Of a stretch of DNA of 64,000 nucleotides, positions 1 to 64,000 are shown in pieces. Under the pieces are notes generated by a model. It was not told the origin of the DNA. It worked only from the letters and a program-made list of their open reading frames with translations, and searched no databases. How positions within the stretch are numbered: position 1 is the stretch's first letter; each line of letters opens with the position of its first letter. A program made the position numbers and the translations under genes. The DNA lies in the NCBI GenBank assembly GCA_010093605.1, contig MU004184.1:701897-765896 (forward strand), given 5' to 3'. Origin of the DNA: Lophium mytilinum (lineage: Eukaryota > Ascomycota > Dothideomycetes > Mytilinidiales > Mytilinidiaceae).

Positions 1-1690
1 GCACGTAATATAGACAGGATAAAGGGGAGGAAGAGGGGTGTAGGGAAAGAGGGGGGAGAGGGGTTTAAATTATTATTTATAAGCGGCTATATCTTCCCTG
101 CGTGCTAGACTTTAGCGTGGTTCTTAAATATATTAGATAGTTCTTTACCGCCTACGAGCGCACGTAGTATAGTTAGGACGAAGGAACGGAGGGGAAAGGG
201 GAGGGGGGTATAGATAATAGTATCTAAGCGGCTATTTCTTCCCTGTATGCTAGATTTTAGCCTGTTTTATAGGCGTGTTAAATAGTTCTTTACCGCCTAC
301 CAGCGCATATAATATAGACAGGATAAAGGGGAGAGAGAGAGGTATAGGGAAAGAGGGGGGGGAGGGGTTTAAATTATCATTTATAAGCGGCTATATCTTC
401 CCTGCATGCTAGACTTTAGCGTAGTTCTTAAATATGTTAGATAGTTCTTTACCGCCTACGAGCGCATATAATATAGACAGGGTAAAAAGAAGGGGTATAG
501 CGCGGGGGGATAGGGGTGCATAGATACTAATACCTAAGCAGCTACTTCTTCCCTGCGTGCTAGATTCTAGCGTGGTTCGCGGATGTATTAATTAGTTCTC
601 TACCGCCTACTAGCGCACGCAACATAGATAGGATAAAGGGAAGGGGTAGGGCGCGGGGGGGCAGGAGTCTAGATACTAATAGCTAAGTGGCCACGCGTTC
701 TCTAGATGCTAAACTTTAACAGTGTTATTAGATATCTAAGACAGTTTTTTACGGCCTACCTGCGCGCGTAATATAGGCATACTAAAGGGGGAAGGTTATT
801 AGGGGATAAGAATTCAGCCCGTCATTTATAAAATATAAGGTAAGTAGCTATATCTTCTCTAGGCGCCAAACTTTTACATTGTTATTAAACGTCTAATACA
901 GTTCTTTTCCGTCTCTCTGCGCACGTAATATTGCCAAAAAAAAAAAGGGGGGGAGGAGGGGGGGTAGCGTGGCGTGTAGAATCCAGCCCGTCTCTTATAG
1001 AATAATAACTAAGTAGCTATTTCTTCCCTAGATGCCAAATTTTAATAGTGTTATTAGATACTTAAGAGATTCCTTTGCCGCATATCTGCGCACGTAATAT
1101 AGAAAAGATAAAAGGTATAGTAGAAGAATCTAGCCCGTACTATATAAATAATAGCTAAGTAGCTATATCCTCCCTACGTGCCAAATTTTAATAGTATTAT
1201 TAGATACTTAAGAGATTTCTTTACCGCATATCTACGCACGTAATATAGGAAAGATAAAAGGTATAGTAGAAGAATCTAGCCCGTACTATATAAATAATAG
1301 CTAAGTGGCTATATCCTCTCTACGTGCCAAATTTTAATAGTGTTATTAGATACTTAAGAGATTTCTTTACCGCATATCTGCGCACGTAATATAGGAAAGA
1401 CAAAAGGTATAGTAGAAGAATCTAGCTTATACTATATAAATAATAGCTAAGTGGCTATATTCTCCTTACGTGCCAAACTTTAACATTACTATTAGATGCC
1501 CAAGATAGTTCTTTGCCGCCTATCTGCGCACGTAATATATAAAGAGTTGAAATAAAGAAGGGGGGCTGCGAGGCGCTGGGGCGGCGGGCGCCACTCTAAA
1601 TAATAATAGCTAAGCGGCAGCGTCTTCTCTACGTGCTAAATTCTAGTATAGCGATAAGACGTCTAAGACAGTTCTCTTCAATCTTGCAGG
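1..1690. repeat. Satellite array A, about 11 units of about 150 bp
   Basis: The anchor gcacgtaatata (or a close variant) recurs near 1, 160, 303, 463, 615, 763, 921, 1089, 1226, 1381 and 1527, a spacing of 137-168 bp. Each unit runs anchor, a purine-rich stretch (often with a run of G), a taagcggcta-like block, a cgtgctaga/cgtgccaaa block, and ttctttaccgcc before the next anchor. The units at about 1080-1525 are nearly identical. Those to the left and right are more diverged, and most differences are C/T or G/A. No long open frame with coding character lies inside. The likely setting is subtelomeric or other heterochromatin, but no telomere repeat is visible. Confidence 0.9.
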
Positions 1691-1759
1691 CGTCTATTCG
1701 GGATTAATTTAAGTGAGGTATATGGGTTCGGGGGTGAGAAGAAGGCCCAAAATAAACAA

Positions 1760-2500
1760 AGGTCAGTCAAAACACTCTCGATTACGCGCATTTCTCGCAG
1801 TTAGTGTTTGCAAGAGTTGCAGCCTCTCTACGAACTTTCCCCGTATTCCAAGTTGAAAGAAGCGAAGGAGGGGAGGCAGGGAGGGGAGGTCCGAACGCAA
1901 CGAATGTGAGCTAATTTGTGTTCTTTCCAATTACACGGAAATTTCTTGTGCTCAATATCTATACGATTTCCAAGCTTCGTACCAGTTTGCCGTGCAGTTA
2001 GGGCTAGTATGCTTGAGAAAGGGGGGAGAGGGGGAGGCTCCTAAAGGCAGTGCACGCGAGGGATTTTATTCTCCGGCTAATTACACGGAAATTTCCAGTG
2101 CTTAACATTTACGTATTTCACAGCTTATTCATAAGTTTGCCATGTATCCAGAGCTAATAGGACCGAAAAAGGGGGGAAAGAGGGAGGATTTCCGGAGTGG
2201 ATATATGTAGGCTAATCCATTCTCTTTCTAACCACGCGGCAATCGTTAGTGATTGATCTTTACAGTCTTTGCAATCTATCTACAGTTTTGTCGCGTATTC
2301 GAAGTTAGTCAGAGTGGGGAACGGGGGGGGGGATAGGGGAGATCGGCTAAGTATTAGGAGATGAGCATGTAGGTAAGCTGTTCGGAGGTCGAATGCGCGG
2401 CAATTGCTAAATCTACTTCTTGTGAGTGATATAGCCTTCCTGGGAACTTTGCCGCGTCTTTCGACAAGCGTTTAAGAGTCAGTAAATCACTGTTCAGCCA
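1760..2500. repeat. Satellite array B, four diverged units
   Basis: Four units start with a block like attacacggaaatttc at about 1931 and 2080, accacgcggcaatcg at about 2231, and atgcgcggcaattgc at about 2392. Each continues through a tttgccgtg/tttgccgcg block and then a purine-rich, G-run segment. The period is about 145-160 bp. The plan (anchor, AT-rich core, Gn run) matches the array to the left, so these are probably older copies of one family. No gene is seen. Confidence 0.7.
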
Positions 2501-2859
2501 GCTAGGGCGAAGGAATTCTCGTCTTTCAAATCGTGACTTAAAAAGCCTCTCTACGTGCGCACCTACATGGAAATTCCCTCCTACGTACTATATATTATAT
2601 CTGAATGCTTTGCGCGCTTGAATTGTATGCTGAAGTTTATTGCAGCACTAAAAGAGGTAATTTAGTCCCTATTATTTAATAAATATAGAACGTAGAAAAA
2701 GAACCTATATACTCTACTACGCTGTAAATACTCTTTATACTTTCTATTTTCCATCTATAAGCTTTGCCGTGTAATATATATGCTAAAAGTAATTGCAGGT
2801 CTAATAAAAAAGAGGTCGGGGGCTAAGAGAATTTCCGAGCTTAAGAGTACTAGAATGTA

Positions 2860-3770
2860 AGAGCTTACTGCGTGCGTAACAACGCGGTAATTGTTCCTTG
2901 GGTAGTTTATCTTCCTTCGGCGTCATTTGCGATCCAGAATGTGCCTGTAGAGGAAATAGGGACGAAGGAACCAGCTGGCTGGGACCGCGGGCCGACCCGC
3001 GGATATTCAAAGCCGGCAATTTAGCACCCAATCTACGCGACAATCGTTCTTTGAGCAATTTGCATCCTATTGGTAAAGTTTGGCATCTAGAAGATGCTTG
3101 TAGAGCAATTAACGGTGAAGCGATGACCGGATGGCCGGATGCGGTCGCTGTGCCTGATGAGGATATCGGAAACTGCCTTTTCATTACCAAAGCTACGCGG
3201 CAGCTGCCCTTCAAGTGGTTCCTCTTCGTACGATAAAATTGGCGCTTTTACTTTCGTACAGATGGAGGTTATAGGGTTAAAATGGCGAAGAAGTGTCCAG
3301 ACTTGAGAAGCGCGGGCTAGAATGGCGAGCAATCTACGTGCGCAGCCATACGTCAATGATTCTCTACGTGATTTTAAATCATTAGCTAGATTTTGGCACT
3401 TAGGGTCCTAATTGCGCACGTAGAACGAGTCCTCGGGGTAAGAAGTGGCTCCAGGAAGCGCGGACCGAAACCGTTGGCAATCTACGTGCGCTACAAGACG
3501 GCAATGATTCCTTACGTGCTTAGTTATCTCCACTGAGATTTTGGCACCTACAAACCCAGTAGCGCTCGTAAATAAGTCTTTAGGGCAAGGGGCTGCTCTA
3601 CCTAAAGAGCGCAGACTAAGCCCGCTCGCACTTCACATGCGCTACAACGCGGCAATGATTCTTCATATGCTTCGTAACCTCTGGCTGGTTTTTGGCACCT
3701 GGAGTCCTCGGAGCGCACGTAGAGTGAGGCTCAGTATAGAGGGCTCCTGAATCTGAGGAGCACGAGGCAT
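2860..3770. repeat. Satellite array C, diverged units with gcgcacgtag and cggcaatgatt blocks
   Basis: Blocks such as acgcggcaatgattc, tttggcacct and gcgcacgtaga recur about every 130-150 bp (for example around 3340-3430, 3480-3570 and 3640-3725; weaker copies around 2880-3110). The anchor gcgcacgta is shared with array A, so A, B and C look like one family at different ages. The open frames here are shadows of the repeats: they lack ATG starts with a good context and have no domain character. The stretch 2500-2860 is AT-rich and looks like eroded units. Confidence 0.65.
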
Positions 3771-5446
3771 AACTGCTCGTAATGTCACTTTGAAGGCTAC
3801 CCCTCGGCTCAAAGTTTTAAAACCTGATCATGAAATCTAACGTGTTTCTCATTTGTGCTCAGCTACCTCCGACACCATGAGTGACAATTAACCTCGTGTA
3901 ACAGAAGAACCTTGGATGTTGAAGTCAGTGTTGATATGGGCAGCGCTGTTTGCGCCTTCGGTAAATGCCCGCTCCTATACACCACAAAGTAAAAGGCAAA
4001 GTGAGTACGCTTCCGGCTATAAATCCGCTTAACCAGACATGCCAGACGAATTTCCAGATGCAATGTTGGGGGAAAGGAGAAGGGAGGTGAGCGGGGGAAA
4101 GAGACACAATCGTTGACAACACTGAGATTTAGCCTTGCTCTGTCTATTGTTAGAGTGCGTTAAATGGAAAGTGAGGAGAAGCGTACCCAGTTGTGAATCT
4201 ACCAACATGTCTCCATAAGCTCCGCATCTCCAAAGAGGTTCCACTTTGCCTGCTGAAGCCTGGTCTGTATGAAGTGTTTCAAGAGGTCCAGGGGTATTCT
4301 CGTATGCTTGCGAGTGATCAAATGCGATGAGGTGGTAAGTGAAAGTTAAATGTGAGCATTGGCGTTGTTTGGGGTATATACTATATTTAATTTTGTCAGC
4401 CTCTATCACAGCAGTGCAGATGGGTCCTGTCCTCATCCGCTGCACCAATTAAAGCATTGGTAGCATTGTCCTCTATCCCGGGCGCAGTGCAGGTGGGTCC
4501 TGTCCTCACCCGCTGCAATAAGAACCCAAAAGCCACTATCTACCCACGAAAGTCCTCTGCTCAGGCAGCGAGGCGGTCCGGGCTCTAGAGGTGATGTTAC
4601 CCGTGTTCGATTCCTACTAGCTTCGCTATTTCTTTTTGCTTTTTTTTGCGTTTCGATACTCTCGGGTCCGTCATTCACTACGCACCGTACGTACACTTTA
4701 CTTTTGCCTTCATGTAGGGCAACCTACATGAAGGGCGAGGTGTTTGTGATACGCCTTGTAGTCTATGTACCATGAGTAGAGGACGTTGCTACGGTAGGTG
4801 AATGAAGATCAGGCACACATGACCAGGCTCACGAGCACCTTCTCAAATGAAGATACATACTGCTACTATCGTTTGAACCATCTTGAAGTTCAAGAAAACC
4901 CAATAAAACGATGCTTTCTACGTCTTTCAGGGATAATTGCGAGTGAACTTGGTGTAGAGCGGCGAAATGACCGTGATCCTCAATGGGAATGGGGGCGACT
5001 GGCGCGCAGGGGAAAGGCCTAAGATATGTCCCCTCCAATAGAGTGCTGAAATCACCGGCTCCAGATGGCGTTCTTGTTTCAAGGCATAAAATCTTAATGT
5101 TGGAGATATAAGGTAGTTTCTACCGTCACTGATTCAACATAGGCTGAAGAACTCGACTGACGAATCTACCTATCGCCAGGCTGCAAGCCCGACTCTACAC
5201 ATAAGAGTCTATGTTCCTTGCAAGATTGGCATGCCTTGGAAATACAGGGGGTTGAGGAGTGAAATGGGATAGAATACACACAGGGATGATCGAAGGGGAT
5301 GCGATACAGGTAAGATGACTGGCCATAAACATCCCGTACTGAGCATAACAAGACAACCAGGCACCAGTTACACATCAGACTCTCTCGTCCCAGGGCCTTC
5401 TGCCACCCTTTGTACCTCGACATCATCCCCCATGCCAGCCCCAAAA
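3771..5446. other. Intergenic stretch without a recognisable gene
   Basis: No open frame here has convincing coding character, splice structure or a known domain. It contains a short direct duplication (listed separately) and a segment around 4590-4650 with a GTTCGATTCC motif followed by T-runs. That motif resembles a tRNA B box, but the flanking bases do not pair into a T stem, so no tRNA is called. Confidence 0.6.
4411..4517 (+). repeat. Direct duplication of a 34-base segment, 73 bases apart
   Basis: The segments 4411-4444 and 4484-4517 match except for two transitions. Both are preceded by cctctatc and a short variable stretch. The spacing is 73 bases. The origin is unknown. Confidence 0.8.
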
Positions 5447-6567
5447 TCACGAAAGCCATCCAACCTGCGGCGTCATCGCTCCACCATCCGTCGCGGGATC
5501 TGGCTTTCCGAACAAGTTCCACTCCGCCTGCTGAGCTAGCGTCTTCCCGTAAAGGAACTGCATGAAGTCCCATGCGAAACATCCGTTGACTGTCTGTGCA
5601 GACATACTGTCGATGACATCCTGGTAGCACATCAACTGATCTGCTACGGAACACGCGAGCTGGAACACGCAATCTTTGGGCGGAGAGGGTCCGCACTCGT
5701 ACCCGGCGTTGATCACGCTGACGAACCCTTCGACTCCGTAGAGCTTCTTGAGAGACCGAGCCTCGAGCCGTCGCACGACCTTCTGTTGAATATTGGCCAT
5801 TTCGAACAATGAGGCTACACCCTAAATCAAGCAGTATAATGCCAAGGTTGCATTTTCTTCGTTTCCCGTCGTGTAGTCTGTCGGCACTTAGCGGTCCCGT
5901 GAGCGATCCCGTGGGTACGCAAAGTATCGAGCTAGCGCGCAGTCTGGTATAAGGAAGCCGGTGGCCATGAATTCAAACACTCTGTCGAACGCAATCGGCA
6001 AGTCGATCTTGGAATCTGAGCTTACGGTCATGACTGGGACGCTGTTGCGTATTTCTCGAGTCTGTGGGAACGCTGGTCAATATACGGTCTCAATTCTAGA
6101 TCGACAGGGAAGGTGTAGACCTACTATGTGTTCGTGGGTCTTTTTGGACTTCTATAGGATGTTAGCGATACTCGGAGAGGGCCTTTGTGCTCTGTGGTGG
6201 ACCTACTCCGAAGGTTTCTAGCTCTCGCTAGATGACGGGCGATTGTAGTCGTACGTCGAACTTGTCGAGACACCAGTGATACTGACCGTAGACAACCATG
6301 AGGGTATGGATATCGCCTTTCAACAGCTTCAAGCCAGCAGTCCTAGCATTTGTTAGCCGTTACGTGCCATGACTCGAGTACTTGTATGCTCATCGCTTAC
6401 TCTGTAGGCCGCCATGCATCTGCAACGCCCGGCGGCAGCTTGCCTAAGTGCCACGGGCCAAAGTCGAAGTGGGAGTCTGCGACCCGATCCATTAACTGCC
6501 GGTACGCTGGCAGCTTGATGCCCGAGTTGGACGCGTTGCCCGTATCGTGAATGTCGTTCACCTCCAT
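5447..6567 (-). CDS. Multi-exon protein of unknown function (tentative model)
   Basis: Not recognised. Phase-consistent exons can be read on the minus strand: 6401-6567, 6255-6342, 6125-6151, 6026-6061 and 5447-5821, giving about 230 residues. The first intron (GTAAGC, GGCTAACA branch, GCTAG acceptor) is convincing, and the last exon has good coding character with Cys-rich text (CGPSPPKDC). The two tiny middle exons and the long fourth intron (5822-6025) are doubtful. An alternative reads on from exon 6026-6061 into an in-frame extension starting VSSDSKIDLP. The N-terminal part contains HDTGNASNSG and FDFGPWHLGKLPPG. No signal peptide or membrane segment is visible in this model. An overlapping frame at 5166-5696 has a hydrophobic stretch and could be an alternative 3' end. 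It sits between the satellite and the polysaccharide cluster, with no visible link to either. Confidence 0.42.
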
Positions 6568-7608
6568 GGCAGGCAGAGGGAGAGGGGATAGACTCAGTCA
6601 GCAGTGTGAGTCGATTTTGGATGGAGGTGGATGTTTTGGCCTCGGGCCTCAAGGTCGAAGAAATTGACGCGATTGCCAAGCAACGGAGTTTTGATAGTGA
6701 AAAGAGAGTTGGTTTCGCGCCAACACCGAATCACACCTGCACTCATTACACCACTGTTTGGAGGCCGTCGACACGTTCTCACGCACTCTAGACTCAATGC
6801 GATCTACCGGCCAAATTGAACCGCGGTGATACTGGATGGAAATCCCTTACCCCTGAATGATACGAGGATGCGCTATTCCATGTATCAGAAGACCCAGTAG
6901 AGTGGCTGGATGGGATAGCGGGGGATGAGAGTGAGCTTCGACTTGTCAAAAGAAGTCGCAGGCGGCCACATATACCGCTGTGAAATGGGATGCTCGAATT
7001 TGGTAGAGTGGACGAGGCGAGATATGAGGTTGAAAATGGAGTGACATTGGGGGAGGTGTGATATGCAGAGTCCGGATTCCTTGAGGCTTCAGATCAGGAC
7101 AGCGATACTAACGTATTGCAATCAAGATAATCGAGCCCCCTTGGCCATACCGTTTGAGAAGTGATGTGGATGTGCATTCTTGAGGCTTCAAATCGCACTA
7201 TGGACCTGACGTTATATGAAAGACACGAGAGTCCACTAGGAAGGCACAAAACGAATCAGAAATCAAAAACACGAAGCTTGATTTAAAGGGCTACAACATT
7301 TTTGTATGCACTGGTTCTACACAAAAGTCTATATACGGTATTGCAATGCAAGAGGTGGATGTGACGCCAGAGGATACGTTCAACAACAAACTAACAACAC
7401 CCAGTATTACCGTCGCCAAACGCCGCGCCAACGCACGTGGAGCGAGACCACTATACACAGAAGTCCGCTATGATTATGGCTAGACTTAAAGAAAAGAAAA
7501 GAATGAGGGAAGCGTGGCTCCTACAGAATACCATAATTATCAGTGACGCCTCATTACGGCACGGCTCCATCCACCGAGGAGCTTGTCGTGCCGTCGATTT
7601 TCAGCCGC
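6568..7608. other. Intergenic, no gene seen
   Basis: This is the region between the unknown gene and the stop codon of the GH16/acyltransferase fusion. Short open frames lack ATG starts or coding character. It presumably holds the 3' UTR of the fusion gene. Confidence 0.55.
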
Positions 7609-10600
7609 TCACAGCGAAAACCGGCTTGTCGTCGCCTTCTCGTCGCTCTTATATTCGCTGTTGTAAATGCTGCTGCTTCCACTCTGCGGGCCGCTCTCTG
7701 GGCCGCTCCATTCCACGCTCTTGCCCTCTTCGATCATGTCCGCACTCTCCCGCTTCGATAGTAGGTCGTCTGGGAAGGGAAACAAGGTCCGCCGTCTAGG
7801 CGGGTTCTTCTCACTAGCACTCAACCACACCTGCTGCGTGATGTCTTTGCCCAACGCCTCGATGATTGGAGTGACAATTGGAAGGGAAAGGAAAAGAACC
7901 GCATAGCTGGAGATGCCAACGATGGCGACATTGATGCCATAATTGAAGCCACGCGATGCGAGCAAAACCATGAGCCAAGAGCCCCAGCTCCAAAAGACGA
8001 GACCGTGGAGAAGGTAGATGGTGAAGATGTGAGGGAAGACGAGAAGGAAGGCCTTTCGGCTCAACAGCCACTGCACTGCTGGGGATATCTCCACAATAGC
8101 CTGCATACCAACTGCGAATAGCAGACCGTTGAGACGAGGCACGTAGTAAGCTGGGTATCCCGCGTTGTCAGTGCGCGCGAGGGGCTCGCCCGAGGGCACA
8201 TCGGGGTGGATGTTGTTTTCATAGGTGGCGAAGTTGAAGTCGGTCCAGTTGGGAATTACGTTTGAGGAGAATCCCAAAGCGACGGACGTCCAACATAGAA
8301 GAAGAAGCGGGTAGTAAGCATAAGCGCGGGAGTAGAGCCACGGGCGCCACTTGTAGGTGACGTCGAGATCGGCGAGCATGAGACCAAGCCATAGGTAGCT
8401 GCCCCATGATTGCGCATACCAGTGATTTACGACAACAAAGGCATAGTAGCAGAAGCGCTTCCAGGCGGTCTTCATCTCGTATACGACGACAACGCCGAGG
8501 AGGACGAGCCAGGATCCTTGAAGCTGCACTGCGATCGTCCAAAGAACGCCCGTGCAGTAGTTGAATGTGATTTGAGGAACAGCATTCGGGATGAGATAGA
8601 TAAGCTCGAGGACCTCGCTGATGTAGTGGCCAAACGTAGGAAAACGTGCCACGTATGGCCAGGTGGACCAAGAGATAGATGGCGTGTACTCAAGGAATTT
8701 GGTTGCGCCACAATCGATGACGAAGTACTCGAAGAGCACGACCGTTGACACGGGTATCATGAGACGCGGAGTTCGTCGTACAGCATTCTGAGCAATGTCT
8801 TTCAAGTTTCCACTCTTGAGGTACTTGGCGACCAAGAAACGAGTTGAGGTTGTGAAGAACACACCAAGCCACATCTGGTTGAGGATGAAAGGAGAAACAA
8901 TTTTCTGGGCCCAGTACTCGCTCTTGTGATGGAGCGGAGCGCCTGGAATGACAATGGCAGGAACATAGGAGAGACCAAAATGCATGACCGTGACCAGTAT
9001 CGCACAGATAGCGACGAGGCCGGCGAGATAATCAATGCGCTGTCTGGGAGGATGGACAGTCATACGCGGTGCTGGCAGAGCAGATTCAGTCACAGTCGAC
9101 ATAGGAATCTTGCCCTCGGCACGATCTGCTGCCGATTCGTGGACTTCCAAGGTCTTTTCCGATACCATCCCGGGCGACTTTTGGTATTCCGCAATTCGGT
9201 TTTGATGAGAGTCTGGAAGTGGGATATGTTCCCTGGTAGTGTTGAAATGGCTGGAAGAAGCGGAGTATGGCGTCGTCGCCCTCGGGGTTGTTGCTCGACT
9301 ATCCCATTTCACAGAGGCTGTTTGCGATGACTGTCCGCCGTACATGGACGAGGCGCTGTATATCGAGGGTTGGCGACTTGGACCAATCTGCTCAATTGCC
9401 ATATCGTCTTCCTCTCGTTTAACACCGAAGTCGAAGCTGGACTTCTGGGCTGGAGTCGTACCGCCAGATGCCAAGGTGTCGTTCGAGCTAGCCACTTCGG
9501 GTACGGCCGGTTCCGCTGACGGTTGGCCATGACCGTGACTAGCTGAGGCCAACTCCTTTCGCCAAGGTGCGCGGCGCAGGAAGGCGTGCAGGAGCAAAAG
9601 AGATGAGAATGCAATGCAGATGACCGATATCCATAGTGCGGGCATCCTTCTGATGCTTTTGTGGCTAGCTTGCTCCCATTTCTTGGTCGCAGCTTCATCG
9701 TGCGGCGTGGACCCACGAATGGTGATATCATCCATGGAGCAAGCGTCTGTGAGGGGACAGCGAGAAACGAATTCGGTGTGCTGTTCCACGCTCATGGTCG
9801 AAGAGTTGAAGAACATGCGCACCCATGCCACACTGGCTACAGATTCCCTTTTGGGAGGTCCTTCCATGGAATATTTGTTGCCAGTCGACCAATGCTTCAG
9901 ATAGAACGGAGCTGGAACAGAGGGCATGCCCTTGTTGTCTTTGTGCAAGACAGTCCTGGTGCAGTTGCCCCCAATGTAGAAATTGATGTACTCCTTCGTC
10001 CAGTCGATGCGGTATTCGGTGTAGTCCCAAGCATCAACGCTTCCGTTAGTGGCGGAGTTGGCCAACGTGGTGTAGTTGTGGTTCGCAGACGCATTGTGGC
10101 TCAGATCGGTGTAGTTCATCCCCAAGTTTCGAGTAGGGAATTCCCCGCTGACGAAGGTGCCAATCCAGGCTTCGTTGGCTGCGTCCGTATTCATGACGCT
10201 TAATTCGGTGGATTCGGTGTCGTTGTACTGAAGCATCATGGACATGGCGCTGCCGCCGATTCTCTGTGGTGGCGATTTGATCAGGGAGCGGAAAGAGCCA
10301 TACTGAATGTCCTTTCGAACAGTGTGCATCCCGCTGCCCACAACAAGGTGGACATCAGATGACGGTTGGAGGTGGAAGTCCAGAGAGCCCTTTTCATTCA
10401 ATTGAAGGTTTTTCGGGTCCGCACCCTGGCGGTAGATGGCATTCCAGTCTTTCTCGTAGTTGTTTGAGTATGACTCCTCTTGGAAGTCGGGTAGTGGCAG
10501 ACCGCTGGTCTCGTTGAAGTAGACAATGATGGAATCCGTAAATAGCTCCTTCGTGGAGGCATCGTAATACCCGCAGGAACAGTTGTTGCCGTTGCCGCCA

Positions 10601-10680
10601 GTGACATCTGCTCGTACCGACGCAAAGGAAAGCAACGCCAGAGAGACAAAGGAAACGAAGGGAGTTGATCGGGGAACCAT
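7609..10680 (-). CDS. GH16-like domain fused to a membrane acyltransferase-3 domain
   Basis: Single-exon protein of 1023 residues, ATG at 10680. Residues 1-24 are a signal peptide (LALLSFASVRA). About 32-315 form a Cys- and N-glycosylation-site-rich concanavalin-like/GH16-like domain, with WDYTEYRIDWTKEYINFYI typical of the fold. One membrane span follows at about 347-367, then a Ser/Thr/Pro-rich linker to about 540. A multi-pass acyltransferase-3-like domain (RIDYLAGL at about 548, His in VTVMHFGL at about 567) runs to about 950, and the tail is charged. The position where GH16 enzymes have ExDxxE reads TELSVM (about 158-163), so classical hydrolysis is doubtful and binding is likelier. The C-terminal domain is related to the protein at 15491. 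It is divergent to the GT2 synthase. Inferred role: O-acylation of a surface polysaccharide at an endomembrane or the plasma membrane, with the lumenal domain holding the chain. Acyl donor and acceptor are unknown. Confidence 0.85.
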   Translation of the reverse strand: MVPRSTPFVSFVSLALLSFASVRADVTGGNGNNCSCGYYDASTKELFTDSIIVYFNETSGLPLPDFQEESYSNNYEKDWNAIYRQGADPKNLQLNEKGSLDFHLQPSSDVHLVVGSGMHTVRKDIQYGSFRSLIKSPPQRIGGSAMSMMLQYNDTESTELSVMNTDAANEAWIGTFVSGEFPTRNLGMNYTDLSHNASANHNYTTLANSATNGSVDAWDYTEYRIDWTKEYINFYIGGNCTRTVLHKDNKGMPSVPAPFYLKHWSTGNKYSMEGPPKRESVASVAWVRMFFNSSTMSVEQHTEFVSRCPLTDACSMDDITIRGSTPHDEAATKKWEQASHKSIRRMPALWISVICIAFSSLLLLHAFLRRAPWRKELASASHGHGQPSAEPAVPEVASSNDTLASGGTTPAQKSSFDFGVKREEDDMAIEQIGPSRQPSIYSASSMYGGQSSQTASVKWDSRATTPRATTPYSASSSHFNTTREHIPLPDSHQNRIAEYQKSPGMVSEKTLEVHESAADRAEGKIPMSTVTESALPAPRMTVHPPRQRIDYLAGLVAICAILVTVMHFGLSYVPAIVIPGAPLHHKSEYWAQKIVSPFILNQMWLGVFFTTSTRFLVAKYLKSGNLKDIAQNAVRRTPRLMIPVSTVVLFEYFVIDCGATKFLEYTPSISWSTWPYVARFPTFGHYISEVLELIYLIPNAVPQITFNYCTGVLWTIAVQLQGSWLVLLGVVVVYEMKTAWKRFCYYAFVVVNHWYAQSWGSYLWLGLMLADLDVTYKWRPWLYSRAYAYYPLLLLCWTSVALGFSSNVIPNWTDFNFATYENNIHPDVPSGEPLARTDNAGYPAYYVPRLNGLLFAVGMQAIVEISPAVQWLLSRKAFLLVFPHIFTIYLLHGLVFWSWGSWLMVLLASRGFNYGINVAIVGISSYAVLFLSLPIVTPIIEALGKDITQQVWLSASEKNPPRRRTLFPFPDDLLSKRESADMIEEGKSVEWSGPESGPQSGSSSIYNSEYKSDEKATTSRFSL

Positions 10681-12321
10681 GGTGCCAAAAGAGTGTGGAC
10701 AGGGAGTCGCTGGAGGTGGGTAGAGGTGCTGTCAGAGTGCCTCCCACGGTATGCTGTTCCGGGCCCGGGGTGCTTTTGCATGCGTGAACGGCTATGAACG
10801 AGCACGTTGGCAGACGTCAAAGGCTGAAATGCTCGGGGCTGAAATGCTCCTGGGCAACGGCTGGAGGCGCAAACCGGAGATTCAACGATGGCCGATCCAC
10901 ATGAGGACAGCACGCTTCCGGACTTTGGGAGGAGCCGAGCAGTGAGAGGAGAGAGCAAAAAAAGGCCCGCACATAAAGCTCAAACGGGACGGTTGATAGG
11001 AAGAAAGGCGGTGATTCAGGTGATGCCTGCAACTTCAGAAGAGACTTCTGCGAGACGGCCCAATTGCACCACAGAAGCAGCGTTCCGCCAACAGCATGTA
11101 CAAGTACCGTCTTGCTGCGTCGTCTCCCTTGCTGGCTTGAATGCATGCACCGGAGAGCACACAAGCTTGGCTGGCCGAATTGGGCGCCGCCTGGGATCCC
11201 CCCTGAGCACGGGCGGCGGGCATTTCATGGCTGGCAAGCGGAAACATGACGGTGGAGACAGAGTGGAGAGGATGCAGAGACGGGTTGGGAGAGGCGCAGA
11301 GACAGCGCAGAGACAGGCACGGATCGGCGTGGTGGTGAGCCAGGGGAGCTTCGGCGTGGTGAGGCGTGAGAGGTGTGGTTGGAGTGCTCCCTGGGCGTGG
11401 GAGATGCCCTGGCGCACATCCCGTTCCTAGCGCCAGGAATTCCTCGCCAAGGCTTCGCTGCATGCTCTCTGCTGCTCTAGGGATAGTGAGGCGTATAGTG
11501 ATGCACAGTGCCGCCGGGCGAGCCATGCGTTGGGGGAAACTAACCACGTTGCCCCGACTCAACACCATCTGCAACAGCAAACCGTACCACGCAACACCAC
11601 AGGCCCCCGCATCCGTCCCCCCCGATGCGGCTGCCCAGGCCTGCTGCCACACCCTGCCACACCCTTCGGCCGGTCTTCGATATCTTAGCACCACCGAAAA
11701 GCATGCTCCCCCGGCACCGTGACGCATCGTCGTCGCTGTCGTCGTCGTCGTCGCGTTCGACCCATGCCGCAATGCAGAGTCTTTCTAGCAGGTAACTACC
11801 GGCGATGCATCCGCACGCCATGACAGGATTAGATCGACAGCGATTGCGCTCCAGCTTCACCCAGCATCCACCCAGGGCGGCATGCGTCCCCCCGGGTGCC
11901 CCTAACCGTCTACGTCAGGTACTCAGCGGCTGATGAGGTACACGGAAATTCGTCGTCGGAAGCGCTGATAGCAGCTGCTGCAGCGCTGATCCTCTGCAGC
12001 ATGCCCACCCTTGTCTTATTGTTTTATTTCTCAACACTATCAAAAGTCACCTTTCGCACCGATTCGTCCTTCTCTTTCTCGTTATCGTCCGTCTTTACAC
12101 CACCCTGTCACTCGTTTTTGTTCATTTTTGGGTTGGTGATAGAGTGCTGTTCGGTCCTTGACATACCACTACACATGCCGACTCTACTACTATAATATCC
12201 ACTTTTCAGTTGCTTCGTCCTTCTAGGGTACCACCGGCCATCATTCTTTCTGGCCAGCCCATTCCATCGTTTATACTTGGTTTCAACCTTGACACTCTCG
12301 CTGAGCAGTTCCACGGTCAAC
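10681..12321. promoter_or_regulatory. 1.6-kb shared upstream region of the fusion gene and the GT2 gene
   Basis: The two start codons face away from each other across 1641 bases, long for this compact genome. The last 300 bases before the GT2 gene are pyrimidine-rich (about 12000-12120), as is common in filamentous fungal promoters. A gtc/gtcgtc microsatellite lies at about 11729-11757. The open frames on both strands here change frame often and show no domain, so they are treated as shadows. A joint promoter and long 5' leaders are inferred. Confidence 0.55.
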
Positions 12322-13912
12322 ATGTCGGAACCGAAAGATTTCACGGTCATCGAAATTGCCGAAGATCCTTTTTACTCTCCCCAAGATGCTGCTGCTGAGG
12401 CTCCATCGACGAAACCAAAGTCGTTTGCCTCCAGTGACACGGTTGAGCGTATCTCCGCATTTATTTCAGATTGGACCCCTTTCTGCCTCGTTGCTTCGTA
12501 TTATGTCTTCTCAACATGCCTCTACATGTACTGCAGCGACGGCCTCATCGCCATTTTCTGGTTCATCTATATGTGTACCAACTTCTACATTGCTGGCGCC
12601 ACCGTTCTCGAGGCGTTCATGAGCATCACACCTTGCCGGGAAGCTAGGAAAATCGTCACCCAAGCAGAGCAGAAGGCATGGAACTTTCCTACGCCAGACA
12701 GCGAGCTCCTAGTCCTCGATCTACTCATTGTTGCCTATCTTCCCAATGAGAAGGACATCATCATGGATCGAGCACTCTACGCTTTGCAACAAATCGACTA
12801 CCCGCGGGACAAGATTCGAATCAACATTCTTTACAACACCCCGAAACCCATGGAGGCATTGGAGACCCAGTTAAACGACCTCACTCACCGCTTTCCGCAT
12901 GCCAGGGTCATCAAAGTCCCGGGCTCTACCTCGAAGGCGGACAACCTCAACTACTTCCTCACGCTCAACACTGGGTCTGACCTCATTGCGATCTACGACT
13001 GTGACCACTACCCGCATCCCAACGGCCCACGCTGGGCTGTTGAGCGCTTTATGGCCGACGAGGAAATCGATATTGTGCAAGGTCGATGCGTTGTCTTCAA
13101 TGCAGCCGAGACGTACTTGACGAGCATGATTGCCGTTGAGTTTGACAAAATTTACGCTGTATCGCATCCAGGCCGTGCGACCATGTGGGGCTTCGGGTTG
13201 TTCTGTGGCTCCAACGGTTATTGGCGAACTTCCCTCCTCCGCGACCTCAAGATGGACGGCGATATGCTGACTGAGGATATTGACTCGGCGCTGCGGGCAT
13301 TCTCTAGGGGCGCAAAGACGGTACACGACCTCAACGTTACTTCATACGAACTCGCACCCACCACGTTCCCGGCATTCTGGAAGCAACGGCTTCGATGGGC
13401 TCAGGGTTGGGCGCAAGCGAGTATGAAGCATGTGAAGATGGTGTACAACAAACCCCAGGATCAGATCCACGCGAAGGACAGTCGCACGTTTGTGGCACGA
13501 TTTGGGATCTTCTCATTGCTTCTCATCCGAGAGGCGAGCTACTATCTGGTCACTCAGTACACGTGCCTTGTCCTCAGTTTCCTCATCGTCAAGTTCCCGC
13601 GGACTGGCGGCGAGCTCTTCAAACTAGTCTACTTCCAATACCCAATTTCGCAGTGGCTCTTCATTATCAGGTTCGTACTACAGCTTCCCCGCTCGCAGAG
13701 CTTATGACTAACGAAAGTGCAGTATTGTATGCCTTGTCGCGACGCTGTGGATCACCAACCAGGTGAAGTCGGAGTTTGTGACGAGGAAAATGATTATCTC
13801 GTTTTCTGCAATGTACCCTGCCTATCTGATCCTTTCGGCGACGATTGGCCTGTACGGGCATGCAAGGCAGATTGTCAGGTATAGCTCATGGAACCCTACT
13901 GCGCGGACGTAA
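12322..13912 (+). CDS. Processive family-2 glycosyltransferase (GT2/Cps1 type)
   Basis: Exons 12322-13670 and 13723-13912 give 512 residues. The 52-base intron has the branch GACTAAC. ATG 12322 (caacATG, MSEPKDF) is chosen because the open frame upstream begins only with a non-ATG codon. Two membrane spans precede the catalytic domain (LVASYYVFSTCLYMY and on). The GT2-A signatures are complete: DLLIVAYLPNE, DCD in IYDCDHYP, LTEDIDSA, and QRLRW. Further C-terminal spans end in WNPTART. The nearest named relatives are fungal GT2 proteins such as Zymoseptoria ZtGT2, needed for hyphal growth on solid surfaces, and Neurospora/Cryptococcus Cps1. Their exact product is unsettled and hyaluronan-like polymers have been proposed. 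It should make and extrude a beta-linked polysaccharide at the plasma membrane. Flanking acyltransferase-like genes suggest the product is acylated. Confidence 0.9.
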
Positions 13913-15490
13913 GAGCCCTTGCTCTGACGGCTGCTGTGTCGTCACGTTGTCACAGCGAGCGGGTTCGGCAAGGCTCCTTGCATTGGAAGAAGCTTATCGT
14001 CTTCCTTGACATTTTCCGGCGGTTTCCCGGTACCATGCGACGCAGCAGAGGTGCCGACGGGTCTAGGCAACGAAGGGTTATTCTTGGGTCGGGCGTTTTC
14101 TGCGGGCATGAACTGCACATGGAGCTGCGTGCAGCAGCGCACATTCCTGTCAGGGCTAGAGCAGTCTCATTCTGCACCTATATGTACATACATAATAATT
14201 AATTCGACTGCGACTGGTTTCCTACAACAATATGCTGTGCCCCTGGCCTGACTCGCGATATTCTCGTCTGGTTAATCGGCCAGTGACGTCTCCGCTGCAG
14301 CTTTTCGCTTTCGCTCTCATGCTTCCGACTGTGCCACTGTGAAGCATCCAGCATGCATGCCAGCATCCAGAACCCGAGCGTCCGCGATGCAGGCAGCCGA
14401 CACTTCCCGAGTCTTTGCCTCTAACCTTCATCATTGTGCACAATCGCAGTGGCGACTGCATAAGTGGCTGCCTATTTTTGAAGGCGCATAATGTACCAGG
14501 TGTGAGCAAGCCTTCCCTGAGATGTCGCTATACAGCTTCGCCGGAAGTTCCCAGTCTTGGCCCTCCCCCTGCCACACAGATCGGCAGCGCCAGAGAGACA
14601 TCAATCTGATACCCCCATTCCAATCTTCCTCATAAGGCGACGGCCGCCCACGCAGCTACGCGATTAGGATGCATGCCGCTAGTCAACGGCGATCGCAGTC
14701 GACTCCGGCGACGCGCGGACCGTTTTGCAATATCCACTACGGCCATCTCGACTGCGAGTGGAGCTGCCGCGGCTGAGAATTGGCTTTATTGTCTTGGACC
14801 CACCTCCCGACGCAGAGATGCCAGGAACATAGTTTGTAGATGCACAGTCGCTGCGATAAGGTGTGCTGATCGCGATGCCACCCTGGCAAGTCTGCCGCAT
14901 TAATGAGGATTGCTAGTGGCGGTCGGCTTCGCACGGGACTGGCTGCTCAAGGCGCCCAACGCACGGCTGTGGCTGTTCCCGCGCGCCGGTGTCGCTTGGT
15001 TTGGTGGGCAGATCGACAGGGACCGATGTGCTGCACGGCTTCGGTTGGTAGCAAGCCCAGCACGCCACCATGAGCCCTCACCGACGACAGGCGCACTGAC
15101 ACCCGGGACACCCATCCCATCTTCGCACCCCTCCCCCTCAGCCCTCCGCGACACGCCCCGAAGTGGAGGCACAGCGCGCACCCGTCCACGGTACACCTGT
15201 GTCACCACGCGCCCCCGAGCCGCGCAATAGGAGCGGCGTCAGAGAACGCAGGCGGCCTGTCGATCTCGGCTCCTCTCCATCCATGGCTCCATCACGTCCG
15301 TCGTCGCCGGCGACCCGTCCGCCGACCCTCGACCATCAAAAGAGCAGTGCATGGGGTGCTGCAAGGGGCAACAACGCTGGCCTCTGAGTGATGCGTCCGT
15401 TCCGCAGTCTCCTTCTTCATCATCATCATTTCTGTAAATAAAGATATTGGCAGCGAGCATTTGCAGCGTACCTAAGAGCAGGCCGTCAAC
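13913..15490. other. Long spacer between GT2 and the second acyltransferase-like gene
   Basis: About 1.6 kb with no convincing gene on either strand. Open frames at 14.9-15.4 kb are GC-rich shadows without domains. It presumably holds the GT2 3' UTR and the promoter of the gene at 15491. Confidence 0.55.
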
Positions 15491-16859
15491 ATGGGCTTTG
15501 AATTCCCCCCCGCCCTAGTGCCAGCACCGCGCCCTCACGTCTTCCGTGAGCAGGACTATCTTATTGGCGTGCGCGGTTTCCTCGTTGTTCAGTCATTCCT
15601 TTGGGTGTTTCTCACGACTTTCGTTCCCGCCACTGTTGCAAACGCCGCCAATTCAGACGGCCCTCTCTACCAGACCATCATCCGCAAGACCTTTTCTGTG
15701 CTGTTCTGGAACGATGCTCTCATCTACTCCGCCTTTATCTTCCTGTCCGCCCGAACAGTGTGTCTGCCTTTCCTCAAGGACACCTCCCGCCAAACCATCG
15801 CGAGCTCCATCTTCCGCCGCGGCTTGCGCATGTGGTTTCCCACCGCCGTCGCCTTCGCCATCGCAACCCTCATCTTCTCGCAGTCAGGGGTCGCCTACAT
15901 GGACGACTTCAAGACGCGCACCGGCAATGTCTCCATTGCAACTCCTCGTCAGATTCCCAGCTTTCTCAACTGGTTCAACTCCATGTTCGAGGTCTTCTGG
16001 GTGACCAAAAACACCAATCTGCAAGCTGCCAACACGGCCTTCCCCTCGCAGACCCTGTGGATGATCACCACCATCTACGAGCAGAGCTTCACCATCTACA
16101 TGACCATGGTCACCATCCCCTACACGCGTCGTTCGTGGCGTGTCAAGGCATTCGCCGCATTCATCATCACCGCCTGGTGGGTCCAGTCGTGGGCCTGGTA
16201 CAGCATCGCCGGCCTCCTTATGGCTGACGCGGTTGTCAACATGTCTTTCCGGGAGAAGGCCCGTCGCGGCATCAAGGTGACGCGTTCCTTCACCTTCCCA
16301 ACGTGGCCAATTTATGGCTTCCTCATCCTTGCGGGGTACGTCATGGAGTATCTATGGGTCGCATGGCGGCCGGACCTGCGAAGTGCCGAGCTCAAGGGCC
16401 ATACCGGTCTGTACAATGCCGGATCATTGAATGCCGGCTTCGATGTCAACGGTCCCCAAGCACGTGACGACAACTTCTTGATCATCATCGGCTTCTTCTT
16501 GTGTGTCGAGCATTTCGAGATCTTGCAGCGAATATTCAGAACGTCGGTGTTCCAGTACTTGGGCAAGAGGTCATTCAGTAAGCTCGCCCCCTTTCTCTAC
16601 ACGTCGGCATCTTTGCTTTAGACTCTCTAACACACCACCAGGCTTCTTCCTAATACAAAGCATCATAATCTACACCGCAGGCATCAAGCTCTTCGCCGAG
16701 ATGCATTTCGCCCATAACATAGCCTTTGCTGTCTCGACATTCCTTTGTCTAGTCGTATGTGTCCCGCTCGTCGCACTGACCACAGAGGTATTCTATCGTC
16801 TCGTGGACTATCCGTCGACCGTGTTGGCGCATTTGGTGTTTGATTGGATCCGCACATAA
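15491..16859 (+). CDS. Acyltransferase-3-like multi-pass membrane protein
   Basis: Exons 15491-16577 and 16642-16859 give 434 residues. The junction restores KRSFS-FFLIQS in phase. About ten hydrophobic spans are visible, and there is no signal peptide or extra domain. It is a relative of the C-terminal half of the protein at 7609-10680: DYLIGVRGFLVVQSFL aligns with DYLAGLVAICAILVTV, FRRGLRMWFPT with VRRTPRLMIPV, and WWVQSWAWYSIAGLLMADA with HWYAQSWGSYLWLGLMLAD. At the first-span position where the fused protein has His, this one has Val (FLWVFLTTFVP). That His is the usual proton acceptor in acyltransferase-3 enzymes, so this copy may be inactive in transfer, use another residue, or act as a partner subunit. 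It lies in the same orientation as GT2 and downstream of it, so a role in the same polysaccharide pathway is inferred. Confidence 0.82.
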
Positions 16860-17174
16860 AGTGTGATCTTGAGTGAGCGTGTGCAAAATCATCAGAGAAG
16901 TATAGCGTCTTCAATAACAAAGATGCCTCCACGGAGGAAACAAGCTGGGTTTCAGGAGGAAGGCTTTTCTATATCTCATCGTTTCGTTCTTTTCGTCCAA
17001 CAACAAGCGGACTTTTGTATATTATTCGTGGCGGGATTTAGCTTAATGCAGCGTAATCGTCTCAACATCTTCTCATGACTTGTTTGAACTTCGCAGTCTG
17101 TGCAGTTTCAAAATGATATCACAGCTCCAACACACGCTCAATTTAGAGATATTTCTCGTAATAAATGCTTGGCG

Positions 17175-17216
17175 CACGTGACGGATGTTATTCTTTCCTC
17201 TGCTTGTCTATAAAAG
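17175..17216 (+). promoter_or_regulatory. CACGTGAC element with TATAAAAG box
   Basis: CACGTGACGG at 17175-17184 is followed 24 bases later by TATAAAAG at 17209-17216 and a first ATG at 17253. A similar pair occurs in reverse orientation at about 18752-18717. E-box/CACGTG sites are bound by bHLH factors in fungi. Whether anything is transcribed here cannot be told from the sequence. Confidence 0.35.
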
Positions 17217-17960
17217 TAGAGCTTCCCCTTCAAACGTCTGCACCTCAAAGCAATGAGTCTGAGATGGGATCCCATTAACAACACCGAAGGTGGCACATCA
17301 TGGGAGTTGGACTTGCCCTGGACTCGAGGGTGGAAGTATCAAAATAAATTACGATCAGAACCATGGTCGGGGAAGAGAAAGTGGTGTGGAGTCCCATGAG
17401 CGCTCACTCAATGACCATATGTAATGGTGTTCACAGCCACGCTGGTCAATTAGTTCTCATTGTTTCTTGGTTCTGGCGCCAGCCTTCTGCTCTCCAGTTC
17501 AATCACTTTCGTCAACACCCCGTAGAGGTTCTCATCATCACACCTGTACACATTGACACGCACACCTATCACCCTCCTATTCCGCCTCTCACACACACCA
17601 TCGGACATAGGCAGCAATGTTGTTGAACACAACCACGTTCGACACCCGCACCCAACTCCGCCACCACTCCCACACCATCGTTCAAAATCCCCGAGGTAGA
17701 TGATAGTACCACATCGTCACTGCCGTCCGACGGGTTCGATTCCTCGAAATCCCTCGCCTTGAGGAGGAAGTTGCTCCAGCCGTCGTCGAAGTTTTATACC
17801 CCCTTCCCAGGAACACAACGTGACCATCAGCTGACTCCTTCCCGTTACTGAACTTCCATACTCGCCGGGTAGGAGTGATAATCCCTCAACCTCGCTTAAC
17901 CCACGTGACGCGAGGGTTTCATGACGGGGAGGGAGGAGTACTTCGTCCAAGAGGGCGTTT

Positions 17961-18230
17961 CCCCATACGCGGACTTAGGCTTTACAATCACATCAGCGTG
18001 CGTCAACGTCAGGGTATCAAGGGTCCACGCAGAAGAAGTGGGGAGAGACCCTACCTTCCTCCCCACACGCGGACTTAGGCAATAGCTGCGTCAACACCAG
18101 GGCATCAAGCGCCAGAAGAGGGGTACAAAGAGACCCTTCCCCCCATGTGCGGACTTAGGCAGTACAATCACATTGGTGTGCATCAACAACCCAGCATCGA
18201 CATCAGGGTCTCAACCCAACAATCCGGTTG
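17961..18230 (+). repeat. Three diverged tandem copies of an 80-100 bp unit
   Basis: Units begin at 17961, 18061 and 18141 with ccccatacgcggacttaggc or a close variant. Each continues through a tcaacaccagggcatcaag-like block, and the first two then have an agagaccct-like block. The spacing is 100 then 80 bases. No coding character is seen. Confidence 0.75.
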
Positions 18231-19557
18231 CAATCTACGGGAACAAACCCTCCGAACGCGCATCCTCGGATCAGACGGCATGGCATTATCGATCGTCTAA
18301 CGCGGGGGGAAGATCGTCGGGTGTATGTATTTGAGACGATCAGTGCAGGGTGGGGTGGATGCTTGAGGGCTGGGGGGGTCTTGTCATCTTTGAATGATAG
18401 TGATATTCGCCTCTGGGGATTTGGGATACTCACCATCATGAAGATCTGAAGGCGAGTATCCTTCGACCCCAACTCCGCGGACTCCCCAACATAGCTCTCT
18501 TGCCTGTTCGTGGTTGAACGCAAGCCAATCTTTCTTCCTCCATCATTCATAGCGCGTGGAATTTGATCCACAACCACTCCACCTCTCCCATCGCATCCTT
18601 ATGTCACCTTTTCGACGCACCACCCACACCGCAAGACATCATTCGACAATCTGTGATATCCTGATGTCCAGGGCAAACCCCTCTGCTAGAAACGAGTTTC
18701 CATAGCTCGAGGTGGAGTTTTTATACCTATGTCTAAGCGGCCGTCACGTGGACTCACCTACAGACTCAAGCGAGCCACGATACGAGTCCTAGAACAGTTC
18801 CTGCATTTCCTCCTAAACGTGACCTGGTGTGAGTCACACGACTACCACATGTCGCCGTTGGGCTTGGGGTATAAAACCCCACCAAACTTCCGTACTACGT
18901 ACTCCCTCAGTATGGAGAGATGATGGGAGCTGCGAAGACCAATTAGTAAATGGAGCAAATGGATCATGGTGTCTGGGGTGCAAAATAAGCGCAGAACACA
19001 TAACATGGAGTGTGTTGTGTTGTGTCAGGAGCAAAGCCGGCTGCACCAACAGCACATGTGTAGGGAGTGGTTCAATCGAGATCAGTGAACACCATCATCT
19101 TGAGCTGGTCGTGGTGAGCATGAGATATTGTAGGTGGAGAAGAGCAGCTTCGAAAGATGGTGCTGGGATAGCGTCCGATCTCTGCCGCTGCTACCAACTC
19201 CTCCACTCACCCACCCCATAATTCACTAGTGTAGCGATGTCTGAAACTCAACACCTCCTCTTCCATGACATCTTTCGACGATCAGGTTGAACTCTCCGGT
19301 TTCGAATGTGAGGAAAATATCGAGGACGGGGAATCGGGAACAATATGTACGGAAACAAAGGCTCATCACGCGTACACCTGTTCTCGTCAAGTGATTCATA
19401 GTAGCAATGTTTTCCTTTTTTATACGTACTCGTAAAGAGGCTCAGAAGTTGACCCAAAGGCTAAACCGTATCCACCGTTTAAAGCACCCCAAAAACCACG
19501 TCTCACTTCGCTTGAGCTGTTGCCTTATTCCTCCCTATCATTCCGTCAACATAACCT

Positions 19558-21417
19558 TTACTCCACCATCTTCAACTCCTCAGTTCTTGCAGGAGCAAAA
19601 GTGTCTCGCCATTCATTCCACATTCTCTCCAGCTCTTCCACGTACTGTGCATGCAAACTCTCAACATATTCCCTATCCGGCTGTTCCTGCTGCATAACCT
19701 TGATAGGATGCCCTACCACCACGTTGAGCGGGCGACGGTACGGCATCATGCCAACGTCATAATTGAAAATTCCTCTCGCATGAAACAGCGGGACGGTGAA
19801 GCCCATGATCTTCTTGACGAGAAGCTGGAACTTGTGGACCCAGGGATGGGTCTTTGCGTCGACCTGGTCATAAATGTCGTTCTCGCCGAATCCCAAAACG
19901 GGCACGAGATCCGCGCCCGTGCGGATGGCAATCTTGACGAAGCCCTTGCGGCGCTTCAGAACAAGACGGAAGGTGCCTGGCCGTGCGTCCAGCGACTCTC
20001 GGGCGCCGCCGACAACGATCGTGATTGCGCGGCCCATGCCTTCTCCGTTCGGACCGCCGTGGGTGAGAAGCGCTTCACAGGACTCGCGAGAGACGGAGGC
20101 CAAGCCCATGCGCAAGGCATACTCGCGGTAGAGGGGAATGCGGAAGTTGGCGTCGAGGGTGAGTAGGGTGTTTGTGATGCCTGGGAAGAGCTGGGAGAAG
20201 CCGAGAGCTTCGGTAGCAAAGGCCGCCCAGGCGCCATGTGAGATGATGCCGTGCGGATGGTACCCGAAAATGTACTTCCGTGTCGGTGGTAGTTCGGCAG
20301 AGCGGTGCAGGCGCGCCGGGTAGTAGGAGGCGAAGAGCGACCAAATGGATGAGCGACGCCAGCGCTCACTACGGTGAGAAAGCTTCCCGTCCGTGCCAGC
20401 GTGCGAGAAGAGGACATAAAGAGAGTAGGGAAGTACGATGGGCCAGAGGAGTGGAACGCCACAGGCGAGGAAGAAGATTGCTAGGAGGCCTGCAACGCTC
20501 AAGGTGTGCATCAGGACAACTAGGGTTTGAAGCCGTCTTTGTAGTGGCACGTTGAGGGGTGCGTAGCGAATCCTGTAAGACGTTAGGTCGGTGCGACAAT
20601 GTCTTATCGCAGAATTTTCAAAGATTGAGATTTATTGCAAGCCATGAGCTGCATTGCTTGCATGAAGGGTGATCTGGTGTTTGGGGGCTCTGAGTCGAAG
20701 CGCTTGCAGCTTAAGCTCCTAGATGTCGATTCTAAAGGATGGAGTGGCATACTTGCTTGCTGTCCACCCTGCTCCGGCCTTCCTTCCATGCACCAGCTCG
20801 CCCTTCTTGGCTGGTTTCTCCTTCTTGGCTACTCGAAGCTGGCGATTGTAATCTTCAGAGGGCTCAATGCTTGCCAGAAGCCCGCCGTTTCCGTTCTTGT
20901 GTTCGTGGTATATGTAGTGTTGCGATCGTGAGGATGGCCTCGAAGACGTCGAGACGGAACCATTGGATTTCAAGGACGAGTGTCTCTTGTGGCCCTTTCG
21001 TGTTGGACTCTTGGGGCTGTCATCCTGTCCAGATCCTTCATATTGCTCCTTCTCAGGCTCGATCGGAGCAGGTGTTGGTTTCGCACGCTTCGTTGATTGA
21101 GAGGCTCCATTCGGTCGTTCAGCCAAGCCGTTTGTACTGTCCAAGCCATTGAGATGAGTTGTTGGGGCATTGAGAGGGAGGGGAGGTGCTTCGAGAGCCT
21201 CCGCGAAGCTCTTCTCATGGTCCCCATTTTCGTGTCGGGGCCCAGACGATCCATTGAGCGACGTGGTGGCGGCTTCAGGTGCTCCGGAATTCTCCTTTGC
21301 TGGTCGATGATTTATTTGGGAGTCGGCAGGGGCTTCAGTAGCTTCAGCGTAGCTCTTGGGAGCGAGATGTTGAGCCTCTCGTTCTTTGGGCGCGGCGGGC
21401 TCCGGATTGAGCGACAT
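19558..21417 (-). CDS. DGA1: Diacylglycerol O-acyltransferase 2 (Dga1)
   Basis: Exons 20753-21417 and 19558-20572 give 559 residues. The 180-base intron has a CCTAACG branch and CTTACAG acceptor, and the join restores SKIRYAPLNVPLQRRLQTL, the conserved start of Dga1 proteins. Residues 1-220 are a low-complexity Ser/Pro/Lys-rich extension. Two hydrophobic segments follow (HTLSVAGLLAIFF, LLWPIVLPYSLYVLF). The catalytic HPHG block YIFGYHPHGIISHG then comes, and later GGARESLDARPG and LKRRKGFVKIAIRTGADLVP. The enzyme makes triacylglycerol from diacylglycerol and acyl-CoA at the ER and lipid droplets. The N-terminal extension is longer than in yeast and is probably regulatory or for droplet contact (inference). 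It is divergently arranged with the STK19-like gene. Confidence 0.95.
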
Positions 21418-21945
21418 GGCGCGGGGTTGTCTGAGACCGCAATGGCGTATCGAAGAAAGGGAGCTCGTGTGGTGTTGCTATAGGTCCTGGGGGCAGATCA
21501 TGGTGGCAAGGAAAGGGAGGACTGGGGCAGCTTTGGCAGAGACATTATCGGCGTGGGTAAGCCCTGCCCTACGAGAACGGATGACGTCTGCGAGCGGAAG
21601 CTTCGTTGGATTGGCTTTCACCCGCCGCTGCCAAGAGCAGACTTCAACGACACACCTCAACACCACGGCTCCTCGGCCGCTTTACGTTATTATTCCTATT
21701 TGCTTTATACATTTCAAGGGTCTTGTGACAGGCTAGAGTTGAGATGATTAAACGGGCACACTCTTGTCATCCGGCGGAACATAAAGAAGGCAAAGTGCTG
21801 CCTGTGTCGAGTCATACCCAGTCGTGGAGGACCTCCATATAACCCAGACCTAATCGATTCTTTACCATCCTCTAAAAACACTTTCAAAGTCATCACGGGC
21901 TTATCGAACGCTCCTTGAGCTTTGACAGCTGCCTGAAGTTGGAAA
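21418..21945. promoter_or_regulatory. Divergent promoter region DGA1 / STK19-like gene
   Basis: 528 bases separate the two ATGs. No further gene is seen. Elements for both directions must lie here, but no specific factor site stands out. Confidence 0.5.
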
Positions 21946-23192
21946 ATGTCGTTCCAACTGACCTCGGCGCATTCCTCCCGTGTCACAAAGAGTAGAAGGC
22001 CAAAGCTAGATCCCCTAGGTCTACGCCGCTCTTCAACAGGAAGCCCTCGCAGAAAGTCGTCGCAGGCCTCGCCGGAGAAGAAGAAACCCGCAAGTAAAGA
22101 AGATGAGTTCTTCGACGAGAAACTAGACGACACGGGGATTATAGCTTCCCTCGCCGCGGACCTCAACTTTCGTGATGTACCGATATTCCTGCTATATATC
22201 CAAAGCCGCATGTTCAGTGATATCCCTGAAAGGGCTTCTGGGATGAATGGAGCCCGAATTGCAGAGGTGCTGAACTATCGGCTCTCTTTACCGCCCATAG
22301 TCACATTGGCGCACATTCATGCCTTAAGCAAATCACCTACTACGACCGAGAGAGAGATTGCAGAGCTGACACGGGCGGGTGTCATTCGTAAGATTGCAAT
22401 CCCTAATCGTGGAACAGGAGCTGCAGCCGTGGGCGAAGGGTTAGTGTTAGTATCTGAATGGGAGAGGCTGGTCCAATCCCATCCTCGCCTCGACGAGGAA
22501 GCGAAAGGTGGGGACCCCTCCATCCATATATTTCGAGACCCAAAGGCTGACTTTGAGCAGCTAAATACATATCCCTTCTGAACAGCAACCCAACATCAAT
22601 CGCCATCTCCGGGATGGAGTTCACCCCCAATGAAGCCTCCGCGCTGACAGAAGCCGGTTTCCTGACCACAGCAAGCACATCCTCCTCGGTATCTAGTCTC
22701 TTTGCTCGACCGGGTGCGGGAAGCCTTGGTACTCTCGCCTCTCTAGCCACGGCAGGATCAAAGAACGCTTCAGGCTCTTTAGCAGCCGTGGGCGGAGCAC
22801 AAGCCCAGGCGAATATCAGCGGCGGAGGCTCAGGACGCAGAACCGGCTCATTAGCTCTGTACAATTTCTCTCTTCCCAACACCGGCGTAGTCCTCCGTCT
22901 CATCGTCGATGCTCGTAATCACCTCCTTGGTATGCTAAAGAAGACCAAATATCGAGAGGCACCAAGGAACGTACTTCACGAGCGCTGGGATGGTGGCATT
23001 GCAGGCGAAGCTGCACAGAGTCGAGCGAAAAAGGCTAGAGGGGAGTTCACTGGCGTGTTACCAGCGCGCACGAAGAAGTGGAGACAACTCAATGGCCTAA
23101 GATTCGAATGGATCTTGGAGGAATGTGTCGGAGCTGGCCTAGTTGAGCTTTTTGAGACGCATAGTGTGGGGGTTGGCGTAAGAGCCACATGA
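21946..23192 (+). CDS. STK19-like winged-helix protein
   Basis: Exons 21946-22507 and 22558-23192 give 398 residues. The 50-base intron (GTGGGG donor, GGCTGAC branch, TTTGAG acceptor) restores EEAKAAKYISLLNSNPTSIA in frame. A basic disordered N-terminus (SPRRKSSQ, PEKKKPASK) is followed by the STK19 domain: LPPIVTLAHIHALSKSPTTT, then ELTRAGVIRKI, and LVLVSEWERLV. The C-terminal half holds further winged-helix-like segments (ALTEAGFLT; WILEECVGAGLVELFETHSV). Human STK19 was named a kinase, but it is a nuclear winged-helix DNA-binding protein that works in transcription-coupled repair. A chromatin or repair role is inferred here. A Gly/Ser/Ala-rich insert lies around residues 220-280. Confidence 0.85.
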
Positions 23193-23334
23193 GTGAAGCT
23201 TCTATTGTCAAAGCGAATCAGCAGTAAAAGACCAATCCATGCATTTCACACCTATATACGCTAGAAGTACATCTATGGCACATACCTTCCAATTCAAGCC
23301 CTCACCAAGTCGTACTCTATAATCAATGAGAAAA

Positions 23335-24803
23335 CTATGCCGATGCCTCCATCTTGTTCAGAACGGCACGAGTGTACTCGTGGGTGGTGGAGTTGCCTCC
23401 CATGTCACGTGTTCGCGTTTTACTGTGAAGGGATCAGCCGTTGCCTTTAGCATCTTTATATGTCCGAGGAATAACTCACCCTTCAGCAATAACGTCGTAG
23501 ACAGCCTTGGAGATACGGTTGGCATGGTCGTCTAGTCCAAGGTGGCGCAGCATCATGGAAGCGGAGAGAAGGAGAGCCGTTGGATTAGCCTGATCCTTGC
23601 CCTTAATATCGAGACCAACGTGACGGCAGCCGGGCTCGAAAACTGCAACGTCCCGTCCCATGTTGCATCCAGGTACAATGCCGGGTCCACCGACAAGGCC
23701 GGCGCCGATGTTGGACAAGATACCTCCGTAAAGGTTAGGCATGACCATAACATCGAATTGCTGTGGCCGGGAGACACATTGCATAGACGCGTTGTCCACA
23801 ATCATATCGTTGGTTTCCAAGGTAGGGTAGTCCTCGGCGACCTTCTTGAAAGTGTTCCTGAACAGACCGTCGGCAAGCTTCATGATATTGGCCTTGTGAA
23901 TGCAAGTGACCTTCTTCCGGTTGTTGGCAAGGGCAAAGGCAAAAGCGAACTTGGCAATGCGCTCAGATTTCGCCCGAGTGATGATCTTGAGTGACTCGAC
24001 GACACCAGCGACAGACTGATGCTCCAGACCAGAGTATTCACCTTCGGTGTTTTCTCGGATAATGCAAAGATCGACGTTCTTGTGGCGGGTTTCATATCCA
24101 GGAATGTTCTTGATGAGGACGATGGAGGCGTAGATGTCGAGTTCTTGACGGAGAGCAACGTTGAACGATTGGTGACCAGACCTCTCGACAGGTGTGTGCA
24201 AGATACCTATGCTTTCCGTAAGCGGGGAGAGCTCCATTGCGCCGTTTTAGGACTGCCGTACCCTTCAGACCGAGCTTGTTACGCTTCAGAGAAGCAATTG
24301 ACTCCCTGAAAAGGTCTTCCGAGTGCTTATCGCCAGTCTCGACACCAGACACGTCGACCTGTTCCCATTCGATAGGGACGTTGTCTGCCTTGAAGATCTC
24401 CTTGACCGATTCTGACACCTCAGCGCCGATACCATCACCTGTGGTATCCTGTTAAAAGCTGCGCAGGACTATGTGTAGTTGTAATTGCCCACCTGGGATC
24501 AGGGTAACGGTGTATTTGCCGCCGAACTTGGTAGGTTTGAAGATGTCGTGCTGAATCGTGGCCATTGCTGTCGGACAAATCGGTCAGCCTCCCAATTGTA
24601 GTAGCGCTCATAGTCCTTTAGGTCCTTCTCACATCTTGTAGCCATTGAAGGTCCGGTAGCCCATCGTGAAGCAGGCTTTGCGCCCCGCAGAAGGGTCTGG
24701 TTTGAACAGTCGTGTTAGCTTGCGACGCGCGACTTGACAATGGCAGAGCGGAGCTGCGGTGATTTCGTACCTGCGCCGTCTTCTGGGAGCTCCGCGATAG
24801 CAT
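23335..24803 (-). CDS. IDH1: Isocitrate dehydrogenase [NAD], regulatory subunit 1, mitochondrial
   Basis: Six exons: 24771-24803, 24633-24696, 24493-24567, 24262-24438, 23480-24206 and 23335-23422, all joining in phase to 387 residues. The first 11 codons and exon 2 encode a basic Ser/Arg-rich mitochondrial presequence ([21 protein letters not shown]). The decarboxylating-dehydrogenase fold follows: [44 protein letters not shown] and [11 protein letters not shown]. The C-terminus is [18 protein letters not shown]. The Idh1-type sequence [20 protein letters not shown] marks it as the subunit that binds AMP and works with Idh2 in the citric acid cycle. Length is normal. It is divergent to the Mtr2-like gene. 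Confidence 0.95.
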
Positions 24804-25305
24804 GGCGTCGGGTAGGGAGGAGAGGTCTTGGGATGGTGAGGGAGATAGAGGGCGGAAAGAAAAGCAATTGGAAGCTGAGATCGACCTCCCGGTTTGCGGG
24901 TCTTGGCACGCAGGGAATCTAGCCCACTTCGTCGATCCCGCGGCGTTTTAGCACCATTTACCTACTGCTTTGACTGCAACGACGCGGGATCAAGGCGCTC
25001 CTGTTCGAATATCTGATATTGGCACTCTGGTACCGCTTTAGAAGTCGTCTTTGACACCAACCCCCATGAGCTTCTGCTGGGATTGCCTCATATGACGACC
25101 GCGGATATCCGTGCCTACATTCACTCTTTCGCATGAGCACACAGCATCTTGTACCACGTGTCCGCGTGTTTACGCTGTCGACCTTCTGTATTATTATAGA
25201 AATCGCTTGTCAAGTTCACACCAGGCAACAACACATCAAACCTGGACCGAATCCCCACACCACCACAATTCTCCCACACCAAACCAACCACACCCCCACA
25301 GCATC
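24804..25305. promoter_or_regulatory. Divergent promoter region IDH1 / MTR2
   Basis: 502 bases between the two ATGs. A CACGTG lies around 25156. The 100 bases before the MTR2 start are CA-rich. An open frame running in from 25111 has no ATG before 25306 in its frame, so it is taken as leader. Confidence 0.5.
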
Positions 25306-25890
25306 ATGGCCAAACATGACCAGCACACGCTAACTACCGCCAGCATCGAAGGTACCGAACCTCCTTCAGTTCTCGTAGAAATGCACCGACTCGGAGAGAC
25401 TAAGTATATTTCAGCCACCGAGAACTTCCTCGACAACTACTACGTGGCACTCCAAGGCTCCAGGCACACCATCGCATCCTACTTCTGTCCGTACGAGCGC
25501 TTCGCTGATGGCAAGGAGCTTCCGGGCATCGTCTGGAACGGCAGCGTCTTTCGCACCCCCGAAGAGTACCAAGCACTGTACGAGGACCGCATGCCCTACA
25601 CACACTACGAGGTACAATCCTTCGACTGCCATATTCTCAACCCGACGGCCATGCCACCAGAGAAGCTGAAAGGAGGAAGCGGAGACCCAGACAAGGATAT
25701 CGAGAAGAGGATGAGCATCGTCGCGATGGTCAGCGGGACTGTGAGACTGAATGAACCAAAGACGGGCCCGTTGAAGCAGTTCAGCGAGACATTCGTGCTG
25801 GTGCCGAATCCTGAGAAGACGGCCAATGGACCAAAGTCCGGGGTGAAGGGTTGGATCGTCCAGAACATGAACTTCCGATTTGTTGTTTGA
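25306..25890 (+). CDS. MTR2: NTF2-like mRNA export factor, Mtr2 type
   Basis: Intronless, 194 residues, from ATG 25306 (gcatcATGgcc). The NTF2-like fold is shown by FLDNYYVALQGSRHTIASYF at the first helices, then VWNGSVFRTPEEYQALYE, VSGTVRLNE, FSETFVLVPN and the last strand GWIVQNMNFRFVV. A short insert rich in Pro, Gly and charged residues (about 115-135) matches the extra loop seen in fungal Mtr2. In yeast Mtr2 pairs with Mex67 to carry mRNA and ribosomal subunits through nuclear pores, and the same role is expected. Length is close to the yeast protein (184). An NTF2-domain protein of another kind is the main alternative. Confidence 0.8.
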   Translation: MAKHDQHTLTTASIEGTEPPSVLVEMHRLGETKYISATENFLDNYYVALQGSRHTIASYFCPYERFADGKELPGIVWNGSVFRTPEEYQALYEDRMPYTHYEVQSFDCHILNPTAMPPEKLKGGSGDPDKDIEKRMSIVAMVSGTVRLNEPKTGPLKQFSETFVLVPNPEKTANGPKSGVKGWIVQNMNFRFVV

Positions 25891-27364
25891 GAGTATGCGA
25901 TCGGACGGGTTGGATGATCAATCAGCGGCGCACGGGGGACATGGAAGGATTAACGACGGAGTATAACATCCGGGCCCCATGTCTATTCGTTGGTACTAAC
26001 AGTATAATAGCATACATTTAACGACTCGAGCCTCAGTGTTCGCCCAATCACCCAATCAGACGATTAGAACGGAGAACAGCGACTTCCGCTTGTTCCACCC
26101 AAATATCTACTCGGTACCCTTAGCCTCCACTCACGAATATGTACGATCTTGAATGTGTTTCTATGGGGCTATGGTGATTGGCAATTGGAATCTAAGACTA
26201 TAATGAGGTTGGCAAAAGATGCACATATAGGCTGGGACCTGAACTACGAAAATAGAATGTGATACCTTATAGAGATATGGCAAGAAAAGTCGGCTATAGT
26301 AAGCAAGCGCCTAAGTTTCCATCAACACTGTCAAGCTCTCTTGAAAATGTATGCAGTCGTTGTCCACGAGTACGTGCGAAGTTAATCTTGAGAACCAATC
26401 CAAGGTCCACACGCTCTCTCCCCTAGGCTTTCCTGATCTTGCCTAGTACCGCTTGAGGCCCTCCAGTTCAACTTTCAGGACTAAAGAGCAACAGTCCTGG
26501 CAAGCCTAATAACCCCCCGGGCCACCTCAGACGGCATTGACGTGGTGTACACAGTTTCTCTACTTGTGTGTCTTTGCCTGCCACTGCTTAAGACCCTTCA
26601 GTACATTTTGTAAAATAGTAAAGCCGCAGTCCTGCAAGTCTGACAGCTCCTCGGGCCACCTCAGGCGGAGTTCAAGTAGTACACCCTTTTCCTAGGCGTG
26701 TGTATCGTTGCTTGCCAATGCTTGAGGTCCTCCAGTACATTTCGTAAAACTGTAAAATAGTAGTCATGGCAAGTCTATCAGCCCCTCGGCCCACTTCAAA
26801 ACCCGTTATAGTGGCGGACTATCTTTCTAGACATGTGTATCCGTGCTTGACCTTGCATGAGGTACGCCAGTACACTATGAGAAATTGAAAGCAACAGTCC
26901 TGGGAAGTCCGACACCTCCCCAAGCCACCTTGGACGGTGGTAGAATAAACTGCCGTTCTACATTGAACAGGGCTTGACTGTTCATCATAAGGTATCTGTG
27001 TGATACAATTTCTCAGGATCTCTAAAACGTCTAGAAAGAAATCTAGGGCCACGGCTCGCACTTTGAAACTTTTCACACCCCTTTGCCGCCGCCTGGGGTG
27101 GACTAGCGGATTGACCAGTTGATCAAAACACCGAACTTCTATCTGATTCCGGACCTCGAAAGCCCTACGAAGCACGACTAACAGTGGTAGAAAGGTGAAG
27201 ACGGATCTGCAATCGGACTATCACGTGCGGGATTCACCATTTCACTTCATCGCCAGCTAGCCCCACCGGAGTCTTTAGTCATCAGCCAGCACGTCGCCGT
27301 CTTCAACTTCACCACTTCCGTTGCTACCTCTGCTTTCTTCACCCTCATCGCCAAATCATCCAAC
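25891..27364. other. Intergenic stretch with a tandem repeat
   Basis: No gene is supported. 25891-26440 is AT-richer and holds the MTR2 3' flank. 26451-27000 is a 135-bp-period repeat, listed separately. The last 130 bases form the leader of the gene at 27365. The minus-strand open frame at 26819-27175 runs over the repeat and has no known domain. Confidence 0.6.
26451..27000 (+). repeat. Minisatellite, four to five units of 135 bp
   Basis: Units start at 26451, 26586, 26720 and 26855 with gcttgaggccctccagt-type text followed by tacatt. Each continues to agtcctggcaagtc, then cccctcgggccacctc. The spacing is 135, 134 and 135 bases. A worn fifth start lies near 26987. Units differ at many positions, so the array is old. 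A related single copy lies at about 55839-55930. Confidence 0.85.
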
Positions 27365-29232
27365 ATGAGGTGCAACGAAAAAGGTAGCAGCCGCCACGCA
27401 GAGGTCCATATTGGAGTGGACGGCCCCACGGACCTACTTGACGAATACGGCGAGTTCGTCGCTGAGGATGGAGCCATTTGCTGCTTCGTGGGTGTGGATG
27501 TTGGCACCAAGCTCAGCATTGCCACCCATTTCATCGGAAAGACTACGTATCTCGCTACCGACGTCTTTATTGACGGGATTCTCCGCGCCACGAAGTTTGC
27601 AGCATGCAGCGGAAAGCACAAGATGAATAAGAAGGATTCCATCAACACCTTCCTATTCCTACAAGCCGAGTCGAAGGAACTCCTACGAGAAACCAGCATT
27701 GAAGTCACTGCCATCCGATCTGACGTCGAACTCGGTCCCTTCAAGGAATGGGCTACTCAGAGTGTTGGTGTGATCGAAGTGCGCTTCTCAGCTTTGCGAC
27801 AGGCAGGGGAGATCTACAAGGCCACAGATGTGACTTGGTTCAACGAAGCAGCCTCCTGGGTGGACGTCTATGGGCTCAAGGCAATGTATCCGAGCGTTGC
27901 TCCTGAGTACGAGCTTACGCCACGAGCGGAGGGTTCGCAAGACTACAACAAGACATCAACCATGACAAAGGTCAAGAAAGCACAGGTTGATCGTCCTGGT
28001 GACGGCAGCTGGGCCGTGTTCCGCTTCTACTACCGGTCTCAGCGTAAGAGAAGTTCCTTTCAAACGACGTCATAGCCTTTCACTAATCTATTGCGACAGA
28101 GTCTATCGCGGCCGCCAAGATGGCAGTGAGCTACTCAACTGCCGATGAGGTCAAAGGCACCTCTCGCCCTCTAAGTAAACTCAAGTTTGTGGACGACTCG
28201 AAGATTGAGGAACTTGCGCCTAAGGACGAATCAGCTGCAAGCAAAACCCCAGCCATGACGAAGAATCAAGTTCGTTCTAAGCCTAAGAGTCAGACCTCAT
28301 CTGGAAACGACGCACCGAAGGTCTCTGCTCCACCTACAGCTAGCTCTAGTAGAAGTTCTGTGCAGCCTATGGAGACACAGCCGGGCTCTTTCGACACTGA
28401 TGAGATCCTCGCGAATCTAAGGAAGGAAGCTGACGAGACGAAAAAGGTTCGCCTTGAGTTGCAGAAGGTCGCAATCAGAGCTATGCGGAAGGAGACCGAA
28501 CAGGAACCTGACCCAACCGCTGCAGGCGAAGCGTCTTCCAACATGTCTTCCACCAAACCTTCCCTCGAAGAAGCCGATGAGAGCGGAAAGATGACCGCCG
28601 AATCCGCCAAGTCCACCGAAGTCGACATGGTCAAACCCGATAAATCATTATTTGGCCCTTTCCCGGAGAACAAGAATCAGGACGAGAACATCGTGAACAA
28701 ACAGCAGGACAAGCCCGTTCCGAACAAAGCTGCTCAGCCCAAGTCGACCACCAAGAAGCCCCACGGCCCTGCAAACGGTCAAATCAGCGATACCAAGAAG
28801 CGAGCCGATTCGAAGTCTCCAACCCGCAGCAAGGATCCCGAGCAAGCCAGACGCCCTGCCCCGATCGAGACCTCGGAACCCGGCTCGACTTCCACCCCGT
28901 CTGCACCGGGTGGTAACCTCCCCAACGGCCCCCTGACGCCGTCAAAGCGTCCTGCTACACCCCCGAAAACACCTGCAGCCAAGCGCAGCAAGCCAGGCCC
29001 AACCACCGAGGAGCACGAGTCTCTTGATGCCGAGCTCGTGGCAGCTAGGGAGAAGCTGCTTGCAGCACGACATAGGAGGGAGGAGGTCGAGAAGCGAAAG
29101 GAGGAGGCTAGACGCTTCGCAGAGAAGAAGAAGGAACTGGACAACCTCATGGAAGAGATACAGAAAGAGGAGAAAATGGCAATGGAGGCTGAAATGGAGG
29201 AAGGAGAATGGGATTTTGAGGTGGTGGAGTAG
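27365..29232 (+). CDS. DUF7918-like protein with charged disordered tail
   Basis: Exons 27365-28043 and 28100-29232 give 603 residues. The 56-base intron joins RSQ-QSIAAAKMAVSY in phase. Residues 1-250 form an all-beta-looking domain with GVDGPTDLLDEYGEFVAEDG near the start and a middle VDVYGLKAMYP. This layout is the one I associate with fungal DUF7918 proteins. The remaining 350 residues are disordered, Lys/Pro/Ser-rich and end in a strong Arg/Glu/Lys coiled coil (LAARHRREEVEKRKEEARRF) and an acidic tip EEGEWDFEVVE. There is no signal peptide or membrane span, and the basic stretches (KKPHGPANG, AAKRSKPGP) suggest a nuclear protein. The function of the family is unknown. The domain name is given from memory of the pattern and could be wrong. 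Confidence 0.75.
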
Positions 29233-29730
29233 GCTTTGAGATCATTCTGGAGGTGCCATTATGCAGCGGTCTAGGATGTCAAAATTTGGAGGCTTCAAGC
29301 TGGGATCGTGGATGGAGGTTATTAGGAGGGTATATGGTGGCTTCAATGAGGTCGAGGACAGGGAAATTGGATGGTACTTGGCGTTTGATTTCAGATTGCT
29401 CGATTGTGGAGATCTTCTGGCGCGCTATCTTCTGATACGCTTCCGGTAGGTCTTCCGCGTCTGAGCGCGAAGTGAACTGCCACAGTTTGCCTCCTTTTTC
29501 TTCTCTTTACGAATGCTCCGGGCATGTCAAATAGGCACATTGCTTCAATGATAGGAGTACATTATACCAAACACTGACACTCTAGACTGTGATAGTGCAC
29601 TAAGCGTGGTCATGTTGATTGCTGCATAACGCTCAACAATACTACTAAGAACTCCGTTTCATCGCTCGCTTTCCCTTCAAACAGATAAAAATGAACCATT
29701 CTGGGCCGAAAGTGATATGCATTGCTCCCA
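29233..29730. other. Convergent 3' flank, no gene seen
   Basis: Lies between the stops of the DUF7918-like gene (+) and the small membrane protein gene (-). Short open frames are shadows. Confidence 0.6.
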
Positions 29731-30242
29731 TCATGGGCGAGGCGGTGGTCGCATATTAGCCTTCACGCGCTCCACAAGCTCAGCCGACGTGGCCAACGGA
29801 TTCGGGTGGAGTTTGCGCTTGACGCTGTCAGAAAGTTCTCGAGGTATTAGATACGTGACAGAAACTTACATTATTGAGCCACCGACGGCACTCTTCTGAT
29901 GTCCAGTTCTCTGGCTCTGTAGGGAAGGTTAGAAATGAGCGAAGAAGGTACATAGACAGAAGACAATGACGTACCACCCGTAGGATCTGGCTGCGCAGGG
30001 AAGATATCACTGGGGCCCCAGATACTCCATGCAGCGACTGCGGTCACAATAGCGGCAAATGCTGGTAGAAGTTAGATATGGTAGTAAGATGGAGACGACT
30101 TGGTGGCGAATACCAATGAATGGGCTCTAAAAGTAAACATTAGCAAGAACGTAAGAATAAGGTGAACTGAATGACTGGATACAGAAAAGCTTAGGCTATA
30201 GCATACCTTAGCCTGGGTAGCACGATCAAGAGGTGTCGGCAT
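29731..30242 (-). CDS. Small single-span membrane protein, five exons with a 13-base microexon
   Basis: Exons 30207-30242, 30114-30126, 29975-30061, 29870-29916 and 29731-29817 total 270 bases, giving 89 residues. All four introns (52-80 bases) have GT..AG ends, and a CTAAT/CTAAC-type branch is visible in at least three of them. The protein starts MPTPLDRATQAK. One hydrophobic span follows (FAAIVTAVAAWSIW) and then an acidic/proline linker (FPAQPDPTG). It ends with a SAP/Ish1-like helix-turn-helix motif, NWTSEECRRWLNNRKLHPNP then SAELVERVKANMR. The motif and size match a family of conserved small fungal proteins of unknown role. An ER or mitochondrial membrane location is a guess. At exon 5, an AAG acceptor seven bases after a CAG gives the good reading frame, while the CAG would end early. 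It shares a short promoter with eL38. Confidence 0.8.
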
Positions 30243-30587
30243 TGTTCTTTGCTTCTGGCTGCTTGATGTTGGAGGTGGCGCGCGATGCAGTTTCAGACGC
30301 GCGAAAGCTTTATCTTCAGAGTTCCTCACTTTCCAGAGAATTATCAAAAGGACGAGAGTTTCGCATAGGATTCCAGGCAGAAAGGTACGGATGATGTTGC
30401 AAGCTGGCCGCAACTCATATGGCCGTCGTCACCTTCCACGTGATATCGAGCTTAACTACGGCCCGCTCTAGCGGGGAGGTTCCTGTAGTCTACCGTTGCA
30501 GCAAGCGAATTATCGCATTTGAATTTCGCACCTCCACATTCGAGGATCCTTACGACAAACAAGCGGCACCTCACAACAACCGCCAAC
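30243..30587. promoter_or_regulatory. Short divergent promoter, small membrane protein / eL38
   Basis: 345 bases between the two ATGs. A CACGTG is centred near 30439 (ttccacgtgat). The leader of eL38 contains cctcacaacaaccgccaac right before the ATG, a typical unstructured fungal leader. Confidence 0.5.
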
Positions 30588-31111
30588 ATGCCTTCAGAAA
30601 TCTCGGACCTCAAGCAGTTCATCGAGATCTGCCGCCGCAAGGACGCAAAGTGTGAGTCTTGCCGCCCAGCCCAGACCTTCCTTCGCCCCGCCGAAGCCTC
30701 GTTTTTGTGGGGAGCACGGATTTCTTCAAACTATGGCGGGAGCGGCTCAATGGATGATACGAGCAATACTCTGGATGATATGTTTGAATAGGGTTGCTAA
30801 CGAATGTCTGTAAATAGCGGCGCGCATAAAGAAGAACAAGAAGAGCAACCAAGTCAAGTTCAAGGTCCGGTGCAGTCGATACCTCTACACACACGTCGTC
30901 AAGGATGCTGGTCGCGCAGAAAAGCTGAAGCAGAGCTTCCCCCCTGGTACGAACACTCACAGCATATACCCATTCGCCGATTCGGAAAGACTTGAGAAGT
31001 GGATAACGCGGCGCAATGGGAACGATAAATTGGATAATGGCTGATGATTGTGTTGCAGGACTCCTAGTTACCGAGGTCGCCAAGAAGAACCCCAAGGGCA
31101 AGAGGGCGTAG
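30588..31111 (+). CDS. RPL38: 60S ribosomal protein eL38
   Basis: Exons 30588-30651, 30818-30946 and 31056-31111 total 249 bases, giving 82 residues. The start is [20 protein letters not shown] and the middle is [20 protein letters not shown] then [20 protein letters not shown]. The end is [17 protein letters not shown]. This is the normal length and layout of eL38, a small protein of the large ribosomal subunit. The introns (166 and 109 bases) are longer than in neighbouring genes, as is common for ribosomal protein genes. The first has a GCTAACG branch. No snoRNA boxes could be made out in the introns. Confidence 0.97.
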
Positions 31112-31342
31112 ATGGGCAACGAAGGATGGAGATGCATTGCTGAAGGCAGAGGGCAGGGTGTTTCTTTGGCTTCATTTCACGGCATGGAATACGGGAAAAC
31201 GGCGACATGAACACGTTTTCGGACAGTTTCGTGAGCGGAATTCAATCAATGGGTCCCTTCATGAAACTCTAGTCGTCTATCTCGTGAATGAGGTGTTCTC
31301 GTGAAACATAACGCAGATCCCCCGGATCCGACTGCCCTACTT

Positions 31343-32551
31343 CTAGACCTTGAATTTGTACTCGTCCTTGCGATCCAGGTATACTACCTTCGAACTCAGC
31401 CCGGCCTCTTCGACAGCTTTTTTGAAGTCGGAAAGGGGAGACGCGAAAAGGTCGTAGTCACTGAAGAGTTATTAGCATGGCGGAGAAGTGTTGCTCATGA
31501 ACCAGCTTACTCATAGTGTATTGGAATCGTGACCTCCGGCTCAATCAATTGTATTAGCTCGACTCCCTGCTTCGCATCCATGGTCACCATCAATAATGGT
31601 ACTGCTAGCGACGGGATAGTAGTTCCACCGAGGTGTATCAACATGAGGTCAATGCTCTGATCCTTGTATCGCTCGTGGATCTCTTTCAACTCATCCACCA
31701 TCAGAGTGTCGCCGGACACATAGATCCTGCCCGAGTCAGCCATGATGTAACTCGCACTCTGACTGTCTCACCTGTAAGCATTTTCAAAGCTCTCCGAATC
31801 ACTGGCGCTTCGGTATCCCAGTTCAATCATCCATCCATTTGTCGGAGGAACCTTTCTGAGTCAGCACAAACAAGTCCATCATACATCCTCGAAGTACGAA
31901 CGGCTTTCAGAAGGTTGTTTGCAGCAGACAATAGCCCTGGTTTGACGTGCTGCCCCGGCATCCCAGTGACTTTTATACCAGGCTTTCTTCCAGCACGAAT
32001 GGAACCTGTCTCGATGTCCAGCATCAAGCTCTGGAAGAAATCCAAAGCATGAACCTCGCTGAACGAGTCTTCACCTTTGGATTGAAGACAGCTTTTGGCA
32101 TGTGGAGTCGTGACGATTGGTAGATCACGTCGCAGGGACTCCTCTACTTTCTGATCAAAGTGGTCGCCGTGGTAGTGAGAGAGGAGCACAACGTCAATCC
32201 GGGGAAGGTCGTGGAGGTCCACAGCTGGGTTCGTGATTCGCTCTGCAGATACTCCCGGGCCTAAATGGACGTGCTCGCCGGCGTGCAAGAAGTTGGGATC
32301 GGTCATAACACGGATACCTTCCCATTCTCTACTAGTGTATTAGACGGGAACGATGGAAGTCGAAGAATGCTTCGCATTGTTTACAATATGGTGGTGGCAG
32401 TTCCCACGAAGAACAAACTCGCAGTTTCGCCGCCAGGACTAGTTGGATGAAGTTTGGTTTCTTTCGCTTTGGGAAGACTTGTCGAATGTGCTTTGCGGTC
32501 CCTAGTGGGAGCCTCTTCTTTCCTCGGATCGACGTAAAGGTGTTTCATCAT
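31343..32551 (-). CDS. Metallo-beta-lactamase-fold hydrolase
   Basis: Five exons: 32385-32551, 31902-32328, 31772-31851, 31511-31726 and 31343-31460, in phase throughout, giving 335 residues. The introns are 45-56 bases. The chosen start is MMKHLYVDP at 32551, because the open frame upstream has no other ATG. Metal-binding motifs in order: LSHYHGDHFD (HxHxDH), TGMPGQHV, YVSGDT and IPIHYDDYDLFASPL. The opening FFVGTATTILEWEGIRVMTD and the last motif place it with the L-ascorbate-lactonase-like/UlaG and NAPE-PLD-like branch. It probably hydrolyses a phosphodiester, ester or lactone bond with two zinc ions. The substrate is unknown. No signal peptide or membrane span is present. It is convergent with eL38. 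Confidence 0.88.
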
Positions 32552-33045
32552 GGTGGAAAACAGAGTGACTAGCGTAAATATTGCAGCAAGGCAAACAATT
32601 GAACATAGAAGAGAAGAAGAAGCGGAAGGGTTCACAGAAGGCTTCGGTAAAAAAGGCCATGTCGTCACTGGTGGTAATGATTCGGGGCTTGTGATGCAAG
32701 GCAGAGGCGGACGAGTGATCTATGTGTAGGTAGAACTCAGGAAGCTGGGACCCCGCCAATATGACTGCCATCTCACGCCAGCACCATCGCGGCACTGCCT
32801 GGAAGGGATGACGAAGCTTGGGACGAGATACCTCGATTTGATGGAAGCGCGGATGCAGGAACCATGGGTTGCGGAGATGTTGAACCCCTGACAGCCAAGG
32901 AAGCACCACTGACTACGTCTTACCCTTAGTCGCATAAACCATGAACAACTGTCAACTTCATCGCCCTACTGTGCAGCTAATATCCTCACTCTCTTAGTAA
33001 CCATTACTCCCCGTAGCCTCACCTCAGCCTCTCCGCCCTCCGGGC
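32552..33045. other. Divergent upstream region, hydrolase / GH47
   Basis: About 490 bases. Open frames on the minus strand here continue the hydrolase frame upstream of its ATG but start with GTG, so they are not called coding. No other gene is seen. Confidence 0.5.
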
Positions 33046-35408
33046 ATGAACACCAGGGACCCTTTCAATCTCCGACCTGGATCCACTGCCTTCAACCTCC
33101 TCCAGCACAGCGCCGCGCGTGCCGCGACCTACACTCGCCAGGCGGGCCAACAAGCCCTCGAGGCCGGCAAGCAGGCCCTCGAAGACACCGGCATCGCAGA
33201 CGGCATGTCGTTCGCTGTCCCGCGCAACGTGCCCACATTCAACGATCCCAACGGCGTCCGCCGGCTCGAAGACTCGGTCTGGGGTAGCTCGGGGCAATCG
33301 CGCTTCGGAGGGAATGTGGGCGAGGCAATATCAGGCGTATTTGGCGAAAAAGGGCTGCCGATGTACAAGGACAAGCCATATAATTATGGGACGTCGATGA
33401 GGAAGCCGAAGTGGTTTCGGAGGAAACGGGCACCAGGGACTGTCTTTTTTCTAATAATAGCTTACTTCTACTGGTTCGGCTGGCCGTGGTCTGGAGGGGA
33501 TGCCAACAAGAAGGGAAACGGTGGTGGGAGATCGTGGGGTTTCTTTTCAGCAGTGGAAGAAAAGGTGGATTGGGACGAGAGGCAGGAGAGTGTGAAGGAC
33601 GCGTTCAAGTTGAGCTGGAAGGCATATGAAGATCATGGATGGGGTACGTTATTCCTATTTTCATCCCACAGCCGACGTTCATTCTACAGAATCTAATTAA
33701 CCAATGATCAGGCTATGACGAATACCATCCCAGCTCCAAGTCAGGTCGGCACATGGCGACGGGCGGACTGGGCTGGATTATCGTCGATGCTTTGGACACC
33801 ATGATGCTGATGAATCTGACAAGGGAGCTTGGACATGCCCGTCAATGGATATCGACTAGCCTCACCTACGACAAGGACCAAGACGTCAACACATTCGAAA
33901 CGACTATACGCATGCTGGGCGGTCTGCTGTCGGCGCACTACTTGCAAGGGATTCTTCCCGGGATGAAACCTGCGGAGGACTCAACTGACGAGGATTTGTA
34001 TCTGGAGAAAGCCAGCGATCTCGCAGATCGACTACTATCAGCGTACGAGTCAAATTCTGGTGTTCCATTTGCTAGCGTCAATCTCAAGACGATGAAGGGG
34101 ATCCCATCGCATGCTGATGGCGGTGCCTCATCTACTGCAGAAGCAACAAGTCTTCAGCTTGAGATGAAATATCTTGCCTACTTGACCGGAGAGGCAACGT
34201 ACTGGGAGAAGGCAGAGAAGGTCATGAAAGTCGTGGATGACAACGGTGCTAGAGACGGGCTCTTGCCTATCTTCATTTACGCGGATCAGGGTACCTTCAG
34301 AAGCAATGAGATTCGTCTTGGAAGTCGTGGAGACTCGTACTACGGTAGGACCATGGTGCTGCTCTCTCAACATGCTGGCTAATTTAATTCTAGAATATCT
34401 CATCAAGCAGTACTATCAAACTGCGAAACAAGAACCCATCTATCTTGAGATGTGGGAGGAGGCTCTCGCCGGTGTCCGCAAGCATCTAATCACGTATTCT
34501 CAGCCGTCGAATTTCACTATTCTGGCTGAACGCCCGAGCGGGCTCAGTGGCCATATTTCTCCAAAAATGGACCATCTAGTTTGTTTTATGCCAGGCACCA
34601 TCGCGCTGGGCGCTACCGGAGGCTTGACCGTAGAGGAGGCTAAGAAGCTACCGTCTTGGGGCACCAAGCAGGAAGAAGAGATGGAGCTTGCAACCGAATT
34701 GATGAAGACATGCTGGGGCATGTACAAAGTTACGGCTACTGGCCTGGCGCCAGAAATCGCCCACTTCAACATCTACGACCCGCCTCAAATGATGCGGCAC
34801 GGGATTCTGAAGGGCCCGGAAACTCTCGATCCAGCCGACGATGCTGATTGGAAACAGGACTATATCCTCAAGCCTGCTGATACGCACAATCTGCAGCGCC
34901 CGGAGACTGTCGAAAGTCTTTTCTATATGTGGCGTATCACCGGAGACGAGAAGTACAGGAATTGGGGCTGGGAAATGTTCCAATCGTTCGTGAAACACAC
35001 GCTTCTCGAAGACGGGGCTGGGTTCAGCAGTATTGGTGACGTCACCCAGATTCCGCCGCCATCGAGGGATAATATGGAGAGCTTTTGGCTGGTATGTACT
35101 CGTTCTCTCTTTACTACTTGAGATCTTGCTGACTTCCTAATGCGTAGGCCGAAACTCTGAAATACTTTTATCTTCTATTTGGCCCCAACGATGTCCTCCC
35201 CCTCACCGAAGTCGTCCTAAACACCGAAGCTCATCCGCTGCCTGTCTTCCAACCCGATAAGAAGAGATTCAAGACGGGGTGGACGCGTATCCCTAGAGAT
35301 CCGAACGGGAACTTGCATCCGCCAGAAAAGACAGCGGAGGAGCCAAAGAAAGAAGTCACGAAAACCGTGCGCGTTGAATCTGCAGTCGCGTCGGAAAGCG
35401 CTATATGA
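33046..35408 (+). CDS. Class I alpha-1,2-mannosidase, GH47 (ER type)
   Basis: Exons 33046-33643, 33712-34344, 34394-35091 and 35148-35408 give 729 residues. About 130 cytosolic residues precede a single membrane anchor ([17 protein letters not shown]), making it a type II protein. The (alpha/alpha)7 GH47 domain then starts with [17 protein letters not shown]. It continues with [65 protein letters not shown] and [14 protein letters not shown], then [10 protein letters not shown] and [17 protein letters not shown], and closes with VVLNTEAHP. All named blocks of the family are present. It trims one or more mannoses from Man9GlcNAc2 on new glycoproteins, which feeds Golgi processing and ER-associated degradation. 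The N-terminal cytosolic part is longer than in yeast Mns1 (549 residues in all). Confidence 0.93.
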
Positions 35409-35983
35409 GGTTCTCGATGCTGTTTTAAAAAAGGAGCAATGTTTGTACACCACAGCTACCGTAAGCCATTTGCATAAGGATGGCGTATATAATGCATTTG
35501 GATTGCATAATACCCTTCGGAGTCCGTGAAAGGCTTCGAGGCTGTGAGATTCAGGTACTGTAGCATAGTGTAATCTCTGCATCAAAAGCATGAACGTCGC
35601 TCATCTGCCGTCATTCGATCTCACCATATTATCAAATCCTAAGACGTCGTGCTTTTTGATGTCTTTTTTAACATTCGTCACGTGATCATCATCTGCTCTA
35701 GACTGTTCCTTTTCACGTGCCAAGGAAGCACATTTCTCTCTCTACGAAAGCCAGGGAGCATTTTCAGTGGCAGGTTATAAGTCTGTGCCCATCATTTTGC
35801 CAGTTATATGGGTGCCCTCGTAGGGATTCCACTACGTAGGCAGCATGTCAAGTTTCAGAGAGTTTAGATCTTGGGATACACTCAAAAGTAAGAGCTGAGG
35901 TCATAAGTCAATGCTAGGACATCAGCCATATAAGCGTCTTCGCCCAGATCCTACCCCGCAGATGACATTCCCGCTATCGACTT
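35409..35983. other. Convergent 3' flanks, no gene seen
   Basis: Lies between the GH47 stop and the BTB gene stop. The short minus-strand frame at 35217-35591 mostly overlaps the GH47 last exon and is a shadow. Confidence 0.6.
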
Positions 35984-37151
35984 CTACTCCTCCATTCCTT
36001 CCGCCGGATTCCCCGGATTTTCTAGCTTTATTCCCTCTGCCTCAATATACTGGAAGAAAACTATCATCCGATCGTCCAGGCCCTCCCACCGCGAATAGAC
36101 TTGACGACACTTATACAAGGCCGCTTCGTACTCCACTCTGCTCCAGCCCTCCCGCAGGAAATTCGCCTGCATCTTCTCGAGCGTTAGGGTCATTAACTCC
36201 GGCATCTCGAATGCGGCCGCCGCACCAAAGAGCAGGATGTGGTGGTGTAGAGGCGAATTGTACGAAGAGCGGGCGCCGTTGCTGCTGCGAGAAGCGGAAT
36301 TAGCCGACGCGGCTGGGTCGCGGTCTGAGTAGTCGCCTGAGTACGCGAACTCGAGACAGCTCTCGATGATGGTAGGAGTATGGTCGGAGATCGTGCAGCT
36401 ACCGCCAGGCTAGAGAGGAGCATCGTTAGTGAGTCAATCCAAAGCTGTCACCGGGAAGATGGCAAGCTTACTGTTAAGTCCTGCGGAAGTAAACCTCTCG
36501 CGCGCGTGGTAATGATGTTAAGGTGGACGTTCCATTCTATGCCTGCACATCGGATGCTGTAGTCGCTATACGTGCCATTGTGGAGAAGCTTCAAGAGCTG
36601 GTCTCTGGGAAGACTATCAGACTATGGTAGGACGAACATCTTTGGGAGGTGGCTTACTTGCTAATGGTGCTCGATTGCTGCTGCGTCTTCATCCCGGACG
36701 CAGTGTGTGCCTTCTTACGCCTTCCCACATCTTCTGAGGGTTCCTCTCGCTCACGCTTCTTCCCGCGCGAATGCTCTCCCCCAAACAATGTAGGCTGATA
36801 TGCATTCTGCTGGGCCCCAGTCAAGCTAGATGACGACTCATTGAGAGAAGGGAGAGTGGGATATGCTACGTTGCCACCAACGCTCGGAGCGGAAGGGGTA
36901 TGAGCAGCGGTTGGAGTGATCGCGGCGTCCAGCATCTCTACGCTACCACTGGTATCACGGTGAGTAGAGGGACCAGATGTAGCGGCCGAGAAAGTCGTAG
37001 AAGTCGGTTCCGCAGATGCAGCGGTATCCCCAGGTATGGGGTTTGTGCGCGAATGACCAGACATAGACTTATCGCCATCCGAGTCTGAGTCCAAGTCTGA
37101 CCAGTAGTAGTCGTCGAACCCGTAGGTGAGCCCGACGTTTTCGAAGCCCAT
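35984..37151 (-). CDS. BTB/POZ domain protein
   Basis: Exons 36658-37151, 36472-36604 and 35984-36409 give 350 residues. Introns are 53 and 62 bases, the second with CACTAACG. Residues 1-165 are disordered, acidic then Ser/Thr-rich, with a basic KKREREEP and RRKK that could be a nuclear signal. The BTB fold follows: DQLLKLLHNGTYSDYSIRCA, IEWNVHLNIITTRARGL, HTPTIIESCLEFAYSGDYSD, then a loop rich in Ser/Asn, then HHHILLFGAAAAFEMPELM. The C-terminal helices (KCRQVYSRWEGLDDRMIVFF) resemble the tails of fungal BTB proteins. Such proteins dimerise and often act as adaptors, for example for Cul3 ligases. The partner is unknown. Confidence 0.8.
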
Positions 37152-39078
37152 TGTTTCGAGGAGGCGGAAGAGCAGAGTCGGCTAAGAAGGGCGGTTGGTG
37201 ATGTGGTAGTGGCAGAGTTGACCTGCTGTCGCGATCTAAGCTCAACCCAGGAATCGGGTGTGTGAATAAGTAGGCTCTTATTCTCGATGGCGAAGGTTTT
37301 TATCCATGCGGTACCTTGGCAATGAAAGTGAGACGGCGAAGATGGGTTTCAAGCACAGCGCCACAACTTCTGTTGAATGCATGCTGTAGCGTCTTCACTC
37401 AAATATGTACATAGGGCGACCGTGTTTACTACGGGCATCAATTACTGTAGGTAATCTCATAATCCAACACCTTCTCTCAAACTCATATCTCGAGAAATAA
37501 TGGTGGGAAGCCTCCTTCATGGAGAGCATCCATAATGACCAAGGGAAATATTCCGTGGTAATAACCTAGAGAGGCATCTATATCGCATGTTGATGAACGG
37601 AAAGGACTACATATTATATTACAACGTGAGATGCTAGGTAAATATGGCGGGTAAGAGAAGCGTTCGGTATTGATAATGACTGAGAACCTGTAGTAACAGC
37701 TAATATCTTATGGTGTTGGCTAGTATCTTATATCGCAATAGCGGTACCCTACGGCGAAAGCTAAGTGCATCTAGGATGTGTATCTAGGAATGCATTAAAG
37801 CTAACATACAGAAACGAAGTCAAGTTTAATACCATTATTGCTTGCTGTGGTAATTGTTATAATCCACCACGCCAACATAGTCAGGTTCAGGACTTGATTT
37901 GCGGGACCCGACCCAGAGCCATGTAAACGTAGCCAGAGCTAATTTACTTAAGGCTCAAGCTTGTCTCTCTGCTTAGGTATCACAAGCTAGGAGAGTTTTA
38001 TGTGCCCCTACAGGGCCTCTGACACGCTGATGAATTTCCTGCGGAAGATACTCACCGTGGAGCGCTCTGCTGTGTAGCAGATCGACCACCTCTCCGTACC
38101 CACAGTATGACCGCAGACAACCCTCCAGGTAACGATGCAGGCAACATCATGACTCAAGAATCTCACCTTCTGCCTAAACCTACTCTCACCCCTGAGCTGT
38201 TGCCTAACCTTTTCTCAGCTATAAGACCACACATTTCCCTCGCCCAAATCTGTTCATCAGCTCTCTTTGCCATTATGGCTTAGATCAAGTGTAGTATCTG
38301 TTCTTGCTCAGTCTAACCGCTGAGGAAAGCGGTGCCACGGCCCGCTTACCTACGTTTAGGTTTTATCTTTGGAACCCTCTGCACCAGCCTTCAAGCAACT
38401 TGCTGTGCGAAGGCTGGGGCAACTGTGTCGCTGGTATTTGCACTGCCTCCGGCTGACGCGAAAGCTTTTTTCATTGAGTTCCTGTCTTCATGGCGGGTCT
38501 TGAAGAAGAACTGAGATGGAGAGAGGGGAGGACGAAGTTGAAGCCGCACGGACGCTAGAGTTGAGACTAATTGCTAGGATCTTTCAGGGGACTTGTCATC
38601 CTCACTCTCAAACCCTCCAGTACCTCTATAGCTCCTGCACTATTGCTGCACGATGCCATCTGTATATACGAATACTTGAACGGAATGATACTTCGGTGCA
38701 TATGGATTTTGGACTCACGAAGGCTCCGGCACGCGTCATTATTTCAGGACACCAAGTATCAATCTCTAGAGAAGCTTGACAGCATCTCCGGGATCGGATA
38801 TTAATACACGGTTCCAGTTTGTCCAAGAAGTAGCTGCCGTTAGCGCAGACTCGAGCCGATCTGGCGGGGCATGTTGTGCGGGGGTTGGAGGACCTGAAGC
38901 GTGGAAATGAATATCCGCTGCGGAGCCCAACACCCACTTTACCTCCAGCTGGCGCCAGCTTCTAGAGCTTCCATTCGGATGAGCACATGAACAATTCTAG
39001 ATCCCAGTACAAAATGAAGGGTCCGCCGCGTAAGAAGCAGCTCTCACGCGCAGAACATCCCCCGCGATTGCTCTCATC
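37152..39078. other. 1.9-kb stretch without a supported gene
   Basis: 37.4-38.0 kb is AT-rich. Open frames at 38332-38514 and 38516-38937 lack good starts, splice partners or domains. Nothing points to a transposon with clear ends. It presumably holds the promoters of the BTB gene and the reductase at 39079. Confidence 0.6.
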
Positions 39079-40467
39079 ATGGCTCCTACCGGCAACCACG
39101 CCCTCATCTTTGGAGCTTCTGGAATCACAGGCTGGGCCATTGTCAACGCAATTCTGAATGGATACCCTACTAAGGATGCTTTCTCAAAGGTTACCGCTTT
39201 AGTCAATAGGCCGCTGTCCAGAGAAGTGGCTCAGTGGCCAGACGATCCTCGTTTGCAGATAATTACTGGGATCAATCTGTTGAAAGGAACCCAGGAAGAG
39301 CTTGAAAAGGAGATCAAGGAGAAGGTCTCGGGGGTGGAGACCGTGAACCAGGTCTTCTTCTATGGTATACTCGACAATCCAAAACATTCCATCCCGGGCT
39401 GACGAAAGATCCCAAGCCTACAAGCAAGACAATGATAACGACACCGAGTGCCGGGTCAACGAAGACATGTTGGAGCGATCGGTATCAGCTATCGAACACC
39501 TGTCACCGGAAATGTCATACGTTGTACTCCCCAGCGGCACAAAGGTCAGTCTTTAGGTGCTTAAAACCATGTGAATCAACGAGCTCATGCGCACTATAGA
39601 TCTACGGCATTCACTTGCTGGATGGATTCCCATACGCAGACAAGCTTCCGCTCAGGGAAGACCTACCACCGATTGCAGAGCCATACGTCAGCCAGCTTTT
39701 CTACTACAACCAGATCGATTGTCTAAAACGGTTGGGAAAGGAGAAGAAATGGGGATGGTGTGAGGTGCGACCAGACAACATTGTAAGAAACACAGTCTTA
39801 TGACGAAGCTTTCAAGTATCTAACATGGAGCGTTCAAGATTGGCTTCGTCCCAAACAACAACGCCTACTGCCTCGCTCAAACTCTTGCTCTCTACCTCGC
39901 TCTCTTCCGCTCCGTCGAAGGCGCCGGCGCCAAATGCGCTTTCCCAGGAAACCCCAAATCTTGGGTAGCCAAATACAACGAGTCACCGCAAGACATGGTC
40001 GCGGAGTTCTCCATCTATGCGAGTCTGCACCCAGAGAAAACGTCGGGCAAGCCGTTCAATGTTGGCGGACAGCTGGATACCTGGGAAGGCAAGTGGCCGA
40101 TCATCTGCGATTATTTTGGCCTTAAGGGCACCGGGCCGGAGGACGGATCGCCTCAACCTGGATCCTACATCGCCGAGCACCGGAAAGAGTGGGATGAGCT
40201 GGAGAAGAAGGAGGGGCTGAAGAAGGGGTCGGTGGATAGCGATATCACGCATCCTGGCTTCCAGGTAAGATATAGACTTGATTCAGATACCCGACTTTTG
40301 GTCATCTTATTGACGTTGGCTAGTACTTTATAATGTCCTTGTTCAACTTCGATCGTCAAATGGATATGACGGCTAGCCACAATGTTGGATATACCGTAAA
40401 TACGGGCACGAAGGAGTCATGGAAGCTCACATTTGACAGAATGAGGAAAGCGAAGGTAATTCCATGA
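39079..40467 (+). CDS. PRISE-type NAD(P)H-dependent reductase (short-chain dehydrogenase family)
   Basis: Exons 39079-39364, 39417-39544, 39600-39782, 39839-40264 and 40324-40467 give 388 residues. All introns are 52-59 bases and in phase. The Rossmann motif GASGITGW is at residues 12-19. GTKIYGIHLLDGFPYADKLP, an active-site-like FYYNQIDCLKRLG, WCEVRPDNIIGFVPNN and PFNVGGQLDTWEGKWPIICDYFG follow. Domain order and length match the progesterone 5-beta-reductase/iridoid-synthase-like (PRISE) group, which reduces activated C=C bonds in enones. Fungal members often sit in secondary-metabolite clusters. The substrate here is unknown. Its neighbours, a P450 (convergent) and a secreted esterase, suggest a small tailoring or detoxification group (inference). 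Confidence 0.9.
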
Positions 40468-40624
40468 AGGCTTAGCCAATCTATAACTCTCTCCGTCTTC
40501 TGAGCTCGTAGTTTCCACAATATATATCACAGACCCTCAATGACCTACCATTTACTCATCCAACATATACACCATGTGTACGGAGATTGGCATTGGCTGT
40601 CTCCGCAATACATATCTCCGCAGC

Positions 40625-42465
40625 TCAATTCCTGATATCCGTCAACTTGATCATCAACGGACTCTTTTCCCACGTATTGAACGCCCGCAGCCCTGCATAC
40701 TCATTCGCGGGGCTCCACAACGGTGCACCGTCCGCAAACTCGACATCGAAGTTCCACAACAAAGCGGCGAGGATGAGTCGAAGTTCCACATACGTCAAGT
40801 TGCGCCCGATGCAGCCTCTAGGCCCTAGCGAGAACGGCTGAGACGCCTTCTTGATGTCGCTGTCGTACTTTGAGTCTAACCAGCGCTCTGGAATGAAGGC
40901 GTCCGGGTTGACGAAGTTCTTGGGGTTGTGCGATGCGGCCCATGAACTAACACATACGGATGTCTTCATAGTGGTCAGTATATCCTATATGTTAAAGTGA
41001 AGGCAAGAGGTAGACTTACTCCTTCAGGGACAAAGCGGCCGTCGATATCGGATCCCCCTTTCGGGACGGTTCTTAGCAGCCCGATAGGAACGGGCGGGAA
41101 GATTCGCAGACCCTCTTCGATGCACGCGTTCATCCACGGCAATTCACCAACCTTCTCCATAACAAGGTCTTCGGGCGTCTTAACGGCATCCCGAATCTCT
41201 TTCTTGAGCTTATCCAGCATAGGAGGGTTTCGGATGAGGTGGTTCAGTAGACCACAGAGCAAGGTAGCCGTGGTTTCGCTTCCAGCAACACTTCGGCGTA
41301 TCAGCGTTGGTCACTGCCAATCTAGGGGGTAGACTTACATGAACAGTGCAGAATTCATGATGACCTCGTCATCAGAGACTTCGTTTTTCTTCTCTCGTTG
41401 CTTGAGAACGTACCAAAGGAAGTCCCTGTGCTCCGTCTTCGCTGCCATGCGTCGGAGTGCCTTTTCCTTCGAGTTCGTCAAATGCTTCACCCGTCGCTGG
41501 CGAACGATACTAGGAATACACCACAGCAAGAACTGCTGCGCCAGGGTACCAGGCTTCGCAAACCGGCGAGTAGCTTGCTCGATAGCCCCAGACTTGATAC
41601 TCTCGTAGATAAGAACGACCCAATTCGCCGACTCGCTACCCTCACCTATCCATCAGTCAGTACGCAAAACATAACAGAGCATCCTCAGAACGCAGCGCCA
41701 TCTTCAAAAAAACTCACCTTCCTCCAAACACCCAAACGGCTCTCCAAAACTCAGATCGCCAATGATATCAAACGTCGCGAAGTTGAACCAGGACACCATA
41801 TTCACCGCCTTGCCTGCCCGCGCATGCTCCCGCAGCCTCTTCACAAACAGCTCCACATACCCCACCAAGATGGGCTGCTGCTCCAGCAGCGCCTGCTTGC
41901 TGAACGCGTGCGCCAGCGCCCGCCGCTGCCGCGCGTGGTGCGCTTCGGGTGCCATGGTCAGGTTGGTCGCGCCGGGGATCGCCTCGACGGCCCCGACGTG
42001 GATGGGGTCTTTCTCCATGTTGGGCAGGCCGACGCGGTGGCCGTAGATGTCCTCGAAGGCGCGCGGGGTGTTGAAGGCGAGCTCGTTGGGCATCACGCGC
42101 ACCACGGGGCCGTACTGGTCGTGCAGGATCTTGTATTGGAAGGAGATGCGGCCGGTTAGGAGGTAGTAGATGCTTGGGATCTGGGCCAGATTAGTATTGA
42201 GGGGAGTTGGGCGTGGTTGGGCGGTGGGTTGGCTGTATGTACTGGAGATATGCGCCATAGCAGCGGTCCGGGATACTTTGCGAGTGGGTGAAGGGTGAGG
42301 CGGTAGATTGCTACTAGGGCGGAGTATATCACGAACTGTCTCTTGTGTTAGCATTCGAAAGTTGTGGGAGTCTCGATTGGTGATTATGAGGAGATGGGAT
42401 ACACTCACGGCAATGGGCAAGCCCACAGCCAGGAGCGTGAAGCGGTCATAGTCAGCTAGAGCCAT
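40625..42465 (-). CDS. Cytochrome P450, CYP65-like
   Basis: Six exons: 42409-42465, 42243-42335, 41718-42180, 41339-41645, 41020-41290 and 40625-40963, giving 509 residues, all in phase. The short exon 2 supplies the anchor end and the proline hinge ([16 protein letters not shown]), missed in a plain frame reading. Then come [35 protein letters not shown], the I-helix [10 protein letters not shown], ExxR in [11 protein letters not shown], and the haem loop [13 protein letters not shown]. Overall it resembles the isotrichodermin C-15 hydroxylase/CYP65 group, ER-bound monooxygenases of secondary metabolism and xenobiotic turnover. All catalytic motifs are intact. The family assignment is from memory of motifs, and the substrate cannot be told. 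It ends 157 bases from the stop of the PRISE reductase. Confidence 0.92.
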
Positions 42466-43063
42466 TGTGTCAAAGAATGGAATGAAGTGTGCGAGATCTG
42501 GCTCGGCGTCTGCTTCGCCATTTCGCTCCCATCGCGAGCTTCATATACCAAGCTCCAAAGGTCACAGGCGCATAAGTTGCCCTTGCACTAGAGGAGAACT
42601 ACGTGGAATTGGTAAAGCTGTAGCTCTAAGTGGATAAAATCCAGGGGGCCGTCGGAAAAGCGATCGCGAGGGGGTGGAGACGCAGGTGTGCTGACTTGAA
42701 GCAGGTCATGATCTAGAGAAAGATAGCGAGAAATATGTAGATGGCTAGATACTCTGAAGTGCAAGGAACTGACACATAGTTACCAGATGAACGGAAAGCT
42801 TGTTTAGGAGCACTATACCCCAATCAAGACATCTATTTGCTCGAAGTCACGTTGCTGAAGCATCGGAAGACCAGAGGCTGTGTACCCCGCGCCTCCACAT
42901 CCCCGCATTGATGTAACGCGCTAGAGCTCCGGAAGGGAAAGACTTGATTCATGCTAACGCTGGAAATGAAATTGACTGACTCGTGCTCCCAATTTGCCCC
43001 ATGCGCCCACAATGCTGTATCATCAATATCATACATCTAATACACTCTCCTTTCATAGAAATC
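42466..43063. other. Intergenic, P450 promoter and esterase 3' flank
   Basis: About 600 bases. The minus-strand frame at 42833-43036 has no ATG start or domain. No gene is seen. Confidence 0.55.
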
Positions 43064-43991
43064 TCATGCTGCCTTTACTGCCCATGATGGGTCTGGTCCA
43101 ATTGGCGGCGTAATCCACCCTGCCTTTGCCACTGCCTGCAGGCCCCCAAACCAAATATCGCCCATGTGCTTGTATCCAACAGGAGTCCTAGGTAATCGTC
43201 AGCATCAACACTCATCCTCACGGTGGGATAAACCAGAACTTACGGATGAAGCCCATCAATCAGCTCATCCTTCGTGACACTAGAGAAATCCACAACGGCC
43301 ACCTTCCACCCATCATCCGCCCTTTGCTTCACTACCGCCGGCACCTGCGCATTATATGTCTTGATCCTCGCCTCTGTCGCTGCATCTTTCGCGTTGATGA
43401 TCTGCGCAACCAACACTACACTCTCCGGCAGCGCTTTCAACACTTGATCAATCAAAGTGCCCAGCCTCGTCGGCGCATCTGCATAGGGCTCGTTCGACGG
43501 TGGGACTCTGTCAAGGTCATTCGTGCCGGCATGGAGCAGCACGACGTTTGGCTTCATGTCTAAACCTGGGCCTGCGATTCCCGCGATCCCTGAGATGGTA
43601 TAGCCCGGGTAGCCTTGGTTGTAATTATCGTTCATGATGCCGGAGCGCTGAGTGCCAACAAAGAGCCAGTTGGAGCCGGCGATGTCTTCGGAGAGCCCGA
43701 GGCGGTAGCCGTCGGTGCCGTTGGTGCCGTTCCAGCCATAGGTGATGCTGTCGCCAAGGGGCAGTATGCGGAGTTCGGTGCCGGGGGCGACAATGGTGCG
43801 TTTGGGGGTTGCGCTGTGGGGAAGAGAGGTGGCGAGGGTGAGGTCTGAGGACGTTAGAGAGGGAGGACGAGATGTACTGAGTGGTATTCTGAAAACAGTA
43901 GAAAAATTGTTAACTATCAGAGAAGTTACTTACAGAATGCTAGTAATACTCCTACTGGGAGCACAAAACGGGAACAGAATCTCGAAGACAT
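43064..43991 (-). CDS. Secreted SGNH/GDSL hydrolase (esterase, CE3-like)
   Basis: Exons 43934-43991, 43244-43844 and 43064-43187 give 260 residues. A signal peptide opens the protein (MSSRFCSRFVLPVGVLLAF). The first intron is 89 bases with CTCTAACG before CCTCAG; earlier AG sites would stop the frame. Block I is RILPLGDSITYGW (nucleophile Ser), block III is LLHAGTNDL, and block V is DGLHPTPVGYKHM with the Asp/His pair. Gly in the GYTISG region fits block II. Size and motif order resemble carbohydrate esterase family 3 acetylxylan esterases and related SGNH enzymes. It probably removes acetyl or other acyl groups from plant or fungal polysaccharides outside the cell. Confidence 0.88.
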
Positions 43992-44627
43992 TTTTGTTTT
44001 GCAGAAATTAAACGACCTAGCAATAAAGGGAGAGTTCTGTAACTCCCTTGGAGCGTCTTGTTCAGCCCATCTTATATCCATTCTTGTGGGGTCTGAGGCG
44101 TGCTGTGCTATCACACGACAGGACGTGCTGGACGATCGGCGGGTAACGTCGCATCCCACAGCCTTCTCTCGCTCCTCCGTAGGGCTGATTGTCTCCCGAT
44201 TTTAATAAGCAACTGCGCGTTTAAGGCCAGTGATTCTCTAGTAGGCAAGCTTGTAGGTGGTTGAAGACCCCTGCGCCTTGCGAATCTCACTCACGTCAGC
44301 CCAAGGTCGCCGAATCCTTCCAGCACATCATACGTCATAGGGCTAGTGTGGTTGGATGGACGAATGAATAATGACACACCTAAAATCGAAACGGCCAATC
44401 AATACCTATTTTTAGATATTGCGTCTCCTAATCCAAAAGAGGGGGTTGCTCATATATATTGAAGTAACATGCAAGCTTCAAACTGGTTCACTCAGGCGCA
44501 ATATTTGTAGGTACTATACTAACCATTTGCGAGCAACGCTTTATGCAAAATAGACAGATCATGTGAGAAAATCTTAGATATAGATATTCTTGATAATTGT
44601 GGTATTCCTACATCTTATCTGCAAGCT
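43992..44627. other. Intergenic, no gene seen
   Basis: About 640 bases between the esterase promoter and the stop of the large cotransporter gene. It is AT-rich at 44.4-44.6 kb. No coding signal is seen. Confidence 0.6.
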
Positions 44628-47600
44628 CTACAAATTCATTGTAACAGTCATGCTATTGCTGTGGACTAACAGCGCCGGCGGCAAGTCCTGACACAAGACC
44701 TCCAAGTCTCCGAGATACCTCACGCTATCCGCTTCGCTCTGGCACGTTCCTTCGAGTGGACTTGGTAATGTAGTGAAGAGCACCGCAGTGTTGGGCCCTG
44801 AGTGAGTGCGCATCAACTCGTTCAAGATCAGGTGCTGGGCTCGACACGGAAGATCGTTGAAGCTTAGAGGGAGGGAAGAGGGGAGGGGGAACCCGCTGGC
44901 TTGTGTAGAGTTGCGGGAGGTGAATTGAGAGACGAAGGGGTCCGTAGGGACGGTGGCTGGAGACGGAGAAGCGCGGTGGTAGATGGACTCTTTCCCTGGG
45001 TCACGATCGGGCGAAGGTTGGTCGGTGAACATGATGGACGGGCCAGGCCCATCCTCTGTAGCTACTTTCGTCCTTGGAACTGGCTTCGAGGAGAATTTGG
45101 GCATCGATTGATTTCGCATCATGGGCGGCCGAGCTGATGATTGGAAGTTCTGGGTTGATAATCCAGGAGTCTGAGGCCCACCCTGCGGATTACTAGTAGG
45201 TGGAGCTCTTTTAGGAGCTCCACCTACCAAAGCTGTGTCGGAGGCTGTAGTATCGGGGTGTGGTCGGAGAGGGGTGACTTCTGACGTCGCTGATAATATC
45301 CCACGACCAGTGTCTGAGAATTTGCGAAGATTTAATTTTCGTGCAAGAAACGGCAGCCGCATACTGGCGCCCATACTCCTTGTGCGTCTGACAGGTGTAA
45401 TTGGTCGTTCATCGTCAGAAGCGTCCAAATCGTAATCCGAAAGATCATTTTCGCTGGCTGCAAGGTCTTCGCTTTCAGTGTGCACGGCTTCGTCATCGCT
45501 TTGATCAGCAGCAGATGAGCCCTCACTCTCACTGCTTTGACCATCCACGAGATCTGGAGCCAGTCGATGAGTTCGCATCCCCATATTGACGCCGAGTTGG
45601 TTTATCTCCGAAAATGAAGCCTTCCGTTTCGTTCTGCGAAGCATCTTCTTTAGGCCTTCAAATCGGTTCACCTTGGGTTCGCTTCGCCCGTGGACGAAGG
45701 AAGAGGTTGGCCAGCTAGTGACCGCACCGAGCAAGTCCTCAACGTGCGCTAGCTCCTGGCTAGAGCTGATAGACCCAGTCTTGCCTCGCAATTTTTGTAC
45801 ATCCTGCCACCATTCTTCTTCCCTCAGAACTTCGTCAATTTGTTCAGCAGCTTCAGCATTGTCGCCTTCGGTGTTACCGTTGATAATGACTTCATAGGTT
45901 TTCAGATCTCCACAAGCCAGCCAAAAGACGAGGACCTCAGCCTGTATCCTCAGGTTTGTGAGAAGAGCGGTAACACGGCCTCGCTCTTCCTCCACGTCCG
46001 ACTCGTATTCCACGAACACAGCAACTCGTAACCGATATTCTCGTTTCCAGGACGGCACAGTGTTAAGGATACATCCTAGCTGCAAGATGAGCGTATAAGT
46101 GTCGAAATTGGTCGTTAAGACATTTCGCCTAGACGGATTGCCCTCACCACCAGTTGATAGCTCAGCTGACATCTGAATAGGCCACATATCGATGTGTTTC
46201 TTGGAGCTTTCTTCCACATCCTCGCCTCCAAATTGCAGCGATGAAAACAACCTTTCCATTCGCGAAGGTTTTGGCCCTGGCATTTCTAGATCCTGGAATC
46301 CTTTTGCTACAGCAACGTTGATCTGTAATCGGAGCAAGAGGTCTTCTAGTATGGTAACGTAATTTTGTACGCCGATAGCATTCTCTCTCCTCATAGTGTC
46401 AGTGGGTAGTCTACCATGGGGATTCGCGTCTTTTGCGCCTCTTGCGTCCTCTTTAGCAGTCTGCTGACTCGGAGCAGCTGATGTAGGCCGAGAGTGTTGA
46501 GGAGATGGGATTTCAATGAGAGGATTGGATTCTCTGAGTTCGCCAAGGTTGTAGAATCCCATGACCACGATGTTTGGTCGCATTCCACCCAAGCCTGCGC
46601 TAAGAACGATATTCCGAGCTCCCCACTCGACCTCAGGCGAGACTGCGATGTTGATGAAAGCTTTGATTTTGGAAAAGTCGATATATTTCGTCCACGCTGT
46701 TTGTTGACGCCGGGCTTCCGGTACTGCTCCTCCGAAATCTTGCGTAACAATCACGTGGCCCAAGACGAAAAGGGCACCTTTTTTGAGGGAATTACAAAAC
46801 TGAATGAGTTTGTACTGCCGCCGAGGATCGTTGACGAATAGAAGAATCTGGGGCCTCCAGAACTTGACATGCTCTTGTCGTAGTCGAAGGAGATATTTTC
46901 GGACTTGATGGTAAATGAGGCTCTGGCTCACGTCTCCCCATGGCTTCGGGGGTGTCGTGTAGTGGATCAGAAGGAATAAAATCATCAATATTGCGACACA
47001 CGCTGATGCATAGAACTGATCCACGAAAAACATGGTCGCACCACTGACGACTGTTCCGATTGCAGCCGTCAACCAATTAAAGTAGTGGAAAGAAGGCCGA
47101 AAATTTGGGGCGGAACTGATTTTGAGAAGGAAACAGGCTAAGTTTGTGACCAAGAAAGTCATGAGATAGGTCATAGTGATGAAGGAAGCGATTTGGTTGA
47201 TGTCGGAAAGCATAGTCAGCTGTGCCACAACGTACGTTATGAAGATAGCATACGTCGGCTCGTCGGCTTTCGCAGTACCTTGACCAAATATAGAAAGACC
47301 TGGGAGGAGGTGGTCGCGAGCTAGAGCCTGAAGTAGCTTGGCAGAGCCAATTACTCCCATCAAAACCGAGAACAAGGACGTTGCAAACTCCCCAAGGAGG
47401 ATAATGACTCCGGAAACATTGACCTAGCATATCATCAGTTCTTGGCATTTTAGCATAGACCTTTACATTTATACATACAAGCTGGATGACATTTGTGTTC
47501 CGGTAGAAAGATGCCCGCGTTATGGTAGCAGCCATTGACAAAATGACAACGGTATACGAAACGAAAGTGAGTAGTAGGCCATAAAGAGTGCCTTTTGGGA

Positions 47601-48923
47601 TAGCTTTGCTTGGATGCTTCAGATCGCCTGACATACTCGCACCACTGGACATTATTAGCGTTGAATATTTGAGCTAGATAGCCCGGTACGGTCACTTACG
47701 CGAATATGCCACCCGTGGCAGGAAACAGGATCCCAAACAAGTCCTGGAAGTTCTCTCTTCCCTTCAGTTGACTGCCGGCGGCTCCTTTAGTCAACGCAGG
47801 CATGAGGTTACCACGCAAGGTTTCAAGACTCAGACCGGTATATTGGATACCTTCTCTGCGGCTTTCGAAAGGGCTCATGATTAGAGCTGAGAATGGGATG
47901 CTGAAGGTAGCTATGAGCAAGATGGCCAGCAGGCCATTACTCGCTCTGGCAAAGAGGCCGCTTCCAGCCAAACAAATACTAGTACAAAGTAGCAAAACGA
48001 CCGTCGCCCACAGGTATTGCCACCAGAAACCTTCTGGCATCCACTGATGCCAGCCACCGGTCATTGACCCGAAGTTCTCAATGAAGCAATCAATGAGACC
48101 GACAGCATTCATACTAGTGTTGAAAACGAAGCCAAGGTAGAAGACAATGCCAATGGAGCCCCCAAACTCGGGACCAAGACTCCGCGAGATGAGATAATAG
48201 GCACCACCACCTCGAACAGTTCCATTGGTGGCAATAGCAGAGATGGACATGGTGGTTAGAAGATTTATAGCATAGCATGCAACGAGCAACCCTTCATATC
48301 GTTAGTGATAGCACTCTGCAGGCTCACTCATACTTACCCAGCATGCCTACTACACCACCTTGTCCCAGAATGAAGCCGAAACGGAGGAACATCAAGATAC
48401 TGAGCACATTGAGCGTAGTAGGAACGAATACGCCAGCAAAAGTGCCCAACTTTGATGTCCCACCAACTGGCCTGGGGAATGCTCCTGGCCGTGGCTTGGA
48501 CCCATCGGTCCGCTTGGCGTCATCCGTAGCATGCATTTGCGCAGTCAGAGAGTCGTTCCCAAGTACGGCGTCTCCTGCGAGCTTCCGGCGTGAAGTCGAA
48601 GCTCGTCTGCGGCCTGGCGAGGGGTGCCATGCTGAGGAGAGCCATTTCTGAAGAAAGTTTGGTGAAGTCGGCCCATCTTGCTCTTGCTCCTGGGTCCCGT
48701 CGTTGCCTACAGGCTCGTATGGGTTTCCTGTCCGTTCAGAATGGGCAGAGAGGCCGAGCAGTGGGGTTTCTTCATTGGGCGAGGGCGTCGGGAGCGGTGC
48801 CACTGAAGATCGTCTTGCTAACTGCTCAGCATCGTCGGTAGCGGTGCGTGCTAGGAAAGTCGAATGCGTTCTGGGTGGCATGCGCCTGCGCGTGTTGGAC
48901 CCATCCTGTGCGGCAGCTGACAT
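44628..48923 (-). CDS. Cation-chloride cotransporter, Vhc1-like (SLC12 family)
   Basis: Exons 48338-48923, 47700-48291, 47479-47644 and 44628-47423 give 1379 residues. Introns are 46-55 bases and in phase. About 150 N-terminal residues are cytosolic and Ser/Pro-rich with an ETPLLG acidic-dileucine-like sorting motif. The amino-acid-permease-type membrane domain starts GTFAGVFVPTTLNVLSILMF and holds SAIATNGTVRGGGAYYLISR, then IVFYLGFVFNTSMNAVG. It also has LFGILFPATGGIFAGASMSG. After the last spans comes the SLC12 C-terminal domain (FWRPQILLFVNDPRRQYKLI, LPSPLEGTCQSEADSVRYLG) with a disordered Ser-rich insert of about 250 residues. The end LVHSNSMTVTMNL is typical. In yeast, Vhc1 is a vacuolar K-Cl cotransporter. 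It is longer than yeast Vhc1 (1120 residues), chiefly in the insert. It is divergent to the Avt-like gene. Confidence 0.93.
45196..45227 (-). repeat. Perfect 13-bp inverted repeat with 6-base loop inside the cotransporter exon
   Basis: Arms gtaggtggagctc (45196-45208) and gagctccacctac (45215-45227) flank the loop ttttag. It lies in the part encoding the disordered insert, where it reads GGAPKRAPPT. Such a hairpin could affect mRNA folding or mark a small palindromic insertion, or it could be chance. Confidence 0.9.
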
Positions 48924-49599
48924 GGTTGACAGCTAATGGTCGTTGAGGCGGCTCAAAACAAGGTCACGGGAAGGAACCGTGTCTCGGTTATACGTGCTCT
49001 GGATGTGGTCGTAAGGCAAGAAGAGGCGATGTCTGCAAGGCAGATCTGGGAGTTCAGCCACACGAGAAGACGTGCAGGCGAGAGAGCATGACGGGACTCG
49101 TAAGGGGCTGTAAAGGAGTGAATTGAAGGAAGAAAGCACGTCGTGACGTGCAAATGGTGTTGATATTGAGTCCTGGCCCGAAGATATCGCGAAGTAAAGA
49201 GCCAATCCTGGGTGACGTCGGTCCCTTGTGATCGAAGAAATCCTCGTGAAAACCCCAGACCCCCAGACAGACCCCCACGCAGCTATCAGGCCCTTCTCCA
49301 GGCCGTCTTCAACCGCACGACGGGTGACCAGCACCGCCTCGTTCTCTGATATCTCAGTCGCTCCCTCAGCCCGATGCCTTATACACACGCGCCCTGAAAC
49401 ACCACGCTCATTGCCTGGACGCTGCTCCCTGTATGCCTGCTCTGCTTCCAGCTCACCTAGCTCTCCGCTGATCTCCGCATCTACGCCCACAGCTACCACC
49501 ACAATCGTCTCTCCGTTTCCTTGGATAGAGTATAACGCGGTACATCCTGCCATCCCGTTCCCCCTATACCCGCCAGGTTGAGCACCGTATCCAGTCGCC
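48924..49599. promoter_or_regulatory. Divergent promoter region, Vhc1-like / Avt-like transporters
   Basis: 676 bases between the two ATGs. Open frames on both strands are out of register with one another and show no domain, so this is taken as non-coding regulatory and leader DNA. A CT-rich stretch leads into the Avt-like gene. Confidence 0.5.
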
Positions 49600-51999
49600 A
49601 TGGCAGACCACCGACGAGAGCCGTCAAGCCAGTCCAATAGGGCTCGGCCGGTACCCATAAACAAACCGTCTGAAGACTCAAGTGCTTCGCAGTCTGTAGA
49701 AGGCTCCTACGCAAAAGCAACGGCACGTCTAGGTTCTCCGATTCCTTCATTTCGAGGAGGCGGCTCTCCAGCTATACGCCAAATACCCACGCCCTCCCAA
49801 CTGGGAACAGACGAACCCTCACAATCAGAAACCCCATTACCAGGACGCAGTGGGGCACAATCGTCTATACCTGGGCCGGGGGATTCGGCCCTCTCGCATG
49901 CATTTCGAGAGTCTCTCGGTAGAGGCGGAGGAAGCCCTCCACGCTTTGGGACACCTCCAGTCCGTGGTCTTTCGCCAGCACCTTCGAATCGCGTCCCACT
50001 CAGTCACTACGGCTCTTTTGACGCGAGAGCAGGCAGTCCTGGTCCCTTCGAAGACCCGGAAGTGATCAAGCGGCATCTCTTCGACCCATCCAAAGACACA
50101 ACGGGCGTATCGGGCTCCCCACGAGCATCTCAGCGGCACACAGGGGAAGGATCTGAACGGGGACGGCCCAGCACCCGCGATGGGGAGGAGTTCTCTAGTC
50201 TACGGCTGCAGGGCGGGGATGTGACACGGCAAATATACAGATGGACCGAACAACAGGAAGCAGAGGAACAAGCTAAGATGAAGAGAAGTCAGAGCTTCCA
50301 CTCTCCCCGGCCGAAGGTTGAAGATCAATCTATGGATATTGATACCATAAAGCAACCTGGTGGATTCCGGAGAAACTTCTTACGGAGAGCGGCAGCGAGT
50401 CCATCGCCCGGACCAGGACCGGGCCCATCGAATTACGGCTCATTAAACATAGGAGACAGACCACAGCCTGTTTTCACCACAAACTTCCTCGAATTTTTGA
50501 GTCTCTATGGCCATTTCGCAGGAGAGTCATTAGAAGAGGACGACGAAGCGTTGGGACCGGACGAGTATTTCTCCTCCGACGCGTACGATGACCAGTCCCA
50601 TGGTGGCAGCGAAGACGACCGCGAATTTGGCGAAAGCAGTGCCCTTCTTACTCCTGGAAGGAGACGCCGCCGTCGTAAGGAGGCCACTGCTGGCAAGGGT
50701 AGCCCTACCGGTGCCGCTCTACTACTTCTCAAATCTTTCGTCGGCACGGGCGTCCTGTTTCTCCCGCGTGCATACCTCAATGGCGGCATGCTCTTCAGTA
50801 ACCTCGTACTCCTTGGTGTGGCCGGGCTAAGCTACTATTGCTTCGTACTACTTGTACAGACGCGCCTCCAAGTCGAACATTCCTTCGGCGACATGGGATT
50901 GCACATATACGGCCGGTGGATGCGCAATTTGATCAATTTCTCATTGGTCATTAGCCAAATAGGCTTTGCTTCAGCCTACATCGTCTTCGTTTCCGAAAAC
51001 CTTCAGGCATTCATCCTTGCTGTCTCAGATTGCCGAACGTTCATTGATATCAAGTACATGATCCTCATGCAAATGGCCGTTTTCCTGCCATTGTCGCTTT
51101 ACCGCAATATCAACAACATTCAAAAACTCGCTTTGGTCGCGGATGTTTTCATCGTTTTGGGTCTTGTCTACCTCTATTATTATGATATATACACCATCGT
51201 TGAACAACACGGTATCTCCGACATCAAGAATTTCAATCCCAAGGACTGGACGCTATTCATCGGCACCGCTATCTTCACTTTCGAAGGGATCGGCCTCATC
51301 ATTCCTATTCAAACAGGAATGAAGAATCCCAGAAAATTCCCGAACGTGATGGCAGGCGTCATGGTCATCATCACCATCATTTTCGTCAGCATGGGCGCGC
51401 TCAGCTACGCCGCTTACGGCTCAAAGACCAAAACAGTGGTCATTCTCAACATGCCTCAAGACAACCACTTCGTCAACGGCGTGCAGTTCATCTACTCGCT
51501 CGCCATCTTGCTTTCAACTCCGCTGCAGATCTACCCTGCTATTGAGATCACTTCACAACAGCTTTTCAGCCGCACAGGCAAATACAACCCTTACATCAAG
51601 TGGAAGAAGAATGTATTCCGTTTCTTCATGGTAGCGGTTTGCGCATGTCTAGCGTGGGTCGGCGCCAACGATTTGGACAAGTTCGTTGCGCTGGTAGGGA
51701 GCTTTGCGTGTATTCCGTTGGTGTACATATATCCAGTAAGTTTACCCCCGGTCGTCTCCGCCTATAGCTCCAACTGTCAAACCCTCTCCCGACACTGCTT
51801 GTATACGAGGAATTTCTAACATCTGATCTAGCCAATGCTCCACTACCGCGCTATCGCCAAGTCTCGCTACGCAAAATGGTCGAATGTCTTAATCGGAGTT
51901 TTCGGCATCTTCGGTATGGTCTATACTACCGTTCTTACTGTCTCGAGTTGGGTCCACGGTGGCGCGCCGAAGCCACCTGGGTATTGCGATGAGCGGTAG
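49600..51999 (+). CDS. Vacuolar amino acid transporter, Avt3/Avt4-like (AAAP/SLC36)
   Basis: Exons 49600-51735 and 51832-51999 give 767 residues, and the join reads IYPPMLHYRA. The first 360 residues are disordered and rich in Ser, Pro and Arg with a short conserved piece (VFTTNFLEFLSLYGHFAGES) and an acidic stretch. The transporter domain begins GAALLLLKSFVGTGVLFLPR, the signature first span of AAAP proteins. About eleven spans follow, including WTLFIGTAIFTFEGIGLIIP and SLAILLSTPLQIYPAIEI. The end is PKPPGYCDER. Yeast Avt3 and Avt4 export neutral (and some basic) amino acids from the vacuole; the same activity is expected. The long N-terminal tail is also a trait of Avt4. Confidence 0.92.
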
Positions 52000-53013
52000 G
52001 CTATCGTCGTCATTGTCGTTTGTTGTTTCGAAAGTGGAACGTTTCTTCTGGGTTTTCTGGGCTAGGCCTGTTGGTTTCTATCGGTTCAATATTAAGATTA
52101 AGACATAGATTGTAAATAGGTCGGTTCGCTCGCGCGGAAGTATTCATATTGTTCAGAAACCCGTCACACGCTTTGTATTGGAGATTTTTGGAGTCAAGGG
52201 TGGTGTAAATAGGTCTGTAGGGCTTGTAATTTTATGTTTACATTGGTAATTTGGAACGTCAATATCTCAAGTGTTGGGTATAGTGGCACAGTTCGCTTCT
52301 GTATAATAAATAAGCCTAATGAAAGCCGATCCGACGAAGTCTCGCCGGCAATGCAAGCTTATCTAAAGATTTGACATACTGAGCAAATGGTTCTATGCTC
52401 TAAGCTGCCTTCTTCTTTTACGGGAGAACTGCTGCACTGATATCAAACACTCTCATCGCGACCTTGCTATCTGGTATCACACATGTCTGCGCGGCAACCG
52501 ATGGCCTAAACCAATTCCCTGCGAAAACATGCTTCTTGATTATCGAGCTCAGAACAGTTTTCTGAACAGCGAGTAAAAGGTTGGTGAGGATTGGGAATAG
52601 TGTTATATAGCCTAGTTGGCATTGGCGGGCTCTCTGATATCAAGCGCTTAAAGCGTGAGATATGTATAAGATACCTCCCCCAGGTTTCCATACAGTGTGT
52701 TTAAAACGTCGGCTTTCATTAGCCTATCCTCGATTCTGTGCATATCAGCATGTCCTTCATGGAGAACGACCTCTTGAGAATCCTGTGTAAGTATGGGTTG
52801 ATTCGGTCCCGGTATGTCTTTTCTAGAAACCACCACCACGAGCACGTAGAAGTTCAGCATTTCATGAGGACATGATTCGCATTGTTTGAAAATCCGACCC
52901 TACGATGATTGTCCTGGCAAGAAAATGCACTGAGCTTGTCCATTCCTCGTCAAAATGGTTCCAGAAAGCCCAAAGCCCACAAAGCCACTCATCCCTCGAC
53001 ACACTCGACCACT
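52000..53013. other. Intergenic about 1 kb, one doubtful small frame
   Basis: 52000-52300 is AT-rich 3' flank. A minus-strand frame from ATG 52860 (MLNFYVLVVVVSRKDIPGPN) runs to a possible donor GTATCT, but no acceptor gives a sensible continuation. I do not call it. Nothing else is seen. Confidence 0.55.
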
Positions 53014-53826
53014 TTAACGAGTAGTCGCCTTGACCTTCGGTGCCGAGCCCTTCGCTCCTTGCTTGCTCTGAATCCGCTGGGTCTGACCCTTCGCCGCCGC
53101 TGAAGCCGACTTCGCCTTCTCCTGCTTCTTCTTGCTCTCTGCCGCAGCCTTCTTCTCCTTGCCCTCACTGATGGCGGCAGCACGGGCGGCCGAACGAGCC
53201 TCGGGGCGCATAGAACGGCGCTCCTTGATGACGTCGAGCGAGGCACCGACGATGGCGCGCTGGTGCTTCACGGTGCGGCGGGATCGCTTCTTGGCAACTT
53301 CCTGTGGGTGGCATAACATTAGCCCTAGAACATCTACGCGACAACCTGACGGAATGAGATCTGGGCTGGGCAATCGTCCTATGTAGGGGGCCATGGGTTT
53401 CTTTCCATTGTATGAAGGAGATCCCGCATAGCGCCCCTCCATCGGTCGAGTGCCTAATCCAATTGCCTTCAAAATGTATATGCAAGCGATCCGGCGCCAC
53501 TAACCTCAGAAATGCCCTTTTTGTGCTGCCTCCGGTAGAGAGTGGTCCAGGCGATCCGACGGGGGTTCTTTCGCTGCAAGAAGAGCGATTCGGTCTTGCC
53601 ATTTTGGAATCGGAAGATCTTGCTGTCACCGCGGATGTAGAGCTTGCCCTGTTGTCGCGAATGTATATGTCAGCTTTGGCTGCTTCACAAAGTATGCCGT
53701 CCTCCACAGAATTCATTTGGAGGTGGCGGCTCCGGAGGTTCGATATTGGCGCTGGGGGAGGGGGCGACAACGCACCTTGCCCGGGTAGATTTTCTGGCCG
53801 CTGAAGGAGTCGTCGTAGGTACGCAT
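53014..53826 (-). CDS. RPL24: 60S ribosomal protein eL24
   Basis: Exons 53776-53826, 53505-53648 and 53014-53301 give 160 residues. Start [18 protein letters not shown], then [39 protein letters not shown], and after the third exon [20 protein letters not shown] and a Lys/Ala-rich helical tail. As in other fungi, the Cys zinc site of archaeal L24e is missing. Introns are 127 and 203 bases, longer than in most genes here, as for eL38. eL24 sits at the subunit interface of the ribosome. No C/D or H/ACA snoRNA could be recognised in the introns. Confidence 0.97.
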
Positions 53827-54716
53827 GTTGGCGGTGGTGATGCGATACCTTGGGGTTAGTGTACTTCGTGGTCGTCGTCGTTGCGGAGTTTTTGGCTTTG
53901 TGTGCGGAAGCGAAGTGCCAAGACCGATGTAAATGCACGGGCCATATCACCGAAAATGGTCGTCATTCCGCTCGATGTCACAACCTGAAACCTCATTAGA
54001 GAGCGCTGAAGCCCTGTATAGAACATGCAATATCTTCAATTTCTTCTAGTAAACCACACGGACTCCAGACATCAGTCACAGAATCTACCATCTTGATATT
54101 CAGGTCTTGGCATTGAATAGATTAGATCTGGGTCTGACTCAATTCGGGGGCTTTCAGGAGCTACATGGATAACAGATTTTTGATGAACATGCTACTTTTC
54201 TCCCCCAGCTTAATAGTCATAGCCCATCTTGAGACAGTAAATCCAATGTGAGTGAGATGAAGAAGGCAATAGTTCTATTGTTAGCCTTCGCACCATAGCG
54301 AGTTTCCGAGGGGTCAGTATGAAGCATCATTGAGCGGCTGGGATAAGCTATGGAAGAAGCCAGCTCCGCAGGTCCGTGGTACTATTCGTATTCGAAAACA
54401 GTGTCACATGAGCTCGCCTAGGCTGATGCCCTGCCACTGTGCCTTCATGTTCAGGCTTTAATCAAATATGGCATTCTGTTCCATCCAGAGGATGCTAGAG
54501 GGTCCTGAAAGTACTCGCTAACTAGTTCAACACTCAGCCGCAAAGGAAATAGCAGGTTATGTCAGTCAATCGAATCGCAAACGCCCGACGCTTCCAAAGC
54601 CTTCTTCGAAGCTGCATGTCTAGAAAGTCGGCCGTATCCACAATCTTGCCGTAAACGCCGTTATGAGGCCCGTAAAGGGAGCTAGACACTTACTGCCAGC
54701 TGTGCCGATACCGTGT
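53827..54716. other. Intergenic about 0.9 kb, no gene seen
   Basis: This is the eL24 upstream region and UBC13 3' flank. No open frame with coding character is seen. Confidence 0.6.
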
Positions 54717-55355
54717 CTATTTCGCATAGGTTCTCGTCCATTCTCGAGCTGTCTCGATGGCTGCTTTCTCGTCTTCCTTCCACTTCTGAGCGACATCGTT
54801 TGCGAGAGGGTCATCAGGGTTGGGAGCGCCCAGGAGGGCTTGGATGGAGAGAAGTATTGTGCGGATCTGGAGGGCCGGGGACCAGTTGTCTAAGACATGT
54901 TAGACTCTATCCAGAATCGGAAAAGGCGCATTCTTACTCTTCAGTACATCCAAGCAAATACGTCCAAGCCTGTCGATGTTTGGGTGGTAGATCTTGGTCA
55001 AGAACCGGATCTTCGGGGGTGTCATGGGATAGTCGTCCGGCAGAAATAGCTCCAGCTTGAAAATGCCTCCTAACATTCCAAACAGACGTCAGCACTTCGA
55101 AGCCCTCGGTATAGACTATTCTAACTCATGTTCTGACCTTCATATGGAGATTGTGAGGGGCCGTGGATGGTGACGTCGAAATAGCGAAGGTTGTCTTCAT
55201 GGGGTACTGCGTTGATGCCCGGGACTCTGTATACGTCTGTTGTCAGTGACAGCTAAGCAAGGCGGAAGGGCTCTGTATCCCTAGGCCATAGAGGGTTCTT
55301 ACGGTTCTGCCATCAGACGCTCCGTCTCCTTGATAATCCTCTTAGGAAGGGCCAT
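54717..55355 (-). CDS. UBC13: Ubiquitin-conjugating enzyme E2, Ubc13 type
   Basis: Exons 55303-55355, 55138-55226, 54938-55069 and 54717-54889 give 148 residues, all introns (48-76 bases) in phase. [18 protein letters not shown] opens the fold. HPN at the active site is followed by LGRICLDVL with the catalytic Cys, then [20 protein letters not shown] and [17 protein letters not shown]. The sequence is plainly UBE2N/Ubc13, which with an Mms2-type partner builds Lys63-linked ubiquitin chains in DNA damage tolerance. Length is normal. Confidence 0.95.
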
Positions 55356-56251
55356 GATTTCTTAGGACGCAGGCGCTACGTGTTTGGGAGAGATCCGTTA
55401 GAACCAATAGTCGGCGAAGTAAACCTATCGCTGTGATGTGGTCTGCTGCGTATAGAGGATCGCAGTGAAAGGTAAATGTAGAGGAAGGTGACAAGAGGCG
55501 TGGTGGTGCAGGAAGGTCCGCCCACGTGTCACAGTGGTCTAGAGGTGAATGCAAGGCGTGAGACTTCAACCCGCAAGGCTCAAGTATACAGTCCAGCAGT
55601 AGGATTATGGAAGATAGGAAGAGGGTCCAAAGGGTGCGCACTTTTTGTCGCGGCAAAAGTTCACAGGCTGGGTTTCTCGGTCAGTCAGGCAACCTTGGAA
55701 TCATGCCCCTCTTCGCCCCGCAGGAGGGCGCCCCTGGAACATAAAGTGGTAGCTTGGAACTTCATGCGAAGGGCTATTCTAAAGATTCCTCTTCGGGGAA
55801 CTTACTTCATCTGCAGCCGCGTGAACTTACTTAGTACTACTTGAGACCCTCTGGTACATTATTTAAGGCTGTAGAGTGAAGGGTAGGCAAATCTGATAGC
55901 TCTCCGCGCCACCGATGGGGTCGAACTACCTACCACTTCATCTTCAAGCAAGGCTGCCCCTCCAGGAACACTCCTGCGGTCATTGCCAAGCCTTTGTATA
56001 TGATTAATATCAGCAATTGAGGATTTTGATACTCTTCACTAGAACTCTATGAGACTATAGCGCTCTATAGATGCTTTCTACGCGTTCATTTCTCACTGTT
56101 CCAGCTGAATATCGCGTCGAGTTGGATCTCAGCCAGAAAGCCTCGTTAGGTGTAGCTCGCGACAACATAGGCGACGCTACCGCAGCTCCCAAACAGCCAC
56201 GACAGCTTCCATCGGCAACCCATCGAGCTTGAGCTTCGAAGCTCCACGACC
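55356..56251. other. Divergent upstream region of UBC13 and WDR59, with one dispersed repeat copy
   Basis: No gene is supported. A copy of the 135-bp repeat family lies at about 55839-55930. The open frames at 55488-55844 (+) and 55342-55656 (-) are shadows. Confidence 0.55.
55839..55930 (+). repeat. Dispersed copy related to the 26.5-kb minisatellite
   Basis: acttgagaccctctggtacatt at 55839-55860 matches the unit start of the array at 26451. Then gggtaggcaaatctgatagc matches the middle, and ctccgcgccaccgatgg the end. Only one clear unit is seen, with a possible worn second one around 55950-55980. Confidence 0.7.
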
Positions 56252-59200
56252 ATGGCCTCCACGGCCTCCGTGGGCTCGCAGTCCAACGGAGAGCCGTCCT
56301 CTCCCTTCGAGAGCCCGACTTTCGAGAAAGACGTCTCTATTCACGTCAGCGAGACCATTGGGGCCGCGTCCATATCCCCAAGCGGGCGGGATGTGGTGTT
56401 AGCTTCGTGAGTCGCATGGCCTCTCATCAAGAAGTATGAAGCGTCACTAACCTCACATAGGCGCAACGGCCTCAACATAATTGACCTTGACAACCCCTAC
56501 TCGCCGCCCCTCCACATAGCCAACCGCTCGCAGTGGGACGTCGCGGACGTGCAATGGTCTCCCTTTGCAGATCGAGCGTCCTGGATCGCCAGTACTTCTA
56601 ACCAGAAAGCGCTGATATACAACCTCGATCTCCTGGGCAAGACACCGCGCGCGCCTATTCAATATACCCTACATGCACACACACGCGCCATTACGGACAT
56701 TAATTTCTCAGCCCACCATCCTGATGAACTGGCAACCTGCGCCGTGGATAGCTTCGTGCACTGTTGGGATCTTCGTCAGCCAGGAACACCTGCTTTGACG
56801 TTCAATTCTGTGGTGAAGTTTGCCAAACCTTTTGCCATATTCGCGGACTGGGATGCAGGGGCAACCCAGGTCAAATGGAACCGTCAAGATCCACACATTA
56901 TTGCATCTTCGCATGATCGATATCTACGTATCTGGGACCGTAGGAATGGGGCACTTCCGTTGAAGACTATCACAGCACATTCAACCAAAATCTACGGCAT
57001 CGACTGGAACCGAACACGATCTACAGGCATCCTTACCTGCTCTTTGGATAAGACTATCAAGTTGTGGGACTACTCAAAGGGAGACAACCTTGATCTAGAT
57101 GACTCCCATGCAGAGCGCATTTTCAGAACTCCGTATCCAGTATGGCGAGCGCGCCACACGCCATTCGGATGGGGCGTGCTTGCTATGCCACAGCGCGGGA
57201 ACTATGACCTACATCTTTACGATCGTCGCCTCAGTGCGGGAATGAAGAAGAACGCTGTCGTTCCGCCTACGCACTCGTTTGAAGGCCATTCGGACTGCGT
57301 CAAGGAATTCTTGTGGCGCTCGCGTGGCTCAATAGAGGACGGCATCGATAATCGTGACTTTCAACTGGTCTCGTGGGGCACTGATCGGTATCTACATCTT
57401 CACAAGATGAATTCGGACATTCTGAAAACTGTTGGATTCGAAAAAGGAAAAGAAGTGTTCAAAAAGCCTTACCTTACTCGAGTTGGTGCTGCCTATCTGA
57501 CATATAGGGACGGGCCGCCTATCAAACCCGACACTAATGTACCTTTGGACAAAGAGCCAGAAAAACTTTCGAGTCAAGCAAAAGGACATTTGACCACACT
57601 ATTCCAAACCTCTCAGTCTCAAAAAGACGCACGTACAGCTCCTTTCAAGTCAATGGACCACCCCACAGCAATGGTCCCAGTAGGGATGCGGGGCAAGAAT
57701 CGCGCCCGAAAAATCGTGAACACAATCAAATGGATGGAGGGAGTTAAAATAGGCAATCGAGATACAGACACCGCTGCAAAATGGGGAACACGAGGCACCG
57801 TAGTTCCTCCGCCCCACCAATTTACCTGGGACAGTCCTGAGAGTCTTGGCGATGAAATCACGTACGTTGGTGGTAGATACAGAAAAGTCGCGTTCGAAGA
57901 AGTAGATGTAGCCCGCCGCAAAGCTACCGTCTCTCTTTATGGTCCCTGGGGAGTTGACCGAAAAGCCGCTTTCATCCGAATCAGCTTGAAATTCCCCCTA
58001 AACTATCCTCGAGATTCCGCACCAGACTTAATCATCGAGAAGACAACGGCTGCAATCGCAGATGAGACAATACTCAAGCTTGATTCGGAGATGCATTCAA
58101 TTGCCGAGCTGTACCTAAATCGAAAGCGCGGCTCTTTAGAAGCTATCGTCGGATATGCTCTTGGTGAACGTGGCCTCGAGGAAAGCATTGATTTTCTGGA
58201 GATCGAAGAAGATTCTAATGTTCGAGGACTTGATAGAATCGTCGACGATGATAGCTCGAGTGACGAAGAGGACGACGACTTAACAGATCTCAAGGTCGAC
58301 TTTGAGGGCGCTGTTGATCTAGAACGTAGTGGCAATGATATCCCCGTCAACATTAAAGCCAATGTCCCCCTTCCAAAGCATTGTGGAGCAATGTGGTCGG
58401 AGGACGGCCGGCTTGTTTGCTTCTTCCCACCTCCTCCAGAGCCTCGACCCTTATTTTCAGTCTCGGGGCTACGTCCAGACCGATTGGGAAAGAGCTGGAG
58501 TATATTCGACACGTTTGGCCGACTGAACGCTGGTACATCTGGTCCTGGAACAGCGCCAGGGACCGGCGAGGAAGACCATGCCTCTTTGCATGATTCATGG
58601 ACTTCTTCGTCGTCTACAAGCTCTTCTTCAAGTTCTGATGCGGACAATGCGATACAAGGAAGAAGATTTCAGCCGCCAGCCGCATGGAGGAGAGCAACCC
58701 TTAAATTCCAGAAGTCATCGCAAGTGTCCAGCGCGGGGCAGGGAAACCCCATCCAACCGAAATCCATTGTTTCTATCAAGGAGGTAGAGGAGCATCTTCT
58801 GCCTTGTAAAAAGGTACTGGCCAAAGAATACAAGATCTTTGGTGATGGTCCCACAGTATGCGCGCATAATGCGGATGTAGCAAGGAAACATGGTTTCCAA
58901 GACCTTGCCGAAGTCTGGGACATTTGCAAACTCATTCTTTGCAACGACGTTCCCCTAGAGATATTACCACAGCAGTATAGGCGAGAGCAAGTCTTGGTGC
59001 TCGCTCGACGGTCACTCGTCAAGATCAGACGTAAAGATAGTGGCATTGACCTTGCCTTTGATGATCCTGAAAAGGTTGCGAAACCCAGACTTACCGGCCG
59101 AGTCAAATGGGGTCGTAGTCCGATCGTAACCTTCCTCATACCCGCCTTATTCGACCATTTCGAAGCTCTTGCAGACACGCAGATGCTTGCTATGCTTTCA

Positions 59201-61044
59201 TGTATATTCTCCGAGCCAGCAGCAAATGAAGGCGTGACTAGTGCAATGCAGCGCCTTCGTCAGTCTGATCTTCCCATGTCTATGGAAGCACCGGCCTTTT
59301 CCCTGGACTACTTCTCGTCCGCCGAAGCAGCTTGGAGTTTGTTCAGACGTCCCCAATCCATCCCCGGTACACCTAGTTATCCCCCAACACGCTTTTCTAC
59401 TCCGGTCAACTCTTGGGAGAGACTTGACAAACGGTTAGATACTTTCGGTTCTGCCGGCTCGTCAAATGGTCCTTGGGGAAGTGACCATGTACCGTCTGAT
59501 CCAGCCACTCCGTACTCCACAGGCCACACCCCTCCTACACTCTCTAGGACGACAAGCACGCACCGCTCTACTGCCAGTGCAACCCAGAGTTACTCAACGT
59601 CGCCAGAGCAGCATCAACAGATAAAGAAGTCTAACTCGAACCTGGCGACGGCACTTGCCACACTCTCGAGGCCTTTTTCCATCACTGCTTCGTCATCGCC
59701 GCCAGCGAACCCCAAGCCACGAGGGGAGGGAGACTTGTCTACATCAGCTCCAACAAGTGGAATTACATGGGGCACCAACACATTCTACAGTAGTAGCAAC
59801 GCGACTAATGCAACAGGTCGCTCTAAACATGGCAAGCGACCTAGCATTTCTCAGCTTGATGGATCTTACCTTTCTCGCCATTCCGAAGAAGATGAAGACC
59901 GAAGCTGGATTGAAGAAGGATCCTCAGAGCCTGCCTTGCCCTCACACGAGATCGAAGGTGATACGACCATCAAGGTAACACTCAAGAATCAAGACCACTT
60001 TGATGACGAGGGTTGCGTTAGTGCACCTCTTCTCGACCGTTCCAAGGAATGGCTTTATCGACACTACCGCGAGCAATATGCGGAGCAACTTAGTATTTGG
60101 AACCTTATTATGCAACGCGCCGAGATTCTAAAGTTCAACGGCCTCGTATCATACTGGCCAGAGAAGAAGGTAGAAAGACCGTCAACGCAAGAGCCGACCC
60201 TTGAGGTAGGCACCATTCCTCATATTCCAGACCAACAAGCTGCGGTTCAGCGGCCAGGGCCAGATCGTAGGGTCTCAAACGACTCTTTACTCAAGATCTT
60301 TTTCAACTTCCGGCTAGCAAAAGCAAGAATCAGAATTTTCCTACTCTCGAGCATTTCTGTCTTGGTCTCTTCTCACATCCCGTCACTATTCCTCACCCTC
60401 CATCGCTTCTAGCCAAACATCACAATCAGTCCTATTCATATATCCTGATCTATTTTGTAGCTTTCTGCTCTCTCTTGGATCGAAGTGCTAACCTACCACA
60501 GGGCCGCCCTCAATCGCAATCTCTCGAACCCCCACCAGCTCCCTATGGCGCCCGCCGCCCTACCCCTACGAATGACATCCAGAATTTTTCATTCAACCCA
60601 GAAGCACACGAGTTTCTCCCGGGCACACAGACGCCTCTCCAGCTCTCACGACCCCAATCGCCTCATGGTGAGACCGGCGAGCCCTTCCAGGAGTCACTCA
60701 GCATTGAAGTACCACCCACTCCCACTACTGGACCTCCTACCGACGCCAAAAGCACGAAGCCACTGGTCATCCCAAGTATGTGCGCTGTGTGTTGGATGCG
60801 ACTGCAAGGGTTGTTTGTGTTTTGTGGGAGGTGTGGCCATGCGGCGCACAAGGCATGTGTGCCTGATAGCAATAGTGGGACGTTCGGTAGTGACAGTGGG
60901 AACTGCGCGGCTTATTGTGGGTGCGAGTGTGGAGGAGATGAGAAGCTTGAAGAGAAACCAGACGAGTGGTGGAAGGAAGGTGCGAGTGCGCTGAGCCAGA
61001 GAGGAGAAACTCAATCGGAGGACTGGAGGATGAACGTTGGGTGA
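56252..61044 (+). CDS. MTC5: WDR59/Mtc5 (Sea3)-like subunit of GATOR2/SEACAT
   Basis: Exon 1 is 56252-56406 and exon 2 starts at 56461. The join reads LASRNGLNIIDLDNPYSPP. Exon 2 runs on as one frame to about 60.2 kb. A last exon 60502-61044 carries the end. The splicing between about 60200 and 60501 is uncertain: an intron 60428-60501 with GTGCTAACC is likely, and a further small intron ending at ggctag (60318) is needed to change frame. The total is near 1500 residues. WD40 repeats come first (TRAITDINFSAHHPDELAT, SSHDRYLRIWDRRNG, GILTCSLDKTIKLWDYS). An RWD domain follows (ISLKFPLNYPRDSAPDLIIE), then long Ser-rich linkers, and a C-terminal RING-like zinc ribbon MCAVCWMRLQGLFVFCGRCG with HAAHKAC and CGCEC. 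This is the layout of WDR59, which in the SEA complex relieves inhibition of TORC1 at the vacuole. Confidence 0.88.
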
Positions 61045-63653
61045 GGCTAATGGAATGGAAGAAGACTTATACCCCGGTTTTCATGGTGTGCTTAAGGCAC
61101 GCACTAAGAACCAATGTAAGATGTATCGCGTTGTAAGTTACCAGTGTACTTTAAAATTTGGGGGGAGCTTCTAGGAGCTATTGGCGCTCTTTGGGGTGCA
61201 CGTAGCATAGCGCTTGTAGGCTAGGCTACTCGCTTGCCTGCAAGTAATCATTGGCTTTTCCAAGCCGTGCTGGAGCACTCTTACCACCTGAACTTCGTTG
61301 CTCTTGCTTCCTCCTAGCTGTCAGCTGCTCCCGCGACGAGCCCTCATGATAATTCCTGGGCATATGTAAGAACCTCCGCGGCTTTGGGACTAATCAACTG
61401 AGATCTTGTCGATCAGCAATGTAGAGTGCACTCTGAACGAGTTATTGACTACTAATAATGCATCCTCCGGGCATAGTAAGTGTAGAAATTCCGCATGGTA
61501 AGGTGCTGACACTCAAATCATCTAACGAGCGAGTTGCTATGCCTAAGATGACATTACTCGTCATCCTGGAAGAGGGACTAGCAGACCCTTCTCAGCACAT
61601 CTCGAACACACCGAGTAGCATTCAAGCAACTATTCTTCGCTGAAACAGTGCCGTCGACTCGGTCAGTCATCAGAATCGAAGGGACTTGGCCTCCTGTCAA
61701 ACGATCACTTGACCAGGCCGACACCAGATCGAAACACTTCCGTCTACGACCAACAGCGTACACCGTAGAATCCGGCCGATCCTCCTACAAATTGTCACGG
61801 CGCTACTTCGCTTCCGTTGTTGTGGGGCTACATGATGACCACGACGTGAAGTTAGGCAAAGTCACGAGTTCAGGAACGCTCAAAGGTCACTGGACTAGTG
61901 CGAGTTCAAACTTCTACTCAAGCCTGTCCTGTTTCACAACTTTATATCTTTCCACAGAATTCGAGCCTCGAGTCCGTTCTCATGTATGAGGGTGTGATCG
62001 AGTCCGGCCATCCATCTGCTTCATAGGCGTGGAAGGCTGATCAACGGGTGATCTGGAGCTCGTAGGAAACATGAGCACCCAAGATCAATGGTGGGAGCGG
62101 TTTGGGAGACACTAGGCGTTTCTAGTGATGATTATTACCAGTCCTATATGAGTATACGCAGCTTCAGAAGGGGACTAGGTAATAACAGGTCTTCGTGACG
62201 GATTTGAACATCCCCCGTGTAAATCAATTGTGAGTATCAATCCTTTTCATATATGAACATCACCAATCTACGAAGTTAGCACCTCCGAACTCCACCTTCT
62301 GCCCCATGAGGTCAACTTTGACAACTTTTTGACCCCCGAAACCACCAAGCAACCCCAGAGTGCTGGACTTGTTGGACAGTCTCCACCCGAATCGCCCCGC
62401 CACCAGCCATTTACTGACTCCCTTAGTGCGTTGAATCCCCACCCTCTCCTCCCTCCACCAGCCCGTGAGGAAGACTAAAGGTGCCTTTTTCCTTCCTGAA
62501 CAGCTTGCCCCTTGATGTTGGACATGAGGAGGGGGGCTAGCCAGCTCTTATAGTCGGAATGACATCACCGCACAGGCCACCGGAAGAAAAATCCACCAGG
62601 TCCAGCGGTGAGGCAGCAGTGACGAAAGTGGTGATGAGGAAAGAAACACGTGAGAAACGTCATGAGCTGAGAGGTAATTCGCGATAGAGCGGATTTAGAT
62701 AGCCACGTTGATTGACGGATTTTTGTTTGAGAGCAATGCACTTGTAGCTTATGTAGTTAGGACGGAGAAGATTGGCGAGACACAGCAGAGTAGTTTGAAT
62801 GATTAGGTTCGTGCTGTATAAACTCATAAGCATTTCGACCGTAGGTTTCTTCTTCCGACCTGCACAACTCGCTTGACAATCACGTGCAGGTCACATGCCA
62901 TCGGAGCAACGTCCGGAGCTCCCGCCCCTTACTCCTCAACGCAGGGTTTCAGGTAAATACTCATCTAAAAATGGACGTTAAAATGACGCCGGTTTGTGGG
63001 GTCCTTTCCCGCCGTGCTAAGAAAATACAACGGGTGTGTAGTAACTGACGAAAAGCGACCCATGCGAGAGAGAACAGAGCTGACCGCAATGCAGATCTAA
63101 GGCCTGCCGTCGTGTCTATTATACGTAAAAAGGCGATGGATTGCTTGCAGAGAGGTGTTTGCTGGTTTCTCGCAGTGCATAGAACCTTCCATGAAGAGAC
63201 GAATACTATTGAATCTTACCACAGCAATTTGGCCACTTAGCAAAATTATACCAAGTGAAAGGATAGAAGATGGAAAAACATAAAGCCCTTGAAGTGGAGA
63301 CCATGCTTTGAAAGCACGCCTTCCAGTCCAATTTTTAGTCCTTGCACGTCTTACCCCACCAAGAGTTTATCGAGCGATCATGATATGAGCTCATCCAATG
63401 AATCCACTCATAGTCATCATCATGATCGTACCTGTAAACAATAATGTACTCTGTTTTACTCGTAGGATCTAGTGCAATAGCCTGCCACTACGTAAGCCCA
63501 TAACACCTGCAGGATTAGACTACCGGCTTACCAATATGCTTACAGCTTTTTTTTTGGCCTTAAGGAACCGCCAGAGACTCGGATTACTCTTTCAGATCCA
63601 GATCGTAGCCTAAGGACTGATCCGGGGCTGAAGCGTCGCCGAAAGAGATGAAA
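61045..63653. other. 2.6-kb stretch without a supported gene
   Basis: Frames at 61458-61643 and 61648-61989 (+) lie end to end, with a CAG acceptor before the second and GTAAGT/GTAAGG donors in the first. No domain appears, and the second has no ATG, so they are not called. The rest shows no coding signal. Confidence 0.55.
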
Positions 63654-64000
63654 TTAGGAGCCGCCGTATCCGAAGGCTATAGCTATGACTATGGAGCCAT
63701 CCTTTTCAACCTTTGCGGTTTTGGCGTAGACTACGCGGGATGCCCAATGCCTAGTACAGCCGTCCCGCCACCGCGTGTAGAAATGTTGCCCGGGACCGAG
63801 AGCGCATAGTTCCAGGTTGTTGAGTCCGTGGGAGTCGATTTTTGCTCCTAGGTACGGATACTCGACGTCGAAATCTACGCTCTGTACTGTCACGACCGTT
63901 AGATTCTATCTTGTTTCTCTTCAAGCTGTCGGTTGTTCCTTACCCCAAAAGCTGTTATACTTGGCAATCCATACCTGTCTTTCGCCGATGCTGATGGCTT
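63654..64000 (-). CDS. 3' end of a gene running out of the window, function unknown
   Basis: Two exons are visible: 63944-64000 (cut by the window edge) and 63654-63886. The 57-base intron has ATCTAACGG before TGACAG. The joined C-terminal part is about 96 residues: GERQVWIAKYNSFWVQSVDF, then HFYTRWRDGCTRHWASRVVY, then TAKVEKDGSIVIAIAFGYGG and a stop. It looks like alternating beta strands of a compact domain with aromatic residues, as in small fungal lectin-like or effector-like proteins, but I cannot name the family. Confidence 0.55.

Follow-up and report, generated by a model that had tools for sequence, protein, structure and literature searches.

Results

Layout of the locus

The window analysed here is a stretch of 64,000 nucleotides from Lophium mytilinum, and the locus of interest spans exactly positions 7609-16859, as our gene models reproduce. 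In it, a GT2 gene is flanked by two genes for acyltransferase-3 (AT3)-like proteins, AT3-A, which is divergent from the GT2, and AT3-B, which lies in tandem with it; all three genes are present where the preliminary description had placed them. The features, in window positions, are:

10680-7609, minus strand: AT3-A gene, single exon, 1023 aa
7609..10680, minus strand: parts of AT3-A, namely putative signal peptide, GH16-like domain, TM, linker and multi-pass AT3-like domain (from hydropathy and Pfam)
9859..10365, minus strand: GH16-like domain, residues 106-274 of AT3-A, the PF00722 stretch
10198..10212, minus strand: lost GH16 catalytic motif, the ExDxE position reading S157-T-E-L-S161
7891..9021, minus strand: multi-pass AT3-like domain, AT3-A residues 554-930
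10681..12321, no strand: AT3-A/GT2 intergenic region, 1.64 kb between the divergent genes
12322-13670 and 13723-13912, plus strand: GT2 gene (two exons), 512 aa
13671..13722, plus strand: GT2 intron, 52 nt, GT-AG
15491-16577 and 16642-16859, plus strand: AT3-B gene (two exons), 434 aa, a stand-alone AT3-like membrane protein
15572..15607, plus strand: TM1 motif of AT3-B, with Arg28 retained and Val39 in place of the R-X10-H His
16578..16641, plus strand: AT3-B intron, 64 nt, GT-AG
16656..16658, plus strand: TM9 residue of AT3-B, Gln368, which is His in AT3-A and in all six comparators

Judging from gene orientation, the AT3-A/GT2 intergenic region is possibly a shared promoter. Shared promoter words of 11 bases numbered 2 (1 in a control stretch), and those of 10 bases numbered 12 (5 in the control).

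Because our analysis covers one genome, the neighbourhood could be accidental, in which case the GT2 and the two AT3-like genes, products of an ancient duplication, would serve unrelated pathways, such as lipid or secondary-metabolite acylation. The recognisable flanking genes are in fact ordinary (diacylglycerol acyltransferase, Stk19 and an isocitrate/isopropylmalate-type dehydrogenase), the gaps between the genes are about 1.6 kb, and no promoter word of 12 bases is shared in the locus. However, a rough, after-the-fact estimate puts the probability that one of six AT3-like loci falls within 5 kb of the window GT2 under random placement at ~0.0014, and the GH16-like domain independently links AT3-A to polysaccharide. 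We consider an accidental neighbourhood unlikely.

The GT2 is a processive, cellulose-synthase-like enzyme by its closest relatives

The motifs of a processive GT2 could all be located (DCD at residues 226-228, TED at 317-319 and QRLRW at 355-359), and PF13632 (9e-21) and PF13641 (1.3e-14) both exceed their cut-offs, which bears out this part of the preliminary description. An upstream Asp, D133, we take by analogy with BcsA to be the first Asp of the processive set. The best PDB relative is BcsA (5.6e-12) and the best NCBIfam relative, with exon 1 as the query, is CelA (1.2e-25); by BLAST, E. coli BcsA scored 64.7 bits and PgaC 56.2 bits. The DxD, TED and QxxRW set is common to BcsA, the fungal Tft1/CelA-type GT2 and the window GT2, but identity to BcsA and to a GT2 gene on C5 is only 22-25%, and the CelA score of 89.7 bits is far below the equivalog cut-off of 699 bits. 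An assignment as the mixed-linkage glucan synthase (Tft1/CelA) was dropped, as the C5 gene is the genome's closer BcsA relative (124 bits by BLAST) in a comparison that was made without Tft1 itself. By its closest named relatives, the window GT2 is a cellulose-synthase-like processive enzyme, and it is best described as an uncharacterised GT2 whose product is probably a beta-linked glucan-type chain.

The GT2 is probably not the Cps1 of this genome

The GT2 had also been equated with ZtGT2/Cps1 and, on that ground, linked to growth on solid surfaces. In its GT2 fold, its DxD and QxxRW motifs and its size of ~510 aa it does resemble Cps1, ZtGT2, MoGT2 and FvCpsA, which are likewise fungal membrane GT2 proteins of ~500 aa (N. 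crassa CPS-1 has 510 aa; PMC6796803). Its DxD-to-QxxRW spacing of 129, however, falls outside the Cps1/ZtGT2 range of 140-145, a range set by two published proteins only, MoGT2 (145) and FvCpsA (140), which themselves vary by five, while a GT2 gene on contig C12 has a spacing of 142. The C12 gene also has the strongest PF13641 score (123.8 bits vs 57.7 for the window GT2) and shows no significant similarity to the window GT2: no BLAST alignment between the two appeared at E <=10 in an eight-protein search, and a single direct comparison gave 16 bits (E 2.0). When used as a genome query, the C12 gene was its own sole match at E <=1, one candidate being scored. By this comparison, which is indirect in that it runs through the C12 candidate and not through a characterised Cps1 sequence, the GT2 on C12 is the better Cps1 candidate in the genome, and we regard it as very improbable that the window GT2 is ZtGT2/Cps1 and that the locus makes an acylated surface polymer for hyphal growth on solid surfaces. 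Since the identification is unsupported, the link to surface growth falls with it. Around the C12 gene (C12:1620500-1630400, ORFs of >=50 aa), BLAST with AT3-A and AT3-B found no relative of either at E 0.01. GT2 genes on C2 and C8 were also considered as Cps1 and rejected, both being by eye of another GT2 type; the one on C2 comes after a DUF7928 domain.

AT3-A and AT3-B are homologous multi-pass proteins

The alignment of AT3-A with AT3-B scores 59.7 bits across 432 columns, a value reached by none of 500 hydropathy-preserving shuffles (343 gave any hit, the best at 26.6 bits), and by this comparison the two proteins are homologous beyond chance. When the genome was scanned with AT3-A at E <=0.001, AT3-B (E 5e-9) was the sole AT3-type match besides AT3-A itself, in a scan that scores first-look candidates only (4/4); in direct BLAST both proteins gave weaker matches to ordinary AT3 genes of the genome as well (37-38 bits, on C14), and in a tree that carried a long-branch warning they did not form a resolved clade. 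Hydropathy at a threshold of 1.5 gives ~6-7 clear segments per AT3 domain, against the ten helices of the TmAT fold, as it does for the control OpgC, and the multi-pass character is clear. The earlier claim of two homologous multi-pass AT3-like proteins holds for homology and multi-pass character, but their PF01757 scores, 14.4 bits (E 0.02) for AT3-A and 30.8 bits (E 2e-7) for AT3-B, are both under the Pfam cut-off of 31 bits. The contig of the locus was absent from the matches of a PF01757 genome scan (7 candidates scored), AT3-B had no match to PDB sequences at E <=10, and NCBIfam returned no family for AT3-A or for exon 1 of AT3-B. An AF2 model of the AT3-A domain, built from a shallow alignment, was of low confidence (pLDDT 43.9, pTM 0.30).

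AT3-A carries a GH16-like domain that has lost its catalytic residues

The GH16-like domain of AT3-A matches PF00722 above the cut-off (1.3e-7, 31.7 bits, cut-off 22) and is found by the genome scan too. It is followed by one TM near residues 346-366 and a ~170-aa Ser/Thr-rich linker (24% S/T). The family match claimed earlier is sound, but the notion of an enzyme is weakened, as the catalytic Glu pair is replaced by Ser: in alignment with a related, catalytically intact GH16 on C18 (8e-18, 26% identity), Ser occupies both positions, and neither ExDxE nor ExDxxE occurs anywhere in residues 22-341. The catalytic ExDx(x)E is intact in 7/7 other GH16 genes read, an eighth (C11:651498-652066) being outside the seven and the genome-scan count of GH16 genes being a lower bound. 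With Ser at both Glu positions, a glycan-binding lectin is therefore more likely than an enzyme. Nine N-glycosylation sequons in residues 22-341, against three elsewhere (400, 480 and 811), fit a lumenal position of this domain. Two of these three, at 400 and 480, sit in the presumed cytosolic linker, against the topology.

Structural comparison gave weaker signals. The GH16 region alone matched Crf1 weakly among PDB sequences (E 0.0033), a stronger PDB result having come from a profile that included intact GH16 proteins. The AF2 model of the domain (shallow alignment) was of low confidence, with a pLDDT of 43.3; with it, Foldseek ranked plant EG16 glucanases first (E 5.7e-4), 5 of 806 matches having E <=0.001, all VvEG16, and query TM-scores were 0.18-0.31 among the 50 of 806 matches listed. 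Unrelated lectin-fold entries also appear in that listing.

Active-site motifs of the AT3-like domains are incomplete

Both R-X10-H in TM1 and the TM9 His are present in all six AT3 comparators (four from the same genome, OpgC and WecH). The TM1 motif is split between our two proteins: AT3-A has lost the Arg (Val556) and kept the His (His567), and AT3-B has kept the Arg, three columns off register in the multiple alignment, with no TM1 His in any register. AT3-A also retains His892 in TM9. At its cytosolic end, TM3 carries the RxxR motif in both (R636-T-P-R639 in AT3-A, R110-G-L-R113 in AT3-B). In alignments by eye, the TM2 Phe is kept (F608/F82) and the TM2 Gly is replaced in both (T613 in AT3-A, A87 in AT3-B); the TMH6 Gly is kept in both, as GLMLAD in AT3-A; and the TMH9 Tyr is kept in AT3-A (Y889) and is F365 in AT3-B, a Phe being found there in the C1 comparator as well. 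The preliminary description of two acyltransferases is weakened by these data in the case of AT3-B, which lacks both conserved histidines, while AT3-A keeps the one in TM1 and the one in TM9.

The TM1 Arg is essential in OafA (PMC7448272) and in OafB, OacB and HGSNAT (PMC12423673), and therefore even AT3-A, which lacks it, may be inactive. Loss of a motif is no proof of inactivity, however, as GWT1 shows: this TmAT enzyme is active although its sequence deviates from DxxR and has no counterpart of the HGSNAT catalytic His (PMC12423673). On motif content, AT3-A could still be active and AT3-B is probably degenerate or a partner. A further explanation is that neither protein is a transferase: both would be degenerate multi-pass proteins that serve the GT2 as receptors, scaffolds or partners in export, and the dead GH16 domain would catch the chain as it emerges. 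The incomplete R-X10-H in each, the missing TM9 His of AT3-B, the TM2 Gly gone from both, the conservation in all comparators and the lost GH16 active site all agree with it, but the four motif elements that AT3-A retains (TM1 His, TM9 His, TM3 RxxR and TM2 Phe) and the precedent of GWT1 argue against it, and we hold it to be rather unlikely. Highly doubtful, in our view, is a split-site acyltransferase of homologous subunits, in which AT3-B would give the acyl-CoA-binding Arg and AT3-A the His, while the dead GH16 would pick the GT2 polymer.

Discussion

Our preferred reading, which we put forward tentatively and with somewhat less than even confidence, is that the three genes form a small uncharacterised locus that makes and decorates a beta-glucan-like glycan, with AT3-A acylating and AT3-B as its partner. 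The GT2 would polymerise a nucleotide sugar and extrude the product, probably a beta-linked glucan-type chain, across the membrane; with its catalytically dead GH16-like domain AT3-A would hold the chain at the outer or lumenal side, and with its multi-pass domain it would move acyl groups from cytosolic acyl-CoA to the chain. AT3-B would act as a partner or regulator (a subunit, an acyl-CoA-binding protein or a scaffold) and not as an independent transferase. Product, topology, acylation, the partnership of AT3-A with AT3-B and a shared pathway are all things we infer. To our knowledge, no O-acylated polymer from a fungal GT2 of this type has been described. The glycan module proposed earlier is a reasonable inference from a synthase beside two AT3-superfamily proteins and a GH16-fold domain, but not under its Cps1 identity.

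In its logic the locus may be seen as resembling opgC-opgG-opgH of E. coli, where an AT3-type protein, OpgC, is divergent beside a membrane glucan synthase, OpgH (a GT2), and OpgG, a periplasmic protein of glucan biosynthesis. That system is, however, prokaryotic; OpgH and the window GT2 are not BLAST relatives (20.8 bits, E 1.1), the glucan-binding-type domain is here fused to the AT3 protein, and OpgC is stand-alone with an intact R-X10-H. OpgC is an AT3-type succinyltransferase (PMC2824669). Proteins of the AT3-SGNH type (OafA, OafB, OatA) likewise join an AT3 domain to an extracytoplasmic domain through an extra TM helix (PMC9833829), but their SGNH domain is C-terminal, whereas AT3-A has an N-terminal dead GH16-like domain and lacks the R-X10-H Arg. 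In these proteins, transfer requires the fused domain, and sequence close by seems to limit which acceptors are used (PMC9558356). The Cas1p/CASD1-type O-acetyltransferases (PF07779) belong to the same TM acyltransferase superfamily and have an N-terminal globular domain (PMC2824669), but they are a different family from AT3-A, and the genome of the window carries a separate PF07779 gene at C14:143236-144714 (single match).

No confirmed relatives were found in viral contigs scanned with GT2, AT3-A and AT3-B, or in bacterial and archaeal genome contigs scanned with GT2 and the AT3-A/AT3-B alignment. Literature searches for ZtGT2 with acyltransferase, for fungal Acyl_transf_3 with Glyco_hydro_16 and for genes numbered next to known cps1 genes found nothing, and in the titles and abstract beginnings of the papers listed a locus of this kind was not recognised.

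For several fungal GT2 synthases the product is unproven; a review names seven plausible GT2 synthase genes in N. crassa, with the product of none settled (PMC6796803). Mutant phenotypes described for the GT2 genes of Zymoseptoria, Fusarium and Magnaporthe should not be transferred to the locus in our window. Where an AT3-like protein next to such a synthase bears a probably glycan-binding pseudo-GH16 domain, this hints at what the synthase might make, namely a chain that fits a GH16 cleft, and the same arrangement hints at a possible acyl modification of the GT2 product.

Results and Discussion

Gene layout of the locus

The locus consists of three genes in a fungal assembly of 43.2 Mb, for which the following models were built from sequence:

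10680-7609, minus strand: AT3-A, an acyltransferase-3-like (AT3) membrane protein of 1023 aa
12322-13912, plus strand: window GT2, a cellulose-synthase-like glycosyltransferase gene with one intron, 512 aa
15491-16859, plus strand: AT3-B, an AT3-like membrane protein gene with one intron, 434 aa

AT3-A and the window GT2 are divergent across a gap of 1.64 kb, and the window GT2 and AT3-B stand in tandem, 1.58 kb apart. Gene models, Pfam and BLAST uphold the observation, made in the preliminary description, of a GT2 enzyme between two homologous AT3-like proteins, one of which carries a GH16-like domain. The window contains 38 main ORFs, trio included, and 20 of the 35 non-trio ORFs were scanned against Pfam. 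The recognised neighbours are ordinary (a diacylglycerol acyltransferase, Stk19 and an isocitrate/isopropylmalate-type dehydrogenase), and more distant ones include GH47, a P450, a GDSL lipase, transporters and a WD40 protein; 8 of the 20 have no Pfam family, and none of the 20 is polysaccharide synthase-like. The window also holds a U2 spliceosomal RNA gene (38257-38468, plus strand, 88.2 bits) and minisatellite arrays at 6-1539, with a unit length of 146-159 bases.

The glycosyltransferase and the Cps1 question

The window GT2 carries the catalytic motifs DCD, TED and QRLRW, exceeds the cut-off for both GT2 families PF13632 and PF13641, and finds cellulose synthases as its relatives in PDB and NCBIfam searches. 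When eight GT2 proteins were compared by BLAST, it matched a gene on contig C5 of its own genome (78.6 bits), BcsA (64.7) and PgaC (56.2), with the C2, OpgH and C1 genes below 22 bits and no alignment to a gene on contig C12 at E up to 10. The latter gene bears on the link between the window GT2 and ZtGT2/Cps1 that the preliminary description had drawn:

C12:1620500-1630400, local 3993-5096 and on: candidate Cps1/ZtGT2 orthologue (single match, tail Trp)

In published Cps1 proteins, the distance from the first D of DxD to the Q of QxxRW is 145 in MoGT2 (D156 to Q301; PMC6731526) and 140 in FvCpsA (D161 to Q301; PMC8539240), a range that rests on two proteins, themselves five apart; it is 142 in the C12 gene and 129 in the window GT2, both being set against the Cps1 proteins through published features rather than direct sequence alignment. 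Because this spacing differs and the C12 gene matches better, the window GT2 is, judging from sequence, probably not Cps1. It has one intron, versus three in MoGT2 and at least two in ZtGT2 (PMC5653360). The C12 gene is the best PF13641 match of the genome (123.8 bits), followed by the window GT2 (57.7) among five matches listed, and its core exon, used as query at E up to 1, found only itself in a genome scan with one candidate scored. Its read-through C-terminal tail contains a Trp (TTWGTR), which may correspond to the conserved W motif that PMC9500679 places in the BcCps1 tail. This gene is thus the probable Cps1/ZtGT2 orthologue. A single copy is plausible if the genome belongs to Leotiomyceta, since a Botrytis study reports that each of the 39 Leotiomyceta it covered has Cps1 and that 14 of them lack Cps2. 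No relatives of AT3-A or AT3-B were found by BLAST at E 0.01 in the 9.9 kb surrounding the C12 gene, and in a profile scan the genome's matches to the AT3 family PF01757 were confined to C1, C11, C14 and C18.

The two AT3-like proteins

AT3-A and AT3-B align over 432 columns with 21% identity and 59.7 bits, a score far in excess of hydropathy-preserving shuffles; the next best match among the sequences compared is a C14 gene (37.4 bits to AT3-A, 38.1 to AT3-B). An eight-sequence tree did not recover the two as a resolved clade and carried a long-branch warning. Earlier work describes R-X10-H and RxxR as essential in AT3 proteins (PMC9833829), near-zero activity of OafA R14A and H25A (PMC7448272), a TM9 His (PMC2824669) and residues conserved across the superfamily (PMC12423673). 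AT3-A retains H567, H892 and RxxR and has V556 in place of the Arg of R-X10-H, and AT3-B retains R28 and RxxR and has V39 in place of the His of that motif and Q368 in place of the TM9 His. By eye, R-X10-H and the TM9 His were present in six of six comparators (C1, C11, C14, C18, OpgC and WecH). The multiple alignment offsets the AT3-B Arg by three columns, the pairwise alignment pairs V39 with H567, and TM1 of AT3-B contains no His anywhere (those of the protein being 16, 304, 341, 384, 387 and 426). The picture of two active acyltransferases does not hold in its original form, with AT3-A lacking the Arg of R-X10-H and AT3-B both conserved His. Motif loss is nonetheless no proof of inactivity, because GWT1, as described in PMC12423673, departs from DxxR, lacks the catalytic His of HGSNAT and is still active. 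Elsewhere in the genome, an OpgC-like AT3 gene (C1:1501000-1510900, local about 4471-5559) has one in-frame TGA within the match, which marks an intron or a broken gene.

The GH16-like domain of AT3-A

AT3-A matches the GH16 family PF00722 above cut-off, and in a genome scan at E <= 0.001 its GH16 part had a GH16 gene on C18 as sole other match (26% over 216 columns, 8e-18, C18 exons joined). The EIDME motif is intact in the C18 gene and aligns with S-T-E-L-S in AT3-A, residues 22-341 of which contain no ExDxE or ExDxxE. The catalytic motif is kept in seven of seven other GH16 genes examined (C18, four more aligned and two read as frames), out of at least eight others in the genome. As a GH16 fold without catalytic residues, the domain would therefore most simply be a glycan-binding module. 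Nine N-glycosylation sequons in residues 22-341 would fit a lumenal position; linker sequons at 400 and 480 disagree with the presumed cytosolic placement of the linker and may be unused. A shallow AF2 model of the domain was of low confidence, and plant EG16 glucanase structures topped the fold search with low TM-scores. The C18 gene (C18:1457500-1467400, local 4000-5153) shares an N-terminal CxCGY with the AT3-A domain and has a hydrophobic segment at its end.

GT2 genes beside glucanase-type genes

A GT2 gene lies near a beta-glucanase-type gene at two further places in the genome. On C5 (C5:467500-477400, local 1778-2584 and 4526-5521), a GH12 match, the only one in the genome, precedes by about 2 kb a BcsA-like GT2 with a CelA match of 115 bits. 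This GT2 is a candidate for a fungal synthase of cellulose-like or mixed-linkage glucan that has an endoglucanase as neighbour; the neighbour of A. nidulans celA named in passages of PMC5519750 is a DUF3431 gene, not a GH12. On C2 (C2:2350500-2360400, local 2345-3557 and 6111-9391), an intact-motif GH16 is divergent from a DUF7928-plus-GT2 gene, about 2.5 kb apart. No glucanase-type neighbour was seen at C8, C1 (3181 kb) or C12 among 4, 2 and 3 ORFs scanned, respectively. The C5 and C2 neighbourhoods weakly suggest that synthases tend to be paired with proteins that recognise glucan.

Possible working of the locus

No published record of such a locus was found in the open-licence literature, and each of the three genes may well be annotated in fungal databases. 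The E. coli opgC/opgGH genes follow a logic like that of the trio, but their GT2 is unrelated to the window GT2 by BLAST. By analogy with bacterial loci, the steps beyond gene identification are predicted as follows: a chain extruded by the window GT2 would be held by the pseudo-GH16 domain of AT3-A, while the multi-pass domain of that protein would offer an acyl group taken from acyl-CoA in the cytosol. The locus is thus left as an unusual one, in which a cellulose-synthase-like GT2 is accompanied by an AT3 protein fused to a pseudo-GH16 domain and by a second, degenerate AT3 protein as partner.
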